DNA from: Nocardia sp. NBC_00403
GTDB taxonomy: Bacteria; Actinomycetota; Actinomycetes; Mycobacteriales; Mycobacteriaceae
Length of the DNA stretch: 64,000 nucleotides
Assembly (NCBI RefSeq): GCF_036046055.1
Contig: NZ_CP107939.1
Location: 3,038,001 to 3,102,000, forward strand
Direction of reading: 5' to 3'
Shown here: one piece after another, positions 1-64,000 of the stretch
How the letters are laid out: the number at the start of each line of letters is the position of its first letter
Numbering within the stretch: position 1 is the stretch's first letter
Program-made: the position numbers and the translations under genes
The notes under the pieces: model-generated
What the model was told of the DNA's origin: nothing
Seen by the model: the letters and a program-made list of their open reading frames with translations, nothing else
Databases searched by the model: none

Positions 1-140
1 GCTCCGGTGTGGAAATTCCCATACCCAAGTTTCGGGCTAAGTTCACGCCATGCAGCTTTAGCCGACCGGTTCGATGGCACCGGTTTACCCAGGAGGTTGG
101 TTCGCTTCTTACGGCCAACATCGTGTTTCTGCTTACCCAT
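1..140 (-). CDS. Partial small basic protein at the left edge
   Basis: An open frame begins at ATG 140 and runs off the left edge with about 46 codons visible. The N-terminus is very basic (MGKQKHDVGRKKRTN). The start lies four bases after the stop of the upstream gene, which suggests the same transcript. No family is recognised. It could be a small phage-type DNA-binding or structural protein, but that is a guess; the short spacing and open frame are the only support. Confidence 0.4.
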   Translation of the reverse strand, partial: MGKQKHDVGRKKRTNLLGKPVPSNRSAKAAWRELSPKLGYGNFHTG

Positions 141-144
141 TGCT

Positions 145-369
145 CTAATCCGACCAAAGGTCAACCGGCTTGCGGTATCGCTTGAACCAGGTAGCCCGAA
201 TCTCGTCCTCGGACCGCATAGCCGCTTGGTACTGCTTAGATTCCGGCTTAGCTTTCTCAAGTACCGCTAGCCGGTACGGCTCGTAGCTGTTCTCTCGCCA
301 AATCCGATACGCAGTCTCCCGGTCGTCCGCAGTGCTGGCTCGGTGGTAGTGGTAGAACGACTCAGCCAT
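145..369 (-). CDS. Small hypothetical protein (74 aa)
   Basis: A 74-residue charged protein rich in Tyr, Arg and Glu, beginning MAESFYHYHRAS and ending KPVDLWSD. No domain is recognised. Its ATG lies inside the last codons of the upstream 39-residue gene (8-base overlap), so it is probably translated by coupling. The run of very short overlapping genes on one strand is typical of actinophage or integrative-element accessory regions. It is predicted soluble and mostly helical from composition; function unknown. Confidence 0.55.
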   Translation of the reverse strand: MAESFYHYHRASTADDRETAYRIWRENSYEPYRLAVLEKAKPESKQYQAAMRSEDEIRATWFKRYRKPVDLWSD

Positions 370-481
370 GGTTGACCTTATGGGCAGATTCGATCAGTCG
401 GGCCAGCTGCTCGTGTTGCTCGGAGGTTATGGCGGACTCTAGCGCTCGCATAATCGCTGTGCCATATTCGTCTTCGGTCAT
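362..481 (-). CDS. Very small helical protein (39 aa)
   Basis: Begins MTEDEYGTAIMRALESAITS and is 39 residues long, acidic and probably one helical hairpin. The start is fixed by a strong Shine-Dalgarno sequence (GAGGA at 495-491). The frame stays open further upstream, but the terminator-like hairpin at 501-530 argues against an earlier start. It overlaps the next gene by 8 bases. No known family; a regulatory or adaptor micro-protein of a mobile element is one possibility. Confidence 0.5.
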   Translation of the reverse strand: MTEDEYGTAIMRALESAITSEQHEQLARLIESAHKVNHG

Positions 482-500
482 TGCTTCTTCTCCTCGGCAT

Positions 501-530
501 AAAAATGACCCCCAGCGTCCACGCTGCGGG
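501..530 (-). terminator. Rho-independent terminator-like hairpin just before a start site
   Basis: On the minus strand a stem CAGCGT/ACGCTG (513-526), flanked by further C/G pairs, is followed by TCATTTTTA. The T-run ends about five bases before the Shine-Dalgarno sequence of the 39-residue gene, so no separate promoter fits between them. It could be an attenuator or an insulating hairpin. Confidence 0.6.
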
Positions 531-566
531 CCTAAAATAGGTCTCGGTATGTTCGGGTATGAATAG

Positions 567-725
567 CTAGCTGGAGCCTCTACAGGCTTGTTTTTCCCTG
601 AGGGCTTGTGAAGCCCTATGCCGGTAGTCGCGGCTACGCTCTTTCTGGCATTCTTTGCAGTGCCCCGACTTGTATCTGTCTTGCGTCCCTCGGATCGGAT
701 GCCCTCGGGAACAGGCAAGCTTCAT
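567..725 (-). CDS. Small Cys/His zinc-binding-like protein (52 aa)
   Basis: A 52-codon frame from ATG 725 with a perfect GGAGG (734-730) four bases upstream. It starts MKLACSRGHPIRGTQ and continues GHCKECQKERSRDYRHR, giving the order C5, H9, C23, C26. This C-x3-H ... C-x2-C spacing with a basic tail is the pattern of small actinophage zinc-binding proteins. It probably binds nucleic acid, but this is inferred from composition only. It lies between two terminator-like hairpins, so it may be an independently controlled cistron. Confidence 0.6.
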   Translation of the reverse strand: MKLACSRGHPIRGTQDRYKSGHCKECQKERSRDYRHRASQALREKQACRGSS

Positions 726-755
726 GGAACCTCCATTGATGACGTTATCTATCTA

Positions 756-795
756 AGACAAAAGAGAATGCCCCCAGAACAGAAGCCCCGGGGGC
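756..795 (-). terminator. Hairpin with T-rich tail on the minus strand
   Basis: GCCCCC (770-775) pairs with GGGGGC (790-795). On the minus strand it is followed by ATTCTCTTTTGTCTT. It is downstream of the Cys-rich gene at 924-1310 and about 22 bases upstream of the Shine-Dalgarno sequence of the 52-residue gene. The loop is 14 bases, longer than ideal. Confidence 0.45.
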
Positions 796-923
796 CGTAC
801 CTAAGAGAACCAAACGACCGGTGATCCGAATACCGATGCCGTAGGGGCGAACCCCTTACATAAGTAGCGTATTAAGCGTGGAACACAAGTGGAGGCCAGA
901 AGGGGTGAACGTATCGTTACCCC

Positions 924-1310
924 CTATTCCCCTAGGCGGATACCTTGCCGAACTGGCGGAAGCCCAAGACGCTTGAACTGCTCATCACGGAACTGTCGGC
1001 GTGTGCGCCGCAATTCAGCCATCCGGTAGCGGGCCCCCTCGTTGTGCCTCTCCATACGCTCACACTGGTTCCGATTTCTGCACCCTTCACACAGCGCAGG
1101 CCAACGGCCTAGCTGAGTCATCCCCCAGTTGTATGCCTGGATGTTCCTGCGGGTGGTCACAGGGGTACCGCAGTCACGGCACCGACCGCAGTACACGCGG
1201 AACCCTCCGAACTGGATCACATGCCCGTGCGCTGTATCCCAGCGCTTCACGTCCTCGGGGTTCTCTCGTCTCCACTGATCACACTTCGTCTTGTATGGCT
1301 TCACAGTCAT
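924..1310 (-). CDS. Cys-rich protein with two CxxC-type clusters (128 aa)
   Basis: Starts at MTVKPYKTKCDQW; the GGAGG at 1322-1318 is seven bases before this ATG, which decides it over the ATG two codons earlier. Clusters CGRCRDCG (about residue 38) and CEGCRNRNQC (about residue 70) suggest zinc binding. A strongly basic, Arg-rich helical C-terminus follows. This looks like a phage zinc-finger or HNH-adjacent protein, but no HNH signature is visible. A terminator-like hairpin (1330-1360) ends eight bases before its Shine-Dalgarno site. Confidence 0.65.
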   Translation of the reverse strand: MTVKPYKTKCDQWRRENPEDVKRWDTAHGHVIQFGGFRVYCGRCRDCGTPVTTRRNIQAYNWGMTQLGRWPALCEGCRNRNQCERMERHNEGARYRMAELRRTRRQFRDEQFKRLGLPPVRQGIRLGE

Positions 1311-1329
1311 AGTCATTCCTCCAGGCATC

Positions 1330-1360
1330 AAAAAGCCGCCTAGGTTGCCCGTAGGCGGCT
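1330..1360 (-). terminator. Rho-independent terminator
   Basis: A perfect 9-bp stem (AGCCGCCTA 1334-1342 with TAGGCGGCT 1352-1360), 9-base loop, followed on the minus strand by TTTT. It lies after the HTH gene (stop at 1400) and directly before the Shine-Dalgarno site of the Cys-rich gene. Confidence 0.8.
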
Positions 1361-1399
1361 CAGAATCGGTTTTAGGCACTCGGGTGTGGGTCGAGGCTT

Positions 1400-2101
1400 T
1401 TAGCCCCAGAGAAACGATGGATTCTCTGAGAATGGATCTAGACCTGTTCGCCTAGCGGAAATCTCTGCCCAGGGGTCTTCGTCCCGCCGCAGCGGCTTAG
1501 GTGCCGAGTAGTCCACTGCGAGAACCGCACTGGCAGGGTCCGGCAAAATAAGGGGGTCATTTATGACACCATTGAACTCAGTAGTGGTTGCATCAACGGA
1601 AGGATGCTCCGACCATGGGTCGGTGTCTGCGCAGACGGGTTCAATACCCGGCTCCGGGTTGTTCAACCCGTCTCCGGATGTGGTGACACGGATGTCACCA
1701 CTCTTATTAGTAGTTAAAGTATCAGTAGTTAAAGAACTTCTCTTGGGAGAAGTTCTAAGAGTAGTAGGTGTGCCATCCGTGTCACCGTTAGGTGTCATAT
1801 CTGACACCATCTCCGGATACGTCAGCTCGTACGAGTTCGACCAACCGGACGAGTTACCGCGCTCCGCAATCTTCAGCCACCCCGCTGCGATGTTCTGGGC
1901 TATCTGACGCTTAACCGTCCGAAGGCTAAGCCCCGTTGCCTTAGCTAGCGTCTCTTGCTTAACCCACCCCTGCAAATTGTGGTTGTCCATGTAAATCCGG
2001 ATAACATTAACCACGTCTCGGGGCAGCTCACGGTTACCGTTGCGGTTGTAAGACTGATCCCATCGAATGATGGCGGGGGTTTTATCAGTTCGGTCTGTCA
2101 T
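1400..2101 (-). CDS. Helix-turn-helix protein of phage/plasmid type (233 aa)
   Basis: A helix-turn-helix lies at about residues 47-78 (QETLAKATGLSLRTVKRQIA), the usual form in replication-initiation or regulatory proteins of actinobacterial plasmids and phages. The C-terminal two thirds is polar, Ser/Thr/Asp-rich and low complexity until a conserved-looking end with two DPW-type motifs (DPWSEHP, DPWAEIS). The start is MTDRTDK at 2101, with GGAGG about ten bases upstream inside the preceding gene; the open frame extends eight codons further without a site. It overlaps the 57-residue gene by 17 bases. Role inferred: element replication or transcription control. Confidence 0.75.
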   Translation of the reverse strand: MTDRTDKTPAIIRWDQSYNRNGNRELPRDVVNVIRIYMDNHNLQGWVKQETLAKATGLSLRTVKRQIAQNIAAGWLKIAERGNSSGWSNSYELTYPEMVSDMTPNGDTDGTPTTLRTSPKRSSLTTDTLTTNKSGDIRVTTSGDGLNNPEPGIEPVCADTDPWSEHPSVDATTTEFNGVINDPLILPDPASAVLAVDYSAPKPLRRDEDPWAEISARRTGLDPFSENPSFLWG

Positions 2102-2258
2102 TGGCGATTGCCTCCAAGGCAGCATTAATTTGGTTTCGGAGTTCGGTTAGTTCTTCAAGTTCCATCAGCAGATAGGCTGATGTGCCCTCGCGTGTGAGCT
2201 TGTAGTACGCCGATCGTTTGTCGTGGTCGTACCTGATAGAAACCTTTGGCCTACGCAT
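2085..2258 (-). CDS. Small basic/helical protein (57 aa)
   Basis: ATG 2258 to TGA 2085. The first half is basic (MRRPKVSIRYDHDKRSAYYK), and the second half is an amphipathic Leu/Glu helix (YLLMELEELTELRNQIN), suggesting a small dimerising protein. Its 3' end overlaps the start of the HTH gene and contains that gene's GGAGG. It is the first cistron after the promoter-like sequence at 2402-2429. It might be an element repressor or accessory protein; no family is recognised. Confidence 0.55.
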   Translation of the reverse strand: MRRPKVSIRYDHDKRSAYYKLTREGTSAYLLMELEELTELRNQINAALEAIANDRPN

Positions 2259-2279
2259 TTCCGCCCATGTTTAGTAGAC

Positions 2280-2312
2280 CTTTCGGTGCCGGTGGGATAC
2301 CGGCACCGAAAG
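2280..2312 (-). promoter_or_regulatory. Leader hairpin upstream of the 57-aa gene
   Basis: A 14-bp perfect inverted repeat (2280-2293 with 2299-2312) around a GGGAT loop. No T-run follows on the minus strand, so it is more likely a leader structure or protein-binding site than a simple terminator. It ends 21 bases before ATG 2258. Confidence 0.5.
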
Positions 2313-2352
2313 TTTCCATTCGCTAACCTGCATCGCCTTCGTCCCCTTAGGT

Positions 2353-2430
2353 CATTGTCAAGTTTGACGCCATATCATCTGTGTCCGGTGGACGCAATTT
2401 GACAATATCAGCTGTTACTAACGTGTCAAG
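2353..2430. promoter_or_regulatory. Cluster of TGTCAA(G) sites, operator-like
   Basis: GTCAA-GT-TTGAC (2357-2368) is a near-perfect inverted repeat; TTGACA lies at 2399-2404 and TGTCAAG at 2424-2430. The last site reads TAACGTGTCAAG, resembling from memory the stoperator sites of cluster A mycobacteriophages (…TCAAG core). Repressor binding is inferred. Confidence 0.4.
2402..2429 (-). promoter_or_regulatory. Sigma70-like promoter, minus strand
   Basis: TTGACA (2429-2424) and TATTGT (2407-2402) are separated by 16 bases on the minus strand, pointing at the 57-aa/HTH genes. The -35 overlaps a TGTCAA site, so a repressor there would block it. Confidence 0.5.
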
Positions 2431-2645
2431 TGCTGCTTAGGCCCCTTACCCATGGCTTAGCTATTCGTAAGCTAGGGCTTAGATGTGTTTGAGCTGGTCA
2501 CGGCCCATTCGTTCACTTCCACGAAGGCGCATAAACTTCCTGCATATTCTCCCGGTACCGGCGCTTTGGTGGGCTACGCAACGCTTAGACTCCCACCCCC
2601 CGGGTGTAGCGGTTGTCGCCCATCTCCGAGACACAGCCACGTTCG

Positions 2646-3836
2646 TCATTGGCGGCCTTGCGCCTCTATCCCCAGCGACTTCGCTCGATCACGCTCATGG
2701 ACACGCTCACGCGCTCGGGCTTCCTCGCGGTTGCGGTGCTCGTCGGCCGCTGCCGCGTCCACAGATTCCGGCTGACGCTGTTCCCCCGGCTGATCCCACT
2801 GGAGTTGCACAACGCGTACCGAATCCAAGATGCCTGCTCGCTCGGCACGTTCGCGTTGCGCCGCAAAGAATTCCCGGTGTTGTTGGACCCGCGCCACTGC
2901 TTCGGCTTCCCGCGCCTTGTCGGCTTGCTCCGGAGCTGGGCCCTCCGCTTCTCGTGCCTCGCGAGCCTTCTCGGCCGCGTCACGGCCAGCCCGAGCCTTA
3001 TCAGGTTCCCCAGTGTCGACGGCCCTCCCCAGGAGCCAACTGGGTACAGGGAACTCTCGCGCCGCTCGTTCGGCGGCTTCCCGCTCAACCCGCGCGCGTT
3101 CGGCACCTTTCGCCGCTTCCGATGCTTCGCGTGCTGGCTTAGCCAGCACGACAGGTTCGGCTGCCTGACGAGCACGCTCGGCCTGTACCTGCTGTGGTGC
3201 TTCGGCCCGGCCACGTGCAGCGGCTTGGCGGAACACTTCCATCGCGCGGAACTTCTCGGCCCGCTCGCGTGCCCTTGCCAGCTGAGCGATCGTCTCCCGC
3301 CGCTTTTGTAGCTCCTGCGCCTTCTCCTCCCGGGCCTTTTCCCCGACACCTGGCAATTCAAGCTGCTTACCACGCTCTTCTAATTCGAGCTGTTTACCCC
3401 GCACCAAATCCCGACCCAAGGCCCAAATTGTACGGGCGTCAGCTCGAGAGATTTCTAGGTGTGTGAATCTATCGGGAAAGTCTCGCTTCAGACCATTGAT
3501 GAGTTCCTGGCACTCTTTTGAAATCGACTCGCCTTCTACGGAACGCAGCAGATGCTTATGCTTTTCATTGCTCTGAAGAAGTTCCCGCAGTGCCATAAGC
3601 TGCGTTATATCTTTATCGCCATCGATTCGTCCGGATTTATCCTCAATGGAGAAGAGGTGGTCGTCTACTTCTTTCACATGGTCGAATTTGATTCGACCTT
3701 CCGACGTCTCGTATATTCGAGAACCGTGACTATAGCCGTTCTCGCGGTCGCGAAAGAAGTTGCTTGCTCCGTGCTCGAATATGCTTCCGCGCACGTGGGG
3801 CTTGTAACCCTTGCGGTCGTTGTCGTAGTCGTCCAT
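2646..3836 (-). CDS. PD-(D/E)XK nuclease-like protein with long charged helical tail (396 aa)
   Basis: The N-terminal 130 residues carry a pattern fitting a PD-(D/E)XK nuclease core: Glu21 (GSIFEHG), Asp52 (IKFDHV), then Glu65-x-Lys67 (FSIEDKSG) and Gln79-Leu. Residues about 150-396 are an Ala/Arg/Glu-rich, low-complexity helix, probably coiled coil, with repeated REAxxAxR words. The start is ATG 3836, because the GTG four codons earlier lies inside the G-run. It is the last gene of a seven-gene minus-strand set, 72 bases after the 187-residue gene. Activity is inferred from the motif only; an effector, a relaxosome-type protein or a restriction-like nuclease are all possible. Confidence 0.6.
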   Translation of the reverse strand: MDDYDNDRKGYKPHVRGSIFEHGASNFFRDRENGYSHGSRIYETSEGRIKFDHVKEVDDHLFSIEDKSGRIDGDKDITQLMALRELLQSNEKHKHLLRSVEGESISKECQELINGLKRDFPDRFTHLEISRADARTIWALGRDLVRGKQLELEERGKQLELPGVGEKAREEKAQELQKRRETIAQLARARERAEKFRAMEVFRQAAARGRAEAPQQVQAERARQAAEPVVLAKPAREASEAAKGAERARVEREAAERAAREFPVPSWLLGRAVDTGEPDKARAGRDAAEKAREAREAEGPAPEQADKAREAEAVARVQQHREFFAAQRERAERAGILDSVRVVQLQWDQPGEQRQPESVDAAAADEHRNREEARARERVHERDRAKSLGIEAQGRQ

Positions 3837-3908
3837 CGCTGGCCACACCCCCCAGTGTGCGAAATCTGTTGATCAACAGCATCGTGTGGTGAGCCGTCGC
3901 GGAGAAGG

Positions 3909-4472
3909 TCAAGCTTCTTCGTCGAGCTTCTCTTGGTGATAGCTCGCATACTCACGAAAGATTGCGGCTGCTTTCGAGAACATCCCGTCATGATCTCCGG
4001 GATGAAATTCGATCACACCTCGCATCAATCCCCATACGGTTCGTTCGTCTTCGTCTAGCGTGTCGAACCGTAGGGCTGGATTTATGTGATCATAAAACGA
4101 CTTCTCGCGGCCGAACCATTTGTATTCGATCCATTCAGCGCCCGCGAACATAATGAAGCATTCGCCGATGAAACATATAAAGGCATCGGCCATATCGGCA
4201 TTCTCGGGTGCCATCGCGGTCGGCATATCCGGGAACAGTTCCGCGACAATAGGGTCGAGGCGTTTAACCTCCGCCGAGCCTTCGGGCCACGGCTCCGAAG
4301 GGAAGCGGCTTATACCTGCATGGTCCATGAACTTCTGGGCTTGTGCTTTGCGCCGCTCGGGGTCTATCCATTTCCCCCATGCGGTCTGCTCGACCGGTAC
4401 GCCGAGGTCCATCGCCATCTGTTCGTCGTCCACTGGCCGGGCCTTCCCCTCGTGCTGGCTGCCTGATGTCAT
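3909..4472 (-). CDS. Hypothetical protein (187 aa), possibly immunity-like
   Basis: An acidic soluble protein. Its central segment CFIGECFIMFAGAEWIEY is the most structured part; a G-E followed by a glycine/tryptophan strand is reminiscent of several small immunity-type families, but I cannot name one with confidence. Its ATG overlaps the stop of the 63-residue gene by four bases. Position directly before the nuclease-like gene would fit a partner or inhibitor of that protein, which is inference. Confidence 0.5.
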   Translation of the reverse strand: MTSGSQHEGKARPVDDEQMAMDLGVPVEQTAWGKWIDPERRKAQAQKFMDHAGISRFPSEPWPEGSAEVKRLDPIVAELFPDMPTAMAPENADMADAFICFIGECFIMFAGAEWIEYKWFGREKSFYDHINPALRFDTLDEDERTVWGLMRGVIEFHPGDHDGMFSKAAAIFREYASYHQEKLDEEA

Positions 4473-4660
4473 GGCGCATCGAATCTAGTCGGCTCGTCGG
4501 TGTCGCAGCGGTGAGACGCCGCCTTTTGAAGGCGGGCGGCAGCCGTGTTGTATGCATCCGCGAGTGGCCCGGTCGGGGGAAGGCCCCCGTCATGAAACGC
4601 ATCCGAGGCGCGCCGGAACCCAGCAAGGGCGGCTTGGTATTCGGCGTCTGGTGTGCTCAT
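4469..4660 (-). CDS. Small helical protein (63 aa)
   Basis: Begins MSTPDAEYQAALAGFRRAS and is Ala-rich, likely a helical hairpin with a disordered C-terminus. GAGGAGG lies six bases before the ATG. Both ends overlap neighbours by four bases (ATGA), indicating tight translational coupling in the operon. The length is shorter than WXG100 proteins and no WxG is seen. Function unknown. Confidence 0.55.
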   Translation of the reverse strand: MSTPDAEYQAALAGFRRASDAFHDGGLPPTGPLADAYNTAAARLQKAASHRCDTDEPTRFDAP

Positions 4661-4971
4661 GACATGCCTCCTCGTCGGTCAGGGGATGTGCAGGGGATGC
4701 GGTGGGTCGGGGTGATGAGGTCGCACGCTATCGCGATGGCGCGGGCGTGTTTGATGTGGTCGACGCTCGGCGCGATAACCATGGTGGCACCCATATTGTG
4801 TGCTGTGGCGACGATGAGGGTGGTCGGCATGAACGTGTCGTGCGCGATGGTGACCAGCCGTGTCAGGGTGTATCCGTGCTTGTCGGCCAACTCGGTGATG
4901 ACTCGTTCGTCTCGCAACAGGTGCGGGCCGCTGACATCGAGCAGTAGCAGCCCGATCGCTTTGACAGTCAT
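4657..4971 (-). CDS. Resolvase N-domain-like small protein (104 aa)
   Basis: The fold pattern (…LLLLDVSG…LLRDERVITELADKHGYTL…) and the later TLIVATAHNMGATMVIAPSVDHI resemble the N-terminal part of serine resolvases and of resolvase-like proteins common beside DUF397 genes in actinomycetes. The catalytic Ser context (YxRVSxxxQ) is not evident and no DNA-binding domain is present, so it is unlikely to recombine DNA. It overlaps both neighbours by four bases. Confidence 0.5.
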   Translation of the reverse strand: MTVKAIGLLLLDVSGPHLLRDERVITELADKHGYTLTRLVTIAHDTFMPTTLIVATAHNMGATMVIAPSVDHIKHARAIAIACDLITPTHRIPCTSPDRRGGMS

Positions 4972-5282
4972 CGGGGTTCGCCGTTCGACGGGTCGGCGGT
5001 CACGTCTGGTTCGATGGGAGCCTGTGCCGGTGGTCGGTGGGCTCTATTCGGCCATGCGATCCCTAACACCTCACGGTCATCTTTCACCCGGACATCTGTC
5101 CATCGGCACCGTTGCAGCGGATCGCCACCGGTGTGCATCTCGATGCGGCCATCGAGCAGCGACACCCATTTCCGGCACGAGTGCTGGGGGCATATCACCT
5201 TGATCAGTGCGCCGTCTGCACTGAAACCACTTCCGCCGCAATGAGACAGGTTGATCTGCGGGCCGCAACCACATTCAGGCAT
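4968..5282 (-). CDS. Cys-rich small protein (104 aa)
   Basis: Starts MPECGCGPQINLSHCGGSG with GGGAGG seven bases upstream; a longer frame exists but lacks a site. Cysteines at CGCG, HCGG, ICPQHSC and RCRW may bind a metal. It overlaps the upstream gene by eight bases (ATGCCTGA) and the downstream gene by four. No recognised family. It may be a zinc-stabilised adaptor in the operon. Confidence 0.5.
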   Translation of the reverse strand: MPECGCGPQINLSHCGGSGFSADGALIKVICPQHSCRKWVSLLDGRIEMHTGGDPLQRCRWTDVRVKDDREVLGIAWPNRAHRPPAQAPIEPDVTADPSNGEPR

Positions 5283-5754
5283 ACGACACCTCCCGCACCT
5301 TGCCCGGTCCCAAACACGCACGAACCGAGACGATCACGGCAAGCCCGGACGGCCGGAACGTGTCTCGTGGTGGCTCTACCCAATAGCGGACTTCGCTTAA
5401 CCGGGCAGTGGGTGACGGCAACGCGATCGTGCCACCGTCACGGATAACGGACACGTTGTTCCGAAACAAGTCAGCGAACACAGCGGCATCGTCGGGGACA
5501 TCCGCGCGGATGAGGTACAGCCACTGGTCCGACCTGGGAAGCGCCAGTATCGGACCGACAGCCGCACCTCGACGGCTCATGTCGTGTCTGACCGCTTGCC
5601 CGAGCGGCACAGGCATTCTCACCGCCCACACGTGTGTCGCTTTCATGATGATCCGGCCCAAGCTCGGTGGGTCGACTGTCGCGGGCAGATCGCACACCCG
5701 CCGATAGAAGATGCAGCGCGACATCGGAGTATCCCCAAACGGTATGTGTTCCAT
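5275..5754 (-). CDS. Hypothetical protein, actinomycete family seen near XRE-DUF397 pairs (159 aa)
   Basis: The core (WAVRMPVPLGQAVRHDM … GPILALPRSDQWLYLIR … GGTIALPSPTA … PSGLAVIVSVRAC) resembles a family frequent beside XRE/DUF397 genes in Nocardia, often annotated vaguely as primase-like or DNA-binding; I do not assign a function. The start at 5754 is chosen because it lies four bases after the stop of the upstream gene, with GAGG nine bases before. MSRCIF, ten codons in, is the alternative. Confidence 0.55.
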   Translation of the reverse strand: MEHIPFGDTPMSRCIFYRRVCDLPATVDPPSLGRIIMKATHVWAVRMPVPLGQAVRHDMSRRGAAVGPILALPRSDQWLYLIRADVPDDAAVFADLFRNNVSVIRDGGTIALPSPTARLSEVRYWVEPPRDTFRPSGLAVIVSVRACLGPGKVREVSYA

Positions 5755-5758
5755 CGGG

Positions 5759-6004
5759 TTAAACCTCGGCGTGCATTGACGGCGGTGTGGTGCGCCCGAT
5801 GGCGGGGGGCTCGTCACCCCGCCACCGGGACGATTCTGTGGAGGCAGGCGGCGGGCCTGCCCACTCCCGAACTGCGGCCACGAACTGTCCGAAAAGTTCA
5901 GTGGCGGATTCGCCTGCGCGCGCTTCGCCCACTTCGAAGGTGATTGTGTAGGCGGGGGGCGGCCCGACAAGCGGGTCTCGTTGTGGAAGCTCGTTGTTCG
6001 GCAT
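5759..6004 (-). CDS. Small hypothetical protein, first gene of the operon (81 aa)
   Basis: MPNNELPQRDPLVGPPP…, with GGAGG nine bases before ATG 6004. A short central segment (YTITFEVGEARAGESATELFGQFVAAVREW) looks folded; both ends are Pro-rich and probably disordered. It is the first of seven genes reading leftward and is divergent from the XRE-DUF5753 gene, so the shared 260-base interval probably controls both. No family recognised. Confidence 0.5.
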   Translation of the reverse strand: MPNNELPQRDPLVGPPPAYTITFEVGEARAGESATELFGQFVAAVREWAGPPPASTESSRWRGDEPPAIGRTTPPSMHAEV

Positions 6005-6142
6005 CGGCCGACCTCCGGTGCATCGACTGCGGTTGGGTGCGCCCGGTGCTCCTGAAAAAACTGTCCTTTGATAAGGGGAAGGGGGACGGTTTGTCCTCCC
6101 GGACGCAGATCCAGTGAAACACTGAATGATGTATGTGAGGAG

Positions 6143-6225
6143 TACTCCAGAGGTATTGCGCTCGATCTAAATTCACTCCAGACAGGCTGAATACTCCAGG
6201 CAGGCTGACTATTCCAATCAGCTTG
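6143..6225. promoter_or_regulatory. 18-bp periodic direct repeats, operator-like
   Basis: ACTCCAGACAGGCTGAAT (6175), ACTCCAGGCAGGCTGACT (6193) and ATTCCAATCAGCTTGG (6211) repeat with an exact 18-base period; another TACTCCAGAGG lies at 6143. They sit in the divergent promoter interval just before the XRE gene, so autoregulation by its product is a reasonable inference. Confidence 0.5.
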
Positions 6226-6263
6226 GTATGGCCTCAAGGCTCAGCAACGAAAGGCGACTCTCT

Positions 6264-7148
6264 GTGTCCACTGAATCGAACAACACCACGCTGCCGCGCC
6301 GGGTTCTGGGCCGACGGCTACGAGAGCTGCGCGAGCAGAGCAAACTGAGTAGGGCGCGTGCTGCTGAGGAGTGCGAGATGGGGTCACAAACGTTGTGGCG
6401 CTTGGAATCTGGACGCAGCAGCGAAGTCAAGAAGATGGTGATCAACGCACTGTGCGACTTGTATAGCGCGAGCGACGACGACCGGCGTGTGCTGATCTGG
6501 TTGGCCCAGGAATGCCGTAAGGATGGGTGGTGGCAGTCGTATACCGATGCCATGGTCCCGGAAGTGGAAGTGTTCGTCGGGCTCGAACAGTCGGCGAGCG
6601 GCATCACTTCATGGCAGTCGACGACGCTGCCGGGTTTGCTACAGACGCCAAGCTATCGCAGGGCGATGTGGGAAGTCTCCAAGTCGCAGGGGCGACGCGT
6701 CGATGTGGAGCGAGAGATTGATCTGACCGCCAAACGCCAGGACCGAATCTACGATTCGGAGAACTTCACCCTGACAGCTCTGCTGAGTGAGTCCGTCCTA
6801 CGGCATCACATCGGTGGTGCCGCAGTGATGGCAGACCAGCTGAATCACCTGTTGGAGGTTGGGAGCCTGCCCAATGTGTCGATACAGATCGCCCGGTTCA
6901 ATGCGCCGAATCACTTGGGTCTGACGACGAGAGATTTCGTCTACGTCGAGTTCCCGGAGCACACGAACCCAGCGTTGACAGAGCCGCCCGTTGTCTACGT
7001 GGAGGGCTTCACTGGCGACCTGTATCTAGACAAGCCCACTGAGCTGGAGCAGTATCGGGCAGCGTGTGCTGACATCCGACGGGTAGCGTTGGGTGAGAAC
7101 GACACACAAAGTCTGATCAAGGCAATAGCGAAGGAGTACAACGCGTGA
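6264..7148 (+). CDS. XRE-family regulator with DUF5753 domain (294 aa)
   Basis: An N-terminal helix-turn-helix (LGRRLRELREQSKLSRARAAEE…) is followed by the DUF5753 ligand/effector-like domain with the typical WWQSY, LPGLLQTPSYRRAM and PNVSIQIARF blocks. Such proteins are actinobacterial transcription regulators that work with small DUF397 partners (established family association). The start GTG 6264 has GAAAGGCG upstream; an ATG at 6228 without a site is the alternative. The last codon overlaps the DUF397 gene by four bases (GTGA). It probably controls the divergent seven-gene operon. Confidence 0.9.
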   Translation: MSTESNNTTLPRRVLGRRLRELREQSKLSRARAAEECEMGSQTLWRLESGRSSEVKKMVINALCDLYSASDDDRRVLIWLAQECRKDGWWQSYTDAMVPEVEVFVGLEQSASGITSWQSTTLPGLLQTPSYRRAMWEVSKSQGRRVDVEREIDLTAKRQDRIYDSENFTLTALLSESVLRHHIGGAAVMADQLNHLLEVGSLPNVSIQIARFNAPNHLGLTTRDFVYVEFPEHTNPALTEPPVVYVEGFTGDLYLDKPTELEQYRAACADIRRVALGENDTQSLIKAIAKEYNA

Positions 7149-7354
7149 ACATCGACCTGTCCGGTGCTCGGTGGTTCAAGAGCAGCCGTAGCACTAGCGG
7201 TAAGGACTGCGTCGAGGTGGCGCACCTTGACGGCGGACACGTCGGCGTCCGCGACTCTAAGAATCCGACCGGCCCCGCGCTGGTCTTCACTCCCGGCGAG
7301 TGGGACGCCTTCACCGCTGGCGTGAACGACGGAGAGTTCGACAGCTCCCGATAG
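7145..7354 (+). CDS. DUF397 protein (69 aa)
   Basis: Shows the DUF397 signature: ARWFKSSRSTSGKDCVEVA, then VGVRDSKNPTGPALVFTPGEWDAF. DUF397 proteins are small partners of XRE-DUF5753 regulators; in Streptomyces some such pairs control development. The GTG start overlaps the regulator stop by four bases. A strong terminator follows at 7371. Confidence 0.92.
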   Translation: MNIDLSGARWFKSSRSTSGKDCVEVAHLDGGHVGVRDSKNPTGPALVFTPGEWDAFTAGVNDGEFDSSR

Positions 7355-7370
7355 CGCCGTTCAGCCTGCC

Positions 7371-7410
7371 GAGCCCGGTCCGTCCATTCGGACCGGGCTC
7401 GAACTATTTT
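7371..7410 (+). terminator. Rho-independent terminator after DUF397
   Basis: A 12-bp perfect stem (GAGCCCGGTCCG 7371-7382 with 7389-7400), loop TCCATT, then GAACTATTTT. It ends the regulator operon and lies 45 bases before the truncated LigD frame. Confidence 0.9.
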
Positions 7411-7454
7411 CGGGGGACTGTTGCCCCAATGCGGCATGGTTTCCGCATTTCAGG

Positions 7455-7853
7455 CTAGGTTTCTAGAGTGTGTATTAATAGATCGGTTGAGATTTGCACT
7501 GCCCAAATGACATCGGCGAGCTCGCGCACGCACAGCTCGTCGGCATGTCTTCCATAACGCGGGAAGAAGACTCGTACGGTCGGAATCCAGTCCGGCGCGC
7601 CTGCGGGCAGCCGCTTCTGGTGCACCTTGGCACCCGCGAGCCCCTCCGGGAACCGGTGCAGCATGCACGGCCGGTCGCGCAGCGCGTTGACGATGCCGTC
7701 CCCGACACTCAGGTAGTACTGCACCAAATCGAGCTTGGTCGCGCCGGACTCCGGGAAGTAGACCCGGTCCGGGTTGGAGATACGAATCGTGCGGTCGCCG
7801 ACATCCAGCTCGATGGCGGGCGTCGCAGATTTGCTGGCCACGAGTCCGACCAT
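7455..7853 (-). pseudogene. ligD': 3'-truncated LigD-type polymerase domain (NHEJ)
   Basis: From ATG 7853 the protein reads as the start of a LigD-like primase-polymerase domain: RTIRISNPDRVYFPESGATKLDLVQYY, then MLHRFPEGLAGAKVHQKRLP and ELADVIWAVQIST. Homologues run to about 300 residues, continuing with a FHPW-type strand and the catalytic DLDP motif. Here the family match ends after residue 123 and nine unrelated codons follow (LLIHTLET). The catalytic aspartates are therefore missing. The break at about 7480-7490 coincides with the end of the accessory island, so insertion or deletion at this site is likely. Confidence 0.75.
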
Positions 7854-7893
7854 AGCTGATCCACCCTGGCGCCGAACTGGTATGCATTTCGGT

Positions 7894-8142
7894 ATGAGCA
7901 AGGCGAAGCGCGTGACGGTCACGTTGGACCCGCAGGTGGCCGTATGGGCCGAACAAGCGGCCGACCGGCAGCAACGCAGCCTGTCGTCGGTGATCAACTC
8001 CGCGCTGCGCACCGCATTGGTGCACGACAGCCTGGCGAAGCTGGTGGTCGACGACGACGCCGAGCTGGCGGCCGCCTACGCCGAGCTGGACCACACCAGG
8101 GCGGCCGAGTCCGATGACCGCGGCCCGCGCGGCGCGGCATGA
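7894..8142 (+). CDS. Ribbon-helix-helix antitoxin-like protein (82 aa)
   Basis: The N-terminal strand KAKRVTVTLDPQVAVWAEQAA followed by a helix and SLSSVINSALRTAL fits a ribbon-helix-helix DNA-binding domain; the acidic C-terminus would bind the toxin. It overlaps the following MazF/PemK-like gene by four bases (ATGA), the classical antitoxin-toxin arrangement. ATG 7882 is an alternative start four codons earlier. It would repress its own promoter together with the toxin (family knowledge). Confidence 0.8.
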   Translation: MSKAKRVTVTLDPQVAVWAEQAADRQQRSLSSVINSALRTALVHDSLAKLVVDDDAELAAAYAELDHTRAAESDDRGPRGAA

Positions 8143-8447
8143 GGCGCGGCGAAATCTGGCGCTACGCACCGACGTTGCGTGACGGCACGCCTTTTCCGCG
8201 GCAAACCAGAGTTGTGCTGGTATCCGATACCGCGGTGATGACCTCGCCCAACCGCTGGCTGAGCGCCGTCCCGCTGATGGACGACGATCCCGGCCACGTC
8301 CTGGCCGCCGAGACCGCACACGGCTGGGCCGATGCGTTGGAGCTACACCGCATCTACCGCCCCTGGTTGGCCGAGCACCTCGGCGAGCTGACGCCCACGG
8401 AAACCGACTCCCTGGATGCCCGCCTGCGCGCCACACTCAGCCTCTGA
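8139..8447 (+). CDS. MazF/PemK-like toxin (102 aa)
   Basis: Begins MRRGEIWRYAPT, close to the MazF/PemK start (RGEIWxxxL). It continues TRVVLVSDTAVMTSPNRWLSAVPL and ends with an HRIYRPWLAEHLGELT block, giving the expected SH3-like barrel length. Family members are usually ribosome-independent mRNA endoribonucleases. It is coupled to the upstream antitoxin. The conserved catalytic Arg/Thr pair cannot be placed with certainty, so activity is inferred. Confidence 0.8.
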   Translation: MRRGEIWRYAPTLRDGTPFPRQTRVVLVSDTAVMTSPNRWLSAVPLMDDDPGHVLAAETAHGWADALELHRIYRPWLAEHLGELTPTETDSLDARLRATLSL

Positions 8448-8680
8448 ACCGCCGAGGGGCAGGCCGGAACACTCGGCTCGCTGACTCGGCAGTCCCGAAG
8501 TCAGGGCGCGATATGCCGCGCACTCTCGGACTCGCCACATCGAAGCGGTCGCCCGCGATCACGCGTCCCGCGCCGCCGGGCCCATCTCCATCGTTCCCCC
8601 ACAGGTCGCAATGGCTGCTGGCCGCTTCGCTACCTGCGAAAACTCTCGGCCCGGCGGTGTTGCGCGAGCACACTGGAGGA

Positions 8681-8914
8681 ATGAAGCAAAAACTGATGCG
8701 GGCGATCCGCAGACTGATGGGCAGGAAGGTACCGGCCGGAAACCCCGGTGGCCGCGACGGCCCCGACAGCGGCGGCACGGCAGGCGTAAGAGAGCCACGC
8801 CGACCAATCCCACCGGAAGACCCATTGAGCGCGACCCGCCCCTTCACCCCAGACCCCGACCCCAAAACCATCATCCTGCCGGACCCCAACAGTGACATCC
8901 CGCGACCACTGTGA
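8681..8914 (+). CDS. Short Pro-rich hypothetical protein (77 aa)
   Basis: Starts MKQKLMRAIRRLMGRK with GGAGG immediately upstream (CTGGAGGAATG); the basic amphipathic N-terminus is followed by a Pro/Asp-rich disordered tail (DPDPKTIILPDPNSD). It is probably a small peripheral or disordered protein; no family recognised. The frame is open further upstream but has no other initiation site. Confidence 0.5.
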   Translation: MKQKLMRAIRRLMGRKVPAGNPGGRDGPDSGGTAGVREPRRPIPPEDPLSATRPFTPDPDPKTIILPDPNSDIPRPL

Positions 8915-8986
8915 ATCCGCACCGGACACCTCGTCCTCGCATCCAGTACAGCGGTGTCGGCTTCAAGGCGGGGTGTGAGCTCAGCG

Positions 8987-10300
8987 TCATGCCGAAGAGT
9001 CCAAGGACGCATCCACAGCCAGTCCGCATGCTGGAAGCCGTGGGCCTGCTTGCCCGGACGGGGTATCCGTCCACGCGGAGATGACGCGGCGAAGGTTGAT
9101 CAGGACATAGGTGTCGGTTTCGGACCGGATCATGTGTTGCAGGATCGGGAGCAGTACCCGGTTGTCGCGTTTCTCTGCCGCCTGGATCGCTTGACGGCGT
9201 ACTTGCGGTTGTTCGTCGGCGAGAGCACGTGCGATCAGATCCGTTGCGTCACCGCGTGCTTCGGCAAGGCGGTACAGGGACAATTCGCGGGCGCGTGCAT
9301 CAGGTCGTGCGGCCAACGGGGCAAGGTCCGCGACCGTCAGGTCCCCGCTGTCGGCCAATGCCCACAGCGCTCGCCACATCACCTCCCGGTCGTGGTCCTC
9401 GAGTAAGGCGCGGGCTCGTTCGGCGAGATCGGGTGTGCTCAGAACTCGCAACACACTGATGGCCTCGGCGCGGACCGAGGCGTCCAGATCGTTCAATGCC
9501 GCTCGCGCCGCCGCATCGATCGGGATCCCGGATCTCCAAGCGCATCCCAGCACGGTGGCCCGCACCAGCGTGGAAGGGTCTCCAGCCGCAGTCGCCAAGG
9601 CCTGAACAGCTGTCGGAGAGAGCTGGGGGAGACATTGCAGTGATGTGGCTGCGCGCGCACGTCGCTCGGGCGACGGATCGGTGGCCAGGATCCCGAGCAG
9701 TGTGGCTTCGTCTCCAGGAAGCTTCTGTCCGAACCCGGCGACGTCATAACCAGCGAGCAGTTCATCCACCCAGCGCTCGTACCAGGTCAGGAAGTCGGGA
9801 TCTTCCTGCACATAGGGAGCCGGGACACCGTTGAAATCGATGGCAACCAGTCGGCCGCGCCCAGGTCCGGATATCACCAGCTGGGTGCAGCTGGTGCAGC
9901 CGTGATGAACGATGGACAGCGTTCCCTGTATCGGGTCCGGGCGGTCCTGTGGTCCCTGGAACCGGTCCCACCAGTCATCGGAATACACAATTCCGGGCAC
10001 GAACGGGCTCGGCTCGGTGAGGTGTCCGGCGAAGCAGTCCGCGAACATATCGTGTGCGTCGGCCAATGTGAGCAAACCATAGCTCGGCCCGGCACCGCCA
10101 TCTGCGACCTCGAGCAGGAAACGGCGATAGCCTTCGGGTAGCACAACACCATGTTCGGTTTCGAACGCCGCGACGGTCGACTCCGACAGCGGTGGGTTCA
10201 GTCGGAAGCCATGTTTGTGTGCACCGAAGGATTCCAGCAGTCTCGGGTCTGCTGCTGCCTGCGTGAGCTTGTCTGCGATCCGCGACAGCTGTGCGTCCAC
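8987..10300 (-). CDS. SMI1/KNR4 (SUKH) protein with HEAT-like repeats (437 aa)
   Basis: Residues about 1-190 match the SMI1/KNR4 fold: PPLSESTVAAFETEHGVVLPEGYRRFLLEVADGGAGP, then SDDWWDRFQ and a GRGRLVAIDFNG strand. Residues about 200-410 are repeated antiparallel helices of HEAT type (DPSPERRARAATSL, DLDASVRAEAISVL, ADEQPQVRRQAIQAAE). SUKH proteins are often immunity proteins of polymorphic toxins, but many are orphan and housekeeping. Start GTG 10300; the frame is open to 10555 but that part does not read as the same protein. No toxin gene is adjacent. Confidence 0.75.
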   Translation of the reverse strand: MDAQLSRIADKLTQAAADPRLLESFGAHKHGFRLNPPLSESTVAAFETEHGVVLPEGYRRFLLEVADGGAGPSYGLLTLADAHDMFADCFAGHLTEPSPFVPGIVYSDDWWDRFQGPQDRPDPIQGTLSIVHHGCTSCTQLVISGPGRGRLVAIDFNGVPAPYVQEDPDFLTWYERWVDELLAGYDVAGFGQKLPGDEATLLGILATDPSPERRARAATSLQCLPQLSPTAVQALATAAGDPSTLVRATVLGCAWRSGIPIDAAARAALNDLDASVRAEAISVLRVLSTPDLAERARALLEDHDREVMWRALWALADSGDLTVADLAPLAARPDARARELSLYRLAEARGDATDLIARALADEQPQVRRQAIQAAEKRDNRVLLPILQHMIRSETDTYVLINLRRVISAWTDTPSGQAGPRLPACGLAVDASLDSSA

Positions 10301-10369
10301 TGTGTTTATTTCAACCCTCTTCCTCTTGCATCCGCCCGACGTTGCACACCTGGGCGTGTACCAGGGGAG

Positions 10370-10640
10370 CACTCTCGCGACGGCAGCACCCGATCGGCAA
10401 TCAACTCCGCCAATGCATACGCAGCCGTGGACGGGTCGGCACGGAATACGGCGGCCTGAATGAGTAACAGCTCCACCGTATCGCGTGTCGAAGACCAACT
10501 CCGAGAACGAGAACCGGGTGCCGTTGCGGTACGAGGCCATGACAGGGCTGACCATGGATCAACTGTCTCGGGCTGGATCACAGCGAGCCCGCACCGCTCG
10601 CCCGGCCGTGTCCAGCAGTCCTCGAGCGGCCAGGGTTCAG
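10370..10640 (-). pseudogene. Degenerate coding remnant with frameshifts
   Basis: Three consecutive minus-strand stretches look coding by high third-position GC but sit in two frames: …GERCGLAVIQPETVDPW (about 10640-10555), then MASYRNGTRFSFSELVFDTR (about 10550-10480), then TVELLLIQAAVFRADPSTAAYALAE (about 10480-10390). Read together they could be the end of one protein broken by frameshifts. I do not recognise the family. The rest of the 10301-10729 interval holds nothing clear. Confidence 0.35.
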
Positions 10641-10729
10641 CGGCACCTTGCCGGGGCCCGTACTCGTTGCGGCTGCGCTGAAAGGATCTGGATTCCTGAG
10701 ATGAGGTGCGGATCTTGCGTCTGGGCCTG

Positions 10730-12853
10730 TCAGGTGGGTGTCGCCAGGGCGAAGGGGAGTACTGCGGGTGCGCCTGCGGTGCGGAGGGCATGGGTGGCGA
10801 GGGTCATGGTCCAGCCGGTGTCGGTGAGGGTGTCCACCAGGAGGATCGGACCGTCTATCGAGCTGAGGTCGGGGAGCAACCAGGAGTCGTAGAGGGCGGC
10901 GACGCGGTGGGCAGAGTTCGCGGCCGAGACAGGTGGGCTGTCGGGGCGGGTTGGCAGGGTGCCGAGGTCGCGGAGGCGGCCGACTTCGGCGAGGCGGGCA
11001 GCGAGGGTGGCGGTCAGTACGGGGTAGCGGGGGGATTCCAGGGCCATGACCGAGGTGGGACGGGTGGTCCAGTTCCAGTCGCGCAGCACGGCGATGCAGG
11101 CATCGAAGACCGCGTCGGGGATGGGGTCGTCGGGGGCGTCGAGCAGGGCACGAAGGCGCTGGCCCCAGCCGAGATCGGTGAGCCTGCCCAGGACGCGGCC
11201 GGTTTCCGCGCCGTCGGAGATCTTGCCGGACAGCGGAATTCCGAGCTTCGCCATGCCTGTCGGCCACTGTTTGCGTGGCGCGAGATCGAGGCCGGGGCGG
11301 TCGAGTCGGGCCCGGGTCGCGGCGATGGCCGCGGCGTCGACCGTGACGTCCGGCCGGGTGCCCGTGCAGTTGTCGCAGCGGCCGCAGCCGGGAGAACTCC
11401 CTTCCAGAGCAGGGAGCCCCGGGTCGTCGAGCTGACGGCGCAGAAACTGCATCCGGCACCCTGACGTGGACTGATAGTCGATCATGGCCTGCTGCTCGAC
11501 CTCGCGAGCCGCGGCGAGGCGCTCGTAGCGTTCGGTGTCGTAGGCCCATTCCTGACCGGTCGCGATCCAGCCGCCGCGGACCCGGCGCACCGCGCCGTCC
11601 ACGTCGAGCACCTTGAGCACCATCTCCAGCCTGGAGCGGTTCAATTCGACCAACGGCTCCAGGGCCGCGGTCGACATGGCCCGATCGAAATCCAGCGCAT
11701 CCAGCACGGCACGCACGATGTGCTCACGTGGAAAAGCGACCGAGGCGAAGTAGCTCCAGATCCTGGCGTCCTCTGGGCCGGGCAGCAGCACCACCTCGGC
11801 GCGCTCGGTTCCGCGACCCGCACGACCCACCTGCTGGTAGTAGGCGATAGGCGAGGACGGCGCGCCCACATGCACGACGAAACCCAGATCCGGTTTGTCG
11901 AAGCCCATCCCGAGCGCGGAGGTCGCGATAAGCGCCTTGACCTCGTTGTTCAGCAGCGCGGTCTCGAGCGCTTCGCGTTCAGCGGTATCGGTCTGCCCGG
12001 TATAGGCGGCCACATTGTGCCCGTGCGAATTCAAGACGTCGGCGAGATCGTGTGCAGCGGCGACGGTGAGGGTGTAGACGATGCCGGAGCCGGAAAGCTC
12101 GCCGAGGTGTCCGCTCAACCAGGCGGTGCGCTCGACCGCGTCGGCGAAACGCACCACCGACAGGTGCAGCGATTCCCGGTCCAGGGTGCCGCGCAGCACC
12201 AGGGTGTCGGTACCGATCTGGGTGGCCACATCGGTCACCACCCGATCGTTGGCCGTCGCGGTGGTGGCCAGGACCGGAACGTCGGAGCCGAGATCGGCGA
12301 TCAGTGTGCGGATCCGCCGATAGTCGGGCCGGAAGTCGTGCCCCCAGTCGGAGACGCAATGTGCTTCGTCGATGACGACGAGTCCGGCGTCGGCGGCGAG
12401 TTTCGGCAACACTTGGTCGCGAAAGTCCGGGTTGTTCAGCCGTTCGGGGCTGACCAACAGCACGTCGACATCGCCCGAGGCCACCTGATCGTGGATCTCG
12501 TCCCATTCGGTGACATTGCCCGAGTTGATGGTCGCCGCCACCACGCCGGCCCGTTGCGCGGCCGCGACCTGGTTGCGCATCAGCGCGAGCAGCGGCGACA
12601 CGATCACCGTCGGCCCGCGCCCCGCCCTGCGCAGCAGCTTGGCCGCGATGAAATACACCGCCGACTTACCCCAGCCGGTGCGCTGCACCACCAGCGCCCG
12701 GCGCCGCTGCACCACCAGCGCCTCGATTGCCGTCCACTGGTCCTCGCGTAGCCGCGCCTGCGGCCCCGCGAGTTCGCGCAGCAGTTCTTCGGCACGCTCG
12801 CGCAGATCTGGCGAGGTGAGGTCGATCGCTTCGCTGTGCGCGGCCGTGGTCAT
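10730..12853 (-). CDS. RecQ-family ATP-dependent DNA helicase (707 aa)
   Basis: Walker A RTGWGKSA (58-65), DEAH box (IDEAHCVSDWGHDFRP, about 161), a TTATAN motif III and motif VI region QQVGRAGRG mark an SF2 RecQ helicase. A RecQ-type zinc-binding cluster follows (CRMQFL … CGRCDNC). The C-terminus departs from classical RecQ and ends in a phosphoribosyltransferase-like VDTLTDTGWT motif (about 673), as in a known actinobacterial subfamily. It probably unwinds recombination or repair intermediates. Start ATG 12853 has GGAG seven bases upstream. Confidence 0.88.
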   Translation of the reverse strand: MTTAAHSEAIDLTSPDLRERAEELLRELAGPQARLREDQWTAIEALVVQRRRALVVQRTGWGKSAVYFIAAKLLRRAGRGPTVIVSPLLALMRNQVAAAQRAGVVAATINSGNVTEWDEIHDQVASGDVDVLLVSPERLNNPDFRDQVLPKLAADAGLVVIDEAHCVSDWGHDFRPDYRRIRTLIADLGSDVPVLATTATANDRVVTDVATQIGTDTLVLRGTLDRESLHLSVVRFADAVERTAWLSGHLGELSGSGIVYTLTVAAAHDLADVLNSHGHNVAAYTGQTDTAEREALETALLNNEVKALIATSALGMGFDKPDLGFVVHVGAPSSPIAYYQQVGRAGRGTERAEVVLLPGPEDARIWSYFASVAFPREHIVRAVLDALDFDRAMSTAALEPLVELNRSRLEMVLKVLDVDGAVRRVRGGWIATGQEWAYDTERYERLAAAREVEQQAMIDYQSTSGCRMQFLRRQLDDPGLPALEGSSPGCGRCDNCTGTRPDVTVDAAAIAATRARLDRPGLDLAPRKQWPTGMAKLGIPLSGKISDGAETGRVLGRLTDLGWGQRLRALLDAPDDPIPDAVFDACIAVLRDWNWTTRPTSVMALESPRYPVLTATLAARLAEVGRLRDLGTLPTRPDSPPVSAANSAHRVAALYDSWLLPDLSSIDGPILLVDTLTDTGWTMTLATHALRTAGAPAVLPFALATPT

Positions 12854-13189
12854 GGGCTCCATCGTGCCGGATGGCACCGACAGCGGTTCGGGCCGCGTCG
12901 TCGGCCGCCTTTCCGGGGGTAGTCGCCGCGGATGTGATCCGAGCCGACATGTGTCGCTGCGCGCGAACCGGTGCGCGCCGACGCCGACGCAAGAAACACC
13001 TCTGCCCGGTGCCTGCGGGCACTCGCGTGCCCGATGGCGACCAGGGCGAGTGTCGGATGGTTGCAAGGATATGCGCGGGCACTGCTTTGTCCTGCGCCGA
13101 TCCCGTTACGAAACGTGAAATCCCGCTGGACACCGGACAATAGGATGAGAGGATTTCCTCGGCACCGCGGGACCGCGCAGGAGGCAACC
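12854..13189. other. Divergent intergenic region, no gene seen
   Basis: 336 bases between the divergent helicase and membrane-protein genes. No reading frame with coding character was seen; a TAGGAT box at 13141-13146 is a possible -10 for the membrane protein, without an evident -35. Confidence 0.5.
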
Positions 13190-13672
13190 ATGTCGAGCAG
13201 CTATCAGCCACCGCCCGGTTGGTCGCCGCCCGGCGCCCAGTTCCGCACCAGCGGCAACGCCTCACGGACCGTGGTCGGCACCGTGATCGGCTTGGTGGTG
13301 ACGCCGATCGGGGTCGGGCTTGCCGCACACGGGGCACTGGACACCCGGCAATGGGTCATCTTCGGTGATGTGGGCTCGCGGTGGGGATCCACCTTCCAAA
13401 TGGTCGGCGGGGCGCTACTGCTGTTCTTGTTGGCAACCTTGGCGGGCTATTCCCCGGCAGGCACCGTGATCGCCGGCCTCGTCTGGGGCTTCATCCCGGG
13501 CGTCGCACACTTGACCTTCCCGGACGACACCTGGCGAATCGTCGAAGACCTACCCCGTCTGTCCGGCGAGATGCACCAAGCGCTGCACGCCTGGCTGATG
13601 AACGGCTTCGCCCTCATCACCGGCATGATGCTGGTCGGCTCCGGCATCGCAGCCACCATGAGACGTCGCTGA
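13190..13672 (+). CDS. Small integral membrane protein (160 aa)
   Basis: A short Pro-rich N-terminus (SSSYQPPPGWSPPG) precedes about four hydrophobic segments: TVVGTVIGLVVTPIGVGLAA, MVGGALLLFLLATLAGY, TVIAGLVWGFIPGVAHL and GFALITGMMLVGSGIA. AGGAGG lies seven bases before the ATG. The layout is common to uncharacterised actinobacterial membrane proteins; no transporter motif is visible. It is a single-gene unit convergent with rtcB. Confidence 0.75.
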   Translation: MSSSYQPPPGWSPPGAQFRTSGNASRTVVGTVIGLVVTPIGVGLAAHGALDTRQWVIFGDVGSRWGSTFQMVGGALLLFLLATLAGYSPAGTVIAGLVWGFIPGVAHLTFPDDTWRIVEDLPRLSGEMHQALHAWLMNGFALITGMMLVGSGIAATMRRR

Positions 13673-13793
13673 ACCCGGCACCACCCAGCTCACGGCTGCC
13701 CTCGCGGTTGCCTCGGACAGCCGGGCCGGCTGCTGGTGGCGAAACGAGAAGCCGGCGATCGGAATCCAGCACGCTTGCCCTGCGAGCCGGGCC

Positions 13794-13822
13794 GGCCGCG
13801 CCCACACTCGATGGGCGCGGCC
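13794..13822 (-). terminator. Hairpin between convergent genes
   Basis: An 11-bp perfect stem (GGCCGCGCCCA 13794-13804 with 13812-13822) lies just after the rtcB stop. No T-run, but GC-rich hairpins without U-tails are common actinobacterial terminators; it could serve both convergent genes. Confidence 0.55.
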
Positions 13823-13827
13823 GCCCG

Positions 13828-15051
13828 TCAACCCTTGACGCAGAGCACCTGACGCAGCGTGGCGACAATATCGACCAGGTCCCGCTGCGCCGCGATGACC
13901 TCGTCGATGTCCTTGTACGCGGCCGGGATCTCGTCGACCACGCCCGCGTCCTTGCGGGACTCGACGCCCTCGGTCTGGGCGATCAGGTCGGCGACGGTGA
14001 ACTGCTTCTTGGCCGCGGTCCGGCTCATCCGCCGTCCCGCACCGTGCGAGGCCGACTGGAACGAGGCGGGATTTCCCTTGCCGCGCACCACATAGGAGCG
14101 GGTGCCCATCGAGCCTGGGATCAGCGCGAGGTCGCCCGCCCCGGCGCGCACCGCGCCCTTACGGGTCACCAGCATCGGCACGCCGTCGATCGTCTCCTCG
14201 GCCACATAGTTGTGGTGGGCAGAGATCGGGTCGTCGAAACGCACCACACGTCCGGCGAATTCGTTCCGGACCGCGCGACAGACCAGCGACAGCATCACCG
14301 CGCGGTTACGTGCGGCGTACTCCTGCGCCCAGGTCAGATCGCGCCGATAGGCATCCATCTCCGGTGTGCCGGAAAGGAATACGGCCAGATCGCGATCCGG
14401 CAGGTCGGCGTTGTGCGGCAGCCGCCGCGCGACTGTCATGTGCCGCTCGGCGAGTTCCTTGCCGATATTCCGGCTGCCGGAGTGCAGCAGAATCCACACC
14501 GAGTCGTTCTCGTCCAGGCATACCTCGATGAAGTGGTTGCCGCCACCGAGCGAACCGATCTGCCTGTGCGCCTTGGACTCGAGCGCCTGCACTCCCGGGT
14601 CCAGCGATCCGAAGGACGACCAGAACCGATCCCAGCCCGTCTTGTACCGCGCGAGGTCGCCGTGCGATGCGGCGAATTCCGCGCCGAGCCGGGTGATATC
14701 GACCGCGTCCTTGTGCGCCTGGAAACCGACCGGCACCGCCGCCTCGATGCGCGAGCGCAGCGAATGCAGATTGTCCGGTAGGTCGGCGGCGGTGAGGTCG
14801 GTCTTCACGCTCTCCATTCCGCAGCCGATGTCGACACCAACGGCGGCGGGCGCCACCGCGTCCCTCATCGCGATGACCGAGCCGACCGTCGCGCCCTTCC
14901 CGAGATGCACATCCGGCATTACGCGGACGCCGTGCACCCAGGGCAGTTGCGCGATATTTCGCAGTTGCCGCAGCGCGGCCTGCTCGATGTCGTGCTCGTT
15001 GGCCCACATCAGCGTCTGCGCCCTGGTACCGCGCAGCTCGACGGGAAACAT
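13828..15051 (-). CDS. rtcB: RtcB-family RNA ligase (407 aa)
   Basis: Contains the RtcB metal and guanylylation signatures: VMPDVHLGKGATVG, VGVDIGCGME (the active-site Cys), GSLGGGNHFIEV, LHSGSRNIG, ISAHHNYV and SHGAGRRMSR with the nucleotidyl-accepting His. RtcB joins 2',3'-cyclic phosphate or 3'-phosphate RNA ends to 5'-OH ends using GTP and Mn2+. The length is that of the compact bacterial form. The start at MFPVELRG has AAGGA nearby; the frame is open 12 codons further. In this group its role (RNA repair versus tRNA) is not settled. It is monocistronic. Confidence 0.92.
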   Translation of the reverse strand: MFPVELRGTRAQTLMWANEHDIEQAALRQLRNIAQLPWVHGVRVMPDVHLGKGATVGSVIAMRDAVAPAAVGVDIGCGMESVKTDLTAADLPDNLHSLRSRIEAAVPVGFQAHKDAVDITRLGAEFAASHGDLARYKTGWDRFWSSFGSLDPGVQALESKAHRQIGSLGGGNHFIEVCLDENDSVWILLHSGSRNIGKELAERHMTVARRLPHNADLPDRDLAVFLSGTPEMDAYRRDLTWAQEYAARNRAVMLSLVCRAVRNEFAGRVVRFDDPISAHHNYVAEETIDGVPMLVTRKGAVRAGAGDLALIPGSMGTRSYVVRGKGNPASFQSASHGAGRRMSRTAAKKQFTVADLIAQTEGVESRKDAGVVDEIPAAYKDIDEVIAAQRDLVDIVATLRQVLCVKG

Positions 15052-15089
15052 GGGAACGTCCTTCTCTCGATTGATCTGTTCCCACAACG

Positions 15090-15554
15090 CTAGAGGTCGT
15101 TGCGCCGACCTCGCATTCCATTATCCGCCGTTCGGCTCCATGAAGTCGGCCGCGAGGCCACATAATTTTCCAGCCCCGGCCTCGGCGCGCCATCGTCGGC
15201 GGTGTAGTCGATGTCCCTGAAGTACTGCGGGTATTTGCCGCGCACATCGGCGAACGCCTCGTGCGCGAGGAATCTCGCCGAATCCGGTCCGGGCGACTCC
15301 GGTGATCGTGCAGGTGAAACCGGTGTCGTCGAGCACCGGGCCGATCCGTCGTATTGCGGTGTGTACTGCATGATCAGCGCGCCGACCGATGCGAACGTCT
15401 CGGGGCACGCCAGCGCGCCGAACTCCTGCCACCGCTGTGCGTCGGCGGTTGCGACCAGCTCGTCGACCGCTCGAACCAGCGCGGGGTCGATGCCGGCCGG
15501 ATTGCCCTTGTCGTCCGCGGCGTCCGGTGCGTTGAACACCACGGCCGAATTCAT
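15090..15554 (-). pseudogene. Third gene of the GS-like/amidohydrolase operon, apparently double-frameshifted
   Basis: From ATG 15554 (4-base ATGA overlap with the amidohydrolase stop) the frame reads MNSAVVFNAPDAADDKGNPA … FASVGALIMQYTPQYDG, then loses coding character for about 60 bases (15350-15287). In the other frame that stretch reads PVLDDTGFTCTITGVARTG. Coding then returns as SARFLAHEAFADVRGKYPQYFRDIDY. Compensating one-base shifts are the simplest explanation. The frame stays open, so a 154-residue protein with a scrambled middle could still be made. Family not recognised. Confidence 0.5.
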
Positions 15555-16651
15555 CCAGAATGAGTGCTCGACGTCGGTCCGTGATGCGGGATGGGCGGGT
15601 AGTGCTGCTTCGCATTGCCGTGCGCGACAGCGGCGACCAGCCGTTCGGCGTCGGCGACGGTGATCGCGTCCGCGGCCAGCCATTCGTCGAGCAGTAGGCC
15701 GAGACCGCGGCGCCAGAGTTTCGCACCGAGATAGTGCAGTTCGGGCAGTCCGTAGCCGTCGGAGGAGTAGCACAGCGATCGGAACGGCGCGAGCTCGAGC
15801 GTCTCGGCCAGCACAGCCGAAGAGCGATGTCCCACATAGGGAATCGCCAGTCCGACGTCCATCAGCACATGTGGATACGCATGCGCGAGATACGCGGCGT
15901 TGCGGTGGAAGGGCCAGCAGTGCAAGAGCACGACGGTGAGCCCGGTATCCGCGGTCGAACGCAGGAAATCTGTGAGCAACAGGGGATCGGCGCGTGTCGA
16001 GCGCAGGTCGGTGTCGCCGAATCCGGTGTGGAACTGTAGCGGGAGACCCAGCTCGGCGCCGAGGCGCGCGCCGAGTCCGATAAGGCGGCCCAGTGTCTGC
16101 GGATCGGTGAGGCGTTGTTCGGAGGTGACCGTAGTCGGGTCCGTGTGCACGAGTGGAAAATCCAAGCCGCACCGGTAGGCGACTATCGTCTTGAAGCCGA
16201 CAGCCCGTCGGGCTCGCTCGCGCAGTGCGGCTTCAATATGATCGAATAGTGTTGCGGGCGTGCCGATCTCGGCAATGACCTGTTCGGCGACCTGTTCGAG
16301 GCGCACAACCTCGCCGACCTCTCCCGCGGCGAGCTCGGCAAAGGCCGCCAGGTCATCGGACCCGAAACCGGTGTCGAGGAACCATCGAGTCGTGCCGGCC
16401 GCACGCAATAAGCGCGCCGAGACCTCGCGCCAGCCCAGTTCGGCGCGACGGGTCAGATAGTCGTCCGGTTCGGCGTGCGGCGGCAGGTCGAGCACGGGCG
16501 CACACCAGCGCCGCACCGCGAGTCCGATCGATGACTCGAACGTTCCGCGCTGCCCTTCGCCCAGCAACTCCTCGAAGTGCGGCAGGTCCAGGTCATCGGT
16601 GACTACGCCGTGGCAATGGTGGTCGGTGAGCGGGACACCGTCGGTGAGCAT
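15551..16651 (-). CDS. Amidohydrolase-family protein, FluG N-domain-like (366 aa)
   Basis: Starts LTDHHCHGVV (HxH metal-binding motif at about residues 11-13), with later QFHTGFGDTD, LLHCWPFHRNA and YSSDGYG supplying further His/Asp ligands of a TIM-barrel amidohydrolase. The combination with a downstream-encoded glutamine synthetase-like enzyme recalls FluG, where both domains are fused. It starts two bases after the GS-like stop. Substrate is unknown; a gamma-glutamyl or amide compound processed with its neighbour is a reasonable inference. Confidence 0.85.
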   Translation of the reverse strand: MLTDGVPLTDHHCHGVVTDDLDLPHFEELLGEGQRGTFESSIGLAVRRWCAPVLDLPPHAEPDDYLTRRAELGWREVSARLLRAAGTTRWFLDTGFGSDDLAAFAELAAGEVGEVVRLEQVAEQVIAEIGTPATLFDHIEAALRERARRAVGFKTIVAYRCGLDFPLVHTDPTTVTSEQRLTDPQTLGRLIGLGARLGAELGLPLQFHTGFGDTDLRSTRADPLLLTDFLRSTADTGLTVVLLHCWPFHRNAAYLAHAYPHVLMDVGLAIPYVGHRSSAVLAETLELAPFRSLCYSSDGYGLPELHYLGAKLWRRGLGLLLDEWLAADAITVADAERLVAAVAHGNAKQHYPPIPHHGPTSSTHSG

Positions 16652-16653
16652 CG

Positions 16654-18030
16654 CTAGAACCGCCAGCGTGTGAGCTCGACCAGGTCTGCCGCGGAGGTGT
16701 CGCGATAGCGCTTGGCCTCGGCACGGCGCACGGTGAGCAGCGCGTCGTGCAATTCGGGTCCCATGGCCTCGGCGAGCACGGCCGAGTCCGCAAGTCGATC
16801 CGCGGCCTCCGACGGCGCGGTCGGCAGTCGGCGCACACCGGAGATCATCAATGCTTCGGCATCGAATGTCGCTGGGTCGCCGGTGATTTCGGCGGGCAGT
16901 CGGAGTTCGTCAGCGATGCCGGCGAGGCCGGCGGCGATGACCGAGCCGACGATCAAGTAGGGGTTTCCGGTCGCGTCGAAGCATTTGACCTCGGCGTTGG
17001 CCGCCCACGGTTCGGTGCCACGCACCCCGGTGACATAGCGCAGCGCCGCCTCCCGTGTTTCGCGGCCCCAGCATTGCCACACCCCGGCCCACCGGGACGG
17101 TTCCAGACGCAGGAAGCTCGCCGGATTACCCGCGCCGACGGCGACCAGGGCGGGTAGTTCACGCAGCACACCGGCCAGGAACGATTCGCCGGCGTCGCGC
17201 ATACCGTACGGGCCATGGCCGCCGACGAACAGCGAACCATCCTCGTCGTGTGCCGAAAGGTGGAGGTGGGCACCGGAACCCGCGCCGCCCGGTTCGATAC
17301 AGGGCGCGAGCAGTGCGCGCCAACCGTGTTGCAGGCTGACCTGCCGGATGGTGTGCCGGACCAGCACCGCGTCGTCGGCGGCCGCGACCGGATCCTTCGC
17401 CGCGACCGATAATTCCAATTGTGACAGCGCATATTCGGGATGGAACTGCTCGACCATGACCCCTTGCCGCTGCAGCGCGCTGACCAGGTCTCTTGCGTAG
17501 TCGGCGACCTGGCCGAACCGAATGATGCCGTAGGCGGGGCCGGTCACGGCGGGAGTGAAACCGTGGCCGTCGGGATCGTCCCGTCCGACCGACCACTCGG
17601 TTTCGAAGGCCATCGACATCCGCATACCCACCCGTTGCGCCGCCTCGGTCTGCCGCGCCGCAAAGGCACGCTGGCAGGCGGTGAACCGCATTCCATCCTG
17701 GGTGAACTTATCGACAGGCGCCCAGGCCCAGCCGGTCTGGCAGGCAAGCTCGGTGAGCCTCGACAAATCCGGAACCAGACGCAGATCGCCGTCCGGGCCG
17801 CCGAGATACCGCCCGACGGCCATCAGATCGTCGAACGCGAACGTCTCGAAGCATGGCGACACCCCGACGCCATAACGCGCCGCATGCGCGAGCTGGGATT
17901 TCGGCACCGTCTTGACTCGGGTGATACCGGCGTTGTCCACGAACGACAGCACGACCATATCGGCACCCAGCCTGCTGATGACGGCCTCCGCGTCGTCGTC
18001 GGCGGGTATGCGTTCCGGCATGGTTGGCAT
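16654..18030 (-). CDS. Glutamine synthetase-like amide ligase (458 aa)
   Basis: Glutamine synthetase-family features include a beta-grasp N-domain (VVLSFVDNAGITRVKTVP), the FETEWSV and FHPEYALSQLELSVA ATP/metal motifs, and GAHLHLS (the catalytic HxH region). The NPYLIVGSVIAAGLAGI tail is typical. Such GlnA-like proteins often glutamylate amines or polyamines rather than ammonia. It heads the operon with the amidohydrolase. The ATG at 18030 is eight bases after a TATCGT box (leaderless-type start). Confidence 0.85.
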   Translation of the reverse strand: MPTMPERIPADDDAEAVISRLGADMVVLSFVDNAGITRVKTVPKSQLAHAARYGVGVSPCFETFAFDDLMAVGRYLGGPDGDLRLVPDLSRLTELACQTGWAWAPVDKFTQDGMRFTACQRAFAARQTEAAQRVGMRMSMAFETEWSVGRDDPDGHGFTPAVTGPAYGIIRFGQVADYARDLVSALQRQGVMVEQFHPEYALSQLELSVAAKDPVAAADDAVLVRHTIRQVSLQHGWRALLAPCIEPGGAGSGAHLHLSAHDEDGSLFVGGHGPYGMRDAGESFLAGVLRELPALVAVGAGNPASFLRLEPSRWAGVWQCWGRETREAALRYVTGVRGTEPWAANAEVKCFDATGNPYLIVGSVIAAGLAGIADELRLPAEITGDPATFDAEALMISGVRRLPTAPSEAADRLADSAVLAEAMGPELHDALLTVRRAEAKRYRDTSAADLVELTRWRF

Positions 18031-18038
18031 GACCCGCA

Positions 18039-18044
18039 ACGATA
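18039..18044 (-). promoter_or_regulatory. -10 box for a leaderless start of the GS-like gene
   Basis: TATCGT on the minus strand ends eight bases before ATG 18030, and no Shine-Dalgarno sequence is present. Confidence 0.45.
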
Positions 18045-18111
18045 GTCGGCGACGGCCGCGGTCGGCGCAGACTCGGCGGCAGCGTGTTCGATATCGGGCA
18101 GCTCGGGTGCG

Positions 18112-18990
18112 CTACCGCGGCGGGAGCGCCGCCTCGATCCGTTCCTGTGTCGGTATCGAAGAACTCGCGCCGAGTGTGGTCGTTGCCAGCGCACCGGCAG
18201 TGCTCGCCCATGCCAATGCGGCCTCGGGGCCACGGTGCCAGGCCGCGGCGAGAGCACCGGTGAAGGTGTCGCCCGCACCGGTGGTGTCGATCGCCTCGAC
18301 TCGGGGGCTGGACTGTGACAGCTCCCTGCCGTTGGGTCCGCGGTAAGTGGCGCCGTCCGCGCCGTGGGTGATCACCAGATGCGCGACGGGCTCGAGATCG
18401 GAGCCGAGGTGTCTGGCCTCGCCCGAATTCACCACCGCCACATCGACATGTGCCCACAGGTCGGCCATCAGATGTTGTGCCGGAGAAGGATTCAGCACCA
18501 CAACGGTCCTGTTCGCGCTGGCATGCATGACCGCGGCTGCCACGGTGTCTACCGGAATCTCCAACTGGCACAGCAGAATATCGGCGGCCGCGATCACGGC
18601 CAGATCCGCGTCGGTGAGTGCCGTCATGGCGGCATTGGCCCCGCCGACCACGATGATGCTGTTCTCGCCGCCCGCATCGACCACGATCGCGGCGATTCCG
18701 CTCGGACCGGTGACGGTGCGCAATCGCCCGGTGCCGACGCCCGAATCGTTCAGCACGCCCCGCAGCGCCCCGGCGAAGACATCGTCACCGACCGCGCCGA
18801 GGAATTCGACAGCCCCGCCTGCTCGCTGAGCCGCGATCGCCTGATTGGCGCCCTTCCCGCCGGGCACCATGGCGAACCCGGTGCCGAGCACGGTCTCCCC
18901 AGGAGCGGGGCGCTGCTCGGTGGTGGTGACGAGGTCCATATTGATGCTGCCAAGCACGGCGATTGCGGGCTTGCTCGGGTCGGCGGTCAT
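18112..18990 (-). CDS. rbsK: Ribokinase, PfkB family (292 aa)
   Basis: The N-terminal GSINMDLVTTT and VPGGKGANQAIAAQRAGG motifs and the C-terminal IDTTGAGDTFTGAL (catalytic Asp) are the PfkB ribokinase signatures. It phosphorylates ribose to ribose-5-phosphate (family knowledge). M. tuberculosis also has rbsK (Rv2436) close to proA, supporting orthology. No ribose transporter is adjacent. TACCGT seven bases before the ATG suggests a leaderless mRNA. Confidence 0.9.
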   Translation of the reverse strand: MTADPSKPAIAVLGSINMDLVTTTEQRPAPGETVLGTGFAMVPGGKGANQAIAAQRAGGAVEFLGAVGDDVFAGALRGVLNDSGVGTGRLRTVTGPSGIAAIVVDAGGENSIIVVGGANAAMTALTDADLAVIAAADILLCQLEIPVDTVAAAVMHASANRTVVVLNPSPAQHLMADLWAHVDVAVVNSGEARHLGSDLEPVAHLVITHGADGATYRGPNGRELSQSSPRVEAIDTTGAGDTFTGALAAAWHRGPEAALAWASTAGALATTTLGASSSIPTQERIEAALPPR

Positions 18991-18997
18991 ACGCGCG

Positions 18998-19003
18998 ACG
19001 GTA
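18998..19003 (-). promoter_or_regulatory. -10 box for leaderless rbsK
   Basis: TACCGT on the minus strand, seven bases before ATG 18990, no Shine-Dalgarno sequence. Confidence 0.45.
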
Positions 19004-19214
19004 GTCCCAGCCCGCGCAGCTACGTGTCACATAGGGGTGCGGCGTGTGCCTCGGCACCGGCGACCCGGCCGGTGTGAGGTCCCCAGTGGGTTCAACGTGG
19101 TGGGCACGGCGTTGCCGTTCGCGCGCTACCCCGGCTTTGTATCGCCCTCTAACAAGTGGCAGCGCAGCTGTACCGGGGCCTCGAGTGGGTGAAACCGGTG
19201 CAAAACCGGGTGCG

Positions 19215-19220
19215 TAGGCT
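19215..19220 (+). promoter_or_regulatory. -10 box for leaderless proA
   Basis: TAGGCT ends six bases before ATG 19227, so transcription would begin at or next to the start codon. There is no Shine-Dalgarno sequence. Confidence 0.55.
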
Positions 19221-19226
19221 GTACCC

Positions 19227-20492
19227 ATGACGTCAGGTACGACGACCGAGCAGGATACTCGCGAAGTGGTGCACGAGGCCGCGCGCAAGGCTCGCGTCGC
19301 CTCCCGTGCGCTGGCTCGTCTGACCACTGCGCAGAAGGATGCCGCGCTGCATGCCGCGGCCGATGCGCTGCTCGCCACCACAGACCGGGTGCTCGACGCC
19401 AATCTCGAAGATCTGCTGGTCGCGAAGTCGTCGGGCGTGGAGGAGTCGCTGCTGGACCGGCTGCGGCTGACCAAGGCCAGGATCGACGGCATTGCCTCCG
19501 GGCTGCGGCAGGTCGCCGGGCTGCCGGATCCGATCGGGACAGTGGTGCGTGGTTCGACGCTGCCCAACGGGCTGGAGATCCGCCAGGTGCGGGTGCCGCT
19601 CGGCGTGGTCGGCATGGTGTACGAGGCGCGGCCGAATGTCACCGTCGACGCGTTCGGGCTGGCGCTGAAGTCCGGCAATGCCGTGCTGCTGCGCGGCTCG
19701 TCCTCGGCGGCGCATTCGAACAGCGCCCTTGTCGCCGTGCTGCGGGAAGCGCTTGCCACGCAAGGCATTCCGGAAGACGCCGTGCAGCTGCTGCCCAGCG
19801 CCGACCGCTCCAGCGTGACGCACCTTATCCAGGCGCGAGGCCTGGTCGACGTGGTGATCCCGCGCGGCGGCGCCGGTCTGATCAATGCCGTGGTCCGCGA
19901 CGCGACGGTGCCGACCATCGAGACCGGCACCGGCAACTGCCACGTCTACGTGCACGCCGCCGCCGACCTGGAGATGGCCGAGAACATCCTGATCAACGGC
20001 AAGACCCGCCGCCCGAGCGTGTGCAACGCCATCGAGACGGTGCTCATCGATGACGCGATCGCCACCACCGCGGTGCCACGCCTGATCGAGGCGCTGGAAC
20101 GGCACGGCGTCACCGTCCACGGTGACCTGCCCGGTCTGGTGCCCGCCAACGAGAAGGACTGGGGCGAGGAGTACCTGACCCTCGACATCGCGCTGAAGGT
20201 GGTCGACGACCTGGACGCGGCCGTCGAGCACATCAACACCTGGGGCACCGGCCACACCGAAGCCATCGTCACCGGCGAGGTCGCCGCGGCCCGCGAGTTC
20301 ACCAGCCGAGTCGACGCCGCCGCGGTCATGGTGAACGCGTCCACCGCGTTCACCGACGGCGAGCAGTTCGGCTTCGGCGCGGAGATCGGCATCTCCACCC
20401 AGAAGCTGCATGCCCGCGGCCCGATGGCGTTGCCGGAACTGACCTCCACCAAGTGGATCGTGTGGGGCGACGGCCAGATCCGGCCGGTTTAG
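19227..20492 (+). CDS. proA: Gamma-glutamyl phosphate reductase (421 aa)
   Basis: Second enzyme of proline synthesis, reducing gamma-glutamyl phosphate to glutamate semialdehyde with NADPH. Full-length aldehyde-dehydrogenase-like protein with [30 protein letters not shown] and [12 protein letters not shown] (catalytic Cys). It ends with the expected [14 protein letters not shown] block. In M. tuberculosis the orthologue (Rv2427c) is followed by the same MoxR/VWA pair. Leaderless start inferred. Confidence 0.97.
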
Positions 20493-20550
20493 AGCTCTGG
20501 TAGATAAGGAGTGCGGCGGCTCGTTCCGCGCACCCGAGGAAGGACAACCC

Positions 20551-21426
20551 GTGGCGGAAGTACCGCAGCAGCCGATTTTCACGTCGGTCGACGATGTGAT
20601 CGAACGGCTCGCGACCACCGGCTACTTGGCCGACAAGGCCACCGCCACTTCGGTTTTCCTGGCCGACCGGCTCGGCAAGCCGCTGTTGATCGAGGGTCCG
20701 GCCGGTGTCGGAAAGACCGAGCTGGCCAGGGCGGTCGCGCAGACCGCAGGCGCCGAATTGGTGCGCCTGCAGTGCTATGAGGGTGTCGACGAGGCCCGCG
20801 CACTGTACGAGTGGAACCACGCCAAGCAGATTTTGCGCATCCAGGCCTCCAGCGAAAACGACTGGGAAGAAACGAAAGCCGACGTCTTCACCGAGGAGTT
20901 CCTGCTCACCCGGCCACTGCTGACCGCGATCCGGCGCACCGAACCTACGGTGCTGCTGATCGACGAGACCGACAAGGCCGACGTCGAGATCGAGGGTCTG
21001 CTGCTCGAGGTGCTCAGTGATTTCGCGGTCACCGTCCCGGAATTGGGGACCATTACCGCCGAGCGCAAACCGTTCGTGGTGCTGACTTCCAACGCCACCC
21101 GCGAACTGTCCGAGGCACTCAAGCGTCGCTGCCTCTACCTGCACCTGGACTTCCCGGACGAAGAGCTGGAGCGCCGCATCCTGGCCAGCCGGGTGCCGGA
21201 GCTGTCCGCCGCGGTCGCTGCCCAGCTGGTGCGAATCGTGCACGTGCTGCGCGATATGCAGCTCAAGAAGCTGCCCTCGGTCGCCGAATCGATCGACTGG
21301 GGTCGCACGCTGCTCGCGCTCGGGCTGACCGACTTGGACGACAAGACCGTGCGCGCCACGCTCGGCGTCGTGCTCAAGCATCAGGCCGACCACCAGCGTG
21401 CGGTCGCCGAGCTGAAGCTGGCCTGA
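20551..21426 (+). CDS. MoxR-type AAA+ ATPase (291 aa)
   Basis: Walker A GPAGVGKTE (about residue 50), Walker B VLLIDETDKAD and the sensor segment VLTSNATREL identify a MoxR-family AAA+ ATPase (CoxD/NorQ-like). Such ATPases act with VWA proteins to insert metal or remodel targets (family knowledge). GTG start with GGAAGG eight bases upstream. The VWA partner starts three bases after its stop, so the two are co-translated. Orthologue of Rv2426c. Confidence 0.92.
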   Translation: MAEVPQQPIFTSVDDVIERLATTGYLADKATATSVFLADRLGKPLLIEGPAGVGKTELARAVAQTAGAELVRLQCYEGVDEARALYEWNHAKQILRIQASSENDWEETKADVFTEEFLLTRPLLTAIRRTEPTVLLIDETDKADVEIEGLLLEVLSDFAVTVPELGTITAERKPFVVLTSNATRELSEALKRRCLYLHLDFPDEELERRILASRVPELSAAVAAQLVRIVHVLRDMQLKKLPSVAESIDWGRTLLALGLTDLDDKTVRATLGVVLKHQADHQRAVAELKLA

Positions 21427-21429
21427 GCC

Positions 21430-22857
21430 ATGTCTACGGGATCGATCCCTGCGGACGCCGCGCTGATGAGTGCGCCGCACGGATTACCCGGGCACCTGGT
21501 CGGATTCGTCGAAGCGCTGCGGACGCGCGGTATTCCGGTGGGTCCGTCGGAGACCGTGGACGCGGGCCGGGTGGTGACCGTGCTCGACCTGATGGACCGT
21601 GACGTGCTGCGCGAGGGGCTGGCGTGTGCGTTGCTGCGCCGCACCACACATCGCACGACCTTCGACGGGCTGTTCGACCTGTGGTTTCCGATCGCGGTGG
21701 GTGAGCGCACCGCGGTAGGCGACGAGGTCGAGATTCCCACGACGGCCTCGGGCGAGGTAGACATCCAAGCCCTGCGGGAATTGCTCGCGGAACTGCTGGC
21801 CCAGGAATCGGCCGAGGCACAGCTGGAGGCGCTGGCCGCCCAGCTTGTCGAGCAGCTCGGTCAGTATCAGTCCGCGAGTGGGTCGTCGTTCTCGGCCTAC
21901 AAGGCATTGAAAGACGTGCAGCCGCAAACCTTGCTTGCCAAGATCCTGGCCCGCTTGGCGGCCGGGCCGGACGCCAGCGCGTTCGACACCGAGATCACCA
22001 GGCGGGCCGCTCGCGGGCGCATCGACGGGTTCCGTGCGTCGGTGGAAGCGGAAACCCGGCGGCGGGTGGCCGAGCGGATCGGCCGCGAACGCGTCGCGAG
22101 CTACGCCGTCTCGCGGCAATCCGAGGACGTCGATTTCCTGCGCGCCTCGGAATCCGAGCTGATCGCGATGCGGCGCAGCACCCAAAGACTCGCGCGCATC
22201 CTCGCCTCTCGACTCGCGGTGCGGCGCAGACATTCCCGTCGCGGCGAGATAGATCTGCGCAAAACCCTGCGGAAGTCGATGTCGACCGGTGGCGTGCCCA
22301 TCGACCTGGTGAATCGCAAGCCGCGGCCCGGCCGTCCGGAGCTGGTCCTGCTGTGCGACGTGTCCGGCTCGGTGGCCGGCTTCAGCAACTTCACCCTGCT
22401 GCTGGTCAACGCGCTGCGCGAACAATTCTCGCGAGTAAGGATTTTCGCGTTCGTCGACCAGACCGATGAGGTCACCCGATTCTTCGATCCGCGCACGCAG
22501 CTCGACACTGCGATGACCCGGATCTTCACCGAGGCGGCTGTCGTCGGCATGGACGGACACTCCGACTACGGCAACGCGCTGGCCGGATTCGTCAGAGACT
22601 TTCCCGATGCCGTCACTGCCCGCAGCTCACTGCTGATCCTCGGTGACGCACGCACCAATTACCGTGACCCCGAACTGGATACGTTGCGGTCGCTGGTGCG
22701 CACCGCCAAGCACGCGCACTGGCTCAATCCGGAGATGCGAACCAACTGGGGTTCCGGCGATTCCGCCGCCGACAAGTACCAGCAGGTGATCGAGATGCAC
22801 GAATGTCGCTCCGCCAGCCAGCTGACCGCGGTGGTGTCTCGGCTGCTGCCGGTGTAA
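21430..22857 (+). CDS. VWA domain protein, CoxE-like (475 aa)
   Basis: A C-terminal von Willebrand A domain has a MIDAS motif (LLCDVSGSVAGFS), followed by FAFVDQTDEVTRF and MDGHSDYGNAL. The N-terminal half is helical and charged (RRVAERIGRERVASY). It is the partner of the MoxR ATPase directly upstream (3-base gap). In M. tuberculosis the same pair follows proA (Rv2426c-Rv2425c). Cytoplasmic; substrate unknown. Confidence 0.9.
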   Translation: MSTGSIPADAALMSAPHGLPGHLVGFVEALRTRGIPVGPSETVDAGRVVTVLDLMDRDVLREGLACALLRRTTHRTTFDGLFDLWFPIAVGERTAVGDEVEIPTTASGEVDIQALRELLAELLAQESAEAQLEALAAQLVEQLGQYQSASGSSFSAYKALKDVQPQTLLAKILARLAAGPDASAFDTEITRRAARGRIDGFRASVEAETRRRVAERIGRERVASYAVSRQSEDVDFLRASESELIAMRRSTQRLARILASRLAVRRRHSRRGEIDLRKTLRKSMSTGGVPIDLVNRKPRPGRPELVLLCDVSGSVAGFSNFTLLLVNALREQFSRVRIFAFVDQTDEVTRFFDPRTQLDTAMTRIFTEAAVVGMDGHSDYGNALAGFVRDFPDAVTARSSLLILGDARTNYRDPELDTLRSLVRTAKHAHWLNPEMRTNWGSGDSAADKYQQVIEMHECRSASQLTAVVSRLLPV

Positions 22858-22866
22858 GGAGCCGAC

Positions 22867-23208
22867 ATGGATGAGACGAAACTGCTGGAGTATTGCCTGG
22901 CGAAACCCGGCGCCTGGCAGGACGAACCGTGGGAGGGCGATATCGTCGCCAAGGTCGGCGACAAGATCTTCGCGTTCCTGGGCTCGACCTCGGTCGGGCT
23001 CAAATGCGGCCGCAACCGGGAGGAAGCCGACGAGCTGATCCGGGTCTACCCGCAGGACGTAGCGGCCTCCGCCTACATCGGCAGGTACGGCTGGAACAGT
23101 GTCGAGCTCGGCGGCGCGGTTCCCGACGACGAGCTCACCGAACTCGTCGACCAGTCCTATGACGCCGTCGTGAGCAAGCTGCCGAAGTCGAAACGCCCCA
23201 CCGCCTGA
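22867..23208 (+). CDS. MmcQ/YjbR-family protein (113 aa)
   Basis: Matches the MmcQ/YjbR fold in pattern: LLEYCLAKPGAWQDEPWEGDI, KVGDKIFAFLG, LKCGRNREEADELI, and IGRYGWNSVELGGAVPDDEL near the end. These small proteins have a CyaY-like DNA-binding-type fold, but their role is largely unknown. GGAG lies six bases before the ATG, and it is nine bases after the VWA gene, so it probably closes that operon. Confidence 0.88.
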   Translation: MDETKLLEYCLAKPGAWQDEPWEGDIVAKVGDKIFAFLGSTSVGLKCGRNREEADELIRVYPQDVAASAYIGRYGWNSVELGGAVPDDELTELVDQSYDAVVSKLPKSKRPTA

Positions 23209-23265
23209 AGGTTGTCAAGCTTTCGTTAAGCCGACCATTGGCGGGTAGCAGCACTATCGGTCGCC

Positions 23266-23529
23266 ATGGTGAACAGAACGCCGGGCTGCTCGCCTGCCTC
23301 ACGGTGGCCGAGACCTGTGGTCCGCGGACTGAGCCGAATCGCCGACCCCGCCCTCGCCGTGGCGGCGATCGAATCCCGCTACGGCCGAGCGCTATCGATG
23401 ACCTACCGTCCGCTGCGTCCGGCCGACACTCTGCTGGTCAACCGAGCTTTCGGTGAATTCCTCGACTGGGCGACACAAGGCTCGGTCGGTGGGCCGCGGC
23501 GGAGTGAGGTTGAGGTGGCGTGTGGGTGA
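23266..23529 (+). CDS. Possible small hypothetical protein (87 aa)
   Basis: The middle of this frame (VRGLSRIADPALAVAAIESRYGRALSMTYRPL … VNRAFGEFLDW) has high third-position GC and reads like a real protein, but the first 18 residues do not and there is no Shine-Dalgarno site. It may be a remnant, or a gene starting internally at ATG 23398. It ends 26 bases before the next gene. The rest of the 23209-23555 gap shows nothing. Confidence 0.35.
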   Translation: MVNRTPGCSPASRWPRPVVRGLSRIADPALAVAAIESRYGRALSMTYRPLRPADTLLVNRAFGEFLDWATQGSVGGPRRSEVEVACG

Positions 23530-23555
23530 TATGAGACAGGTAGGGGAGGCGTGAG

Positions 23556-25532
23556 ATGGACGCGACAGAGATCCGCAGCGCATTGGCGCTCAGTTGTTCG
23601 CTGCCGGACGGGCGCGGGCGAACGCAGCGATTGGAGATGCTCGCCGCGGCCGCTGAGGTAGGGCCGGACCGGGCCTTGGAGGGGGCGGTGCTGCTGGAGT
23701 TGGCCAAGGCGTACGCGCAAGGGGGCGAACGGGATCTGGCTCCGGTCGTCTACGCCAGATTGTTGCGGATCCACGATGACTTTCCTGCCGAACTCGGCGC
23801 CATCGCGCCGTCGGTGCACTGGTATCTGAAGTGGATGACGTCGGGATTGATCGGCAACCCCGCGGTGCCGCTTCCGACAACCTATCGGTGGCTCGATGAG
23901 CTCGAAAACCGTTATCGCCAGCACGGATACAGTGCCCGTCCGGTGCTCGCGCTGCGCTCGGATCTGGCTCGGGAACTGGGCGAGCACGAGCAGGCTGCGC
24001 GCCTGCTCGAGGCCGCGATGGTCGCGCCGCGCGACGGCATGTCCGACTGCGAAGCGTGCGAACGCAACGAATGGGGCGTCAATAGCGCCCGGGCCGGTGA
24101 CGACGAGGCCGCACTCGCCCACTGGCGGCCGGTTCTCGACGGTGCGCGCAGCTGCGCGGAGCAGCCGCACCAGGTGCTCGCGCACGCATTGCTTCCGCTG
24201 GTGCGCACCGGCCGCACCGCGCAAGCGCGCAATGCGCACTTGACCGGGTATCCACTGGTCCGACACAGCCCCGATCTCCGGCACTCGGTCGCCGAACACA
24301 TCGAGTTCTGTGCTCTCACCGGCAACGAAGCGCGCGGCCTCGACATCCTCACCGCGCACGCCGCGTGGCTGACCGATCGGGGCGCCGACGCCGCCGCCCG
24401 GCTGTCGTTCACGGCGGGAGTGTCGGTGCTGCTACGCAGACTCGAAGCCCTCGGCCTCGGTGATCTCGCCATCGGCGCCGGAACGGTGTACTCGGTGCGC
24501 GCAGACCTCGAGATCGAGATCGGTGAGCTGTCGGACCGCTTCGATGCCCGCAACGACAGCACCGTTGTCGGTGCCCGCGTCGCGACGCGACTGGCACAAC
24601 AAACGTTGCTCGAACACCTTCCCCTGGGTCTGCTCAACACATTGCCGCGCCCAGCCCGCCCCGCCACCGCAGCAGCGCGGGTCACCGCTGCCACCGAACG
24701 GGAGGCCGAGGCACTGTGGCTGGCAGGTCTGGCCGCGGCCCGGCTCATCGACCGGCCTGCGGTCGCCGAACGGCATCTGCGGCGGGCACTGTCGATCGGC
24801 GCGACCGTATTGCCTGCCGAGCACCTGGCGCGGCTGAGTTCGCAGCTCGTCATGGTGTTGTCCGGGCAGCCGGGGCGCGAATCCGAATTGGCCGATGCGG
24901 CCCTCGACGCCGTCGCGCGATGGGAGGGGATTTCCGACGCAGACGCCGTGCATCTCACCTTCGTCGCGGCGCGTGCCTTCCACCGGGCCGGACGGCACGG
25001 CGAGGCCGCCGCATTGTTCGAGCAGCCGATTGCCGCGGGAAAGGCGCCCTACCCGGCCGCCGAGATGGCCGTGCTGCGCAGGCAGTATGCCGAATCACTG
25101 CGCAGGCTCGGCCGATTCCGCGCTGCGGCACGGCAATTCGTCGAAGCCGCACGTTTGGTTCAAGACGACCCCGAACGCATCGAGCTACAGGCCGACCTTG
25201 CCTGGGCGGCGGCCACCGCGCTGGAAAACTGCGACGAAGACGACCAGGCGCTGGTGGCCTATCTGCGTGCCGCTCAGCTCTGGGGCGCGCTCGGCCGAGT
25301 GGGTTCGCGGGCCAGGTGCCTGCGCTCGGCCGCCTGGGTGCAGGTATGGAGCCGAAGCGCGGAATCCGACGAGCGACCCTGGCTGGCGACGATGGGTGGG
25401 TTGCTCGCCGAACTGGAACAGCTCGCAGGCACCGCGCCGTCGGCCGAGGTGACCAACGAACTCGCGCACACCCACAGCCAGTTGGCGGATATGCGGCGCG
25501 AAGTCGACGACACGGGTGCACCGGACTCCTGA
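23556..25532 (+). CDS. TPR-like helical repeat protein (658 aa)
   Basis: Almost entirely alpha-helical with TPR-like pairs (LLELAKAYAQGGERDLA, LAAARLIDRPAVAERHLRRAL, AARAFHRAGRHGEAAALFE, YAESLRRLGRFRAAARQFVEA). No enzymatic domain, signal peptide or membrane segment is visible. GGGGAGG precedes ATG 23556. Large TPR proteins of this type are common in Nocardia and often have regulatory or scaffold roles; function unknown. Confidence 0.8.
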   Translation: MDATEIRSALALSCSLPDGRGRTQRLEMLAAAAEVGPDRALEGAVLLELAKAYAQGGERDLAPVVYARLLRIHDDFPAELGAIAPSVHWYLKWMTSGLIGNPAVPLPTTYRWLDELENRYRQHGYSARPVLALRSDLARELGEHEQAARLLEAAMVAPRDGMSDCEACERNEWGVNSARAGDDEAALAHWRPVLDGARSCAEQPHQVLAHALLPLVRTGRTAQARNAHLTGYPLVRHSPDLRHSVAEHIEFCALTGNEARGLDILTAHAAWLTDRGADAAARLSFTAGVSVLLRRLEALGLGDLAIGAGTVYSVRADLEIEIGELSDRFDARNDSTVVGARVATRLAQQTLLEHLPLGLLNTLPRPARPATAAARVTAATEREAEALWLAGLAAARLIDRPAVAERHLRRALSIGATVLPAEHLARLSSQLVMVLSGQPGRESELADAALDAVARWEGISDADAVHLTFVAARAFHRAGRHGEAAALFEQPIAAGKAPYPAAEMAVLRRQYAESLRRLGRFRAAARQFVEAARLVQDDPERIELQADLAWAAATALENCDEDDQALVAYLRAAQLWGALGRVGSRARCLRSAAWVQVWSRSAESDERPWLATMGGLLAELEQLAGTAPSAEVTNELAHTHSQLADMRREVDDTGAPDS

Positions 25533-25561
25533 CGTCCATTACTCCTTGATTAGGGGAATCT

Positions 25562-25966
25562 GTGCACATCGGCACGCACGTCCTCAGCGGCGAGCTGGTC
25601 GTCATCGTGTACGCGCAGGGCGCCGCGCATCCGAACAACTTCTACGGGACCCACGTGACGAACGTGGACACTGGTCAACCGATCACGCTGACCACCCTGT
25701 TCACCGACACACGCACGGGTTTGGAGGCACTGTCGGCGCAGGCCGCGCTGCTGGTGCCGAAGGCACGGGCCGGCGCGGACTACCGCAAGGAAGCCATCGC
25801 CCCCGAGGAGCGGAACTACGAGAACTGGCTGGCCACTCCAGAGGGCATGCGGATCGTGCTCGGCGAAATCAGGCCGCACGCGTTGGGCAAGATCGAGATC
25901 ACGGTGCCGTGGTCCGAGCTGGACAGTGTGCTGAAGCCGGGCATGCGGGCGGTCGTCGGCTCCTGA
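25562..25966 (+). pseudogene. 5'-truncated paralogue of the next lipoprotein (134 aa)
   Basis: The whole frame aligns with the C-terminal half of the lipoprotein at 26057-26785: HVLSG…, THVTNVDT…LTTLFTDT and NYENWLATPEGMRI versus NYERWVATPAGMRI, ending LDSVLKPGMRAVVGS. It lacks the signal peptide, lipobox and N-terminal half. It could start at GTG 25562 with AGGGGA upstream and be expressed in the cytoplasm, but a decayed tandem duplicate is more likely. Confidence 0.65.
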
Positions 25967-26056
25967 TCGCTGCTGCGACATGCGGGCAGTCGTCCACCGA
26001 CGATCCGGCCGCGAATCACTAGGCTGTACCGGGCATCGTCTGGGAGGGTTCCGCGA

Positions 26057-26785
26057 ATGAAGAAGACCGTCGCCGCCATCGTGGCCGCAGCGCTGGCCGC
26101 CGTGCTCACTGCGTGTGGATCCACCGATCAGGCCGCCCCGGCCACCACGGTGTCCGCCACGTCCGCCGCTGCTGGGTCGCCCGCGCCCGACACGACCTGG
26201 GGGTTCACCGCGACCACGGTGCGCTTGGAGGGCGTGGGATACAGCGTCGATCTGCCGCAGGTCGCCGGTGGGAAAGAGGACGCGCGAACCGAATTCGACA
26301 ATGGGATGCACGCCGAGGCTGACAAGTTCATCCGGGACGCGGGCCCGGACATCAAGGTCACCGGGTTCCGCAGCGAGGTCGCCCGAATCGGCCGTCATGT
26401 GCTCAGCGGCGTGCTGGGGATCGAGGTCGACACCGGCGGCGCTCATCCGGCCACCTACAAGGCCACCCACGTGACCAATGTCGACACCGCGACGGCGCTC
26501 ACCCTGCCCGATCTGTTCACCGACCTGCAGCAGGGACTGAACGTGCTCTCTATACAGGCGGCGGAACTGCTGCCGAAGACGCGGGTCGGCACGAATTTCT
26601 ACTTCAAGGAAGATCTCGAGCCGAGGGTGCAGAACTATGAGCGCTGGGTCGCGACCCCGGCGGGTATGCGCATCTATCTCGGCGAGATCGCGTCGCACGC
26701 GATGGGCTACATCGACATCACCGTGCCGTGGTCGGCGCTCGACGGTGTGCTGAAGCCAGGTCTGCGGGCAGTCGTCAGCAGTTGA
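26057..26785 (+). CDS. Lipoprotein with RsiV/DUF3298-like domain (242 aa)
   Basis: An N-terminal lipoprotein signal (MKKTVAAIVAAALAAVLTAC) has its lipobox Cys at residue 20. A Ser/Thr/Ala linker follows, then an exported domain with the RsiV/DUF3298-type pattern (YKATHVTNVDTATALTLPDLF … MRIYLGEIASHAMGYIDITVPW). It is probably anchored on the outer face of the cytoplasmic membrane. GGGAGGG lies eight bases upstream. Some relatives bind peptidoglycan or lysozyme (RsiV), but no sigma factor is adjacent. The preceding gene is a truncated duplicate. Confidence 0.82.
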   Translation: MKKTVAAIVAAALAAVLTACGSTDQAAPATTVSATSAAAGSPAPDTTWGFTATTVRLEGVGYSVDLPQVAGGKEDARTEFDNGMHAEADKFIRDAGPDIKVTGFRSEVARIGRHVLSGVLGIEVDTGGAHPATYKATHVTNVDTATALTLPDLFTDLQQGLNVLSIQAAELLPKTRVGTNFYFKEDLEPRVQNYERWVATPAGMRIYLGEIASHAMGYIDITVPWSALDGVLKPGLRAVVSS

Positions 26786-26864
26786 CAGCGGATCGGTGCG
26801 TCGCGCACCCGCTCGTGCAGCCGGTTCCGTGCACGCTCGACGACCTCGCACGCGGGTAACCCGT

Positions 26865-26870
26865 TAAGCT
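26865..26870 (+). promoter_or_regulatory. Possible -10 box for leaderless nadD
   Basis: TAAGCT ends eight bases before ATG 26879; no Shine-Dalgarno site. Confidence 0.4.
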
Positions 26871-26878
26871 CGGCACTC

Positions 26879-27520
26879 ATGCACGAGACAGGTCGGCGCC
26901 AACGCAAGCTAGGCGTGATGGGCGGCACATTCGACCCCATCCATCACGGTCACCTGGTCGCCGCCAGCGAGGTCGCGAATCGATTCGACCTCGATGAAGT
27001 GATCTTCGTCCCGACCGGACAGCCATGGCAGAAAGCAGACAAACAGGTCAGCCCGGCCGAGGATCGCTATCTGATGACAGTGATCGCGACCGCCTCCAAC
27101 CCGCGATTCTCGGTCAGCAGGGCCGACATCGACCGGGGAAAAGTCACCTACACCGTCGACACCCTGCGTGAGATGCGCAGCAAGCATCCGGACGCCGAGC
27201 TGTACTTCATCACCGGAGCGGATGCTCTGTCCAACATCCTGACATGGCAGGATTGGTCCGAACTGTTCGAACTGGCGAAGTTTGTCGGGGTGAGTCGACC
27301 GGGGTATGAGCTGAATGCCGATCATCTCGCGGAGCATCTGCGCGACCTGCCGGTCGACGCGGTGACCATGATCGAAATCCCGGCCTTGGCGATCTCGTCG
27401 AGCGAATGTCGTCGCCGCGCGGCCGAGAATCGGCCGGTGTGGTACCTCGTCCCCGACGGGGTTGTGCAGTACATATCGAAGCGGCACCTTTACGTGACCG
27501 CAGGAGCGGAAGGTAGCTGA
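26879..27520 (+). CDS. nadD: Nicotinate-mononucleotide adenylyltransferase (213 aa)
   Basis: Makes nicotinate adenine dinucleotide from NaMN and ATP in NAD synthesis. The nucleotidyltransferase motif [12 protein letters not shown] is at about residues 15-26 and the C-terminal ISSSECRRR motif replaces ISSTxIR. It heads the conserved nadD-rsfS-phosphatase-octT-degV run, as in M. tuberculosis Rv2421c-Rv2417c. It is an essential enzyme in mycobacteria. Confidence 0.96.
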
Positions 27521-27548
27521 ACGTGAGCAAGCACAGCGAGGTTGCGGC

Positions 27549-27995
27549 ATGAGCGCATCTGTCGAATCGGTGGAGATGGCGCAGGTTGCCGCACGTGCGG
27601 CCGACGAGAAGCTGGCTTCCGACGTCGTCGTGCTCGACGTCTCCGAGCAGTTGGTGATCACCGACTGCTTCGTGATCGCCTCCGCGCCCAACGAGCGGCA
27701 GGTGAACGCCATCGTCGACAATATCGAGGAGAAGCTCCGCGAGGCCGGGCACAAGCCGGTCCGGCGCGAGGGCACCCGCGAGGGTCGCTGGGCGCTGCTC
27801 GACTACGTCGACGTGGTGGTGCACATCCAGCACAACGACGAGCGCAATTTCTATGCGCTGGAACGGCTCTGGAAGGACTGCCCGGTGGTTCCCGTGGCCG
27901 GCATCGGCGCGCCGCAGCAGCTGCCGGTCGCGAGCAATGGTGAATCCGTGAACGGCGAGCCTGTGCGCGGTGAAGCGGGGGACGACTCCGAGTGA
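27549..27995 (+). CDS. rsfS: Ribosome silencing factor (148 aa)
   Basis: RsfS (Iojap/DUF143) binds ribosomal protein L14 and blocks 30S-50S joining under stress. Core motifs include VVLDVSEQLVITDCFVIASAPNERQVNAI, WALLDYVDVVVHI and FYALERLW. A short variable C-terminal tail (GESVNGEPVRGEAG) follows. It sits 28 bases after nadD, the usual partner, and overlaps the phosphatase by four bases. Confidence 0.95.
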   Translation: MSASVESVEMAQVAARAADEKLASDVVVLDVSEQLVITDCFVIASAPNERQVNAIVDNIEEKLREAGHKPVRREGTREGRWALLDYVDVVVHIQHNDERNFYALERLWKDCPVVPVAGIGAPQQLPVASNGESVNGEPVRGEAGDDSE

Positions 27996-28651
27996 GCAGA
28001 CATGCCGGCGTCCGCACCCTGATCCTGTTGCGGCACGGGCAGACCGAATGGAACGCCACCGATCGGATGCAAGGCCAGATCGACACCGACCTGACCGAAC
28101 TGGGCCGCCGCCAAGCGAAAGAGGCTGCCCGTGAGCTGGTCTCGCGCAACGCGATCGCGATCGTGTCCTCCGATCTGCGGCGTGCCTTCGACACCGCCTC
28201 TGCGCTGGCCGAACACACCACGGTGCCGGTCGTCAAGGATGCGCGGCTGCGCGAAACCGACCTCGGCGACTGGGAGGGCCTGACCCACCTCGACGTGGAC
28301 GCCGACTACCCCGGTGCCCGCGTGGCCTGGCGATTGGACGCGACGTACACCCCGCCCGGCGGTGAGAGCAAACTCGAGGTCGGTGCGCGGTCACTTCCGG
28401 TGGTACAAGAATTGTTTGCCGACCGGCAGGATTGGCCGGGCCGGACTATCATCCTGGTGGCGCACGGCGGGCTGATCGCCGCCCTCACGGCCGCGCTGCT
28501 CGACCTGCCGCCGCGGAACTGGCCTGCCCTTGGGGGCTTGGCCAACACCAGCTGGGTGCAGCTGAGCAGCCACGGCCCGAGCATCGATCAACCCGGTTGG
28601 CGCCTGGATGTGTGGAACGCAGCGGCGAAGGTGGCCCCCGATGTCCTCTGA
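27992..28651 (+). CDS. gpgP: Histidine phosphatase (phosphoglycerate-mutase-like), GpgP-type (219 aa)
   Basis: [12 protein letters not shown] is the catalytic RHG motif; later [22 protein letters not shown] and ILVAHGGLI complete the fold. The position matches Rv2419c, which dephosphorylates glucosyl-3-phosphoglycerate in methylglucose lipopolysaccharide synthesis, and the next gene is the OctT homologue of the same pathway. GTG start overlaps rsfS by four bases. Confidence 0.88.
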
Positions 28652-30326
28652 AGAACCGATTCGACAGGTTCCGGATGAACTGTTCCGGCGCATATCGGCC
28701 AAGCCCGAACGGGCTGTCCCCGATGCGCTGTTCGGACCCCCTCCGGTCAAGAAGCCTGTCGAGCCGGTCGAACCCGTAGCCGCCGCGGAGGCCGAGGCGA
28801 ACGCCGCGGAGTCCGCGCGTGACGTAACCGAGATTGCGTCCACCGCAGCAGAATCCGCGTCCAGCGCCGGTGGTGCAGTCGAATCCGCATCCGGCGCTGC
28901 CGGTTCGGTGGCTGGTGCTGGTGAGTCCGTGTCCGGTGCTGCTGAGGCGGTAGCCCGTGCCGCGAAACCTGTGTCCGACGCTGTTGGGTCGGTGTCTGGT
29001 GCAGGTGAGTCCGCATCCGGTGCAGCCGAATCCGGGGGAGGTGCGGTCGCGCCCGCTGCCGGAGAACCTCCAGGAGCCACCGATTCCGTAACTCCCACGG
29101 CGGATTCGGTGGCTGCTGCCGTCGACCCTGCGACTTCTGGTGGAGAGTCTTCCTCTGCCACAATGAAATCCGCACCCAACCCGGTATCGGTGGCCGACGC
29201 GGTCAGGTCGGATGAGGGTGCAGGCGCGCCTACCGAAACCGCCGCGGCACCATTGAACGACGCGGGCTCGGCGGCCCCGGCTATCGACGCGGCGTCCGCG
29301 GTAGCGGGAACCGCCCCGTCCATTGCCGAGGTTTCGGATACCGAATCCGATACCACAGCAAGCGAATCCGGCAGTTCCGCCGCAGCCGTGCACACTGTGG
29401 CTGCCGGCGCGGCCTCCGATGCGGCTACTGGGCCTGGCTCGGCCGCGTTGGCCGAGGTGGACTCCGCCGTGGCGGTCGAGAAGTCATCTGTGGCTGCCGG
29501 CGCGGACTCGGCTGGAGCTGCCGGGGTCGACGCGCCGGCGGCTGCTGGTGCGGACTCGGCGGATGCAGATGCCGCTGTGACTTCCGGCACGGACTCGATC
29601 GTCGCGGCGAAGCAGTCTGCGGCGCGGCCGGTGTTGCTGGTGATCGCGGACTCGCTGTCCTACTTCGGCCCGAAGGGCGGGTTGCCTGCGGATCATCCGC
29701 AGATCTGGCCGAACCTTGTCGGCGCCGAACTCGATTGGGATGTCGAGCTGGTCGGACGGATCGGCTGGACCTGCCGGGATGCGTATTGGGCGCTGATCGG
29801 CGATCCTCGGGTGTGGGCCGCGGTCCCGCGTGCGGGTGCGGTGGTGTTCGCGGTCGGCGGGATGGACACGCTGCCGTCACCGCTGCCGACCGCGTTGCGT
29901 GAGTTGATCCGCTACGTGCGTCCGCCTGCCATTCGCCGCGCGGTGCGCGGCACCTACAACTGGCTGCAGCCGAAGCTATCGAAGCTCGGCCGTCCGGTGG
30001 CGCTGCCGCCGAGGGTGAGCGTCGATTACCTGGAGCAGTCGCGGGAAGCGCTGTCGCACTTGCGTCCCGACCTGCCGGTCGTCGCGGTGTTGCCGTCGGT
30101 GCACAACTGCGCTGCCTACGGTCGCGTGCACTCGGGCCGCGAGCGCGCGGTGCAGGCGCTGCGCCGATGGTCGGCCAAGACCTCGGTGCCGCTGGTCGAT
30201 CTCGGCGAAGCGGTGCGCGACAACATCTTCTCCGGTGAGGCCAACCCCGACGGCATCCACTGGGGCTGGGCCGGACACACCGCGGTGGCCACTGCGATGG
30301 TGAAGACCTTGCAGGAGGTTCGGTAG
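28641..30326 (+). CDS. octT: Diglucosylglycerate octanoyltransferase-like SGNH protein with long repeat-rich N-terminus (561 aa)
   Basis: Residues about 330-561 are the SGNH acyltransferase domain: [12 protein letters not shown] (nucleophile Ser block), [12 protein letters not shown] and [12 protein letters not shown] (Asp/His block). By position this is the Rv2418c (OctT) equivalent, which octanoylates diglucosylglycerate. The enzyme in M. tuberculosis is about 250 residues. Here it is preceded by about 300 low-complexity Ala/Ser/Gly/Glu residues with a heptapeptide repeat ([21 protein letters not shown]), encoded by 21-bp units. Starts inside the phosphatase gene (11-base overlap). Confidence 0.85.
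28860..29050 (+). repeat. 21-bp minisatellite inside octT
   Basis: About nine in-frame 21-bp units such as TCCGCATCCGGTGCAGCCGA, encoding heptapeptides of the form S-x-S-G-A-x-E. More degenerate copies continue to about 29600. Confidence 0.8.
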
Positions 30327-31169
30327 TTGGCCGTTGTGGTCGTCACCGATTCCTCCGCCAGCCTCCCCGCCGAGCTCGTCGACGAGCTGGACATCGCCGT
30401 CGTACCGCTGCATGTCCTGGTGGGTGATCGCGCGATCCGTGAGGGCGTCGACCCCATCGATATCGACTACTCCTCAGACACCGTGACCACCTCGGCCGCC
30501 TCGCCCGGCGAACTGCGTGTGGTCTACGAGCAAGCGCTGGAGCGCAGCGGTGGTGACGGTGTTGTCGCGGTGCATATTTCGCGCCAGCTCTCGGGGACCT
30601 GGGAGGCGGGCAGGCAGGCGGTCCGCGATATGGACGCCGCCGACCGCGTGCGTCTGGTCGACTCGCTCGGCGCCGGCCTGGCCACCGGGCTGCCTGTGCT
30701 GGCGGCGGCCCGCCGAGCCCGCGGTGGCGCCGCACTGGACATCGTCTACGACACCGCCGTTGCCGCGTCGAGCCGCGCACGCACCTTCATCTTGGTGAAC
30801 CGCACCGAACAGCTGCGCCGTGGCGGCCGATTGAGCAGCGCTGCCGCATTTTTCGGCAGCGAACTGGTCACCAAACCCTTGCTGCAGATCGTCGAGGGCC
30901 GTCTCGAGCTTCGCGAAAAGGTCCGCACTCGCTCCAAGGCCTATGCCAAACTCGTCGCGGCAGCAGTCGATGCGGCAGGCGACGACGGCGCCGCGGTAGC
31001 CGTCCAACATCTCGGCGCGGAAGAAGTGGCCAACACCGTTGCCACCCAACTCCGCGACCTCGTCCCCGGCATCCGTGAACTCATCATCGCCGAATTCGGC
31101 CCCGCCCTCGGTGTCCATCTCGGCCACGGAGCCGTCGGTGTCCTGGTTGTCCCCGGCGGCTGCGCCTGA
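30327..31169 (+). CDS. DegV-family fatty-acid-binding protein (280 aa)
   Basis: Begins VVVVTDSSASLPAELV, the DegV N-terminal lipid-headgroup motif, with VVAVHISRQLSGTWEAG and the GRLSSAAAFFGS region later. DegV (FakB) proteins bind fatty acids; in Gram-positives they present them to a FakA kinase for phosphorylation. The start is TTG directly after the octT stop (no gap). Orthologue of Rv2417c. No fakA is nearby. Confidence 0.92.
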   Translation: MAVVVVTDSSASLPAELVDELDIAVVPLHVLVGDRAIREGVDPIDIDYSSDTVTTSAASPGELRVVYEQALERSGGDGVVAVHISRQLSGTWEAGRQAVRDMDAADRVRLVDSLGAGLATGLPVLAAARRARGGAALDIVYDTAVAASSRARTFILVNRTEQLRRGGRLSSAAAFFGSELVTKPLLQIVEGRLELREKVRTRSKAYAKLVAAAVDAAGDDGAAVAVQHLGAEEVANTVATQLRDLVPGIRELIIAEFGPALGVHLGHGAVGVLVVPGGCA

Positions 31170-31245
31170 ATCACCCGCCCGTCGGCCCTCGGTGAGTAAA
31201 CCAATCTGCTTGATCGCAAAGGGGTTCAGTGGAGGTGGGGTGGGT

Positions 31246-31251
31246 TAGGGT
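31246..31251 (+). promoter_or_regulatory. -10 box for leaderless GNAT gene
   Basis: TAGGGT exactly six bases before ATG 31258. Confidence 0.5.
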
Positions 31252-31257
31252 CGCGAT

Positions 31258-31746
31258 ATGACGAGCTCTGCGAAGCCGCCGACCCGTCCGCCGCTGACTG
31301 TGGAGTCGACGGACTGGGAGCATCAGGACGCGGTAATCCTTCGTGCGGAGATGGCTGCCGAAGTCGGCCCCCGGTATGCCTATCTGGCCGAGCAGTTGCG
31401 CGTCAATCCGCAAGCGGTCGATCCCGCGACGGTGCACCGGACATTCGTCGCCTATTCGGGCGAGCCGGTCGGGCATGCCGCGGTGCGATGGAATGCGGGC
31501 GACCTGGAGTTGAAGCGCATGTTCGTGCGCCCCGCCCACCGCGGCTCGGGCGTCGCCGCCCGCCTGCTCGCCGCCGCGGAAGCTGCCGCACGCGAACTCG
31601 GCCAACCTCGCCTGATCCTGCAAACCGGCCACCTCCAGCCCGAAGCGGTCCGCTTCTACGAACGCAGCGGCTACCACCGAATCCCCCTGTTCTCCCCCTA
31701 CGAACCCCTCCCTCTCTCCAACTGCTTCGCCAAAACCCTGCCCTGA
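31258..31746 (+). CDS. GNAT-family N-acetyltransferase (162 aa)
   Basis: The acetyl-CoA binding motif A is clear: LELKRMFVRPAHRGSGVAARLLAAAE. The QTGHLQPEAVRFYERSGYHRI end is typical of GNAT enzymes with small-molecule or aminoglycoside-like substrates. It occupies the place of eis (Rv2416c) between degV and comEA but is much shorter than Eis and is not an orthologue. Leaderless start inferred from TAGGGT. Confidence 0.88.
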   Translation: MTSSAKPPTRPPLTVESTDWEHQDAVILRAEMAAEVGPRYAYLAEQLRVNPQAVDPATVHRTFVAYSGEPVGHAAVRWNAGDLELKRMFVRPAHRGSGVAARLLAAAEAAARELGQPRLILQTGHLQPEAVRFYERSGYHRIPLFSPYEPLPLSNCFAKTLP

Positions 31747-31946
31747 CAGACCTCCGCCACGACGATCCATTGGCGAATGGGCCGTGACTGCGGCGAAGCG
31801 CGAGGATTGCCCGCCGTGGTGCCGTTCGATGCCGCGTGGCCAGAGGTCGGCGGCGCAGGAGTGGATGCGGAGGGAACTCGGTGGTAGGTCGGCGACACGC
31901 CGATGGTCGGTCCATGCTGTGCGGCTGGTGGGTTCGGTGTGCCATC

Positions 31947-31952
31947 TACGAT
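31947..31952 (+). promoter_or_regulatory. -10 box for leaderless lexA paralogue
   Basis: TACGAT exactly six bases before GTG 31959; this supports the GTG start. Confidence 0.5.
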
Positions 31953-31958
31953 TTCCGG

Positions 31959-32621
31959 GTGACCGGATCCGACCACCTCGACGCGTTCGAGCACCTCGAC
32001 ACCTCGACGCTGCCAGTGCGACAGCAGCAGATTCTCACCACGATTCGGGACTGCGTTGTCCGGCACGGGTATCCGCCCAACACACGGGAGATCGGCGATG
32101 CGGTGGGGCTGCGTTCCTCCTCGTCGGTGTCCAAGCATCTGAAAAGCCTGGAGGACAAGGGTTTCCTGCGCCGCAGCCAGATGATGTCGCGGCCGATCGA
32201 TGTCCGGATGTTTCTTGCTGCTGCCGCGCCGCGGGAGTCGTCGGACGACTCGGTGGCCGTGCCGGTTGTCGGTGACATCGCCGCGGGCAGTCCCATCCTC
32301 GCCGAGGAGCACACCGACGACATGATGACGCTGCCGCGCGAACTCGTCGGCCGCGGTGCGGTTTTCGGTCTGCGAGTGCGCGGTGACTCGATGATCGACG
32401 CCGCAATCTGCGACGGTGACATCGTGGTGATCCGGAAACAGCATGAAGCCCACTCGGGTGAGATCGTCGCCGCGATGATCGACGGCGAGGCGACCGTCAA
32501 GGTGTATCGCCGCCGCAACGGCCACGTGTATCTGGAGCCGCGCAACCCCGCCTACGCTGTGATCGACGGCGACGAGGCCGTGGTGCTCGGCAAGGTGGTC
32601 TCGGTGATGCGCCGGGTCTGA
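31959..32621 (+). CDS. LexA-like repressor/peptidase (220 aa)
   Basis: N-terminal winged helix with LexA-type sequence (RQQQILTTIRDCVVRHGYPPNTREIGDAVGLRSSSSVSKHL). The S24 peptidase domain has the cleavage Ala-Gly at 109-110 (GDIAAGSPI), Ser144 (RGDSMID) and Lys181 (EATVKVY). All residues for RecA-stimulated self-cleavage are present. The usual chromosomal lexA locus (near nrdR/dinG) is not here, so this is likely a second LexA. I found no clear SOS box upstream. Start GTG chosen from the -10 box; longer frames lack a site. Confidence 0.88.
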   Translation: MTGSDHLDAFEHLDTSTLPVRQQQILTTIRDCVVRHGYPPNTREIGDAVGLRSSSSVSKHLKSLEDKGFLRRSQMMSRPIDVRMFLAAAAPRESSDDSVAVPVVGDIAAGSPILAEEHTDDMMTLPRELVGRGAVFGLRVRGDSMIDAAICDGDIVVIRKQHEAHSGEIVAAMIDGEATVKVYRRRNGHVYLEPRNPAYAVIDGDEAVVLGKVVSVMRRV

Positions 32622-32721
32622 CCCGGCGCCATGACCGGGAAAATTCCTTTGTTCGATGCTGCGACCAGCTGTAACGTCACTTCGGTTTGTCAACCGATCA
32701 ACCGAAGGAGTCGATGCTCTC

Positions 32722-33216
32722 ATGAAAGCCGTCACCGAACGCGACATCAGGTCGTCGTTCGTCAACTGTTCCAAAACCACCGCCAAGAAGCTGCCCGCAC
32801 CTCGGGACCTGGACGATCGTCCATGGGATGACCTGGACTTCCTCGGCTGGGGCGATCCGTCGCTGCCCGGACGCGGCTACCTCGTCGTCCCGCAGGAAGA
32901 TGATCGCCTCATCGGTGTCGCACTGCGCTACGAAACCGGTGGGTTCGGCCGAGCTCAGATGTGTGCGATCTGCATGACCACGCACACCAGCAAGGGTGTC
33001 TCGTTGATGACCGCGCACAAGGCGGGCGAGTCCGGCCGCCGCGGCAACTCGGTCGGCACCTATATGTGCACTGACCTCGCGTGTTCGTTGTATGCGCGCG
33101 GCAAGAGAACGCCCGCACTCGGTAATCGGTACCGCGAAGACCTCATTTCCGTGGAAACCAAGGTCGAACGGGTCCGGGACAACATGAACGCCTTCATCGC
33201 GAGGCTCTACACCTAA
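32722..33216 (+). CDS. FBP-type treble-clef zinc-finger protein, EF-G-binding-like (164 aa)
   Basis: Matches the C-terminal zinc-finger of the FBP/FusB-like family: QMCAICMTTHTSKGVSLMTAHKAG, and TYMCTDLACSLYARGK later, giving two Cys pairs. FusB-type proteins rescue EF-G from fusidic-acid-stalled ribosomes; actinobacterial FBP proteins are related but uncharacterised. MKAVTERDIRSSFVNCSK is the usual start. GAAGGAG lies unusually far upstream (about 12 bases). Confidence 0.82.
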   Translation: MKAVTERDIRSSFVNCSKTTAKKLPAPRDLDDRPWDDLDFLGWGDPSLPGRGYLVVPQEDDRLIGVALRYETGGFGRAQMCAICMTTHTSKGVSLMTAHKAGESGRRGNSVGTYMCTDLACSLYARGKRTPALGNRYREDLISVETKVERVRDNMNAFIARLYT

Positions 33217-33240
33217 CCGCAATCCGACCCCGATCCATCA

Positions 33241-33256
33241 GGCAGCACGTGCTGCC
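33241..33256. repeat. Perfect 16-bp palindrome
   Basis: GGCAGCAC-GTGCTGCC, 24 bases after the FBP gene stop; could be an operator or a hairpin without loop. Confidence 0.5.
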
Positions 33257-33312
33257 GACCCGAAACGGAGGTAGATGCCATGCGCCGACACTCAGCGGCC
33301 ATGCCACCGGCG

Positions 33313-33351
33313 CACCCCGAGTTCAGCGACACCGCAACCGAACTCGGGGTG
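33313..33351 (+). terminator. Terminator-like hairpin downstream of the FBP gene
   Basis: A 12-bp perfect stem (CACCCCGAGTTC 33313-33324 with 33340-33351), 15-base loop, no T-run. The 33217-33510 interval holds this, the palindrome at 33241 and no gene. Confidence 0.45.
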
Positions 33352-33510
33352 TACAGGGTTCCTCTCCGGTTGAGACGGCCCGGACGATGACCGGACCACC
33401 CCATCCGGAGGGGAACCCCTCGAATCACCGGCCTCGGTATCCGTCGCCGGCACCCCTGCCGACGTGGACTTCGCTCCGGTTCGAATTCCCTGACGTCGAG
33501 CAAGTTGCAT

Positions 33511-34461
33511 TTATTGCAATGGAGGCGCAATGACTTCACGCGGTGACTTGTCGGGGCGCAGCCCGCGCCAGGAGGGGTGTCGGAGTCGGCCGTCGCCGGT
33601 CCATTCGGCGAAGACGACTTCGCCGACGAGTTCGGGCTCCACCCAGACCGCATCTTTGACATCGGCCGCCACGGTGGCCGTTTTGCGTTGCAGGGGTAGA
33701 AGTCTCGTCTGCAGTGCATCGAGCATCGTGTCGGTGAAACCGGTACCGACACCTCCGGCGTAGACCAGCTTTCCGGTGGCGTCGTGAACTCCCATCAGCA
33801 GCGAGCCGATACCTCCTGCGCGGCGACCGGTGCCCGGTCGCCACCCGACGATCACGATTTCTTGATCGTGAACATTCTTGACCTTCGTCCATAATTCGCT
33901 GCGTCGTCCAGAGAGGTAGGGGCTGTCGAGGCGTTTGCAGACGATGCCTTCCAGTCCGCGGCGCTTCGATTCGGCGAGCTCGTCGGCACCGGCGCCGGGC
34001 AGGCGGGGTGGGACCTGCCAGTGCGGGCCGTCGAGGCCGAGCTGTTCCAGCAGCTGCCTGCGCTGCTGGTAGGGCAGGCCGATCAGCGATCGATCACCGA
34101 TGTGCAGTAGGTCGAAGATCAGGTACGTGACCGGGACGGCCTTGGCGAGCGCGTGGATCTTTGCGGGATTGCGCTGGTGCATCCGAGGTTGCAGGGCCTC
34201 GAACGAAGGTCTGCCGTCGGCCGTGAAGGCGACGATTTCGCCATCGACGACGAATCGAGGGGCTGCGGGAGCGATGTCTGCGATCTCGGGCCAGGCTGCG
34301 GTGATGTTCTTGTCGTTGCGCGACATCAGTCGCAGGTCGTCCTCGATGTAGCCGATGGCGCGAATGCCGTCGAATTTGGCTTCGTAGGCCCAGCCCTGTT
34401 CGTCGCTGGGGAGGACACCCGCCATCGCCAGCATCGCCGCGTAGTGCGGCAGTCGTGTCAC
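33511..34461 (-). CDS. ATP-dependent DNA ligase, LigD-ligase type (316 aa)
   Basis: Stand-alone ligase of the non-homologous end-joining type: motif I WAYEAKFDGIRAIG with the adenylated Lys, RFVVDGEIVAF (motif III), LEGIVCKRLDSPY (motif IV) and WTKVKN (motif V). A C-terminal OB-fold has VGTGFTDTMLDAL and the final HPSWRGLRPDKSP block. GTG 34461 (VTRLPHYAAM) gives the usual length and has GAGG upstream; a longer frame to 34662 would overlap the comEA start region. No ku gene is in the window. Confidence 0.9.
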   Translation of the reverse strand: MTRLPHYAAMLAMAGVLPSDEQGWAYEAKFDGIRAIGYIEDDLRLMSRNDKNITAAWPEIADIAPAAPRFVVDGEIVAFTADGRPSFEALQPRMHQRNPAKIHALAKAVPVTYLIFDLLHIGDRSLIGLPYQQRRQLLEQLGLDGPHWQVPPRLPGAGADELAESKRRGLEGIVCKRLDSPYLSGRRSELWTKVKNVHDQEIVIVGWRPGTGRRAGGIGSLLMGVHDATGKLVYAGGVGTGFTDTMLDALQTRLLPLQRKTATVAADVKDAVWVEPELVGEVVFAEWTGDGRLRHPSWRGLRPDKSPREVIAPPLQ

Positions 34462-34647
34462 ACTCGCCTCGCCGACATCGGCCGGTCCCTTCGTGAACTC
34501 GAACGCTGTGCTGGCAACCCTCTGAATAGTACCGACCGGTCTGTCTTCGTCGGTTTCGTTCGCGGCGCGGTTGTCCACAGCCCCGCGGTTATCAACAGAC
34601 CCATCGAATCCGCTGTTCAGCGCGGATCCCAGGAATTCGAATCGCAA

Positions 34648-34653
34648 TACCGT
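34648..34653 (+). promoter_or_regulatory. -10 box for leaderless comEA
   Basis: TACCGT seven bases before ATG 34661; no Shine-Dalgarno site. Confidence 0.4.
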
Positions 34654-34660
34654 CACCGCC

Positions 34661-35941
34661 ATGTCACGACACGACGAACGCCGGCGAGTCCGCCAGCGCC
34701 TCAGCGAACTGACGAGCCGGGTCGGCGCGAGCAGGACAGCCGGGTTCGGGATTCGCGGCGCGGTCGAGCCCACACCGTCATCGAGGGACGGCAGTCATAC
34801 GCGATTGTCGGCGACAGAGATCGCCGCAGCGGCGAGCGAGGGCGAGCTGGTCGGAGAAAACGACCCGGCAGAAGGTCGTGGGCGGCCAAGGGGTATCGCG
34901 CTGCCCGTAGCCCATGGGCGATCGGAAGGCGGCGAGCGGGCACGGGAGACACAGTCCCCAGGTGGAGTGCAGCTATCGAGAAAGGCGCAGCGGGTGGGGC
35001 AGATCGGGCGGGTAGAGGGTGTGCGCGGCGGCGGGCGATGGGATGACGACCGGTTGCCGGCGAGAGAAATGGAGTCGGATGGGTCGGACGGTGAGCCCGG
35101 TGGCGAACACGACCTGGCAGGCGGGGACGGTGAGGTCCGCGTGCCAGGGTGGCTGGCGGAGGCAGGGAGTCGCTCGATGTGGCGGGACCGGATTGTGCCA
35201 GAGCGGTTTCGGGGTGCGCGGTTCGATCCGGGCTGGCGGGGTGTGGTGACTTTGGCCTTGGTCGGGCTGGCGGCGGTGCTCGCGGCGACGGTGGTGGTGT
35301 TGCGGGAACGGCCTGTCGCGCAGCCCGTTCCACCGATGCCCGCGGTACGCACGACGACCGGTGTTCGCGCCTCGGCACAGCTGACCTCGGCGCCGATTGT
35401 GGCTACGCCAGCCGGTGCAGCGGCGGTCTTGCCCGACGGCCCCGAGGGCGTCACCGGCGTCGAACTGGTCGTCAGTGTTGTCGGTCTGGTGCACAACGGC
35501 GGCCTGTTGCGGATACCGAACGGATCTCGAGTGGCTGACGCCATCACGGCGGCGGGCGGTGTGAAAGAAGGCGCCGATCTCAGCGGGCTCAACCTGGCCC
35601 AGCGCTTGCAGGACGGCGATCAGGTGCTGGTCGGCGCCATCGGCCCAAGTCCTGGGCCGATGCAATTGGGCAGCACCACCATCAGCGCCGGCCGCACCGC
35701 TACCCGCCCGGCGCCGCATGTGGGTTCCGCATCGTCATCGTCCACCGCCGCCCGCATAGATCTCAACATCGCGACCGAGTCCGACCTCGACGCGTTGCCC
35801 GGCGTCGGGCCGGTGACCGCCCGCGCAATTATCGCCTGGCGCACCAAGAATGGCCGCTTCACCGATATCGAACAGCTCGGCGAAATAGACGGCATCGGAC
35901 CCGCTCGACTTGCCCGCCTGCGCGGGTTGGTGAAGGTATGA
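34661..35941 (+). CDS. comEA: ComEA-like DNA-binding protein (426 aa)
   Basis: The long charged, disordered N-terminal region (about 180 residues, Arg/Gly/Glu-rich) precedes a transmembrane helix (GVVTLALVGLAAVLAATVVVL). A SLBB domain (VVSVVGLVHNGGLLRIPNGSRV) and a C-terminal helix-hairpin-helix pair (NIATESDLDALPGVGPVTARAI, EIDGIGPARLARLRGL) follow. The HhH domain binds incoming DNA in competent bacteria. It precedes comEC as in Rv2415c-Rv2414c. The N-terminal extension is longer than in mycobacteria. Confidence 0.9.
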   Translation: MSRHDERRRVRQRLSELTSRVGASRTAGFGIRGAVEPTPSSRDGSHTRLSATEIAAAASEGELVGENDPAEGRGRPRGIALPVAHGRSEGGERARETQSPGGVQLSRKAQRVGQIGRVEGVRGGGRWDDDRLPAREMESDGSDGEPGGEHDLAGGDGEVRVPGWLAEAGSRSMWRDRIVPERFRGARFDPGWRGVVTLALVGLAAVLAATVVVLRERPVAQPVPPMPAVRTTTGVRASAQLTSAPIVATPAGAAAVLPDGPEGVTGVELVVSVVGLVHNGGLLRIPNGSRVADAITAAGGVKEGADLSGLNLAQRLQDGDQVLVGAIGPSPGPMQLGSTTISAGRTATRPAPHVGSASSSSTAARIDLNIATESDLDALPGVGPVTARAIIAWRTKNGRFTDIEQLGEIDGIGPARLARLRGLVKV

Positions 35942-36073
35942 GGCTCGAGGGGAGCGAGCCGGTCGGTCGAGCACGGGGATTATGCAGACCCAGGACTACA
36001 GACCGGCAGTGTCCGCCGGTTTCACAACGCGGCGAGAGGCCCTCCGCGGCGGCGCATGAGAGGTGCATGTCCG

Positions 36074-38881
36074 ATGAGTAGCGGGCCTGGGGTAGACCGT
36101 CGACCAGGCGACAGCGACAACCGGGACGAAGATCGGGATGACGAGCCGCAGGTGCTCGATGCGAGGCTGCTGCCTGCGACGCTGTGTTGTTGGGGTGCAA
36201 CGATTGTGGCGGTCACCGGTGGGTGGGTGGTTGGGCTTGTGGTCGCGGCGGGGTTGTCGGTGCTGGCGATCGGGTTGTGGGTGTTGTTGCTGTGGGCGGT
36301 TGCGCACCGCAGTGAACGTTGGCGGGTCGTCGCGGTGGTCGCGCTCGCGGCGGTGTTGCTCGGGATGGGGTTCGCGATTGCGGGGGCGTGGCGGGAGCAT
36401 CGGGTGGCCACGCATCCGTTGCGGACAGCGATCGGTGCGTCGGTGCGGGTTGTGGCGACACCGATCGATGATCCGAAACCGGTGCGCATCAATTCGTTCG
36501 CGGGCGAGCGGCGGTGGACGTTGCGCGCGGAGCTGCGCGAGTACCGGCAGGGTGAGGTGACCGTGCGGACCGGTGGTGTGGTGGTGATTCTGGCTTCGGG
36601 TGTGGAGTGGGCGCAGCTATTGCCCGGCGGGCCGGTCGAATTCCGCGCGCGAATAGATCAGCCGTGGCATCAGGATCTTTCGGTTGTCACGTTGCGGGCA
36701 CTCGGTCGGCCGGTCGTGGTCGGAAGGCTGCCGTGGTGGCAACGCGTGGCCGCCGCGGTGCGTACGGATTTCGCTGCCTCTGCGTCTCGTGCCCTACCTG
36801 CGGATCCAGCCGGACTGCTGCCCGCACTCGTCGTGGGGGATACTTCGGCATTGCCTGAGGACGTGCGGGAAGAGTTCAAAATAGCTGGGCTGCAACATCT
36901 GTGCGTCGTCAGCGGCGCGAACTTCACTATTCTGCTCTCGGTAGTGCTGCTCGTAGTGCGTGCCCTCACCCTCGGTCCACGTCTTGCCGCGACGGTCGCA
37001 GCGGCGGCGTTGCTCATGTTCATTGTGCTGGCGCGGCCGGATCCCAGTGTGTTGCGGGCCGGTGCGATGGGCGCGATCACCTTGTTGGCACTGGTCACCG
37101 GTCGCAGGAAGCAGGCGTTGCCCGCGTTGTGCGCGGCGGTTCTCGGACTGCTTGCGATATGGCCCGAGCTGGCCGTGCGGGCCGGTTTCGCGCTGTCCGT
37201 TGTCGCCACGGCCGGCTTGATACTCCTCGCGCCCAGCTGGGCCGATTGGCTGCGCGCCCGCGGTTGGTGGCGGATGCCTGCCGAAATCGTCGCCGTGTCG
37301 GCAGGCGCGTTCGTGGTGACCACTCCGCTCATGGTCGCGCTGACCGGACAGCTCAGTCTTGTGGCAGTTCTCGCGAATGTTCTTGTCGCACCTGTTGTCG
37401 CGCCGATCACGGTGATCGGCGCAACCGGTGCTGTGTTGTCGTGTATCTGGCAACTGCCCGCCGAATTGGTTCTGCGCTGTGCGGGACCACCGATGTGGTG
37501 GCTGCTGACGATTGCCGAACACGCGGCAGGAATACCCGGCGCGACGATCGACCTTCCCGGTGGCTTGTTCGGCGGCTCGATCACCGCCGCAGTCGTTGCG
37601 GTATTCGTGTGGTCCCTACGGTCGGCCATCGTGCGCCGACTCGCGGCCGCAATATTTCTCGGGATAGCGGCCGTCTTGTTTCCCCTCCGGATCTGGCACC
37701 CATGGTGGCCACCATCCGGCTGGGTACTTGCCGCCTGCGATGTCGGACAGGGAGACGGGCTAGTCCTGTCGATCGGCGATGGTGCCGCGATAGTGATCGA
37801 CGTCGGCCCGGAACCCCGTGCCATCCGCACCTGCCTCGATCGCCTCCATATCACCCGAATCCCCCTGCTTGTCCTGACCCACCCGCACGCCGACCACATC
37901 GGTGGCCTCACCGGCGCACTCGAAGGACGCTCGGTCGCAGCACTGGCCGTCGGCCCCGGCGAACTCCCCGCAGTACCCGGTTCGCGTCACATCGCGGCCA
38001 GCGTCAACGGCGGCACGGGTGATGACACCGATAGTTCAGCGCCTGCGGCCAACTCGCACGTCACCCCCGGTGACCTGTGCGGCTCGATCAGCGACCCGCG
38101 TGCCGCGACCGATGGCCCGCGCGCCTCGCCTAGTGAACGGTGTGCCTCGATCGGCGACCAGTGCGGCATGACGGAGGGCTGCCCACACGCCACAGTCGGC
38201 GACCCATGCAGCGCGACCGACGATCCGCCTCCGAGAACCGCCGGCTCATGCGCCATGACCGGTGATCCGAGTGCGACGACGAGTGGGCCGCGTGCCTCGT
38301 CTGGCGATCCGCACGGTTCGACCAGTAAGCCGCGGGCTCCGACCAGCCACGCGCGTGCCGCAACCAATGGGCCGGTCCAGGTCGCAACCGCTGCCGCGCG
38401 GGCAGGTGTTCCTGTTGTGGAACTGTCGGCGGGATACGTAATGAGCTTCGGCGCAGTCGAATTGATGGTTCTCGCGCCGACAGCATCTCTGCGAGCGTCA
38501 GCGGGCACCGCGGCAGCCGACGACGCCAACGACCGGTCGGTCGTCATCGCCGCCACCACGCCCGCGGGCCGGATCCTGCTGACCGGCGACATCGAGGCTC
38601 CCGCCCAACACCGCCTATTGAACTCCGGAGCCCCGGTCCAGGCCGACATCCTCAAGGTCCCACATCACGGATCACGAACCACCGCAGCGGAATTCTTGGC
38701 CGCCGTCCACCCTCGCCTCGCGATAGTCAGCGTCGGCGCGGACAACACCTTCGGTCACCCGCATCCCGGCTTACTCGCTGACTTGGCACGCGCCGGCAGC
38801 GGCGTGATCCGCACAGACCAGTTGGGCGACGTCGTGATCACCGGTGCAGGATCGAAAATGCAAGTGGTGACATTGCGCTGA
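36074..38881 (+). CDS. comEC: ComEC/Rec2 DNA-uptake channel with repeat insertion (935 aa)
   Basis: Multi-spanning N-terminal part with the competence domain (LPALVVGDTSALPEDVREEF, LQHLCVVSGANFTILL). A C-terminal metallo-beta-lactamase-like domain follows: CDVGQGDGLVLSIGDGAAIVIDVG, LTHPHADHIGG, and LKVPHHGSRTTAAEFLAAV. Between the HxHxDH motif and the rest of this domain lies an unusual segment (about residues 666-767) of heptapeptide repeats rich in Asp, Pro, Cys and Thr. The start with GAGAGG upstream is used; an ATG six codons earlier is possible. A diverged copy of the 3' end lies at 39489-39650. Confidence 0.92.
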   Translation: MSSGPGVDRRPGDSDNRDEDRDDEPQVLDARLLPATLCCWGATIVAVTGGWVVGLVVAAGLSVLAIGLWVLLLWAVAHRSERWRVVAVVALAAVLLGMGFAIAGAWREHRVATHPLRTAIGASVRVVATPIDDPKPVRINSFAGERRWTLRAELREYRQGEVTVRTGGVVVILASGVEWAQLLPGGPVEFRARIDQPWHQDLSVVTLRALGRPVVVGRLPWWQRVAAAVRTDFAASASRALPADPAGLLPALVVGDTSALPEDVREEFKIAGLQHLCVVSGANFTILLSVVLLVVRALTLGPRLAATVAAAALLMFIVLARPDPSVLRAGAMGAITLLALVTGRRKQALPALCAAVLGLLAIWPELAVRAGFALSVVATAGLILLAPSWADWLRARGWWRMPAEIVAVSAGAFVVTTPLMVALTGQLSLVAVLANVLVAPVVAPITVIGATGAVLSCIWQLPAELVLRCAGPPMWWLLTIAEHAAGIPGATIDLPGGLFGGSITAAVVAVFVWSLRSAIVRRLAAAIFLGIAAVLFPLRIWHPWWPPSGWVLAACDVGQGDGLVLSIGDGAAIVIDVGPEPRAIRTCLDRLHITRIPLLVLTHPHADHIGGLTGALEGRSVAALAVGPGELPAVPGSRHIAASVNGGTGDDTDSSAPAANSHVTPGDLCGSISDPRAATDGPRASPSERCASIGDQCGMTEGCPHATVGDPCSATDDPPPRTAGSCAMTGDPSATTSGPRASSGDPHGSTSKPRAPTSHARAATNGPVQVATAAARAGVPVVELSAGYVMSFGAVELMVLAPTASLRASAGTAAADDANDRSVVIAATTPAGRILLTGDIEAPAQHRLLNSGAPVQADILKVPHHGSRTTAAEFLAAVHPRLAIVSVGADNTFGHPHPGLLADLARAGSGVIRTDQLGDVVITGAGSKMQVVTLR
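38069..38373 (+). repeat. 21-bp minisatellite inside comEC
   Basis: About 14 in-frame 21-bp units such as GGCGATCCGCACGGTTCGAC and AGTGGGCCGCGTGCCTCGTC, encoding heptapeptides like GDPSATT, SGPRASS, GDPHGST and SKPRAPT. One extra codon (Val) breaks the register after the sixth unit. Confidence 0.8.
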
Positions 38882-38965
38882 ATTGTGGCTCGGTTCTCTC
38901 CGCCATGGTGGTCGGCAGCCCTCAGCGAATCCAATCGCACTCGGAGACGTTGTCCGGAGATCTTT

Positions 38966-39009
38966 CTGGGCCTTCATCCAGTGCGTTTACGCACTGGATG
39001 AAGGCCCAG
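38966..39009. terminator. 20-bp perfect inverted repeat after comEC
   Basis: Arms 38966-38985 and 38990-39009 are perfectly complementary around a TTTA loop. It lies between comEC and the convergent peptide gene; no T-run follows, so bidirectional termination by stem strength is inferred. Confidence 0.6.
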
Positions 39010-39056
39010 GATGGACTACTTTCGACCCACCTCTGCGGGCTTCTCAGGCGGTGGCC

Positions 39057-39245
39057 TCAGATGCACCAGACGACACTGCCGAGAGGGAAGCACAGTGCGA
39101 TTGAGCCACCGGTGGTTGGAGTGGCCGAGGTCGACGTGGGCTCAGCGGATGGAATCGTGCTGGCCGAAGCGGCGGGAGCTGCGATCACACCCAGCGACAA
39201 AGCCATGGCGGTCGCGGCGAGGATTTTTACGGTTCTGGTAGCCAT
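39057..39245 (-). CDS. Secreted two-cysteine peptide, copy 1 (62 aa)
   Basis: A Sec signal peptide (MATRTVKILAATAMALSLG… ending APAASA) is followed by a short Ser/Thr/Pro linker and the C-terminal 16 residues GSIALCFPLGSVVWCI. Predicted cleavage after ASA leaves about 34 residues with no Lys, Arg or His. Two Cys separated by eight residues could form a disulfide loop. AAGGAAG precedes the ATG. The second copy at 39923 is identical in the last 16 residues despite three third-position base changes, arguing for selection on the protein. No family is recognised; a signal, bacteriocin-like or envelope peptide are possibilities. Confidence 0.75.
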   Translation of the reverse strand: MATRTVKILAATAMALSLGVIAAPAASASTIPSAEPTSTSATPTTGGSIALCFPLGSVVWCI

Positions 39246-39488
39246 TTTGCTTCCTTTGGTTTGGATAAACTTCTTACTTCAATAACTCATCACCCTCCTC
39301 AGTGTGGCCCCGGCAGTCGACGAATGCCAGACTGCGTCAAGAAATACCGCTGACCTCTTTTATCCCCTATAGTCTGGCCGAAGGTGATCACCTGGGTTCG
39401 GTGTATGATCGTTGCGCACTGGAGACCGAAGCTTATTCGGAATGTTGCCGAGCAAACTGAAAAGAAACACTTTCTTCATCCTTTGCTC

Positions 39489-39650
39489 GCACCTCGCGAT
39501 AGTCGGCGTCGGTGTGGACTACGCCTTCGGTCACCCGCGTCCCGGCCTACTCGCCGCTCGGCGCCGTCGGCAGCGGCGTCATCCGCACCGATCAGTCGGC
39601 GACATTGTGATCATCGGTGCAGGATCGAAAGTGCGAGTGGTGACATTGCA
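39489..39650 (+). pseudogene. comEC': Diverged copy of the comEC 3' end
   Basis: Reads LAIVGVGVDYAFGHPRPGLLA, matching the comEC C-terminus LAIVSVGADNTFGHPHPGLLA, and ends with the same GAGSKxxVVTL. A small deletion shifts the frame in the middle. It lacks the rest of comEC. Confidence 0.8.
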
Positions 39651-39682
39651 ATCGGTCAGATCTCCTTAGTAACGAGGAGGCG

Positions 39683-39790
39683 GCTCGGCATGCGGGAGCA
39701 ACGAAGAAAGCTCAGCATGTGGGAGCAACGAGGAGGTAGCTCGGCATGCCGGAGCAACGTGAATGCGGCTCAGCATGCGGGGCTGAGCAT
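39683..39790 (+). repeat. Four imperfect 27-29-bp tandem repeats
   Basis: Units begin at 39683, 39710, 39739 and 39768 with GCTC(G/A)GCATG followed by G/C-rich sequence and GAGCAACG; the last is shorter. Confidence 0.65.
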
Positions 39791-39922
39791 TCGGGTATCA
39801 CAACCGCAGACCACAGCCGAAACGATAGCTGGACCAGCAAAAACGGCGAAGTTGTGCGCCGAAGTGCATATGCGGAGATGATCGCATCAGCCCCGCCTCT
39901 GCGGGCTTCTCAGGCGGTGGCC

Positions 39923-40108
39923 TCAGATGCACCAGACGACACTGCCGAGGGGGAAGCACAGCGCGATTGATCCATCCGTGGGTGTGGCCGAGGTCGACGT
40001 GGGCTCAGCGGATGGAACCGTGCCGGCTGATGCCGCGGGAGCGGCGATGACACCCAGGGACAAGGCCATGGCGGTTGCGGCGAATATTTTGATGGTTTTG
40101 GTAGACAT
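39923..40108 (-). CDS. Secreted two-cysteine peptide, copy 2 (61 aa)
   Basis: Same architecture as copy 1: signal peptide MSTKTIKIFAATAMALSLG…, APAASA cleavage site, linker TVPSAEPTSTSATPTD and the identical C-terminus GSIALCFPLGSVVWCI. AAGGACG lies four bases before ATG 40108; a longer frame to 40156 has no better site. The signal-region changes are conservative (V/I, R/K, L/F). About 230 bases upstream are also duplicated, so both genes probably respond to the same regulator. Confidence 0.75.
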   Translation of the reverse strand: MSTKTIKIFAATAMALSLGVIAAPAASAGTVPSAEPTSTSATPTDGSIALCFPLGSVVWCI

Positions 40109-40602
40109 TTTGCGTCCTTCGGTGTGGATATATTTCCGACTGTAATAACTCATCACCCCTCTTCAGTCTTCACCCAGCCGATGACGAATGCCAGCCGGGG
40201 AAAGAGATACCGTTGACCTCTTTTATCCCCCGAAAACCGGCCGAAGGTGACTACCTGAGTCCGGCCTTGATCGTTGCGCATTGGATACCGAAACTTGCTC
40301 ATAATGTTTCTGAGCAAAACTGAAAAGAAACACGGTCGGCTCGGCTGGCGTCTACCCGCGTCTCGCGATAGCCGACAATCGCTGGACCGGCCACTACACC
40401 AAAGTTGCGAGCTGGCGTGCTGACAATCTGACGGACAGCTTGGATCAGAGGCATGTGTGACAAACGTCGGGGGGTTGATCGGGTGTTGCTCGTCTGGGCC
40501 CGGGCTGCTCTCTTTTGCCGTCGGTGTCGGCAGCTCTGGCCGGGACAGCGCGCAGCGTGGTCATGGCAAAAGCTGTCGGTGGCGGACCGTAGGATCGGGC
40601 CC
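40109..40602. other. Duplicated upstream region of peptide 2 and spacer
   Basis: The first 230 bases repeat the region upstream of peptide 1. At 40354-40415 a short comEC-like stretch (CGCGTCTCGCGATAG) and a block matching 39812-39870 mark a third, partial copy. 40416-40589 shows nothing; TAGGAT at 40590-40595 is a likely -10 box. Confidence 0.6.
40590..40595 (+). promoter_or_regulatory. -10 box upstream of the holA leader repeats
   Basis: TAGGAT ends seven bases before GTG 40603, the first repeat-borne start codon; leaderless-type spacing. Confidence 0.45.
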
Positions 40603-40683
40603 GTGAGCGAGCGCGGCGAGCCAATCAGGGACATGGCGCCTTCGGGTGCGCTGGAGCCGAGTGCCGGCGAGGTGCGGTCATGA
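40603..40683 (+). CDS. Micro-ORF 1 in the holA leader (26 aa)
   Basis: GTG AGC GAG CGC … TCA TGA, encoding [15 protein letters not shown]… and ending with a 4-base ATGA overlap to the next micro-ORF. It is the first of two 77-bp repeat units. The TAGGAT box is seven bases upstream. Whether a functional peptide or just a coupling device is made is unknown. Confidence 0.4.
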
Positions 40684-40756
40684 GCGAGTGCAGCGAGCGG
40701 ATCATGCCGCGGTCGGTTGCCCGCACCAGGGAGCTCAGCGTCAGCGGGGTGCGGTC
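40603..40756 (+). repeat. Two 77-bp imperfect tandem repeats leading into holA
   Basis: Units 40603-40679 and 40680-40756 each start (G/A)TGAGCGAG and end GGTGCGGTC. A third unit start at 40757 is the holA start codon itself (GTGAGCGAGCGCGC). Confidence 0.75.
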
Positions 40757-40760
40757 GTGA
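40680..40760 (+). CDS. Micro-ORF 2 in the holA leader (26 aa)
   Basis: ATG AGC GAG TGC … TCG TGA, encoding [17 protein letters not shown]…. Its stop overlaps the holA GTG by four bases (GTGA), so ribosomes could pass from micro-ORF 1 to micro-ORF 2 to holA by termination-reinitiation. Confidence 0.4.
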
Positions 40761-41728
40761 GCGAGCGCGCTGCGGCGGTGCACTTGGTTCTCGGCGAAGA
40801 AGAGTTGTTGATCGAGCGGGCGGTCGCGCAGATCGCTGCGCAGGTTCGGGCGGGTGCGCCGGATGGTGACGCGGTGCCGGTTGATCGGTTGCGGGCGGGG
40901 GATGCCAGCACTGCTGAGCTGGCCGAGTTGTTGAGCCCCTCGTTGTTCGCCGAGGAGCGGTTGATCGTGTTGGAGTCGGCGGCCGAGGCGGGGAAAGATG
41001 CCGTCGCGGTGATCACCGAGGCCGCCGAGGATCCGCCCGAGGGTGCGGTGCTGGTGGTGTTGCATTCGGGAGGCGGCCGGGCCAAGGCGCTGGCGCCTGC
41101 GCTGCAGAAGATGGGCGCCGAGGTGCACAACTGCGCCAAGCTGACCAAGGCGACCGAGCGGGTCGAATTCGTGCGCAACGAGTTCCGGGCCGCGGGGGTG
41201 CGGGTGTCGGGCGAGGTTGTGCAGGTGATGTTGGAGGCGGTCGGTTCGGAGCTGCGTGAGCTCGCCGCCGCGTGTTCGCAGCTTGCCGCCGACACCGGCG
41301 GCAAGATCGACGTCGCGGCCGTTCGCCGCTATTACTCCGGGAAAGCGGAGGTTTCCGGCTTCGACGTCGCCGAGTTGGCCGTCGCGGGCGACCGTCCCGG
41401 CGCGATGGAAGCACTGCGCTGGGCCAATGATCGCGGCGTCCCGCATGTCCTCCTCGCCGACGCACTCGCCGACTCCGTACACACCATCGCCCGTGTCGGC
41501 TCCGCGGGTCGCGGCGACCCCTTCAAGCTGGCCCAACAGCTGGGCATGCCCCCATGGAAAGTGAAGAAAGCCCAAGCCCAGGCCCGCGGCTGGAGCTCGG
41601 CAACCATCGGCTCCGCCCTCCAAGTGGTCGCCACCCTGAACGCCGACGTCAAGGGTGGCGCCGCCGACCCCGACTACGCCCTGGAACACGCTCTCACCCG
41701 GATCCTGGACCTGCACTCCGCAGGTTGA
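40757..41728 (+). CDS. holA: DNA polymerase III delta subunit (323 aa)
   Basis: Loads the sliding clamp as part of the clamp loader. Sequence features: [48 protein letters not shown], and the collar domain ending [27 protein letters not shown]. Order comEA-comEC-holA matches Rv2415c-Rv2413c. The GTG start lies in a 77-bp repeat array, so its first residues (VSER) may derive from the repeat. Confidence 0.93.
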
Positions 41729-42529
41729 CCGAAGCGACGCGCTTTTCCGGCCGGTCTAGTGAACGGGGCTTCGGCCTGTTCAGCGCATCGGCCATCGTGG
41801 CCACAGCGGCATGCATTTCCTTGATAACCCGCCGGACACTCGACGTCTGTGGGGAGATGCCGAAATCCCGGCGAATGGCCGCGTGAAGGCGACGTTTTCT
41901 CCTCGACCACCAATCGATCGCGCCGCGGAAGTAGTTGACATCTATCGAAAGCTCCCCGCCGCCGCCCACCCCGACCCTGATGGACGTCGCGCACCGCGAT
42001 GTCGTGCTCTCCGACCGACCGCGTGAACGGGCTTTGGCCTGTTCAGCCCGACGGACCGGCCATCGTTGCCCAGGGCGACATGTTTTCCCTGATAGCCGCC
42101 GGACGCTTGTGTGCTCCGATGGCCGGGACTTCCTGCGCACCTCCGGCTCGTCCGACAACCCGACCGTCGAATTCCGCACTCTCCCGGTGCTGCACTACGA
42201 CGTGCGCGCCGCCTTCGGCGCGCACGTCCCGACCACCAGGTCGAGCACCCGTCCACAAAGCCCGCCGATCAGGCCACCGACACCGCCTCGACCACTGGAT
42301 CGGTCACCACCACGCCGGATGTCGGCACGCCGTCGACGGCACCATCGCCGGCGATGCCGTCCCCTGCGTCAACTGGCCGGTCGGCCATGGCGAACGTCCG
42401 CTGGGCCGAACGATCGTGTGCCGATCGCCCGCGGCATGGACAGCGAACTACCGACTCCACCGACGGTGCGCTGGTCCTCGATTATGCGAGTACTGTCGAC
42501 GTCGTTCGATTCCATCCTGGGGGTTTCCT
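41729..42529. other. 801-base region without a clear gene; contains a diverged direct repeat
   Basis: Two diverged copies of about 95 bp (41758-41850 and 42022-42125) share GTGAACGGG(G)CTT(C/T)GGCCTGTTCAGC and later segments. Open frames are present on both strands but none has a ribosome site or consistent coding character. A 12-bp perfect hairpin lies at 42199-42228. Confidence 0.5.
42199..42228. repeat. 12-bp perfect hairpin
   Basis: GACGTGCGCGCC (42199-42210) pairs with 42217-42228 around GCCTTC; no T-run on either side. Confidence 0.5.
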
Positions 42530-42823
42530 ATGTTGATTTGGGGCTGGCGGCGCACCGTCCAGCAACTCGCCATGCTGACGCTGGTATGCGGCAACTGCCA
42601 CAATCCGGCGGCGCACGCTCTGCGCAAACTCGTCACCAAGTTCACGCTTTTCTTCATTCCGCTCTTCGCGCTGAAGACCAAGCACACCGTGCAGTGCACG
42701 TGGTGCGGAGCGGAATCGGAAGTGCCTCACCAGCGTGTCCCCGAACTGCTGCACCAGGCGCAGACGGCGGGTGCGTGGCAGCCACCTGCCCCGGCGACGC
42801 CGGATCAGCATTATCCGAGGTAA
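42530..42823 (+). CDS. Zinc-ribbon protein (97 aa)
   Basis: MLIWGWRRTVQQLAMLTLVCGNC begins the protein, and a second pair (QCTWCGAESEV) completes a four-Cys zinc ribbon split by a hydrophobic segment (FTLFFIPLFAL). This is the zinc-ribbon_15 pattern common in actinobacteria, probably membrane-associated. GGGGG lies seven bases before the ATG. Function unknown. Confidence 0.82.
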   Translation: MLIWGWRRTVQQLAMLTLVCGNCHNPAAHALRKLVTKFTLFFIPLFALKTKHTVQCTWCGAESEVPHQRVPELLHQAQTAGAWQPPAPATPDQHYPR

Positions 42824-42832
42824 GGCGTTGCC

Positions 42833-43096
42833 TCACACCACTTTCGGTGCCTGCACCAGTGCCGCCGTGGCCCGGCGTACCAGCGGCAGCACCAGGAGCA
42901 GGGTGGGGAAGGCGATGGGCCAGGACACCGCCCACGAGCGCAGCCACATCCCGACCGCGAGGCCATCGCTCATCAGGGTGCTGATCAGGGAGACGATGCA
43001 GGTCATCAGGATCGACAGCAGCATCGGCAAGAGCACCGACGCATAGCGGGCGGGCAGCTTGAAACCGGTGCGGGAGTTGGTGTTCGCGGAAGTCAT
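42833..43096 (-). CDS. DUF2798-like small membrane protein (87 aa)
   Basis: Two hydrophobic segments (YASVLLPMLLSILMTCIVSLIS, WAVSWPIAFPTLLLVLPLV) with the RRATAALV end match DUF2798. GGAG lies eight bases before the ATG. Convergent with the zinc-ribbon gene (9-base gap). Function unknown. Confidence 0.8.
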   Translation of the reverse strand: MTSANTNSRTGFKLPARYASVLLPMLLSILMTCIVSLISTLMSDGLAVGMWLRSWAVSWPIAFPTLLLVLPLVRRATAALVQAPKVV

Positions 43097-43210
43097 CGGT
43101 TCACTCCGTAAGGTCGTCACAGCAGCGATTCCGCCGGGCGGCAGAACCGGTGCGTTGGTTGACGTGAACGCTTACGGCGACGCGATGTCGCGGCACCGAG
43201 CATAGGGCAG

Positions 43211-43253
43211 CGGTTCGCGGCGGTGCGAGCCAGCTCTGCACCGCCGCGAACCG
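43211..43253 (-). terminator. 16-bp perfect hairpin after the aldo/keto reductase gene
   Basis: CGGTTCGCGGCGGTGC (43211-43226) pairs perfectly with 43238-43253; it starts eight bases after the stop. No T-run. Confidence 0.6.
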
Positions 43254-43261
43254 TGCCGAAT

Positions 43262-44332
43262 TCAGTTGCGCTCTTGCACCTTCAGGTCGCCGAAGGTGAC
43301 GCTCTGCGTCATCGGCCTGGCCAGGAACTCGTGCGGGAAACCGAGGTCGATAGCGCTGGCCTGTTCCAGCCGAGCCACCTGCGCCGGGTCGAACTCGACA
43401 TCGAGGGCACCGAGATTGTCCTCGAGCTGTGCGGCTGTGCGGGCGCCGATGATCGGTGCGGTAACTGCGGGGTTGCGTAGCGTCCAGGCGAGCGCCACTT
43501 GCGACGGCGCCTTACCCAGTTGCGCCGCAACCTCTTTCACCACATCGGCGATGGCAAGACCGCGCGCGGTGAGCGAGCCGTTGGCGGCGGCCACATTCTT
43601 GCGCGAGCCTTCCGGCGATGCCTCCGCATCATCCGCCAGGTCGGCGCTGCTGTACTTGCCGGTCAGCACGCCGCTGGCCAGTGGCGACCACGGGATCACA
43701 CCAAGACCCATTTCCTGCGCCATCGGAATGAGGTCGCGCTCGACGGTCCGTTCGATGAGGCTGTATTCGATCTGCAGCGCAATCAGCGGTGACCAGCCCC
43801 GCAGATCCGCGATGGCCTGCATGCGCGAGACCTGCCACGCCGGTGCGTCGGAAATGCCGACGTAGAGCACTTTGCCCGCACGGACCAGGTCGTCCATCGC
43901 GCGCAGGATCTCCTCGACCGGGGTGCGGAAATCCCAGGCGTGCAGGTACAGCACGTCGAGGTAGTCGGTGTTCAGCCTGCGCAGGCTCGCCTCCACCGAA
44001 GCGAACATGCTCTTGCGGTGGTTGCCCCCGGAGTTGGGGTCGCTCGGTCGCCGCAGCATCGTGTATTTGGTTGCCAGCACAAGGCTTTCGCGATTGTCCG
44101 CGGTGAACTCGCCGAGCAGCTGCTCGGAGGTGCCGTTGGTGTACTGGCTGGCGGTGTCGATGAAATTGCCGCCACGCTCCACATAGGTGTCGAAAATCTT
44201 GCGGGCTTCGTCCTTGTCGGCGCCCCAGCCCCAGTCGGCGCCGAAGGTCATGGTGCCGAGGGACAGCGGGGAAACCCGCAGCCCCGAGCGGCCGAGCAGC
44301 CGGTAGGTGTCGAGGGTGAGGCCTGTGGACAT
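43262..44332 (-). CDS. Aldo/keto reductase (356 aa)
   Basis: Typical AKR fold with GRSGLRVSPLSLGTMTFG, FIDTASQYTNGTSEQLLGE (Asp/Tyr region), VLATKYTM (Lys), YLDVLYLHAWD (His) and the C-terminal NADPH site VTAPIIGARTAAQLEDNLGAL. It reduces carbonyl compounds with NADPH; the substrate cannot be predicted. GGAG precedes ATG 44332. It is divergent from an XRE regulator gene 114 bases away, which may control it. Confidence 0.92.
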   Translation of the reverse strand: MSTGLTLDTYRLLGRSGLRVSPLSLGTMTFGADWGWGADKDEARKIFDTYVERGGNFIDTASQYTNGTSEQLLGEFTADNRESLVLATKYTMLRRPSDPNSGGNHRKSMFASVEASLRRLNTDYLDVLYLHAWDFRTPVEEILRAMDDLVRAGKVLYVGISDAPAWQVSRMQAIADLRGWSPLIALQIEYSLIERTVERDLIPMAQEMGLGVIPWSPLASGVLTGKYSSADLADDAEASPEGSRKNVAAANGSLTARGLAIADVVKEVAAQLGKAPSQVALAWTLRNPAVTAPIIGARTAAQLEDNLGALDVEFDPAQVARLEQASAIDLGFPHEFLARPMTQSVTFGDLKVQERN

Positions 44333-44432
44333 GTCGGGCTCCTGTCGTCGTTCGTTCGACAGCAAGTCTGGAACGGCGCGAGGCCGACGATAAGGGAAGG
44401 TTCTTCCTGGGAAAGCCAGTACCACCCAGTCG

Positions 44433-44438
44433 TAGGAT
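44433..44438 (+). promoter_or_regulatory. -10 box for the XRE regulator
   Basis: TAGGAT eight bases before ATG 44447 (five before GTG 44444); leaderless-type start. Confidence 0.4.
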
Positions 44439-44446
44439 CGAAGGTG

Positions 44447-45274
44447 ATGACTGGCACGGTGAACGCGACACAGGAACTTGCGGCCTTCCTGCGGGCCCGG
44501 CGGGAGCGCCTCACCCCCGGCGACCTCGGGCTGCCCGAGCGCAGGCAGGCCCGCCGCACGCCCGGCCTGCGGCGCGAGGAAGTCGCCGAATTGGCAGGGG
44601 TCAGTATCGATTACATCGTCCGCCTGGAGCAGGGGCGGGGCCTACGTCCGTCCGCCGACGTGCTGGAGGCGCTGTCGCGTGCGTTGCGGCTGGACACCGA
44701 CGAGCGCGCCTATCTGTTCGACCTGGCCCAGCAGCGTCAGCCCGACACGGGCAAACCGAGCACGGTGGCCGCGCCCGAGCTCGTCATGCTGGTCGAGGAT
44801 CTTTCCCCGCTGCCTGCCATGCTGGTCAATCATCGCTACGACATTCTGGCGTGGAACCGGGAAATGGCCAGGTTGATCGTCGATTTCGACACCTTGCCGC
44901 CGGGCCAGCGCAACTCGATGTGGCTGTGCCTGATGCACCCTGATATGCGCGACTTCTATGCCGACCGGGAACGGATCATCCGAGAAGGCATCGCTGACCT
45001 GCGAGCCGCATGGGCGGCGCACCCCGACGATCAGGCCCTTGCGGACCTGATTGCCGAGTTCACCCGCAGCGAGGAATTCGCACGGGCCTGGGACAGGCAT
45101 GATGTGCGGGTGAACGGTCGCGGCCGGAAGCCATTGCGGCATCCGGTGGTGGGGCCTTTGGTCGTCAACTACGAAGTACTGATGCCGATCCAGGACCCCG
45201 ACCAGCGGATCATCATCTATCGAGCCGCGGACGCCGATTCCCGAACGGCGCTGGACCGGTTGGCCGAGTCCTGA
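44447..45274 (+). CDS. XRE regulator with MmyB-like (MLTR) ligand domain (275 aa)
   Basis: The N-terminal helix-turn-helix (TPGLRREEVAELAGVSIDYIVRLEQGRGLRPSADVLEAL) is followed by the MmyB-type ligand domain with YDILAWNREMARLI and WLCLMHPDMRDFY. Members often regulate adjacent oxidoreductases. The divergent aldo/keto reductase is the obvious candidate target (inference). Confidence 0.9.
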   Translation: MTGTVNATQELAAFLRARRERLTPGDLGLPERRQARRTPGLRREEVAELAGVSIDYIVRLEQGRGLRPSADVLEALSRALRLDTDERAYLFDLAQQRQPDTGKPSTVAAPELVMLVEDLSPLPAMLVNHRYDILAWNREMARLIVDFDTLPPGQRNSMWLCLMHPDMRDFYADRERIIREGIADLRAAWAAHPDDQALADLIAEFTRSEEFARAWDRHDVRVNGRGRKPLRHPVVGPLVVNYEVLMPIQDPDQRIIIYRAADADSRTALDRLAES

Positions 45275-45277
45275 GAA

Positions 45278-45553
45278 CTACTCGACGGAGGCGAGCGTCA
45301 GCTCGTCTTCCTCGTCGGAGTCCTCGTAGCGGCCGTCCCATTCCTCGTAGAACGGCACGTCGTCGTCACGGGTGACGATCCACTCCAACGAGTACGCGCC
45401 CTCACCTGCGGGAACCATGATGTTCTCGATCTTCAGACCGATCTGGAGAACGTCGGCAGCCCGGATGACATCGGGCAGGTCCTCGGACCGAACCACGGTC
45501 TGGTTGGCATACAACGTAATGGTGTTGCGGTCGCCGTCCAACGGTAACTCCAA
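45278..45553 (-). CDS. Acidic hypothetical protein (91 aa)
   Basis: Folded-looking core NTITLYANQTVVRSEDLPDVI, then VLQIGLKIENIMVPAGEGAYSLEWIVTR and an acidic tail (EEWDGRYEDSDEEDE). The only upstream start in frame is TTG 45553, two bases after a frame stop, without a clear Shine-Dalgarno site, so initiation may be inefficient or leaderless. It ends four bases from the convergent regulator. No family recognised. Confidence 0.65.
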   Translation of the reverse strand: MELPLDGDRNTITLYANQTVVRSEDLPDVIRAADVLQIGLKIENIMVPAGEGAYSLEWIVTRDDDVPFYEEWDGRYEDSDEEDELTLASVE

Positions 45554-45739
45554 TCATTGGTGAAAACATTGCTGACGAGTGCCCTCGCCTGGCAGACACT
45601 ACCGCCGATTCGGAGGACGCCGGGCGTTTGCCCGAAACCGTTCACACACCATTCTCCTGCCGCGCTCGTCCCCGCAGATCACGGCCTCGGCGGTGCGCCG
45701 ACACGGCGTCGTGTGGCCGTCTCGTGTCGGTGGGCACGA

Positions 45740-45774
45740 CAAAAGCCGCCGTGGTCATCGAGGCCACGGCGGCT
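45740..45774 (-). terminator. rpsT terminator
   Basis: AGCCGCCGTGG (45744-45754) pairs perfectly with 45764-45774; TTTGTCG follows on the minus strand. Located 40 bases after the rpsT stop. Confidence 0.8.
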
Positions 45775-45813
45775 GCGTCAAAAGCACATGCGGTATCTCG
45801 CGATACCGGCGGA

Positions 45814-46074
45814 CTAGATCTTGTTGAGGGCCAGCGCGAGCGCCGACTTCTTGTTGGCAGCCTGGTTGGCGTGAATGACGCCCTTCGAGGCAGCCTTGTC
45901 CAGTTTGCGGCTGGCGAACTGCAGCTGCTCGGCAGCCTTGTCCTTGTCGCCTGTGGCCGCGGCCTCGCGGAAGCTGCGGATCGCAGTGCGCAGAGCGGAC
46001 TTGACCGACTGGTTGCGCTTGCGCGCTTCCTCGTTGGTGCGGATCCGCTTCATCTGGGACTTGATGTTGGCCAC
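45814..46074 (-). CDS. rpsT: 30S ribosomal protein S20 (86 aa)
   Basis: Small basic helical protein binding 16S rRNA. Starts [21 protein letters not shown] with GTG and GAGGAA seven bases upstream; ends [19 protein letters not shown]. Same place as Rv2412, next to holA and the ATP-grasp gene. Confidence 0.97.
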
Positions 46075-46344
46075 GCCTGTTTCCTCGTGTTCCTGTCGCT
46101 GAATGGACTGTGCTGAAAAGTTTGCGAGCGTGCGACACACCCGAAGTAAATCGGTAACGCAACGCCGAAGATCGAGGGTACCAGCCACGGCTTGGCACAC
46201 GAAATCGGTGCATCCGGCGCCCGAGCCACCGCTGCGGGACCCGCCAGTTTGTCGAACAGAATTTTCACCCGCAACGCGGGAGTGATGCAAGAAATTTACC
46301 TGTGTCTCACACGGCAAAGCCGCTGCATGGCGCACGATTCTTGC

Positions 46345-48042
46345 ATGACCTCCGCCTCGCCGCCGCGATCGGCCCGATCTCCTGTGCCGCCGCCGGTCCG
46401 GTCGAACGGACGTGCGCGTGGCCATGAGCGAGCACCTTCTACCGGACTGTTCGAGGGCTATCGACCCGGCCGTTATGACCAGGCCTTCGACGAGATGTTC
46501 GACAGCTCGGGCCGGGTCCGGCAGCCCTACAAAGGCATCTTCTCCGCGCTCGCGCCCATCGACGTCGCGGATCTCGCGGCGCGTTCGGACGCCCTCGATC
46601 GCGCCTTCATCAATCAGGGCATCACGTTCTCGCTGTCGGGTCAGGAGCGGCCGTTCCCGCTGGATCTGGTGCCCAGGGTCATCGCGGCCGCCGAATGGAA
46701 CAAACTCGAGCGCGGCATCAAGCAGCGGGTGACCGCGCTGGAGCTGTTCCTCGCCGATATCTACGGCGAGCAGAACATTCTGCGCGAGGAGGTGATCCCG
46801 AAACGCCTGGTCACCTCCTGCCAACATTTCCACCGGGAGGCCGCCGGGCTGGTGCCGCCGAACGGCGTGCGCATCCACGTCGCGGGCATTGACCTGGTCC
46901 GCGACCAACACGGCGAATTCCGCGTCCTCGAGGACAACCTGCGTTCCCCATCAGGTGTCTCCTATGTAATGGAGAATCGCCGCACCATGGCACGGGTCTT
47001 CCCGGACCTGTTCTCCTCGCATCGGGTGCGTGCGGTGGGTGACTATCCGAGTCATCTGATGCGGGCGCTGCGCGCTTCGGCCGCGCCGAACGAGGCCGAT
47101 CCGACGGTCGTCGTGCTGACCCCCGGCGTTGACAACTCGGCCTACTTCGAGCATTCGCTGCTGGCCAGGCAGATGGGCGTGGAGTTGGTCGAGGGCAGGG
47201 ACCTTTTCTGCCGGGACAACGTCGTATACATGCGCACCACGGCGGGGGAGCGGCAGGTCGACGTGATCTACCGGCGCATCGACGACGGTTTCCTCGACCC
47301 GATGCACTTCCGCCCCGATTCGGTGCTCGGCGTCGCGGGTCTGCTGAATGCCGCACGCGCGGGCAATGTCGTCGTCTCCAGCGCGATCGGCAACGGCGTC
47401 GGCGACGACAAGCTGATCTATGCCTATGTACCGACGATCATCGAGTATTACCTCGGCGAGAAGCCGGTGCTACCGAACGTCGACACCTACCGCTGCTGGC
47501 TGGACGACGAGCGTGCGGAGGTGCTCGACCGGATCGGTGAGTTGGTGGTCAAGCCGGTGGAGGGGTCCGGCGGCTACGGCATCGTCATCGGACCGGACGC
47601 CACGCTGCGCGAGTTGGACGCCGCCCGTCGCAGGATCAAGGCGGACCCACGTGGCTGGGTCGCGCAGCCGGTGGTTCAGTTGTCCACCGTGCCGACCAAG
47701 ATCGGCAACGAACTGGTGCCGCGCCACGTCGACCTGCGGCCTTTCGCGGTCAACGACGGTGACGACATCTGGGTGCTGCCCGGCGGGCTGACCCGGGTCG
47801 CGCTGCCGGAGGGCTCCCTGGTGGTCAACTCGAGTCAGGGCGGCGGCAGCAAGGACACCTGGGTGTTGTCCGGACGCGACTCGCTCGCCGACCGGGAACT
47901 GGCGGGTGCGGAGCTGGTCAGCGAACCGCCGCAATCGGATTCGCGTGAACTCGGCCGGGAACTGACTGCCGAGCAGTCGAATCAGCAACAGCAGCAGCAA
48001 CAACAAGAGCAGCGACAATCCGGTACGAGGGCGGTGCGCTGA
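46345..48042 (+). CDS. Circularly permuted ATP-grasp protein (565 aa)
   Basis: Orthologue by sequence and order of Rv2411c. Recognisable blocks: [82 protein letters not shown] and [20 protein letters not shown]. Such proteins are predicted peptide ligases acting with the alpha-E and transglutaminase partners encoded next. The C-terminus is Gln-rich (seven consecutive Gln). The start is uncertain: ATG 46345 is chosen, with ATG 46327 also possible; neither has a strong ribosome site. Confidence 0.88.
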
Positions 48043-49016
48043 TGCTGGCCCGCAATGCCGAATCGCTGTACTGGATCGGACGCTACGTCGAGCGCGCCGA
48101 CGACACCGCACGCATCCTCGACGTTGCGGTGCATCAGCTGCTGGAGGATGCGACGGTCGATCCGGACCGTACTTCGCGAGTGTTGTTGCGGGTGCTCGGT
48201 ATCGAGCCGCCCGCGGGCGAACTCGATGTCTGGTCGGTCACCGATCTGGTGGCGTTCAGTCCCGAGCACGGTGCGTCGATCACCAACTCGATCGCGAATG
48301 CTCGCGAGAATGCCAGGGGCGCAAGAGAAGTCGCCTCCAGCGAAATGTGGGAGTGCCTGAACGCCACCTATATCGGGCTGGCGGCCGCCGAACGCGCCGC
48401 CCGCAGCCTCGGGCCGCACGAGTTCTTCCACTACATCAAGGACCGGGCGGCGATGTTCGCCGGACTGTCGGATTCGACGCTCAGTCGCGACGACGGTTAC
48501 CGGTTCCTGCTGCTCGGCCGCTCCATCGAACGTGCGGATATGACTGTGCGGCTACTGCTTTCGCGAGCTGGTGACCGCACCTCGTCACCGGCCTGGGTGA
48601 CGGTGCTGCGCTCGGCGGGCGCGCACGACACCTATCTGCGCACCCATCGCGGTGCGCTCGACGCCAATCTGGTGGCCGAATTCATTCTGCTCGACCGGCT
48701 TTTCCCGCGGTCGCTGTTCCATTCGGTGCGGGTTGCCGAGGACTGTCTCGCCGAACTCGACCAACGGCCGACCAGCCGGGTCGGCGCACGCCACGAGGCA
48801 CAGCGACTACTCGGCCGGGCCCGCAGTGAACTCGAATTCCTGCCGCCCGGTGTGCTGCTGGAGGACCTGCAGAATCGGTTGCTGCTGCTGCAGCGGAACT
48901 TCCGCGAGGTCGGCGAGGCGATCGCGCTGCAATATTTCCATGCCGCGCCGTGGGTGGCGTGGACCGATCTGCGCAGCAGTCACGACAACCACGCGCAGGT
49001 GGAGGGAGAACTGTGA
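48042..49016 (+). CDS. Alpha-E domain protein (324 aa)
   Basis: Starts [24 protein letters not shown], the alpha-E signature, with helical continuation (LLGRSIERADMTVRLLL, DRLFPRSLFHSVRVAEDCL). It overlaps the ATP-grasp stop by one base and the transglutaminase gene by four, forming a fixed three-gene unit (Rv2411c-Rv2409c). The trio is predicted to make or modify a peptide; biochemistry is unknown. Confidence 0.9.
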   Translation: MLARNAESLYWIGRYVERADDTARILDVAVHQLLEDATVDPDRTSRVLLRVLGIEPPAGELDVWSVTDLVAFSPEHGASITNSIANARENARGAREVASSEMWECLNATYIGLAAAERAARSLGPHEFFHYIKDRAAMFAGLSDSTLSRDDGYRFLLLGRSIERADMTVRLLLSRAGDRTSSPAWVTVLRSAGAHDTYLRTHRGALDANLVAEFILLDRLFPRSLFHSVRVAEDCLAELDQRPTSRVGARHEAQRLLGRARSELEFLPPGVLLEDLQNRLLLLQRNFREVGEAIALQYFHAAPWVAWTDLRSSHDNHAQVEGEL

Positions 49017-49855
49017 GCTGGCGGATTCGGGTGGTGCACACCACCGGTTATGTGTACGACGCGCCGGTCACCCGGTCGTTCAACGAGGCCCGGCTCACCC
49101 CACGCGCCGACAGCAGGCAGAACGTCATCCTCAATCGGGTGGAGACGGTGCCCTCGACCCGCTCCTACCGCTATACCGACTATTGGGGCACCGCGGTCAC
49201 CTCCTTCGACCTGCATGCGCCGCACACCGAATTGGAGGTCACCGGCTCCTCGGTGGTGGAGACCGAGCCGTTCGCCGGTCCGGCCGAGGAACTGGGCTGG
49301 GAAGAGCTGCGCCGCGAACAGATCGCCGATCGGTTCGACGAAATGCTCGCCGCCACCACCTATGTGCCGACGGATCGGAAACTGGCGACCGTCGCGCGGC
49401 AGCTGGCGCGCGGGGTGCCACCGGCGAAAGCTGTGGTGCGAGCAGCTGAATGGGTGCATCAGGAGATGACCTACCTGGCCGGAACCACCTCCGTGCACAC
49501 CTCGGCCGTGCAGGCGTTCGCCGAGCGGCAAGGCGTCTGCCAGGACTACGCGCACCTCACCCTTGTCCTGTTGCGCAGCATGGGCATACCGAGCCGCTAC
49601 GTCTCCGGGTACCTGCATCCGCATCCGGAGGCCGAGATCAACACCACGGTGGCCGGTCAATCGCACGCCTGGATCGAGGCATGGACCGGCCAGTGGTGGG
49701 GCTATGACCCGACCAACAACATCGCCATCAACGAACAGCACGTATCAGTCGGGGTCGGCCGCGATTACGCGGATGTGCCGCCGCTGAAGGGAATCTTTTC
49801 CGGTGGCGGCTCCACGGACCTCGAGGTCGTCGTGGAGATCACCCGTCTCGCCTAG
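49013..49855 (+). CDS. Transglutaminase-like cysteine protease (280 aa)
   Basis: Catalytic triad Cys176 (RQGVCQDYAHL), His218 (GQSHAWIEAW) and Asp232 (GYDPTNN), with the N-terminal domain (YVYDAPVTRSFNEARLTPR) typical of this family. GTG start overlaps the alpha-E gene by four bases. It would cleave or transfer acyl groups on a peptide substrate of the trio. Confidence 0.9.
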   Translation: MSWRIRVVHTTGYVYDAPVTRSFNEARLTPRADSRQNVILNRVETVPSTRSYRYTDYWGTAVTSFDLHAPHTELEVTGSSVVETEPFAGPAEELGWEELRREQIADRFDEMLAATTYVPTDRKLATVARQLARGVPPAKAVVRAAEWVHQEMTYLAGTTSVHTSAVQAFAERQGVCQDYAHLTLVLLRSMGIPSRYVSGYLHPHPEAEINTTVAGQSHAWIEAWTGQWWGYDPTNNIAINEQHVSVGVGRDYADVPPLKGIFSGGGSTDLEVVVEITRLA

Positions 49856-50068
49856 ACCGCGGCCTTTTCGCGCTTTATCCAGTCGCCGATGCCCGCGAAT
49901 CGGCGATCGGCCAGGTTCTGGGCGCACCCGGCGAGCCACCGAGGTGTCCGGGAAATCGGTCGTCGCAGGTCGAGGGTTGTTGTGGAGCACTACTACCTCG
50001 CGTAACGTCCCGAACGGATCGACTACTTCGGCACTATCGAACGCAGCAGGACCTCAGGCAGAACCAGT

Positions 50069-50096
50069 GTGCTCCCCGTGCACGCGGGGTGTTCTC
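50069..50096. repeat. Single CRISPR-repeat-like sequence upstream of the aquaporin gene
   Basis: GTGCTCCCCGTGCACGCGGG followed by GTGTTCTC has the length and CCCCG…CGGGG palindrome of actinobacterial type I-E repeats. Only one copy is present; no array or cas gene in the window. Confidence 0.5.
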
Positions 50097-50112
50097 TCGG
50101 AAGGTGACATGT

Positions 50113-50898
50113 ATGCCCACTGCTCAGGAAGTCATCGAGGAAGCCACAGAGCTAGCACCGACTCCCGACTCCAAGAAATGGGCCGCCGAAGCGCTCGGCA
50201 CGTTCGTTCTTGTCATCGGGGGTGTCGGCACCGCGGTGCTGGCCGGTCAGCGGGTAGGTGCGCTCGGTGTGGCGTTCGCCTTCGGGCTGACCCTGTTGTT
50301 CTTGGTGTATGCGATCGGGCCGATCTCGGGCTGCCACGTGAATCCGGCGGTGACCGTCGGTCAGCTGCTGCTCGGCCGGTTGTCGGCGCTCACCGCGGCA
50401 GGCTACGTGATCGCCCAGCTCGTCGGCGCGTTCCTGGCCGGTCTCGTGCTGTTCGCCCTCGCGAAGAACCTGCCGTCCTACGATCGCGCGGCCGACGGGC
50501 TCGCCGCCAACGGCTGGGGTAAGCACAGCCCGTCGGCGAAGACCGGTCCGCTCGGCAAGGTCATCATCGAAAACGGCTACGGCCTGGCCGCGGTGATCAT
50601 CATCGAGGTGATGCTGACGGCGCTGCTGGTGTTCGTGGTGCTCGCCTCGACCGACCAGCTTTCCGACGTCCCGCTGGCCGGCCTCTCGATCGGCGTCACC
50701 CTGACCGTCATCCATCTGGTCGCGATCCCGGTGGACAACGCGGCGATCAACCCGGCCCGTGCCCTCGCCGTCGCGCCCTATCAGGACGGCGCGATGGGCC
50801 AAGTCTGGGCCTTCGTCGTCTTCCCACTGATCGGCGGCGTCCTCGGTGCGCTGGTCTACGGCCTGCTCTTCGGCCGCTCTCGCGAAATGATCAGCTGA
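50113..50898 (+). CDS. MIP-family aquaporin (261 aa)
   Basis: Six hydrophobic segments and both pore motifs: GCHVNPAVTVGQ (NPA 1) and NAAINPARALA (NPA 2 with the selectivity-filter Arg). An AqpZ-like water or small-solute channel. A charged N-terminal extension (about 30 residues) precedes the first helix. GGAAGG lies upstream of ATG 50113. It is preceded by a CRISPR-like repeat and followed by a copy of its own 3' end. Confidence 0.92.
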   Translation: MPTAQEVIEEATELAPTPDSKKWAAEALGTFVLVIGGVGTAVLAGQRVGALGVAFAFGLTLLFLVYAIGPISGCHVNPAVTVGQLLLGRLSALTAAGYVIAQLVGAFLAGLVLFALAKNLPSYDRAADGLAANGWGKHSPSAKTGPLGKVIIENGYGLAAVIIIEVMLTALLVFVVLASTDQLSDVPLAGLSIGVTLTVIHLVAIPVDNAAINPARALAVAPYQDGAMGQVWAFVVFPLIGGVLGALVYGLLFGRSREMIS

Positions 50899-50920
50899 GC
50901 ATCCGGCCTACCGAACAACC

Positions 50921-50965
50921 CGAGCCCGGGTCGCACGTTCCGATGGACGCGTCGGCCCGGGCTCG
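50921..50965 (+). terminator. Hairpin after the aquaporin gene
   Basis: CGAGCCCGGG (50921-50930) pairs with CCCGGGCTCG (50956-50965); 25-base loop. Moderate terminator candidate. Confidence 0.45.
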
Positions 50966-50975
50966 TGCGATGCCG

Positions 50976-51003
50976 GGCCGCTCCCGCGAAGTGATCAGCG
51001 GAG
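50976..51003 (+). repeat. Diverged copy of the aquaporin 3' end
   Basis: 25 of 28 bases match 50872-50899, which spans the aquaporin stop codon; the stop is changed to GGA in the copy. Confidence 0.65.
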
Positions 51004-51023
51004 TTCGTTCGGTGAGCACGTCG

Positions 51024-51458
51024 CTAGCGGACCGCTCCCGATTCGGCCGCAGCACCGGATCGAGGTGCCGCGCCGCAGGTCAGCGTGACCAGGGCGGGGA
51101 TCGGGAACAACAGCAGGAAGAGGTTCGGGATCCACCAGGTGAGGCTGAAGTCGCCGCGCAGGGCCCAGAATGCGATCGCCTGGAGTCCCGCGGTGCTGGT
51201 CAGGGTGAGCGACACCGTCATCAGCGTTCGCGAGCCGTTGCCGCGGCACAGACTGGCGAGGCCGGTTGCGCTGGCGGCCAGGTCGAGCGCGACGAACGAG
51301 AAGTTCCAGTCGCTGAGCACCGGATCGGTGTAGTCCTAGTCCTTGTACGCGAATTCCGGCGGGATCAAATGGGCGAAGGCGATCGCCCAATAGATCAGAA
51401 AGCCGATGTCGGTGATCAGCATGGCGACCTTGGTCGGCCCGAGGACCCTGTCGATCAT
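51024..51458 (-). pseudogene. DUF5360-like membrane protein broken by one TAG codon
   Basis: From ATG 51458 (GGAGCTGAGA upstream) the frame reads MIDRVLGPTKVAMLITDIGFL … FAYKD, then TAG at 51338-51336 (codon 41). It continues in frame DYTDPVLSDWNFSFVALDLAA with three more hydrophobic segments (LTSTAGLQAIAFWAL, FLLLFPIPALVTL). Without the TAG it would be a 144-residue four-helix membrane protein. A restart at GTG 51320 is possible but would lack helix 1. Sequencing error not excluded. Confidence 0.75.
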
Positions 51459-51460
51459 TC

Positions 51461-52039
51461 TCAGCTCCAGTGGTATTCGATCACCAGCCGGTGTGCGACC
51501 AGGTCGAATGTCTTGCGTTCCACGATGGCGCCTTCTCTACGGATGCCGTCCTCGGGCACGTCGAGCACCCGATCGAGGCGGACCCAACTCGGCCTGCCCG
51601 CGTGATCCCAACTGCCGCTGCCGATCCCGACCCAATTGCGGTCGTGCGCCCGCTCCGGATTCGACGAAAGCATCAGCCCGAGCAGGGTCTTGCGATCGCG
51701 CCCGACGACCAGGACGGGACGGTCCTTGCCGTTATTCGGGTCCTCTTCGTAGGGAACCCAGGTCCACACGATCTCGCCGGGGTCGGCGCGGCCGTCCAGC
51801 TGTGGTGCGTAGACGATCTGCCTGGCGCGCTCGGCCGTCGGTACGGGCCTGGAGGCAGTGGGGCGCACGGCGACGGCGGGTGTCCTGCGTTGCGCGATCG
51901 AGCCGACCGCGCGTTCCAGCAATGACGAGCGTCGCAGCTTGTCGACAAGCTGCGGTCCCTGCTGTTTGACGATCTTGGGACCCTGTTCCTTCGCGATGAG
52001 GCCTAGCTGCTTGCCGAGAGAGTTCCAACTTCGGGCCAT
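51461..52039 (-). CDS. PemK/MazF-fold protein next to lepA, Rv2405-like (192 aa)
   Basis: The C-terminal half ([28 protein letters not shown] … [14 protein letters not shown] … [15 protein letters not shown]) is a PemK/MazF-type barrel; the N-terminal half is a basic linker ([19 protein letters not shown]). No antitoxin is adjacent, and the conserved place divergent from lepA matches Rv2405. It may be a housekeeping nuclease-fold protein rather than a toxin. TATTCT six bases before the ATG suggests a leaderless mRNA. Its stop lies two bases before the start of the broken membrane gene. Confidence 0.85.
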
Positions 52040-52045
52040 CTCTGG

Positions 52046-52051
52046 AGAATA
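52046..52051 (-). promoter_or_regulatory. -10 box for the leaderless PemK-like gene
   Basis: TATTCT on the minus strand, six bases before ATG 52039. Confidence 0.5.
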
Positions 52052-52249
52052 ACGGCGCGCCGCCGTTCTCACATCCGCGCGGGAATTCGACTGGTACGGC
52101 GGCGAATGTGCCGATCGCGCGGCGCAACGGGGACACCTGATGGCTCGGACAGATCGACTGTGACCTGGACAACGGCCAACCGATGGCGATCGCTCTACAC
52201 CGCCCATGGGACGATAGACGACAGTTTGCCGATACCAATGAGGAGTGGA

Positions 52250-54097
<1,848 letters not shown>

Positions 54098-54122
54098 TAG
54101 TAGACGGGGTCGGGGCGCATAA

Positions 54123-54254
54123 GTACACAGCCAGCCCGATGGGGATGGCTACTACCAGGACACCCACAGCTATGCCTTCGGACGTGAGGTGACGCTTCCC
54201 GCTCCGGTCGACATCACGCTGGACACCACGCCGCTCAAAGACTGGGTCGATTGA
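54123..54254 (+). pseudogene. 3' remnant of a Uma2-family endonuclease gene
   Basis: The frame reads …[34 protein letters not shown] and stops; this is the usual last strand and helix of Uma2/DUF820 proteins. No start or catalytic core remains. It overlaps the convergent histidine kinase gene end by 20 bases. Confidence 0.6.
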
Positions 54255-55941
54255 GTTCCGTCTGGGACTCCGGTGTTGCGATCCATACCCGAAGACGGGT
54301 CCCACCGAGCGGGCTGTGGTCGAGTTCGGCTGTGCCCGAATGAAGTTCGGCTTGCTGGCGGACCAGTGCGAGCCCCAGACCCGAACCGTGGGAGCCAGGA
54401 CCTTTGACGAAACGGTCGAAGGCGTCGGGGCGCAGGTCGCTGCGGATGCCGGTGCCGTCGTCGTCGATGAGGATTTCGACGCCCGCGGTCGGATCGTCCG
54501 TGTTGGGATCGCCCGTGGTCGGGGCGGCATAGTTCGTGCCACCCGTGGTCGAGCTGGTGGCGCTCGGCTTGTCTGCACGCAACCGGCGGGCCGCGACGGT
54601 GATGGTCCGCGCGTGGCCGTGCTGCACCGCGTTGGCGACCGCATTGGTGACGATCAACATGAGCCCGCCCGGCAGGCCGGTCACCAGAGTTGGGCTGCAT
54701 TCGGTGAGGTCGATCTGCACCTCGGGATGCCTGCGTCGAGCATTCTGGACCGCGCGGTCGAGGGTTTCGCACAGCTCGAACGGTTCGAAGGCATCGGATT
54801 CGGTGAGTTCGCCGACGGCAAGCCGTTCCAGATCGGTGAGGGTGTTCTCGATCTGGCGCTCGGCGAGCAGCACGTCGGACAGCACCGTGCGCTGCTGCTC
54901 GGCCGGTAAGTCCTTGGTGGCCAGCACTTCCAGGTCGGTGCGCATGGCGGTGAGCGGAGTGCGCAGCTCGTGTGCGCAGACGGCGGCGAAGTCGCGGGCA
55001 CTGGCCAGGGCACGGTTGGTCGCGCCGTGTGCGGCCTCCAGCCGGGTCAGCATTCGGGTGATGGCGTCGGAGAGTTCTTCGGCTTCGCGCGCTCCGCGAC
55101 CCGACAGCGGTGGCAGCTGTTCCAGGGTCTCGATGCCGTGCGTCGCGGTGGCCAGTCTGCGCAGCGGTCGGGCCGCGTACCCGGCCAGGAACCAGCCGAG
55201 CACCGCGGCGACGAGGATGCCTGCGAGCCCGATCGCCAGTCCGGTCAATTGGCTGCGCCGGATTGCCGAGTCCACCAGTGAGCGGTCGGGTTCCAGTCGC
55301 ACGATCAGTCCCGGCATGCCCTCGACCGTGGTGCGGACGTCGCCGGGAGCCGCGATTGCCGGTGCGGGCAGCGGGAATCCCGGTAGGGCGGATCCCGGTG
55401 GCGCAATGACTGGTACCGCTGCCCCCGGCGGCGGAAGGTCTGCTACAGCGGATCCCGATGGCGCGCCGCCGGGCACCACGGCTCCCGGCGGTGAAAGGCT
55501 CAGTACCGCGGCTCTTGGCAGTGGAAGGCATGGGACAGCGGATCCCGATGGCGCGTCGCTGGGCACCGCGGCTCCCGGCGGTGGAAGGCCTGGTATCGCA
55601 GCCCCGGGCAGCGGAAGGCTTGGTACCGCGGCTTCTGGTGGTAGAACGCCCGGCAGCGCGGCTCCCGGTGACCGAAGCTCCAGGAGCGGCGGAATCCGCA
55701 GGTGCGGTGGGATTTCCGCAGGTTGTGCCACCGCGACGCCCATGCTCGACACCGTCTCGTCGAACTGCCGGGAGCCGGTGGTGTCGAGTAGGGCAGTGTA
55801 GGCGATGCCGAGGGTGACGGCGACGAGCGCGGCGACGACGCCGGAGACCAGTGCCACCCGAGCCTGCAGTGAGAGCGCTGCGCCGCTGTTCCGGATGGTC
55901 GCGACGACGCGCGTGGCGGTGTCCTCGAGGCGATCGTTCAC
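54235..55941 (-). CDS. PrrB-like sensor histidine kinase with decapeptide-repeat sensor region (568 aa)
   Basis: Two transmembrane helices (about 29-50 and 231-255) enclose the sensor region; HAMP, H-box ([12 protein letters not shown], His324), N-box ([13 protein letters not shown]) and G-box ([14 protein letters not shown]) follow. The extracellular part contains eleven 10-residue repeats (residues 92-201; PGAAVPSxxP and variants), not found in M. tuberculosis PrrB from memory. GTG 55941 overlaps the response regulator stop by four bases. Partner of the upstream PrrA-like regulator. Confidence 0.88.
55339..55668 (-). repeat. 30-bp minisatellite in the sensor-kinase gene
   Basis: Eleven 30-bp units in perfect register encoding decapeptides such as [20 protein letters not shown] and [10 protein letters not shown]. 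Confidence 0.85.
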
Positions 55942-56630
55942 GGCTGCTCCCGCAACACGAACCCGACACCGCGCACAGTGTGGATCACTCGCGGCGCACC
56001 CGATGCCTCCAACTTCCGGCGCAGATAGGAGACGAATACATCGACCACATTGGTGTCGGTGGTGAAGTCGTAACCCCATACCGCCGACAAGATCTGCTCG
56101 CGGCCGAGCACGATGCCGATGTTTCTGGCGAGCAATGCGAGCACCTCGAATTCACGTTTGGTCAGCTCCACCGTCGCGCCGTTCGACCGCACCCGGTGTC
56201 CGGCATGGTCGATGTCGACCCGGCCGACGCGGCACAGATCGGCGGGCTGTTCGGCGATCGGTGGTCTGCGGCGCAGCAGCGCGCGCAACCGCGCGACCAG
56301 TTCACCGAGATCGAAGGGCTTGGTGAGGTAGTCGTCGGCGCCACGTTCCAGACAGGCGATGCGGTCGGTCACCGCGGTGCGGGCGCTGAGCACGCAGATG
56401 GGGATGTCGTTGCCCATGGCGCGCAGCGCCGTAACCACGCCCGCCCCATCGAGATTCGGCATGTTCACATCGAGCACCATGGCGTCGGGCGCGGCTGTGC
56501 GGACCATCGTCAGCGCTGCCGCGCCGTCGCCCGCGGTGATCACTTCGAAGTCCGAGAGTTCGAGCCCGCGTTGCAGGGACGCGAGAACTCGAACCTCGTC
56601 GTCCACGACCAAGATGCGTTGTCGGGTCAT
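55938..56630 (-). CDS. prrA: PrrA-like OmpR-family response regulator (230 aa)
   Basis: Receiver domain with RILVVDDE, phospho-acceptor Asp in [11 protein letters not shown] and KPF Lys. The winged helix carries [24 protein letters not shown] and [19 protein letters not shown]. Sequence is very close in pattern to M. tuberculosis PrrA, an essential regulator. Overlaps the kinase gene by four bases. TATGGT six bases before the ATG suggests a leaderless mRNA. Confidence 0.9.
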
Positions 56631-56636
56631 GGGGCC

Positions 56637-56642
56637 ACCATA
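56637..56642 (-). promoter_or_regulatory. -10 box for leaderless prrA
   Basis: TATGGT on the minus strand, six bases before ATG 56630. Confidence 0.5.
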
Positions 56643-56656
56643 GAGCCGCTGATCGA

Positions 56657-57109
56657 TCAGCTGCCGCTACTGCCGGTCGGCGCGATCCGCGCAGGTTGTG
56701 CGGGTTGTACGTAGCCGACGCCGGATTCGCCTGGTCTGCCCCTTTCGATAATCACCTGCGGCCCACCGGGCTCCGCAGGCCGGACCGAAATGATGCCGTG
56801 CGGGTCGATATCGGGGCAGTCCGGGAGGGCAACGCCCGGCGGCAGCGGTTCGGCGCGTTCGATGCGGACGTGCGGGCCCGGCTCGGTGGGCAGTGGTTCG
56901 ACCTGCTCGATGCGGACAGGCCCGGAAGGCAGCGGCATATCCGGCGGGGCCTGGATAGTGCAGACAATGGTGGGGCCGCCGGGTTCGGCCGGCGGCGGTG
57001 GGTGGGCGGACGCGACGCCCGCGACGATGGCGGCCGCCCCGCCTGTGAGTGCCGTCCCGGTCAGGACGGCGGCGATGCGGGCTCGGCGGCGTCCGGTGAG
57101 TGCCGTCAT
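56657..57109 (-). CDS. Secreted Pro-rich protein (150 aa)
   Basis: A signal-type N-terminus ([29 protein letters not shown]) is followed by a Pro/Glu/Arg-rich mature part with repeated [14 protein letters not shown] / [16 protein letters not shown] units. GAAGGAG precedes ATG 57109. It lies 27 bases upstream of prrA on the same strand and may share transcription. Exported, function unknown. Confidence 0.7.
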
Positions 57110-57470
57110 GCTGAGGTCTCCTTCGCTGCGATGCCGCCGACCGATCGACGGCGCGAGATCGAAGGTAGGTAGTGGATCTTCAGCGCCCCTTGAGCATTTG
57201 TTAGAGATCTCTTAATCTTCGTCGACACGACTTCGGTGCACGTGCGCGAGGGGGCGTCCGCGGTTGGGATCGGCCCCGGTAGCGGCACATATTTTGAGGC
57301 TGCGTCCGGTTTGGAATGCCCCGGGAAAAAGGGCTTCCGTTCTGGTAATTGCCATGGCAGGGTGGCCGGAGAATGTGACAGCTGTGATTTCCGGAAATAT
57401 CGTTAGGTGATCTTCACTCGGGTCTGCCCGGCGTTGGTGAGGATGCTGGAACCCCGAGAGTGGAGCTTGC
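57110..57470. other. Divergent intergenic region
   Basis: 361 bases between the secreted Pro-rich gene and the large Pro-rich gene. It contains the palindrome AGAGATCTCT (57203-57212), a possible regulator site, and otherwise nothing recognisable. Confidence 0.5.
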
Positions 57471-59759
57471 ATGACGAGTGACCTGCCCTTCGACAGCAAC
57501 GACACCGAAGCTGACGACCGCGCGGGCGATACCGCGTACCGCATTGCCACCGGCGTAGCGCGGGTGGCGAGGGCGGGCGCCTACGTGACCGGCGGCGCCC
57601 TGGTGGCGTCCAACGGCGGTGGCGCACCCTCCCATCCCGGTTCGCAACGGCTCGACAGCTGGCACACCGGTTGGGCTGCGGGCAGCAGCGATCCGGAACC
57701 CGATGCGCCGAGCCCGGTGGTGACTTTCCCGGAGCCGGACCCGCATTCGATCCCCGCGCCGCCGCTCGCTCGCGACAGCCACCACGGCTTCCAGCTGCCG
57801 TCCTTCCCGACCGCGCCGGTGGCTCCCAACGGACACGCGCCGTCCAACGGCCCCTACATCCGGGTGGGTGCGCCCGAGGGGCACACCCCCTCGACGCCGA
57901 ACTGGTCGGAGTCCACCAAACCGAATTGGTCGGAATCCGGCGACGTACCCACGTTCCGCGCGCCGTCCACTACCGAATGGGGTGACCCGACACCGCAAAC
58001 GCATGCACCGTCGGGTCTTCCCGGATTCCAACTGCCCGAGTGGCACGCGCCCAGCTGGTGGGACGCGATCACCGGCGGCAAGGCCGACAAGTCGGAAGAA
58101 GACGATTCGACCGAGAGCGGACCTGGTTTCGGGCTGCCCGGGCAGGGGTTGGGCCCCTCCGGTCATGGCTTCGGCCTTCCCGATGGCGGTGGTTTCGTCC
58201 CGCCGGGGAACGTGTTCGGCCTGACCAGGGTTCCGGTTGCGGAGAGCGCGAAAGTGCAAGCGGTCAGCGATAAAGCGACGGACGCCGTGCCGGGCCACAT
58301 GTACGACGAAACGCCGAATGCGGTGCCGGGCCACATGTTCGACGGGATGTCCGGTCACTACCTGGACGGGATGTCCGACGGGGCGTCGGGCCATCCTTTC
58401 GACGGAGTCGGCAACGGCGACTTCGGCATATACCTCGGCGCGCAAGCCGGGGTACGGGTGCACACCGAGTTCACCGTGGACGTCGGCATCGGCCCCAAGG
58501 GTGCGTATATGAGCACCGACCTGAAGGTGGAAGCCTCCGCGGATCTGAAGGTCGTCGCGGCCGCGGGTAGCAACGTCGGTGATCAGGTCGATCGGTTCAA
58601 CGACTGGTTCGACCACGGCGGTCACGGCACGCACCCGGCGGGCCCGTCCGGGCGCACGACGGCGGATCAGCACGGAAGTAGTTCGGGCACTTCGGGTCTC
58701 GGCAACAGTGGGGTAAGTCATCAGCCGGTGGCTCCTGCCGCTGCCCCTGCGGTGGCGCCGCCCGCGTTGTCCACGGTCGCGGCGCAGCCGATCGCGCCGG
58801 TGCCCGCGCCGATCGCGCCGCCCGCACCCGTGGTGAATGTCGTGCAGCCGGTGGCGGCCACCCCGCTGCAGACCACCATCCAGCCGGACGCGGCGAGCAC
58901 GCCGATCGCCAATGTGCTTGCGCCGCCACCGGGTCCGTCGCCGCTGACCGCGCCCGCCGCGGTGCTGCCCACACTGTTCGACCAGCCTGTGCCGCCGGTT
59001 CCGGTGAAGCCGGTGGTGGACCTGCTGCCCACCCTGACCCTGGTGCCGACCGCGACGCTGCCGACCATCCCGACCACCATCACCCTCACCGTGCCGACCC
59101 CGGGCAACGTCATCACCGATCCCGGCACCACGGAGCTGCCCGACCTCGGCACCACCAAGCTGCCGACGGCGGTTCTCACGCCGACGCCGGGCGCGGGCAC
59201 CGGGATCGACGTGACCAAGACACCGGGCCTGCCCGGCACCCAGACCCCGGGCACGACCGTCGTTCCGACGCGCCCCACCACGCCGGACGACGACATGACG
59301 CTGCCGAGCACCGGCGGCGGCGCGGGCACCGGGCAGACCACCCCTTCCACACACACTCAGCCGAGTGCCGAGATCCCGACGGTGGTCGTACCGACCCAGC
59401 AGCCTTCGCTGCCGCAGCCGACGGTCTCGCACGCCGCGCCCGCGCCGACGATGATCCCGATCACGCCGACGATGGACGTCGAACTGCCGACCGCGCAGAA
59501 CCCCCTCCCGGCCGGAGCGGGGCCTGTCACCCCGATGAAGCCTCCTATGAGCTTGGACCCGAAGCCGCACGGGATCGCGGGCGAGCTCGACGACCCGATG
59601 AGCGCGTTGCTGTCACACACCGATCCGTCGATGTACTACGACCCTTCGGCGTTCACGCTGCTGTCCGCGGGCGGCCTGTCCACCCCGCTGATGCCGGAGG
59701 CGAGCATGCACGACGCGCACCACCAGCTGGCCGGCGGACTCGACAGCGCGCTGCTGTAG
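57471..59759 (+). CDS. Large Pro/Thr-rich protein of unknown function (762 aa)
   Basis: Long Pro-, Thr- and Ala-rich protein: a helical N-terminus (AYRIATGVARVARAGAYVTGGALVA) and repeated HAPSGLPGFQLPEWHAPSW-type words. A glycine-rich middle (GNGDFGIYLGAQAGVRVHTEF) leads to a Pro/Thr-rich second half (PTLTLVPTATLPTIPTT). LPSTGGG occurs but far from the C-terminus, so sortase attachment is unlikely. No signal peptide. GGAG precedes ATG 57471. It is upstream of a dynamin-like GTPase, an arrangement recalling the mycobacterial iniB-iniA pair (inference). Confidence 0.75.
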   Translation: MTSDLPFDSNDTEADDRAGDTAYRIATGVARVARAGAYVTGGALVASNGGGAPSHPGSQRLDSWHTGWAAGSSDPEPDAPSPVVTFPEPDPHSIPAPPLARDSHHGFQLPSFPTAPVAPNGHAPSNGPYIRVGAPEGHTPSTPNWSESTKPNWSESGDVPTFRAPSTTEWGDPTPQTHAPSGLPGFQLPEWHAPSWWDAITGGKADKSEEDDSTESGPGFGLPGQGLGPSGHGFGLPDGGGFVPPGNVFGLTRVPVAESAKVQAVSDKATDAVPGHMYDETPNAVPGHMFDGMSGHYLDGMSDGASGHPFDGVGNGDFGIYLGAQAGVRVHTEFTVDVGIGPKGAYMSTDLKVEASADLKVVAAAGSNVGDQVDRFNDWFDHGGHGTHPAGPSGRTTADQHGSSSGTSGLGNSGVSHQPVAPAAAPAVAPPALSTVAAQPIAPVPAPIAPPAPVVNVVQPVAATPLQTTIQPDAASTPIANVLAPPPGPSPLTAPAAVLPTLFDQPVPPVPVKPVVDLLPTLTLVPTATLPTIPTTITLTVPTPGNVITDPGTTELPDLGTTKLPTAVLTPTPGAGTGIDVTKTPGLPGTQTPGTTVVPTRPTTPDDDMTLPSTGGGAGTGQTTPSTHTQPSAEIPTVVVPTQQPSLPQPTVSHAAPAPTMIPITPTMDVELPTAQNPLPAGAGPVTPMKPPMSLDPKPHGIAGELDDPMSALLSHTDPSMYYDPSAFTLLSAGGLSTPLMPEASMHDAHHQLAGGLDSALL

Positions 59760-59854
59760 TCGGAGCGCATCGAGAGCGCGATACGGGGTGCGTGCACGAG
59801 CCCGCGCACCGTCATGTCATCGTTGAGCGAAGCGAACCACAGTCAGGAGGAGTG

Positions 59855-61651
59855 TTGTCTGCCGCAGCCGGGCTGGAGGCCGTGACGGTGAAACACCCGG
59901 ACGCGATGGCGCCACTCATCCGGATTCTCGACGAACTGCGGGAGATGACCAGATCCGCCGGTCGCGAAGATCTCGGTGGGCGCCTCAATATGGTGCGGGC
60001 CAGGGTCAGCGATCCCCGGGTTCGGCTCGTGGTGGTCGGTGATTCCAAGAACGGCATGAGCACCCTGGTCAACAGCCTGGTCGGGGCGCAGGTCAGCGCA
60101 ACCGACAGTGCGCTGAGCGTTCCGGTGATCGCGGAGTACGCGCCGGAAGCCTCTGCGACCCTGGTGAAGTCGGTCGGCAATGGTCGCATCGAACGCCAGG
60201 CGGTCGATCCGCTCGACCCGGTCCCCGCGCTCAACGCCGAGGGCGTGATCCGCGCCGAATTCACCGAGCCGAGCCCGTTGCTCGCCGACGGTGTGGTGGT
60301 GATGGATGCCCCCGGCACCAATGGTGAGGACCACACCACCTGGTCGATGATCGCCGCCGCCGACGCCGTGCTCTACGTCGGCGCGGCGAACGCCGAACTC
60401 ACTGCGCATCAGATCGCCCATTTGCAGCGCATCCAGCAGGTGTGCCCGACGGTGATCTGCGTGCTCAACAAGATCGACCTGTACCCGCAGTGGGCGCACG
60501 TTCAGCAGCGCAACCGGGAGCTGCTCGACGCGGCGGGGCTCGGCTTCGCGGTCGCGCCGGTGTCCGCGCAGCTGCATCGCGAGGCGGGTAATTATCAGCG
60601 CGACATCGAGTCCGGCGTCCCGCAGCTCATCGATCACCTGCGCGACTACGTCGTGGCGCGGGCCGACACCGTCGCGATCGACGCTGCGGTGCAGGACATC
60701 CGCCTGGTCACCGATCACCTGGCCATGACGCTGCGGACCGAGGCGGAAACACTGCGTGATCCGCGCAAGCGTGCCGAGATCACCGAACGGCTGGTCATCG
60801 CCCGCGACCAGGCCGACCAGCTGCGGCAGCGCTCGGCGAACTGGCAGGTCACCCTGGTCGACGGCAGCACCGAACTGATGGCCGACATCGAGCACGACCT
60901 GCGGCATCGCCTGCGCAGCCTGGTCCGGGACGCCGAGGCCGAGATCGCCGAGACCGATCCGGCCCGCCGGTGGAAAGAGTTCGGCACCGATCTCGACGCA
61001 CGCATCTGCGAGGCCGTCGAAGAGAATTTTGTGATGGCGCACTACCGGGCAGTCGAGCTGTGCGAGCAGGTCGCCGCGCGGTTCCCCGCCGACAATCGCG
61101 CCCCATCGCTGCCGGATCTACGGCTGACCAACCCCGGGGAAGTACTCGGGCCGGTCGCACCGCTGGAATCGCTGGTGAGCGCGAAAGCCGGCGTGTTCAC
61201 CCAACTGCTGACCGCCATGCGCGGCTCCTACGGTGGTCTGCTCATGGTCGGCCTGCTCACCAGCCTGCTGAAAATGCCACTGGTGAACTGGTATTCGGCC
61301 GCGGCCGCCGTACTGCTCGGCGTCAACGCGCTGTGGGACGACCGCAAGGCCCGCAAGCAGCGCCGCCAAGCCGAGGCCAAGGTCGCGGTCGCCAGACTGA
61401 TGGACGATGTGGTCTTCCAGGTCGGCAAGGAATCGCGAAACCGCTTGCGCGCCATGCAGCGCACCCTGCGTGACCACTTCACCGATATCGCCACCGACGT
61501 GCTGCGCGCGGCCGATGAGGCGTTGCGCACCGCCGAGGAAGCATCGGGAAAGTACGGCGACCGCAGAGAACAGCGGATCGCCGACCTCGACCTCCAACTG
61601 GGCAAGCTGCGCGGACTGCGCTCGATCGCAGACGATCTCGCCCCGGCCTAG
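59855..61651 (+). CDS. Dynamin-like GTPase, IniA/IniC type (598 aa)
   Basis: GTPase domain with G1 VVVGDSKNGMST (residues 60-70), G3 MDAPGTNG and G4 VLNKIDLYPQ, then long helices (LRTEAETLRDPRKRAEI). A hydrophobic segment (GGLLMVGLLTSLLKMPLVNWYSAAAAVLLGV) and a helical C-terminus complete a membrane-remodelling dynamin-like layout. The invariant P-loop Lys is Met68. TTG 59855 is chosen because AGGAGG lies four bases before it; GTG 59852 and upstream GTG 59792 are alternatives. Probably co-transcribed with the Pro-rich gene (95-base gap). Confidence 0.85.
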   Translation: MSAAAGLEAVTVKHPDAMAPLIRILDELREMTRSAGREDLGGRLNMVRARVSDPRVRLVVVGDSKNGMSTLVNSLVGAQVSATDSALSVPVIAEYAPEASATLVKSVGNGRIERQAVDPLDPVPALNAEGVIRAEFTEPSPLLADGVVVMDAPGTNGEDHTTWSMIAAADAVLYVGAANAELTAHQIAHLQRIQQVCPTVICVLNKIDLYPQWAHVQQRNRELLDAAGLGFAVAPVSAQLHREAGNYQRDIESGVPQLIDHLRDYVVARADTVAIDAAVQDIRLVTDHLAMTLRTEAETLRDPRKRAEITERLVIARDQADQLRQRSANWQVTLVDGSTELMADIEHDLRHRLRSLVRDAEAEIAETDPARRWKEFGTDLDARICEAVEENFVMAHYRAVELCEQVAARFPADNRAPSLPDLRLTNPGEVLGPVAPLESLVSAKAGVFTQLLTAMRGSYGGLLMVGLLTSLLKMPLVNWYSAAAAVLLGVNALWDDRKARKQRRQAEAKVAVARLMDDVVFQVGKESRNRLRAMQRTLRDHFTDIATDVLRAADEALRTAEEASGKYGDRREQRIADLDLQLGKLRGLRSIADDLAPA

Positions 61652-61706
61652 CGAAAGTCCCGCTTCCGGGGTTGCGAAGGTCGGCTTCGGCCGGGACTTC
61701 GAACCC

Positions 61707-61790
61707 CGCTCAGCCGGGGAGGCGGGGTTGGAATGCGCCGGTGTGGCGTGATTTTTCGGCGTGGTTGATGTGTGTCACCGCGGTGAGTTT
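61707..61790 (-). repeat. Diverged copy of the GH15 gene 3' end
   Basis: Matches 61792-61890; on the minus strand both encode SRHTG(A/G)FQP near a stop codon. The copy lies immediately downstream of the GH15 stop. Confidence 0.7.
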
Positions 61791-61795
61791 TCCGC

Positions 61796-63784
61796 TCAGC
61801 CGGGGTGGCTGGCGGGGGTGTGGGCGGGTTGGAAGCCGCCGGTGTGGCGTGATTCTTCGGCGCGGATCACATGCATGACCGCGTTGATCAGCGCCAGATG
61901 GGTGAATGCCTGCGGGTAGTTGCCCAGGTGGCGGCCGCTGCGCGAATCGATCTCCTCCGCGTAGAGCCGTAGCGGGCTCGCGTAGCCGAGCAGTCGCTCG
62001 CACAGGTGCCTGGCTCGCTGTAACTCACCGATCTCCACCAGCGCCGACACCAGCCAGAACGAGCAGATGGTGAAGGTGCCCTCCTCGCCGCTGAGCCCGT
62101 CGTCGGTGGTTTCGGTCCGGTAGCGCAGCACCAGGCCGTTCTCGGTGAGCCGGTCGGCGATCGAGAGCACGGTGGCGCGCACCCGATGGTCGGTGGGCGG
62201 CAGGAACCGCGTCAGCACCACCAGCAGCAGTGAAGCGTCCAAGGTGTCGCCGCCGTAGGTCTGGGTGAACACTCCGTTGGCGGTCACGCCGTTGGCCAGC
62301 ACGTCGGCCTTGATCTGCTCGGCGATGGTGTACCACTCGGTGGCGTGCTCGAACTGGCCGTGCAGTTCGGCCAGTTTCGCGCCGCGATCCAGCGCCACCC
62401 AGCACATCACCTTCGACGAGGTGAAATGCTGTGGCTCGCCACGTACTTCCCAGATACCCCGGTCGGGCTCCTGCCAGTGCATGATGGCCGCGTGCACCTG
62501 GCGTTCCAGCAGCGGCCACAGCGTCTCCGGTACCTGCTGGCGCGACTTCACATGCAAGTACACGGCGTCGAGCATGGTGCCCCAGATGTCGTGCTGGTCT
62601 TGGTTGTACGCACCGTTGCCGATGCGAACCGGTCGGGCCCCGTCGTAGCCGGACAGATGGTCGAGGGTGGATTCGGTGATCTCCCGTTCGCCTCCGATGC
62701 CGTAAAGCACCTGCAGTGGAACGGGTTCGCCGTTTTCGCCGGTGGTGGCGTCGTTGAGGAAGGCGAAGAAGTCGTCGGCCTCGCGGTCGAGGCCGAGGGT
62801 GTAGAGGCCCCACAGCGCGAAGCTGGAGTCGCGCACCCAGCTGTAGCGGTAGTCCCAGTTGCGTTGGCCGCCAGGCGTTTCGGGCAGCGAGGTGGTGGCG
62901 GCGGCCATCAGCGCGCCGGTCGGTGCGTAGGTGAGGCCCTTCAAGGTCAGCGCGCTGCGCTGCAGGTAGTTGCGCCACGGATGGTCCGGGAACTTGCCGA
63001 GGGTGATCCACTGCCGCCAGCATTCGGTCGTCGCCCACATCTTCTGGGCCGCGTCCTCGAAGGTGCGTGGCGCAGGCAACTCCGACCAGGTCAGTGCGAC
63101 GAATATCTCGTCGCCCTCCTTCATCCTGGTCCTGGCGCGCGCCTCACGGCCTTCCAGCCCCAGCCGTAGATCGGTGGTCAGCACCAGCGTCGGACCCGCG
63201 CCCGGGTCGACGGTGCGCACCGCGGTGGCTTCCTCGTAGACCTTGCCTGTGTACTGCCAGTTCACCGTCGAACGGTGGTAGTCGAAGGCCGGTTCGCAGC
63301 TCATCTCGAGCTCCACCGTGCCGTTCACACACTTCACTGTGCGCAGCAGGATGTGCTCGGCATCCCAGTCCATCGGGGTACGGCGATGGGTCTTGCTGCG
63401 CTGATCGTTGTTGTGCCACGGCCCGAGTACCAGGGCGTCGCGCACGATGATCCAGCCGGTCTCGGTCTGCCAGGTGGTTTCCAGGATCATCCCGCCGGGC
63501 AGATACCTGCGCGCGGCAGGCACATTGACGCCGTACGGACCGATCCGGAAATGCCCGGCACTGCGATCGAGCATGGAGCCGAAAATGCTCGGTGAATCCG
63601 GGCGCGGCACACACATCCACTCGACTGCGCCATTGCTCGCGATCAAGCAGGTGGTCTCGCAGTCCGACAGGAACGCATAGTCGTCGATCGGCGGATAGGT
63701 GGCGTGGTGCGTTGACACCGTCATCGGACTCAACGACGGCAAGCCATCGGGTTCCTGGACGGTCAGATCATCGTAAGACGCCAT
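61796..63784 (-). CDS. GH15 family trehalase/glucoamylase-like protein, Rv2402-like (662 aa)
   Basis: N-terminal beta-sandwich (IDDYAFLSDCETTCLIASNGAVEWMCVPR … SPSIFG) and the GH15 (alpha/alpha)6 barrel with GGQRNWDYRYSWVRDSSFALWGLY and DQHDIWGTMLDAVYLH. A catalytic Glu is expected in LYAEEIDSRSG. The position and full-length similarity match Rv2402, whose group includes mycobacterial trehalases. Intracellular (no signal). Start ATG 63784; ATG 63724 is an alternative. Its 3' end is partly duplicated downstream. Confidence 0.9.
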   Translation of the reverse strand: MASYDDLTVQEPDGLPSLSPMTVSTHHATYPPIDDYAFLSDCETTCLIASNGAVEWMCVPRPDSPSIFGSMLDRSAGHFRIGPYGVNVPAARRYLPGGMILETTWQTETGWIIVRDALVLGPWHNNDQRSKTHRRTPMDWDAEHILLRTVKCVNGTVELEMSCEPAFDYHRSTVNWQYTGKVYEEATAVRTVDPGAGPTLVLTTDLRLGLEGREARARTRMKEGDEIFVALTWSELPAPRTFEDAAQKMWATTECWRQWITLGKFPDHPWRNYLQRSALTLKGLTYAPTGALMAAATTSLPETPGGQRNWDYRYSWVRDSSFALWGLYTLGLDREADDFFAFLNDATTGENGEPVPLQVLYGIGGEREITESTLDHLSGYDGARPVRIGNGAYNQDQHDIWGTMLDAVYLHVKSRQQVPETLWPLLERQVHAAIMHWQEPDRGIWEVRGEPQHFTSSKVMCWVALDRGAKLAELHGQFEHATEWYTIAEQIKADVLANGVTANGVFTQTYGGDTLDASLLLVVLTRFLPPTDHRVRATVLSIADRLTENGLVLRYRTETTDDGLSGEEGTFTICSFWLVSALVEIGELQRARHLCERLLGYASPLRLYAEEIDSRSGRHLGNYPQAFTHLALINAVMHVIRAEESRHTGGFQPAHTPASHPG

Positions 63785-63865
63785 ACCTCATCTTCGTTCC
63801 AGCTCGCCCACACGTCCACCGGCCGCCCAGCCGCGCTCGTTTATGGCTCGTTTATCCGGCGTGAG

Positions 63866-63871
63866 TAGGCT
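63866..63871 (+). promoter_or_regulatory. -10 box for the partial right-edge gene
   Basis: TAGGCT six bases before GTG 63878; leaderless-type start. Confidence 0.45.
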
Positions 63872-63877
63872 GTCGCT

Positions 63878-64000
63878 GTGCATGCGATTGCTGGTTGGTG
63901 GGACGGGTTCGAGCTCTGGGTGGCCGGGTTGCCGTTCATCCCGCAGTTCCTCGTTGTCCTGGTCGGCATGGTTCCGACCAGCTTCGCCATCGCCTACGGC
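63878..64000 (+). CDS. Partial membrane protein at the right edge
   Basis: 41 codons visible from GTG 63878: VHAIAGWWDGFELWVAGLPF followed by a hydrophobic stretch (FLVVLVGMVPTSFAIAYG). It is likely the first transmembrane segment of an integral membrane protein. The frame is open to the window end. No family can be assigned from this fragment. Confidence 0.6.
   Translation, partial: MHAIAGWWDGFELWVAGLPFIPQFLVVLVGMVPTSFAIAYG

Follow-up and report, generated by a model that had tools for sequence, protein, structure and literature searches.

Two short genes lie on the minus strand of the window, the whole 64,000-nucleotide stretch of DNA analysed here. Copy 1 (39057-39245, stop codon included) encodes a precursor of 62 amino acids and copy 2 (39923-40108) one of 61 amino acids, as delimited from the list of open reading frames and from relatives. 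Longer in-frame starts, giving 77 and 76 amino acids, are possible for copy 2; the start shared by the family is at 40108. A Shine-Dalgarno-like stretch was seen by eye at each start codon (AAAGGAAG / GAAGGACG). Both precursors combine a signal-peptide-like start, a Ser/Thr/Pro linker and identical last 16 residues (GSIALCFPLGSVVWCI). The putative Sec-type signal peptide of copy 1 (39162-39245, minus strand) comprises residues 1-28, with cleavage placed by eye after ASA. The C-terminal segment, hereafter called the hairpin for its predicted fold, occupies 39060-39107 in copy 1 (GSIALC-FPLGSVVW-CI) and 39926-39973 in copy 2, both on the minus strand. Between the copies, 45 of its 48 bases match, and the differences comprise three synonymous and no nonsynonymous changes. 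These results bear out an earlier, sequence-only reading of the locus, which had described two minus-strand genes of this size, each with a signal peptide, whose identical C-terminal 16 residues differ at three third codon positions. We regard both genes as real rather than as chance open reading frames, the decisive evidence being that the family is present in other genomes.

The pair is flanked by comEC (36056-38881, plus strand), which matches the Pfam models Competence and Lactamase_B, and by a plus-strand holA-like open reading frame (40646-41728), which matches the C-terminal domain of the DNA polymerase III delta subunit (Pfam). On the 3' side of the Lactamase_B match (residues 570-685), the comEC frame contains a low-complexity Cys/Asp/Pro-rich stretch (38081-38375) in which direct repeats of ~33 bases recur in degenerate form at spacings of 45-108 bases; this stretch is possibly an insertion. 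A perfect 21-bp inverted repeat (38966-39009), detected by repeat search, lies between the convergent comEC and copy 1 and may act as a two-way terminator; it was not flagged by a scan for T-run terminators. No sigma-70-like promoter was flagged in 38800-40600, and nothing in the window reached the gathering score of an Rfam model.

The two peptide genes form the inner part of a tandem repeat with a unit of about 863 bp. The unit is marked by a duplicate of the comEC 3' end, decayed and frameshifted, that lies between the peptide genes (39492-39649, plus strand). Its source, identified from the open reading frame and repeat comparison, is the 3' end of comEC itself (38716-38881, plus strand), with which it shares 139 of 163 aligned bases (85%). 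A third, short comEC-tail-like fragment (40340-40371, plus strand; 81% over 32 bases) lies behind copy 2 at an offset equal to that of the larger remnant behind copy 1, which suggests that it is probably the relic of a third, mostly lost duplication unit. The regions upstream of the two copies are 80% identical (178/223) and the signal-peptide codons 83% identical (70/84). As these values are similar to that of the comEC debris, the likeness of the upstream regions, to which the sequence-only reading had drawn attention, is real and is explained by segmental tandem duplication, and is not by itself evidence of selection. Two segments stand out from this background, the hairpin codons and a 31-base segment that starts with the stop codon and is identical at 30 positions. 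The interval separating the comEC remnant from copy 2 also holds a 36-base direct repeat in four degenerate copies (39668-39788), spaced 27-29 bases apart.

In a tree of 141 distinct members of the family, the window pair are sisters (support 97/84), as are the tandem pairs of two other genomes, G103 and G126 (96/91 and 95/82), so that lineage-specific tandem duplications are found in three genomes. In the G103 pair (locus L072, 5950-6965), the signal peptides are alike and the hairpins differ (GSIALCFPLGSVVWCI vs GSVILCFPFGSVVFCF), the second ending in Phe in place of Ile; a strong stem was seen by eye 3' of the first gene. The proximity to comEC, also remarked on earlier, holds at the window locus only: in the 205 loci fetched, whose flanks mostly span 1.5-6 kb, comEC was found near a family member nowhere else, and it was rejected as a partner gene. 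Since the duplicated unit carries a decayed comEC 3' end, the comEC neighbourhood looks incidental, and we take the comEC tail to be a passenger of the duplication.

Distribution and genomic context of the peptide family

To assess the distribution of the peptide, several queries were used. Copy 1 alone matched 82 of 150 Nocardia genomes at E<=0.01. Of the 401 genomes in the family-rank group, 75 were matched by a 24-row alignment at E<=0.001, some only through the signal peptide. With a 20-row alignment, 109 of 148 sampled Nocardia genomes were matched at E<=1e-4 and 85 at E<=1e-8; the best E value of the remaining 24 lies above 1e-8, and these may be signal-peptide matches. Matching Nocardia genomes carry one to five matches each (E<=1e-4). 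The genome of the window has five members, namely the two window genes and three further loci, all of which show the features that define the family: a signal-peptide-like start, a linker, the pattern GSxxxC-turn-C and one hydrophobic last residue. The other 39 of the 148 Nocardia genomes gave no match at E<=1e-4, which makes it unlikely that the peptide is essential throughout the genus. Close relatives were found at four named loci, all in Nocardia, where the peptides are identical to ones in the sampled genomes of the genus.

Beyond Nocardia, 10 of 28 genomes of one genus (g23) matched, and none of 148 genomes of another (g29), in a set that contained no positive control. In wider samples, 15 of 298 genomes of the order matched at E<=1e-4 and 4 of 296 genomes of the class at E<=1e-5. 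No full-length match was found outside the family-rank group (f1) in either sample; six order-level matches outside it were disregarded, as they cover at most model positions 1-46 of 57. The homologues with a conserved C-terminus that the sequence-only reading had proposed to look for thus exist in other genomes, and together they point to an apparently unnamed family of tiny, predicted secreted peptides that Nocardia shares with some close relatives. The fetched loci yielded 144 members, among them 141 distinct peptides. Of the 147 rows above 12 bits, three had been dropped: L192, in which the frame runs on past the turn and the second Cys is lost at its usual place, and which is probably a decayed family member; L121, which fell below a 36-bit cut although both Cys are present; and L114, which is a signal-peptide match only.

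No confident Pfam or NCBIfam match was obtained for the window proteins or for 20 tested members, and a sequence search of the PDB gave no credible match (lowest E 0.058 for the full profile, 5 for the tail), in line with the earlier statement that no family could be recognised. The matches obtained were weak and none was consistent across members; the best were Pfam DUF963 (E 0.01) and NCBIfam mini_HHHH (E 0.0022), each confined to one of the 20 members, and an NCBIfam pilin model (E 0.0089, three of the 20) that scored 14-15 bits against a cut-off of 95. The chaplin ChpA-C domain (PF03777) matched neither the two window proteins at E<=1 nor the 20 members at E<=0.1; a genome search with it matched 0 of 98 Nocardia genomes, but also 0 of 14 control genomes, and so gives no evidence that the genus lacks chaplins. 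Copy 1 had no match on plasmids or phages. The literature searched, which left most subscription papers out of reach, yielded no published description of the hairpin family.

The genes surrounding the family members were also compared, using a crude gene caller and the nearest gene on each side. Among 144 members, 108 distinct combinations of upstream and downstream neighbours were found. The largest neighbour cluster comprises 15 members and represents one syntenic group; no cluster of nearest neighbours spans the family, and a conserved neighbour was rejected as a partner. No recurring neighbour was identified as an immunity or transport gene in this comparison. On this evidence the peptide genes appear to behave as stand-alone units. 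Nine members (L054, L092, L130, L144, L160, L165, L169, L175 and L188) adjoin a gene that, from the start of its sequence, we take to be malate dehydrogenase-like.

An unsupervised motif search in 108 dereplicated upstream regions revealed a motif that reads roughly TTGAYNNTTYCNTTGTCTGG. It scores 14 or more in 26 of the 108 regions, 93-108 bases before the start codon, and all 26 carriers are of the C-X8-C form described below, in differing surroundings. The mean score over all 108 regions was 11.3, compared with 8.2-8.5 in shuffled sets, which kept base composition alone and were run from two starts each rather than the six used for the real set. In 148 genomes, the corresponding pattern has 20 exact matches (19 genomes with one), all of which begin about 92-110 bases 5' of a family match by coordinate comparison, and the reversed control pattern has none. 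As the pattern was written from family sequences, matches at the family arise by construction, and the informative part is that no exact matches occur elsewhere; with about one chance match expected from a rough base-composition estimate, this is modest evidence for exclusiveness. The element thus recurs in part of the family. It is missing or degenerate in most members, including both window copies, which have no exact match and score only 6-7: the region upstream of copy 1 (39246-39470, minus strand) holds at best a degenerate form, and that of copy 2 (40109-40333, minus strand) a degenerate element at -103 with a score of 6.0.

Anatomy of the peptide and selection on the hairpin

The mature part contains exactly two Cys in all 144 members, with the boundary of the mature peptide set, here and in the charge and dN/dS counts, by a simple rule. 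The number of residues between the two Cys is 8 (86 members), 12 (46), 13 (11) or 14 (1), and never 9-11; a single residue follows the second Cys in 143 of the 144. Compared with X8, the X12 form gains two residues on either side of the turn, the symmetry that a cross-strand disulfide bridge in a hairpin requires; in most members of the 13 form the turn contains Pro-Gly-Ser. Side chains alternate in volume: counted from the Cys, the odd-minus-even difference is positive in 144 of 144 members, which are related and so are not 144 independent cases, with a mean of 60.6 A^3 compared with -0.1 +/- 1.9 in 500 shuffles. Charge is almost absent: of 2408 hairpin residues, only 35 are charged or His. 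As had been noted for the window peptide, basic residues are generally missing from the mature part: Lys and Arg are absent there in 129 of 144 members, and the net charge is zero or negative in 140, so the net positive charge typical of cationic beta-hairpin antimicrobial peptides is not seen.

The AlphaFold2 model of the mature window peptide has strands at residues 21-27 and 30-33, leaving the turn at Gly28-Ser29, and would place Cys24 opposite Cys33 with a pLDDT of about 80 at this position; overall, pLDDT was 69 and pTM 0.27, with six sequences in the input. Mutual information between positions gave an adjacent pair (7,8) as the strongest and a cross-strand pair (2,7) as the second, and cross-strand covariation, being weak, was set aside as support for the hairpin. 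Judged from the sequences and the model, the C-terminal 16 to 22 residues resemble a greasy, nearly uncharged two-stranded beta-hairpin stapled by one disulfide. The C-X8-C form, with only about five residues per strand, was found in Nocardia itself alone (86 of 86, with genus labels assigned by hand), and the tree places its origin in one, weakly supported change (59/88).

The ratio dN/dS, pooled over 58 non-overlapping close pairs, was lowest in the hairpin (0.17); signal peptide and linker both gave 0.26, the linker figure covering alignable codons only and leaving length variation outside. If the comEC remnant is used as an equally old neutral reference, the lack of nonsynonymous change in the window hairpin pair has a P of about 0.003. 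The hairpin thus appears to be under purifying selection and to be the most constrained part of the precursor. The sequence-only reading had suspected selection on the C-terminus from the two copies and had named a dN/dS near 1 as evidence to the contrary; the values are well below 1. This anatomy is well supported, and the function is what we infer from it.

Candidate functions and comparison with known systems

The sequence-only reading had offered a signal, a bacteriocin-like agent and an envelope peptide as possible roles. They are not equally likely, and the envelope peptide is favoured, because a product that is small, predicted to be exported, nearly uncharged, stapled, greasy on one face, often encoded in several copies, partnerless and conserved in its core fits it better than a bacteriocin or a pheromone. 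We tentatively favour an exported, self-associating envelope peptide that would work like the chaplins but is not one. Starting from what was computed (the reality of the genes, the family, the two-Cys constraint, strand alternation, length symmetry, purifying selection, the partial upstream element and the lack of a conserved partner), we infer Sec export, disulfide formation, assembly and a surface role. The precursor would be exported by Sec, cut after Ala-Ser-Ala and then oxidised outside the cytoplasm. The mature product would consist of a Ser/Thr/Pro/Ala-rich spacer and the C-terminal beta-hairpin, in which two strands joined by a type II'-like Gly-Ser turn would bring the two Cys face to face, with one aliphatic or aromatic residue after the second. 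One face of this hairpin would be continuously hydrophobic and the other small or weakly polar, with almost no charge. Such hairpins would most likely self-associate edge to edge on the mycolic-acid-rich surface, or insert into it, and in this way serve as structural or surface-active peptides of the envelope, working as chaplins do and unrelated to them by descent. Against this reading, the strands of the C-X8-C form probably lack the length needed to span a membrane and are shorter than the chaplin domain, and relatives are also found outside Nocardia, in genera of which some probably do not form aerial growth.

The main rival, in our view unlikely, is that the peptide inserts into the mycolic-acid outer membrane as a small pore or as a porin accessory like PorA/PorH. 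An amphipathic beta-hairpin, with longer strands in the C-X12-C form, and the restriction of full-length matches to one family-rank group would suit such a role; the probable shortness of the C-X8-C strands does not, nor does the lack of a confident Pfam or NCBIfam match, and PorA and PorH are themselves helical and, although exported, not known to carry a classical signal peptide. Less likely still is a secreted signalling peptide, or pheromone. The small size, predicted export, stable ring-like core, several paralogues and an upstream element that recurs in part of the family are all consistent with it, but its core is not diversified between close relatives and the many distinct contexts offer no recurring neighbour, although a receptor could be encoded elsewhere in the genome. 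For a bacteriocin as for a pheromone, one would expect diversifying cores or else a linked gene for immunity, transport or a receptor, and neither was seen, which makes both less likely. We consider a bacteriocin-like or host-active secreted peptide improbable: a predicted exported disulfide hairpin and the lineage-specific tandem duplications would agree with it, but the zero or negative net charge of nearly all members, the lack of a recurring linked gene, the lack of plasmid or phage matches for copy 1 and a core that is conserved rather than diversifying argue against it.

The position of the conserved part, a C-terminal tail behind a variable Ser/Thr/Pro linker, could also suggest that it serves for sorting or anchoring and is not a functional peptide in itself, which is very improbable. 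A tail-only profile search of 98 Nocardia genomes, which gave 81 matches, some of them inspected individually, largely refutes it: the longest open frame matching the end of the tail has 188 codons and holds a 63-aa precursor (L081), and a single 310-codon frame matched tail positions 1-14 only. That the genes are chance open reading frames in a decaying duplicated segment, as the comEC pseudogene debris in the unit might suggest, is hardly credible and is refuted by family-wide conservation and purifying selection.

The envelope-peptide reading can be taken further. Nocardia and some relatives may have their own surface-coat system of uncharged, disulfide-stapled beta-hairpins, evolved independently of chaplins, partly run from its own promoter element, and with hairpin lengths that change only in steps keeping the cross-strand bridge in register; taken jointly, this is possible but somewhat unlikely. 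If true, it would provide a natural series of hairpin building blocks for the mycolate surface. Should the peptide prove to be a cell coat, it would be relevant to the way in which hydrophobic aerial or surface growth arises in mycolate bacteria, and to the question whether these rely on a system of their own as opposed to chaplins. In any case, the family is compact, widespread and multi-copy in a clinically and environmentally important genus, apparently with no curated model. Its predicted fold can be read from sequence alone, through length steps, alternation and one disulfide, and it should therefore be easy to synthesise and test.

Several known systems resemble the hairpin family in part. 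Lactococcin 972-type bacteriocins are Sec-exported, and the likeness lies in a small bacterial peptide with predicted Sec export; the present family differs in having neither such a Pfam match nor a recurring neighbour as a candidate immunity gene. Protegrin, arenicin and thanatin are cationic, disulfide-stapled, amphipathic beta-hairpin antimicrobial peptides. The same stapled amphipathic hairpin is predicted here, but with a mature part that in most members is free of Lys and Arg. Corynebacterial PorA and PorH are tiny envelope peptides of mycolic-acid bacteria, a description that would also suit the hairpin family in its favoured reading; the latter is predicted to be beta, has a signal-peptide-like start and shows no confident Pfam or NCBIfam relation to them. 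Chaplins (Streptomyces) are beta-prone, and their short forms have a Cys pair. Like these small exported hydrophobic peptides, the present family has several paralogues per genome; its members are small, predicted to be exported, from an AxA signal-peptide site seen by eye, and hydrophobic in the predicted hairpin. It differs from chaplins in having no PF03777 match in the members tested, in a hairpin of only 16-22 residues, and in its own C-X8/12/13-C architecture closed by one terminal hydrophobic residue.
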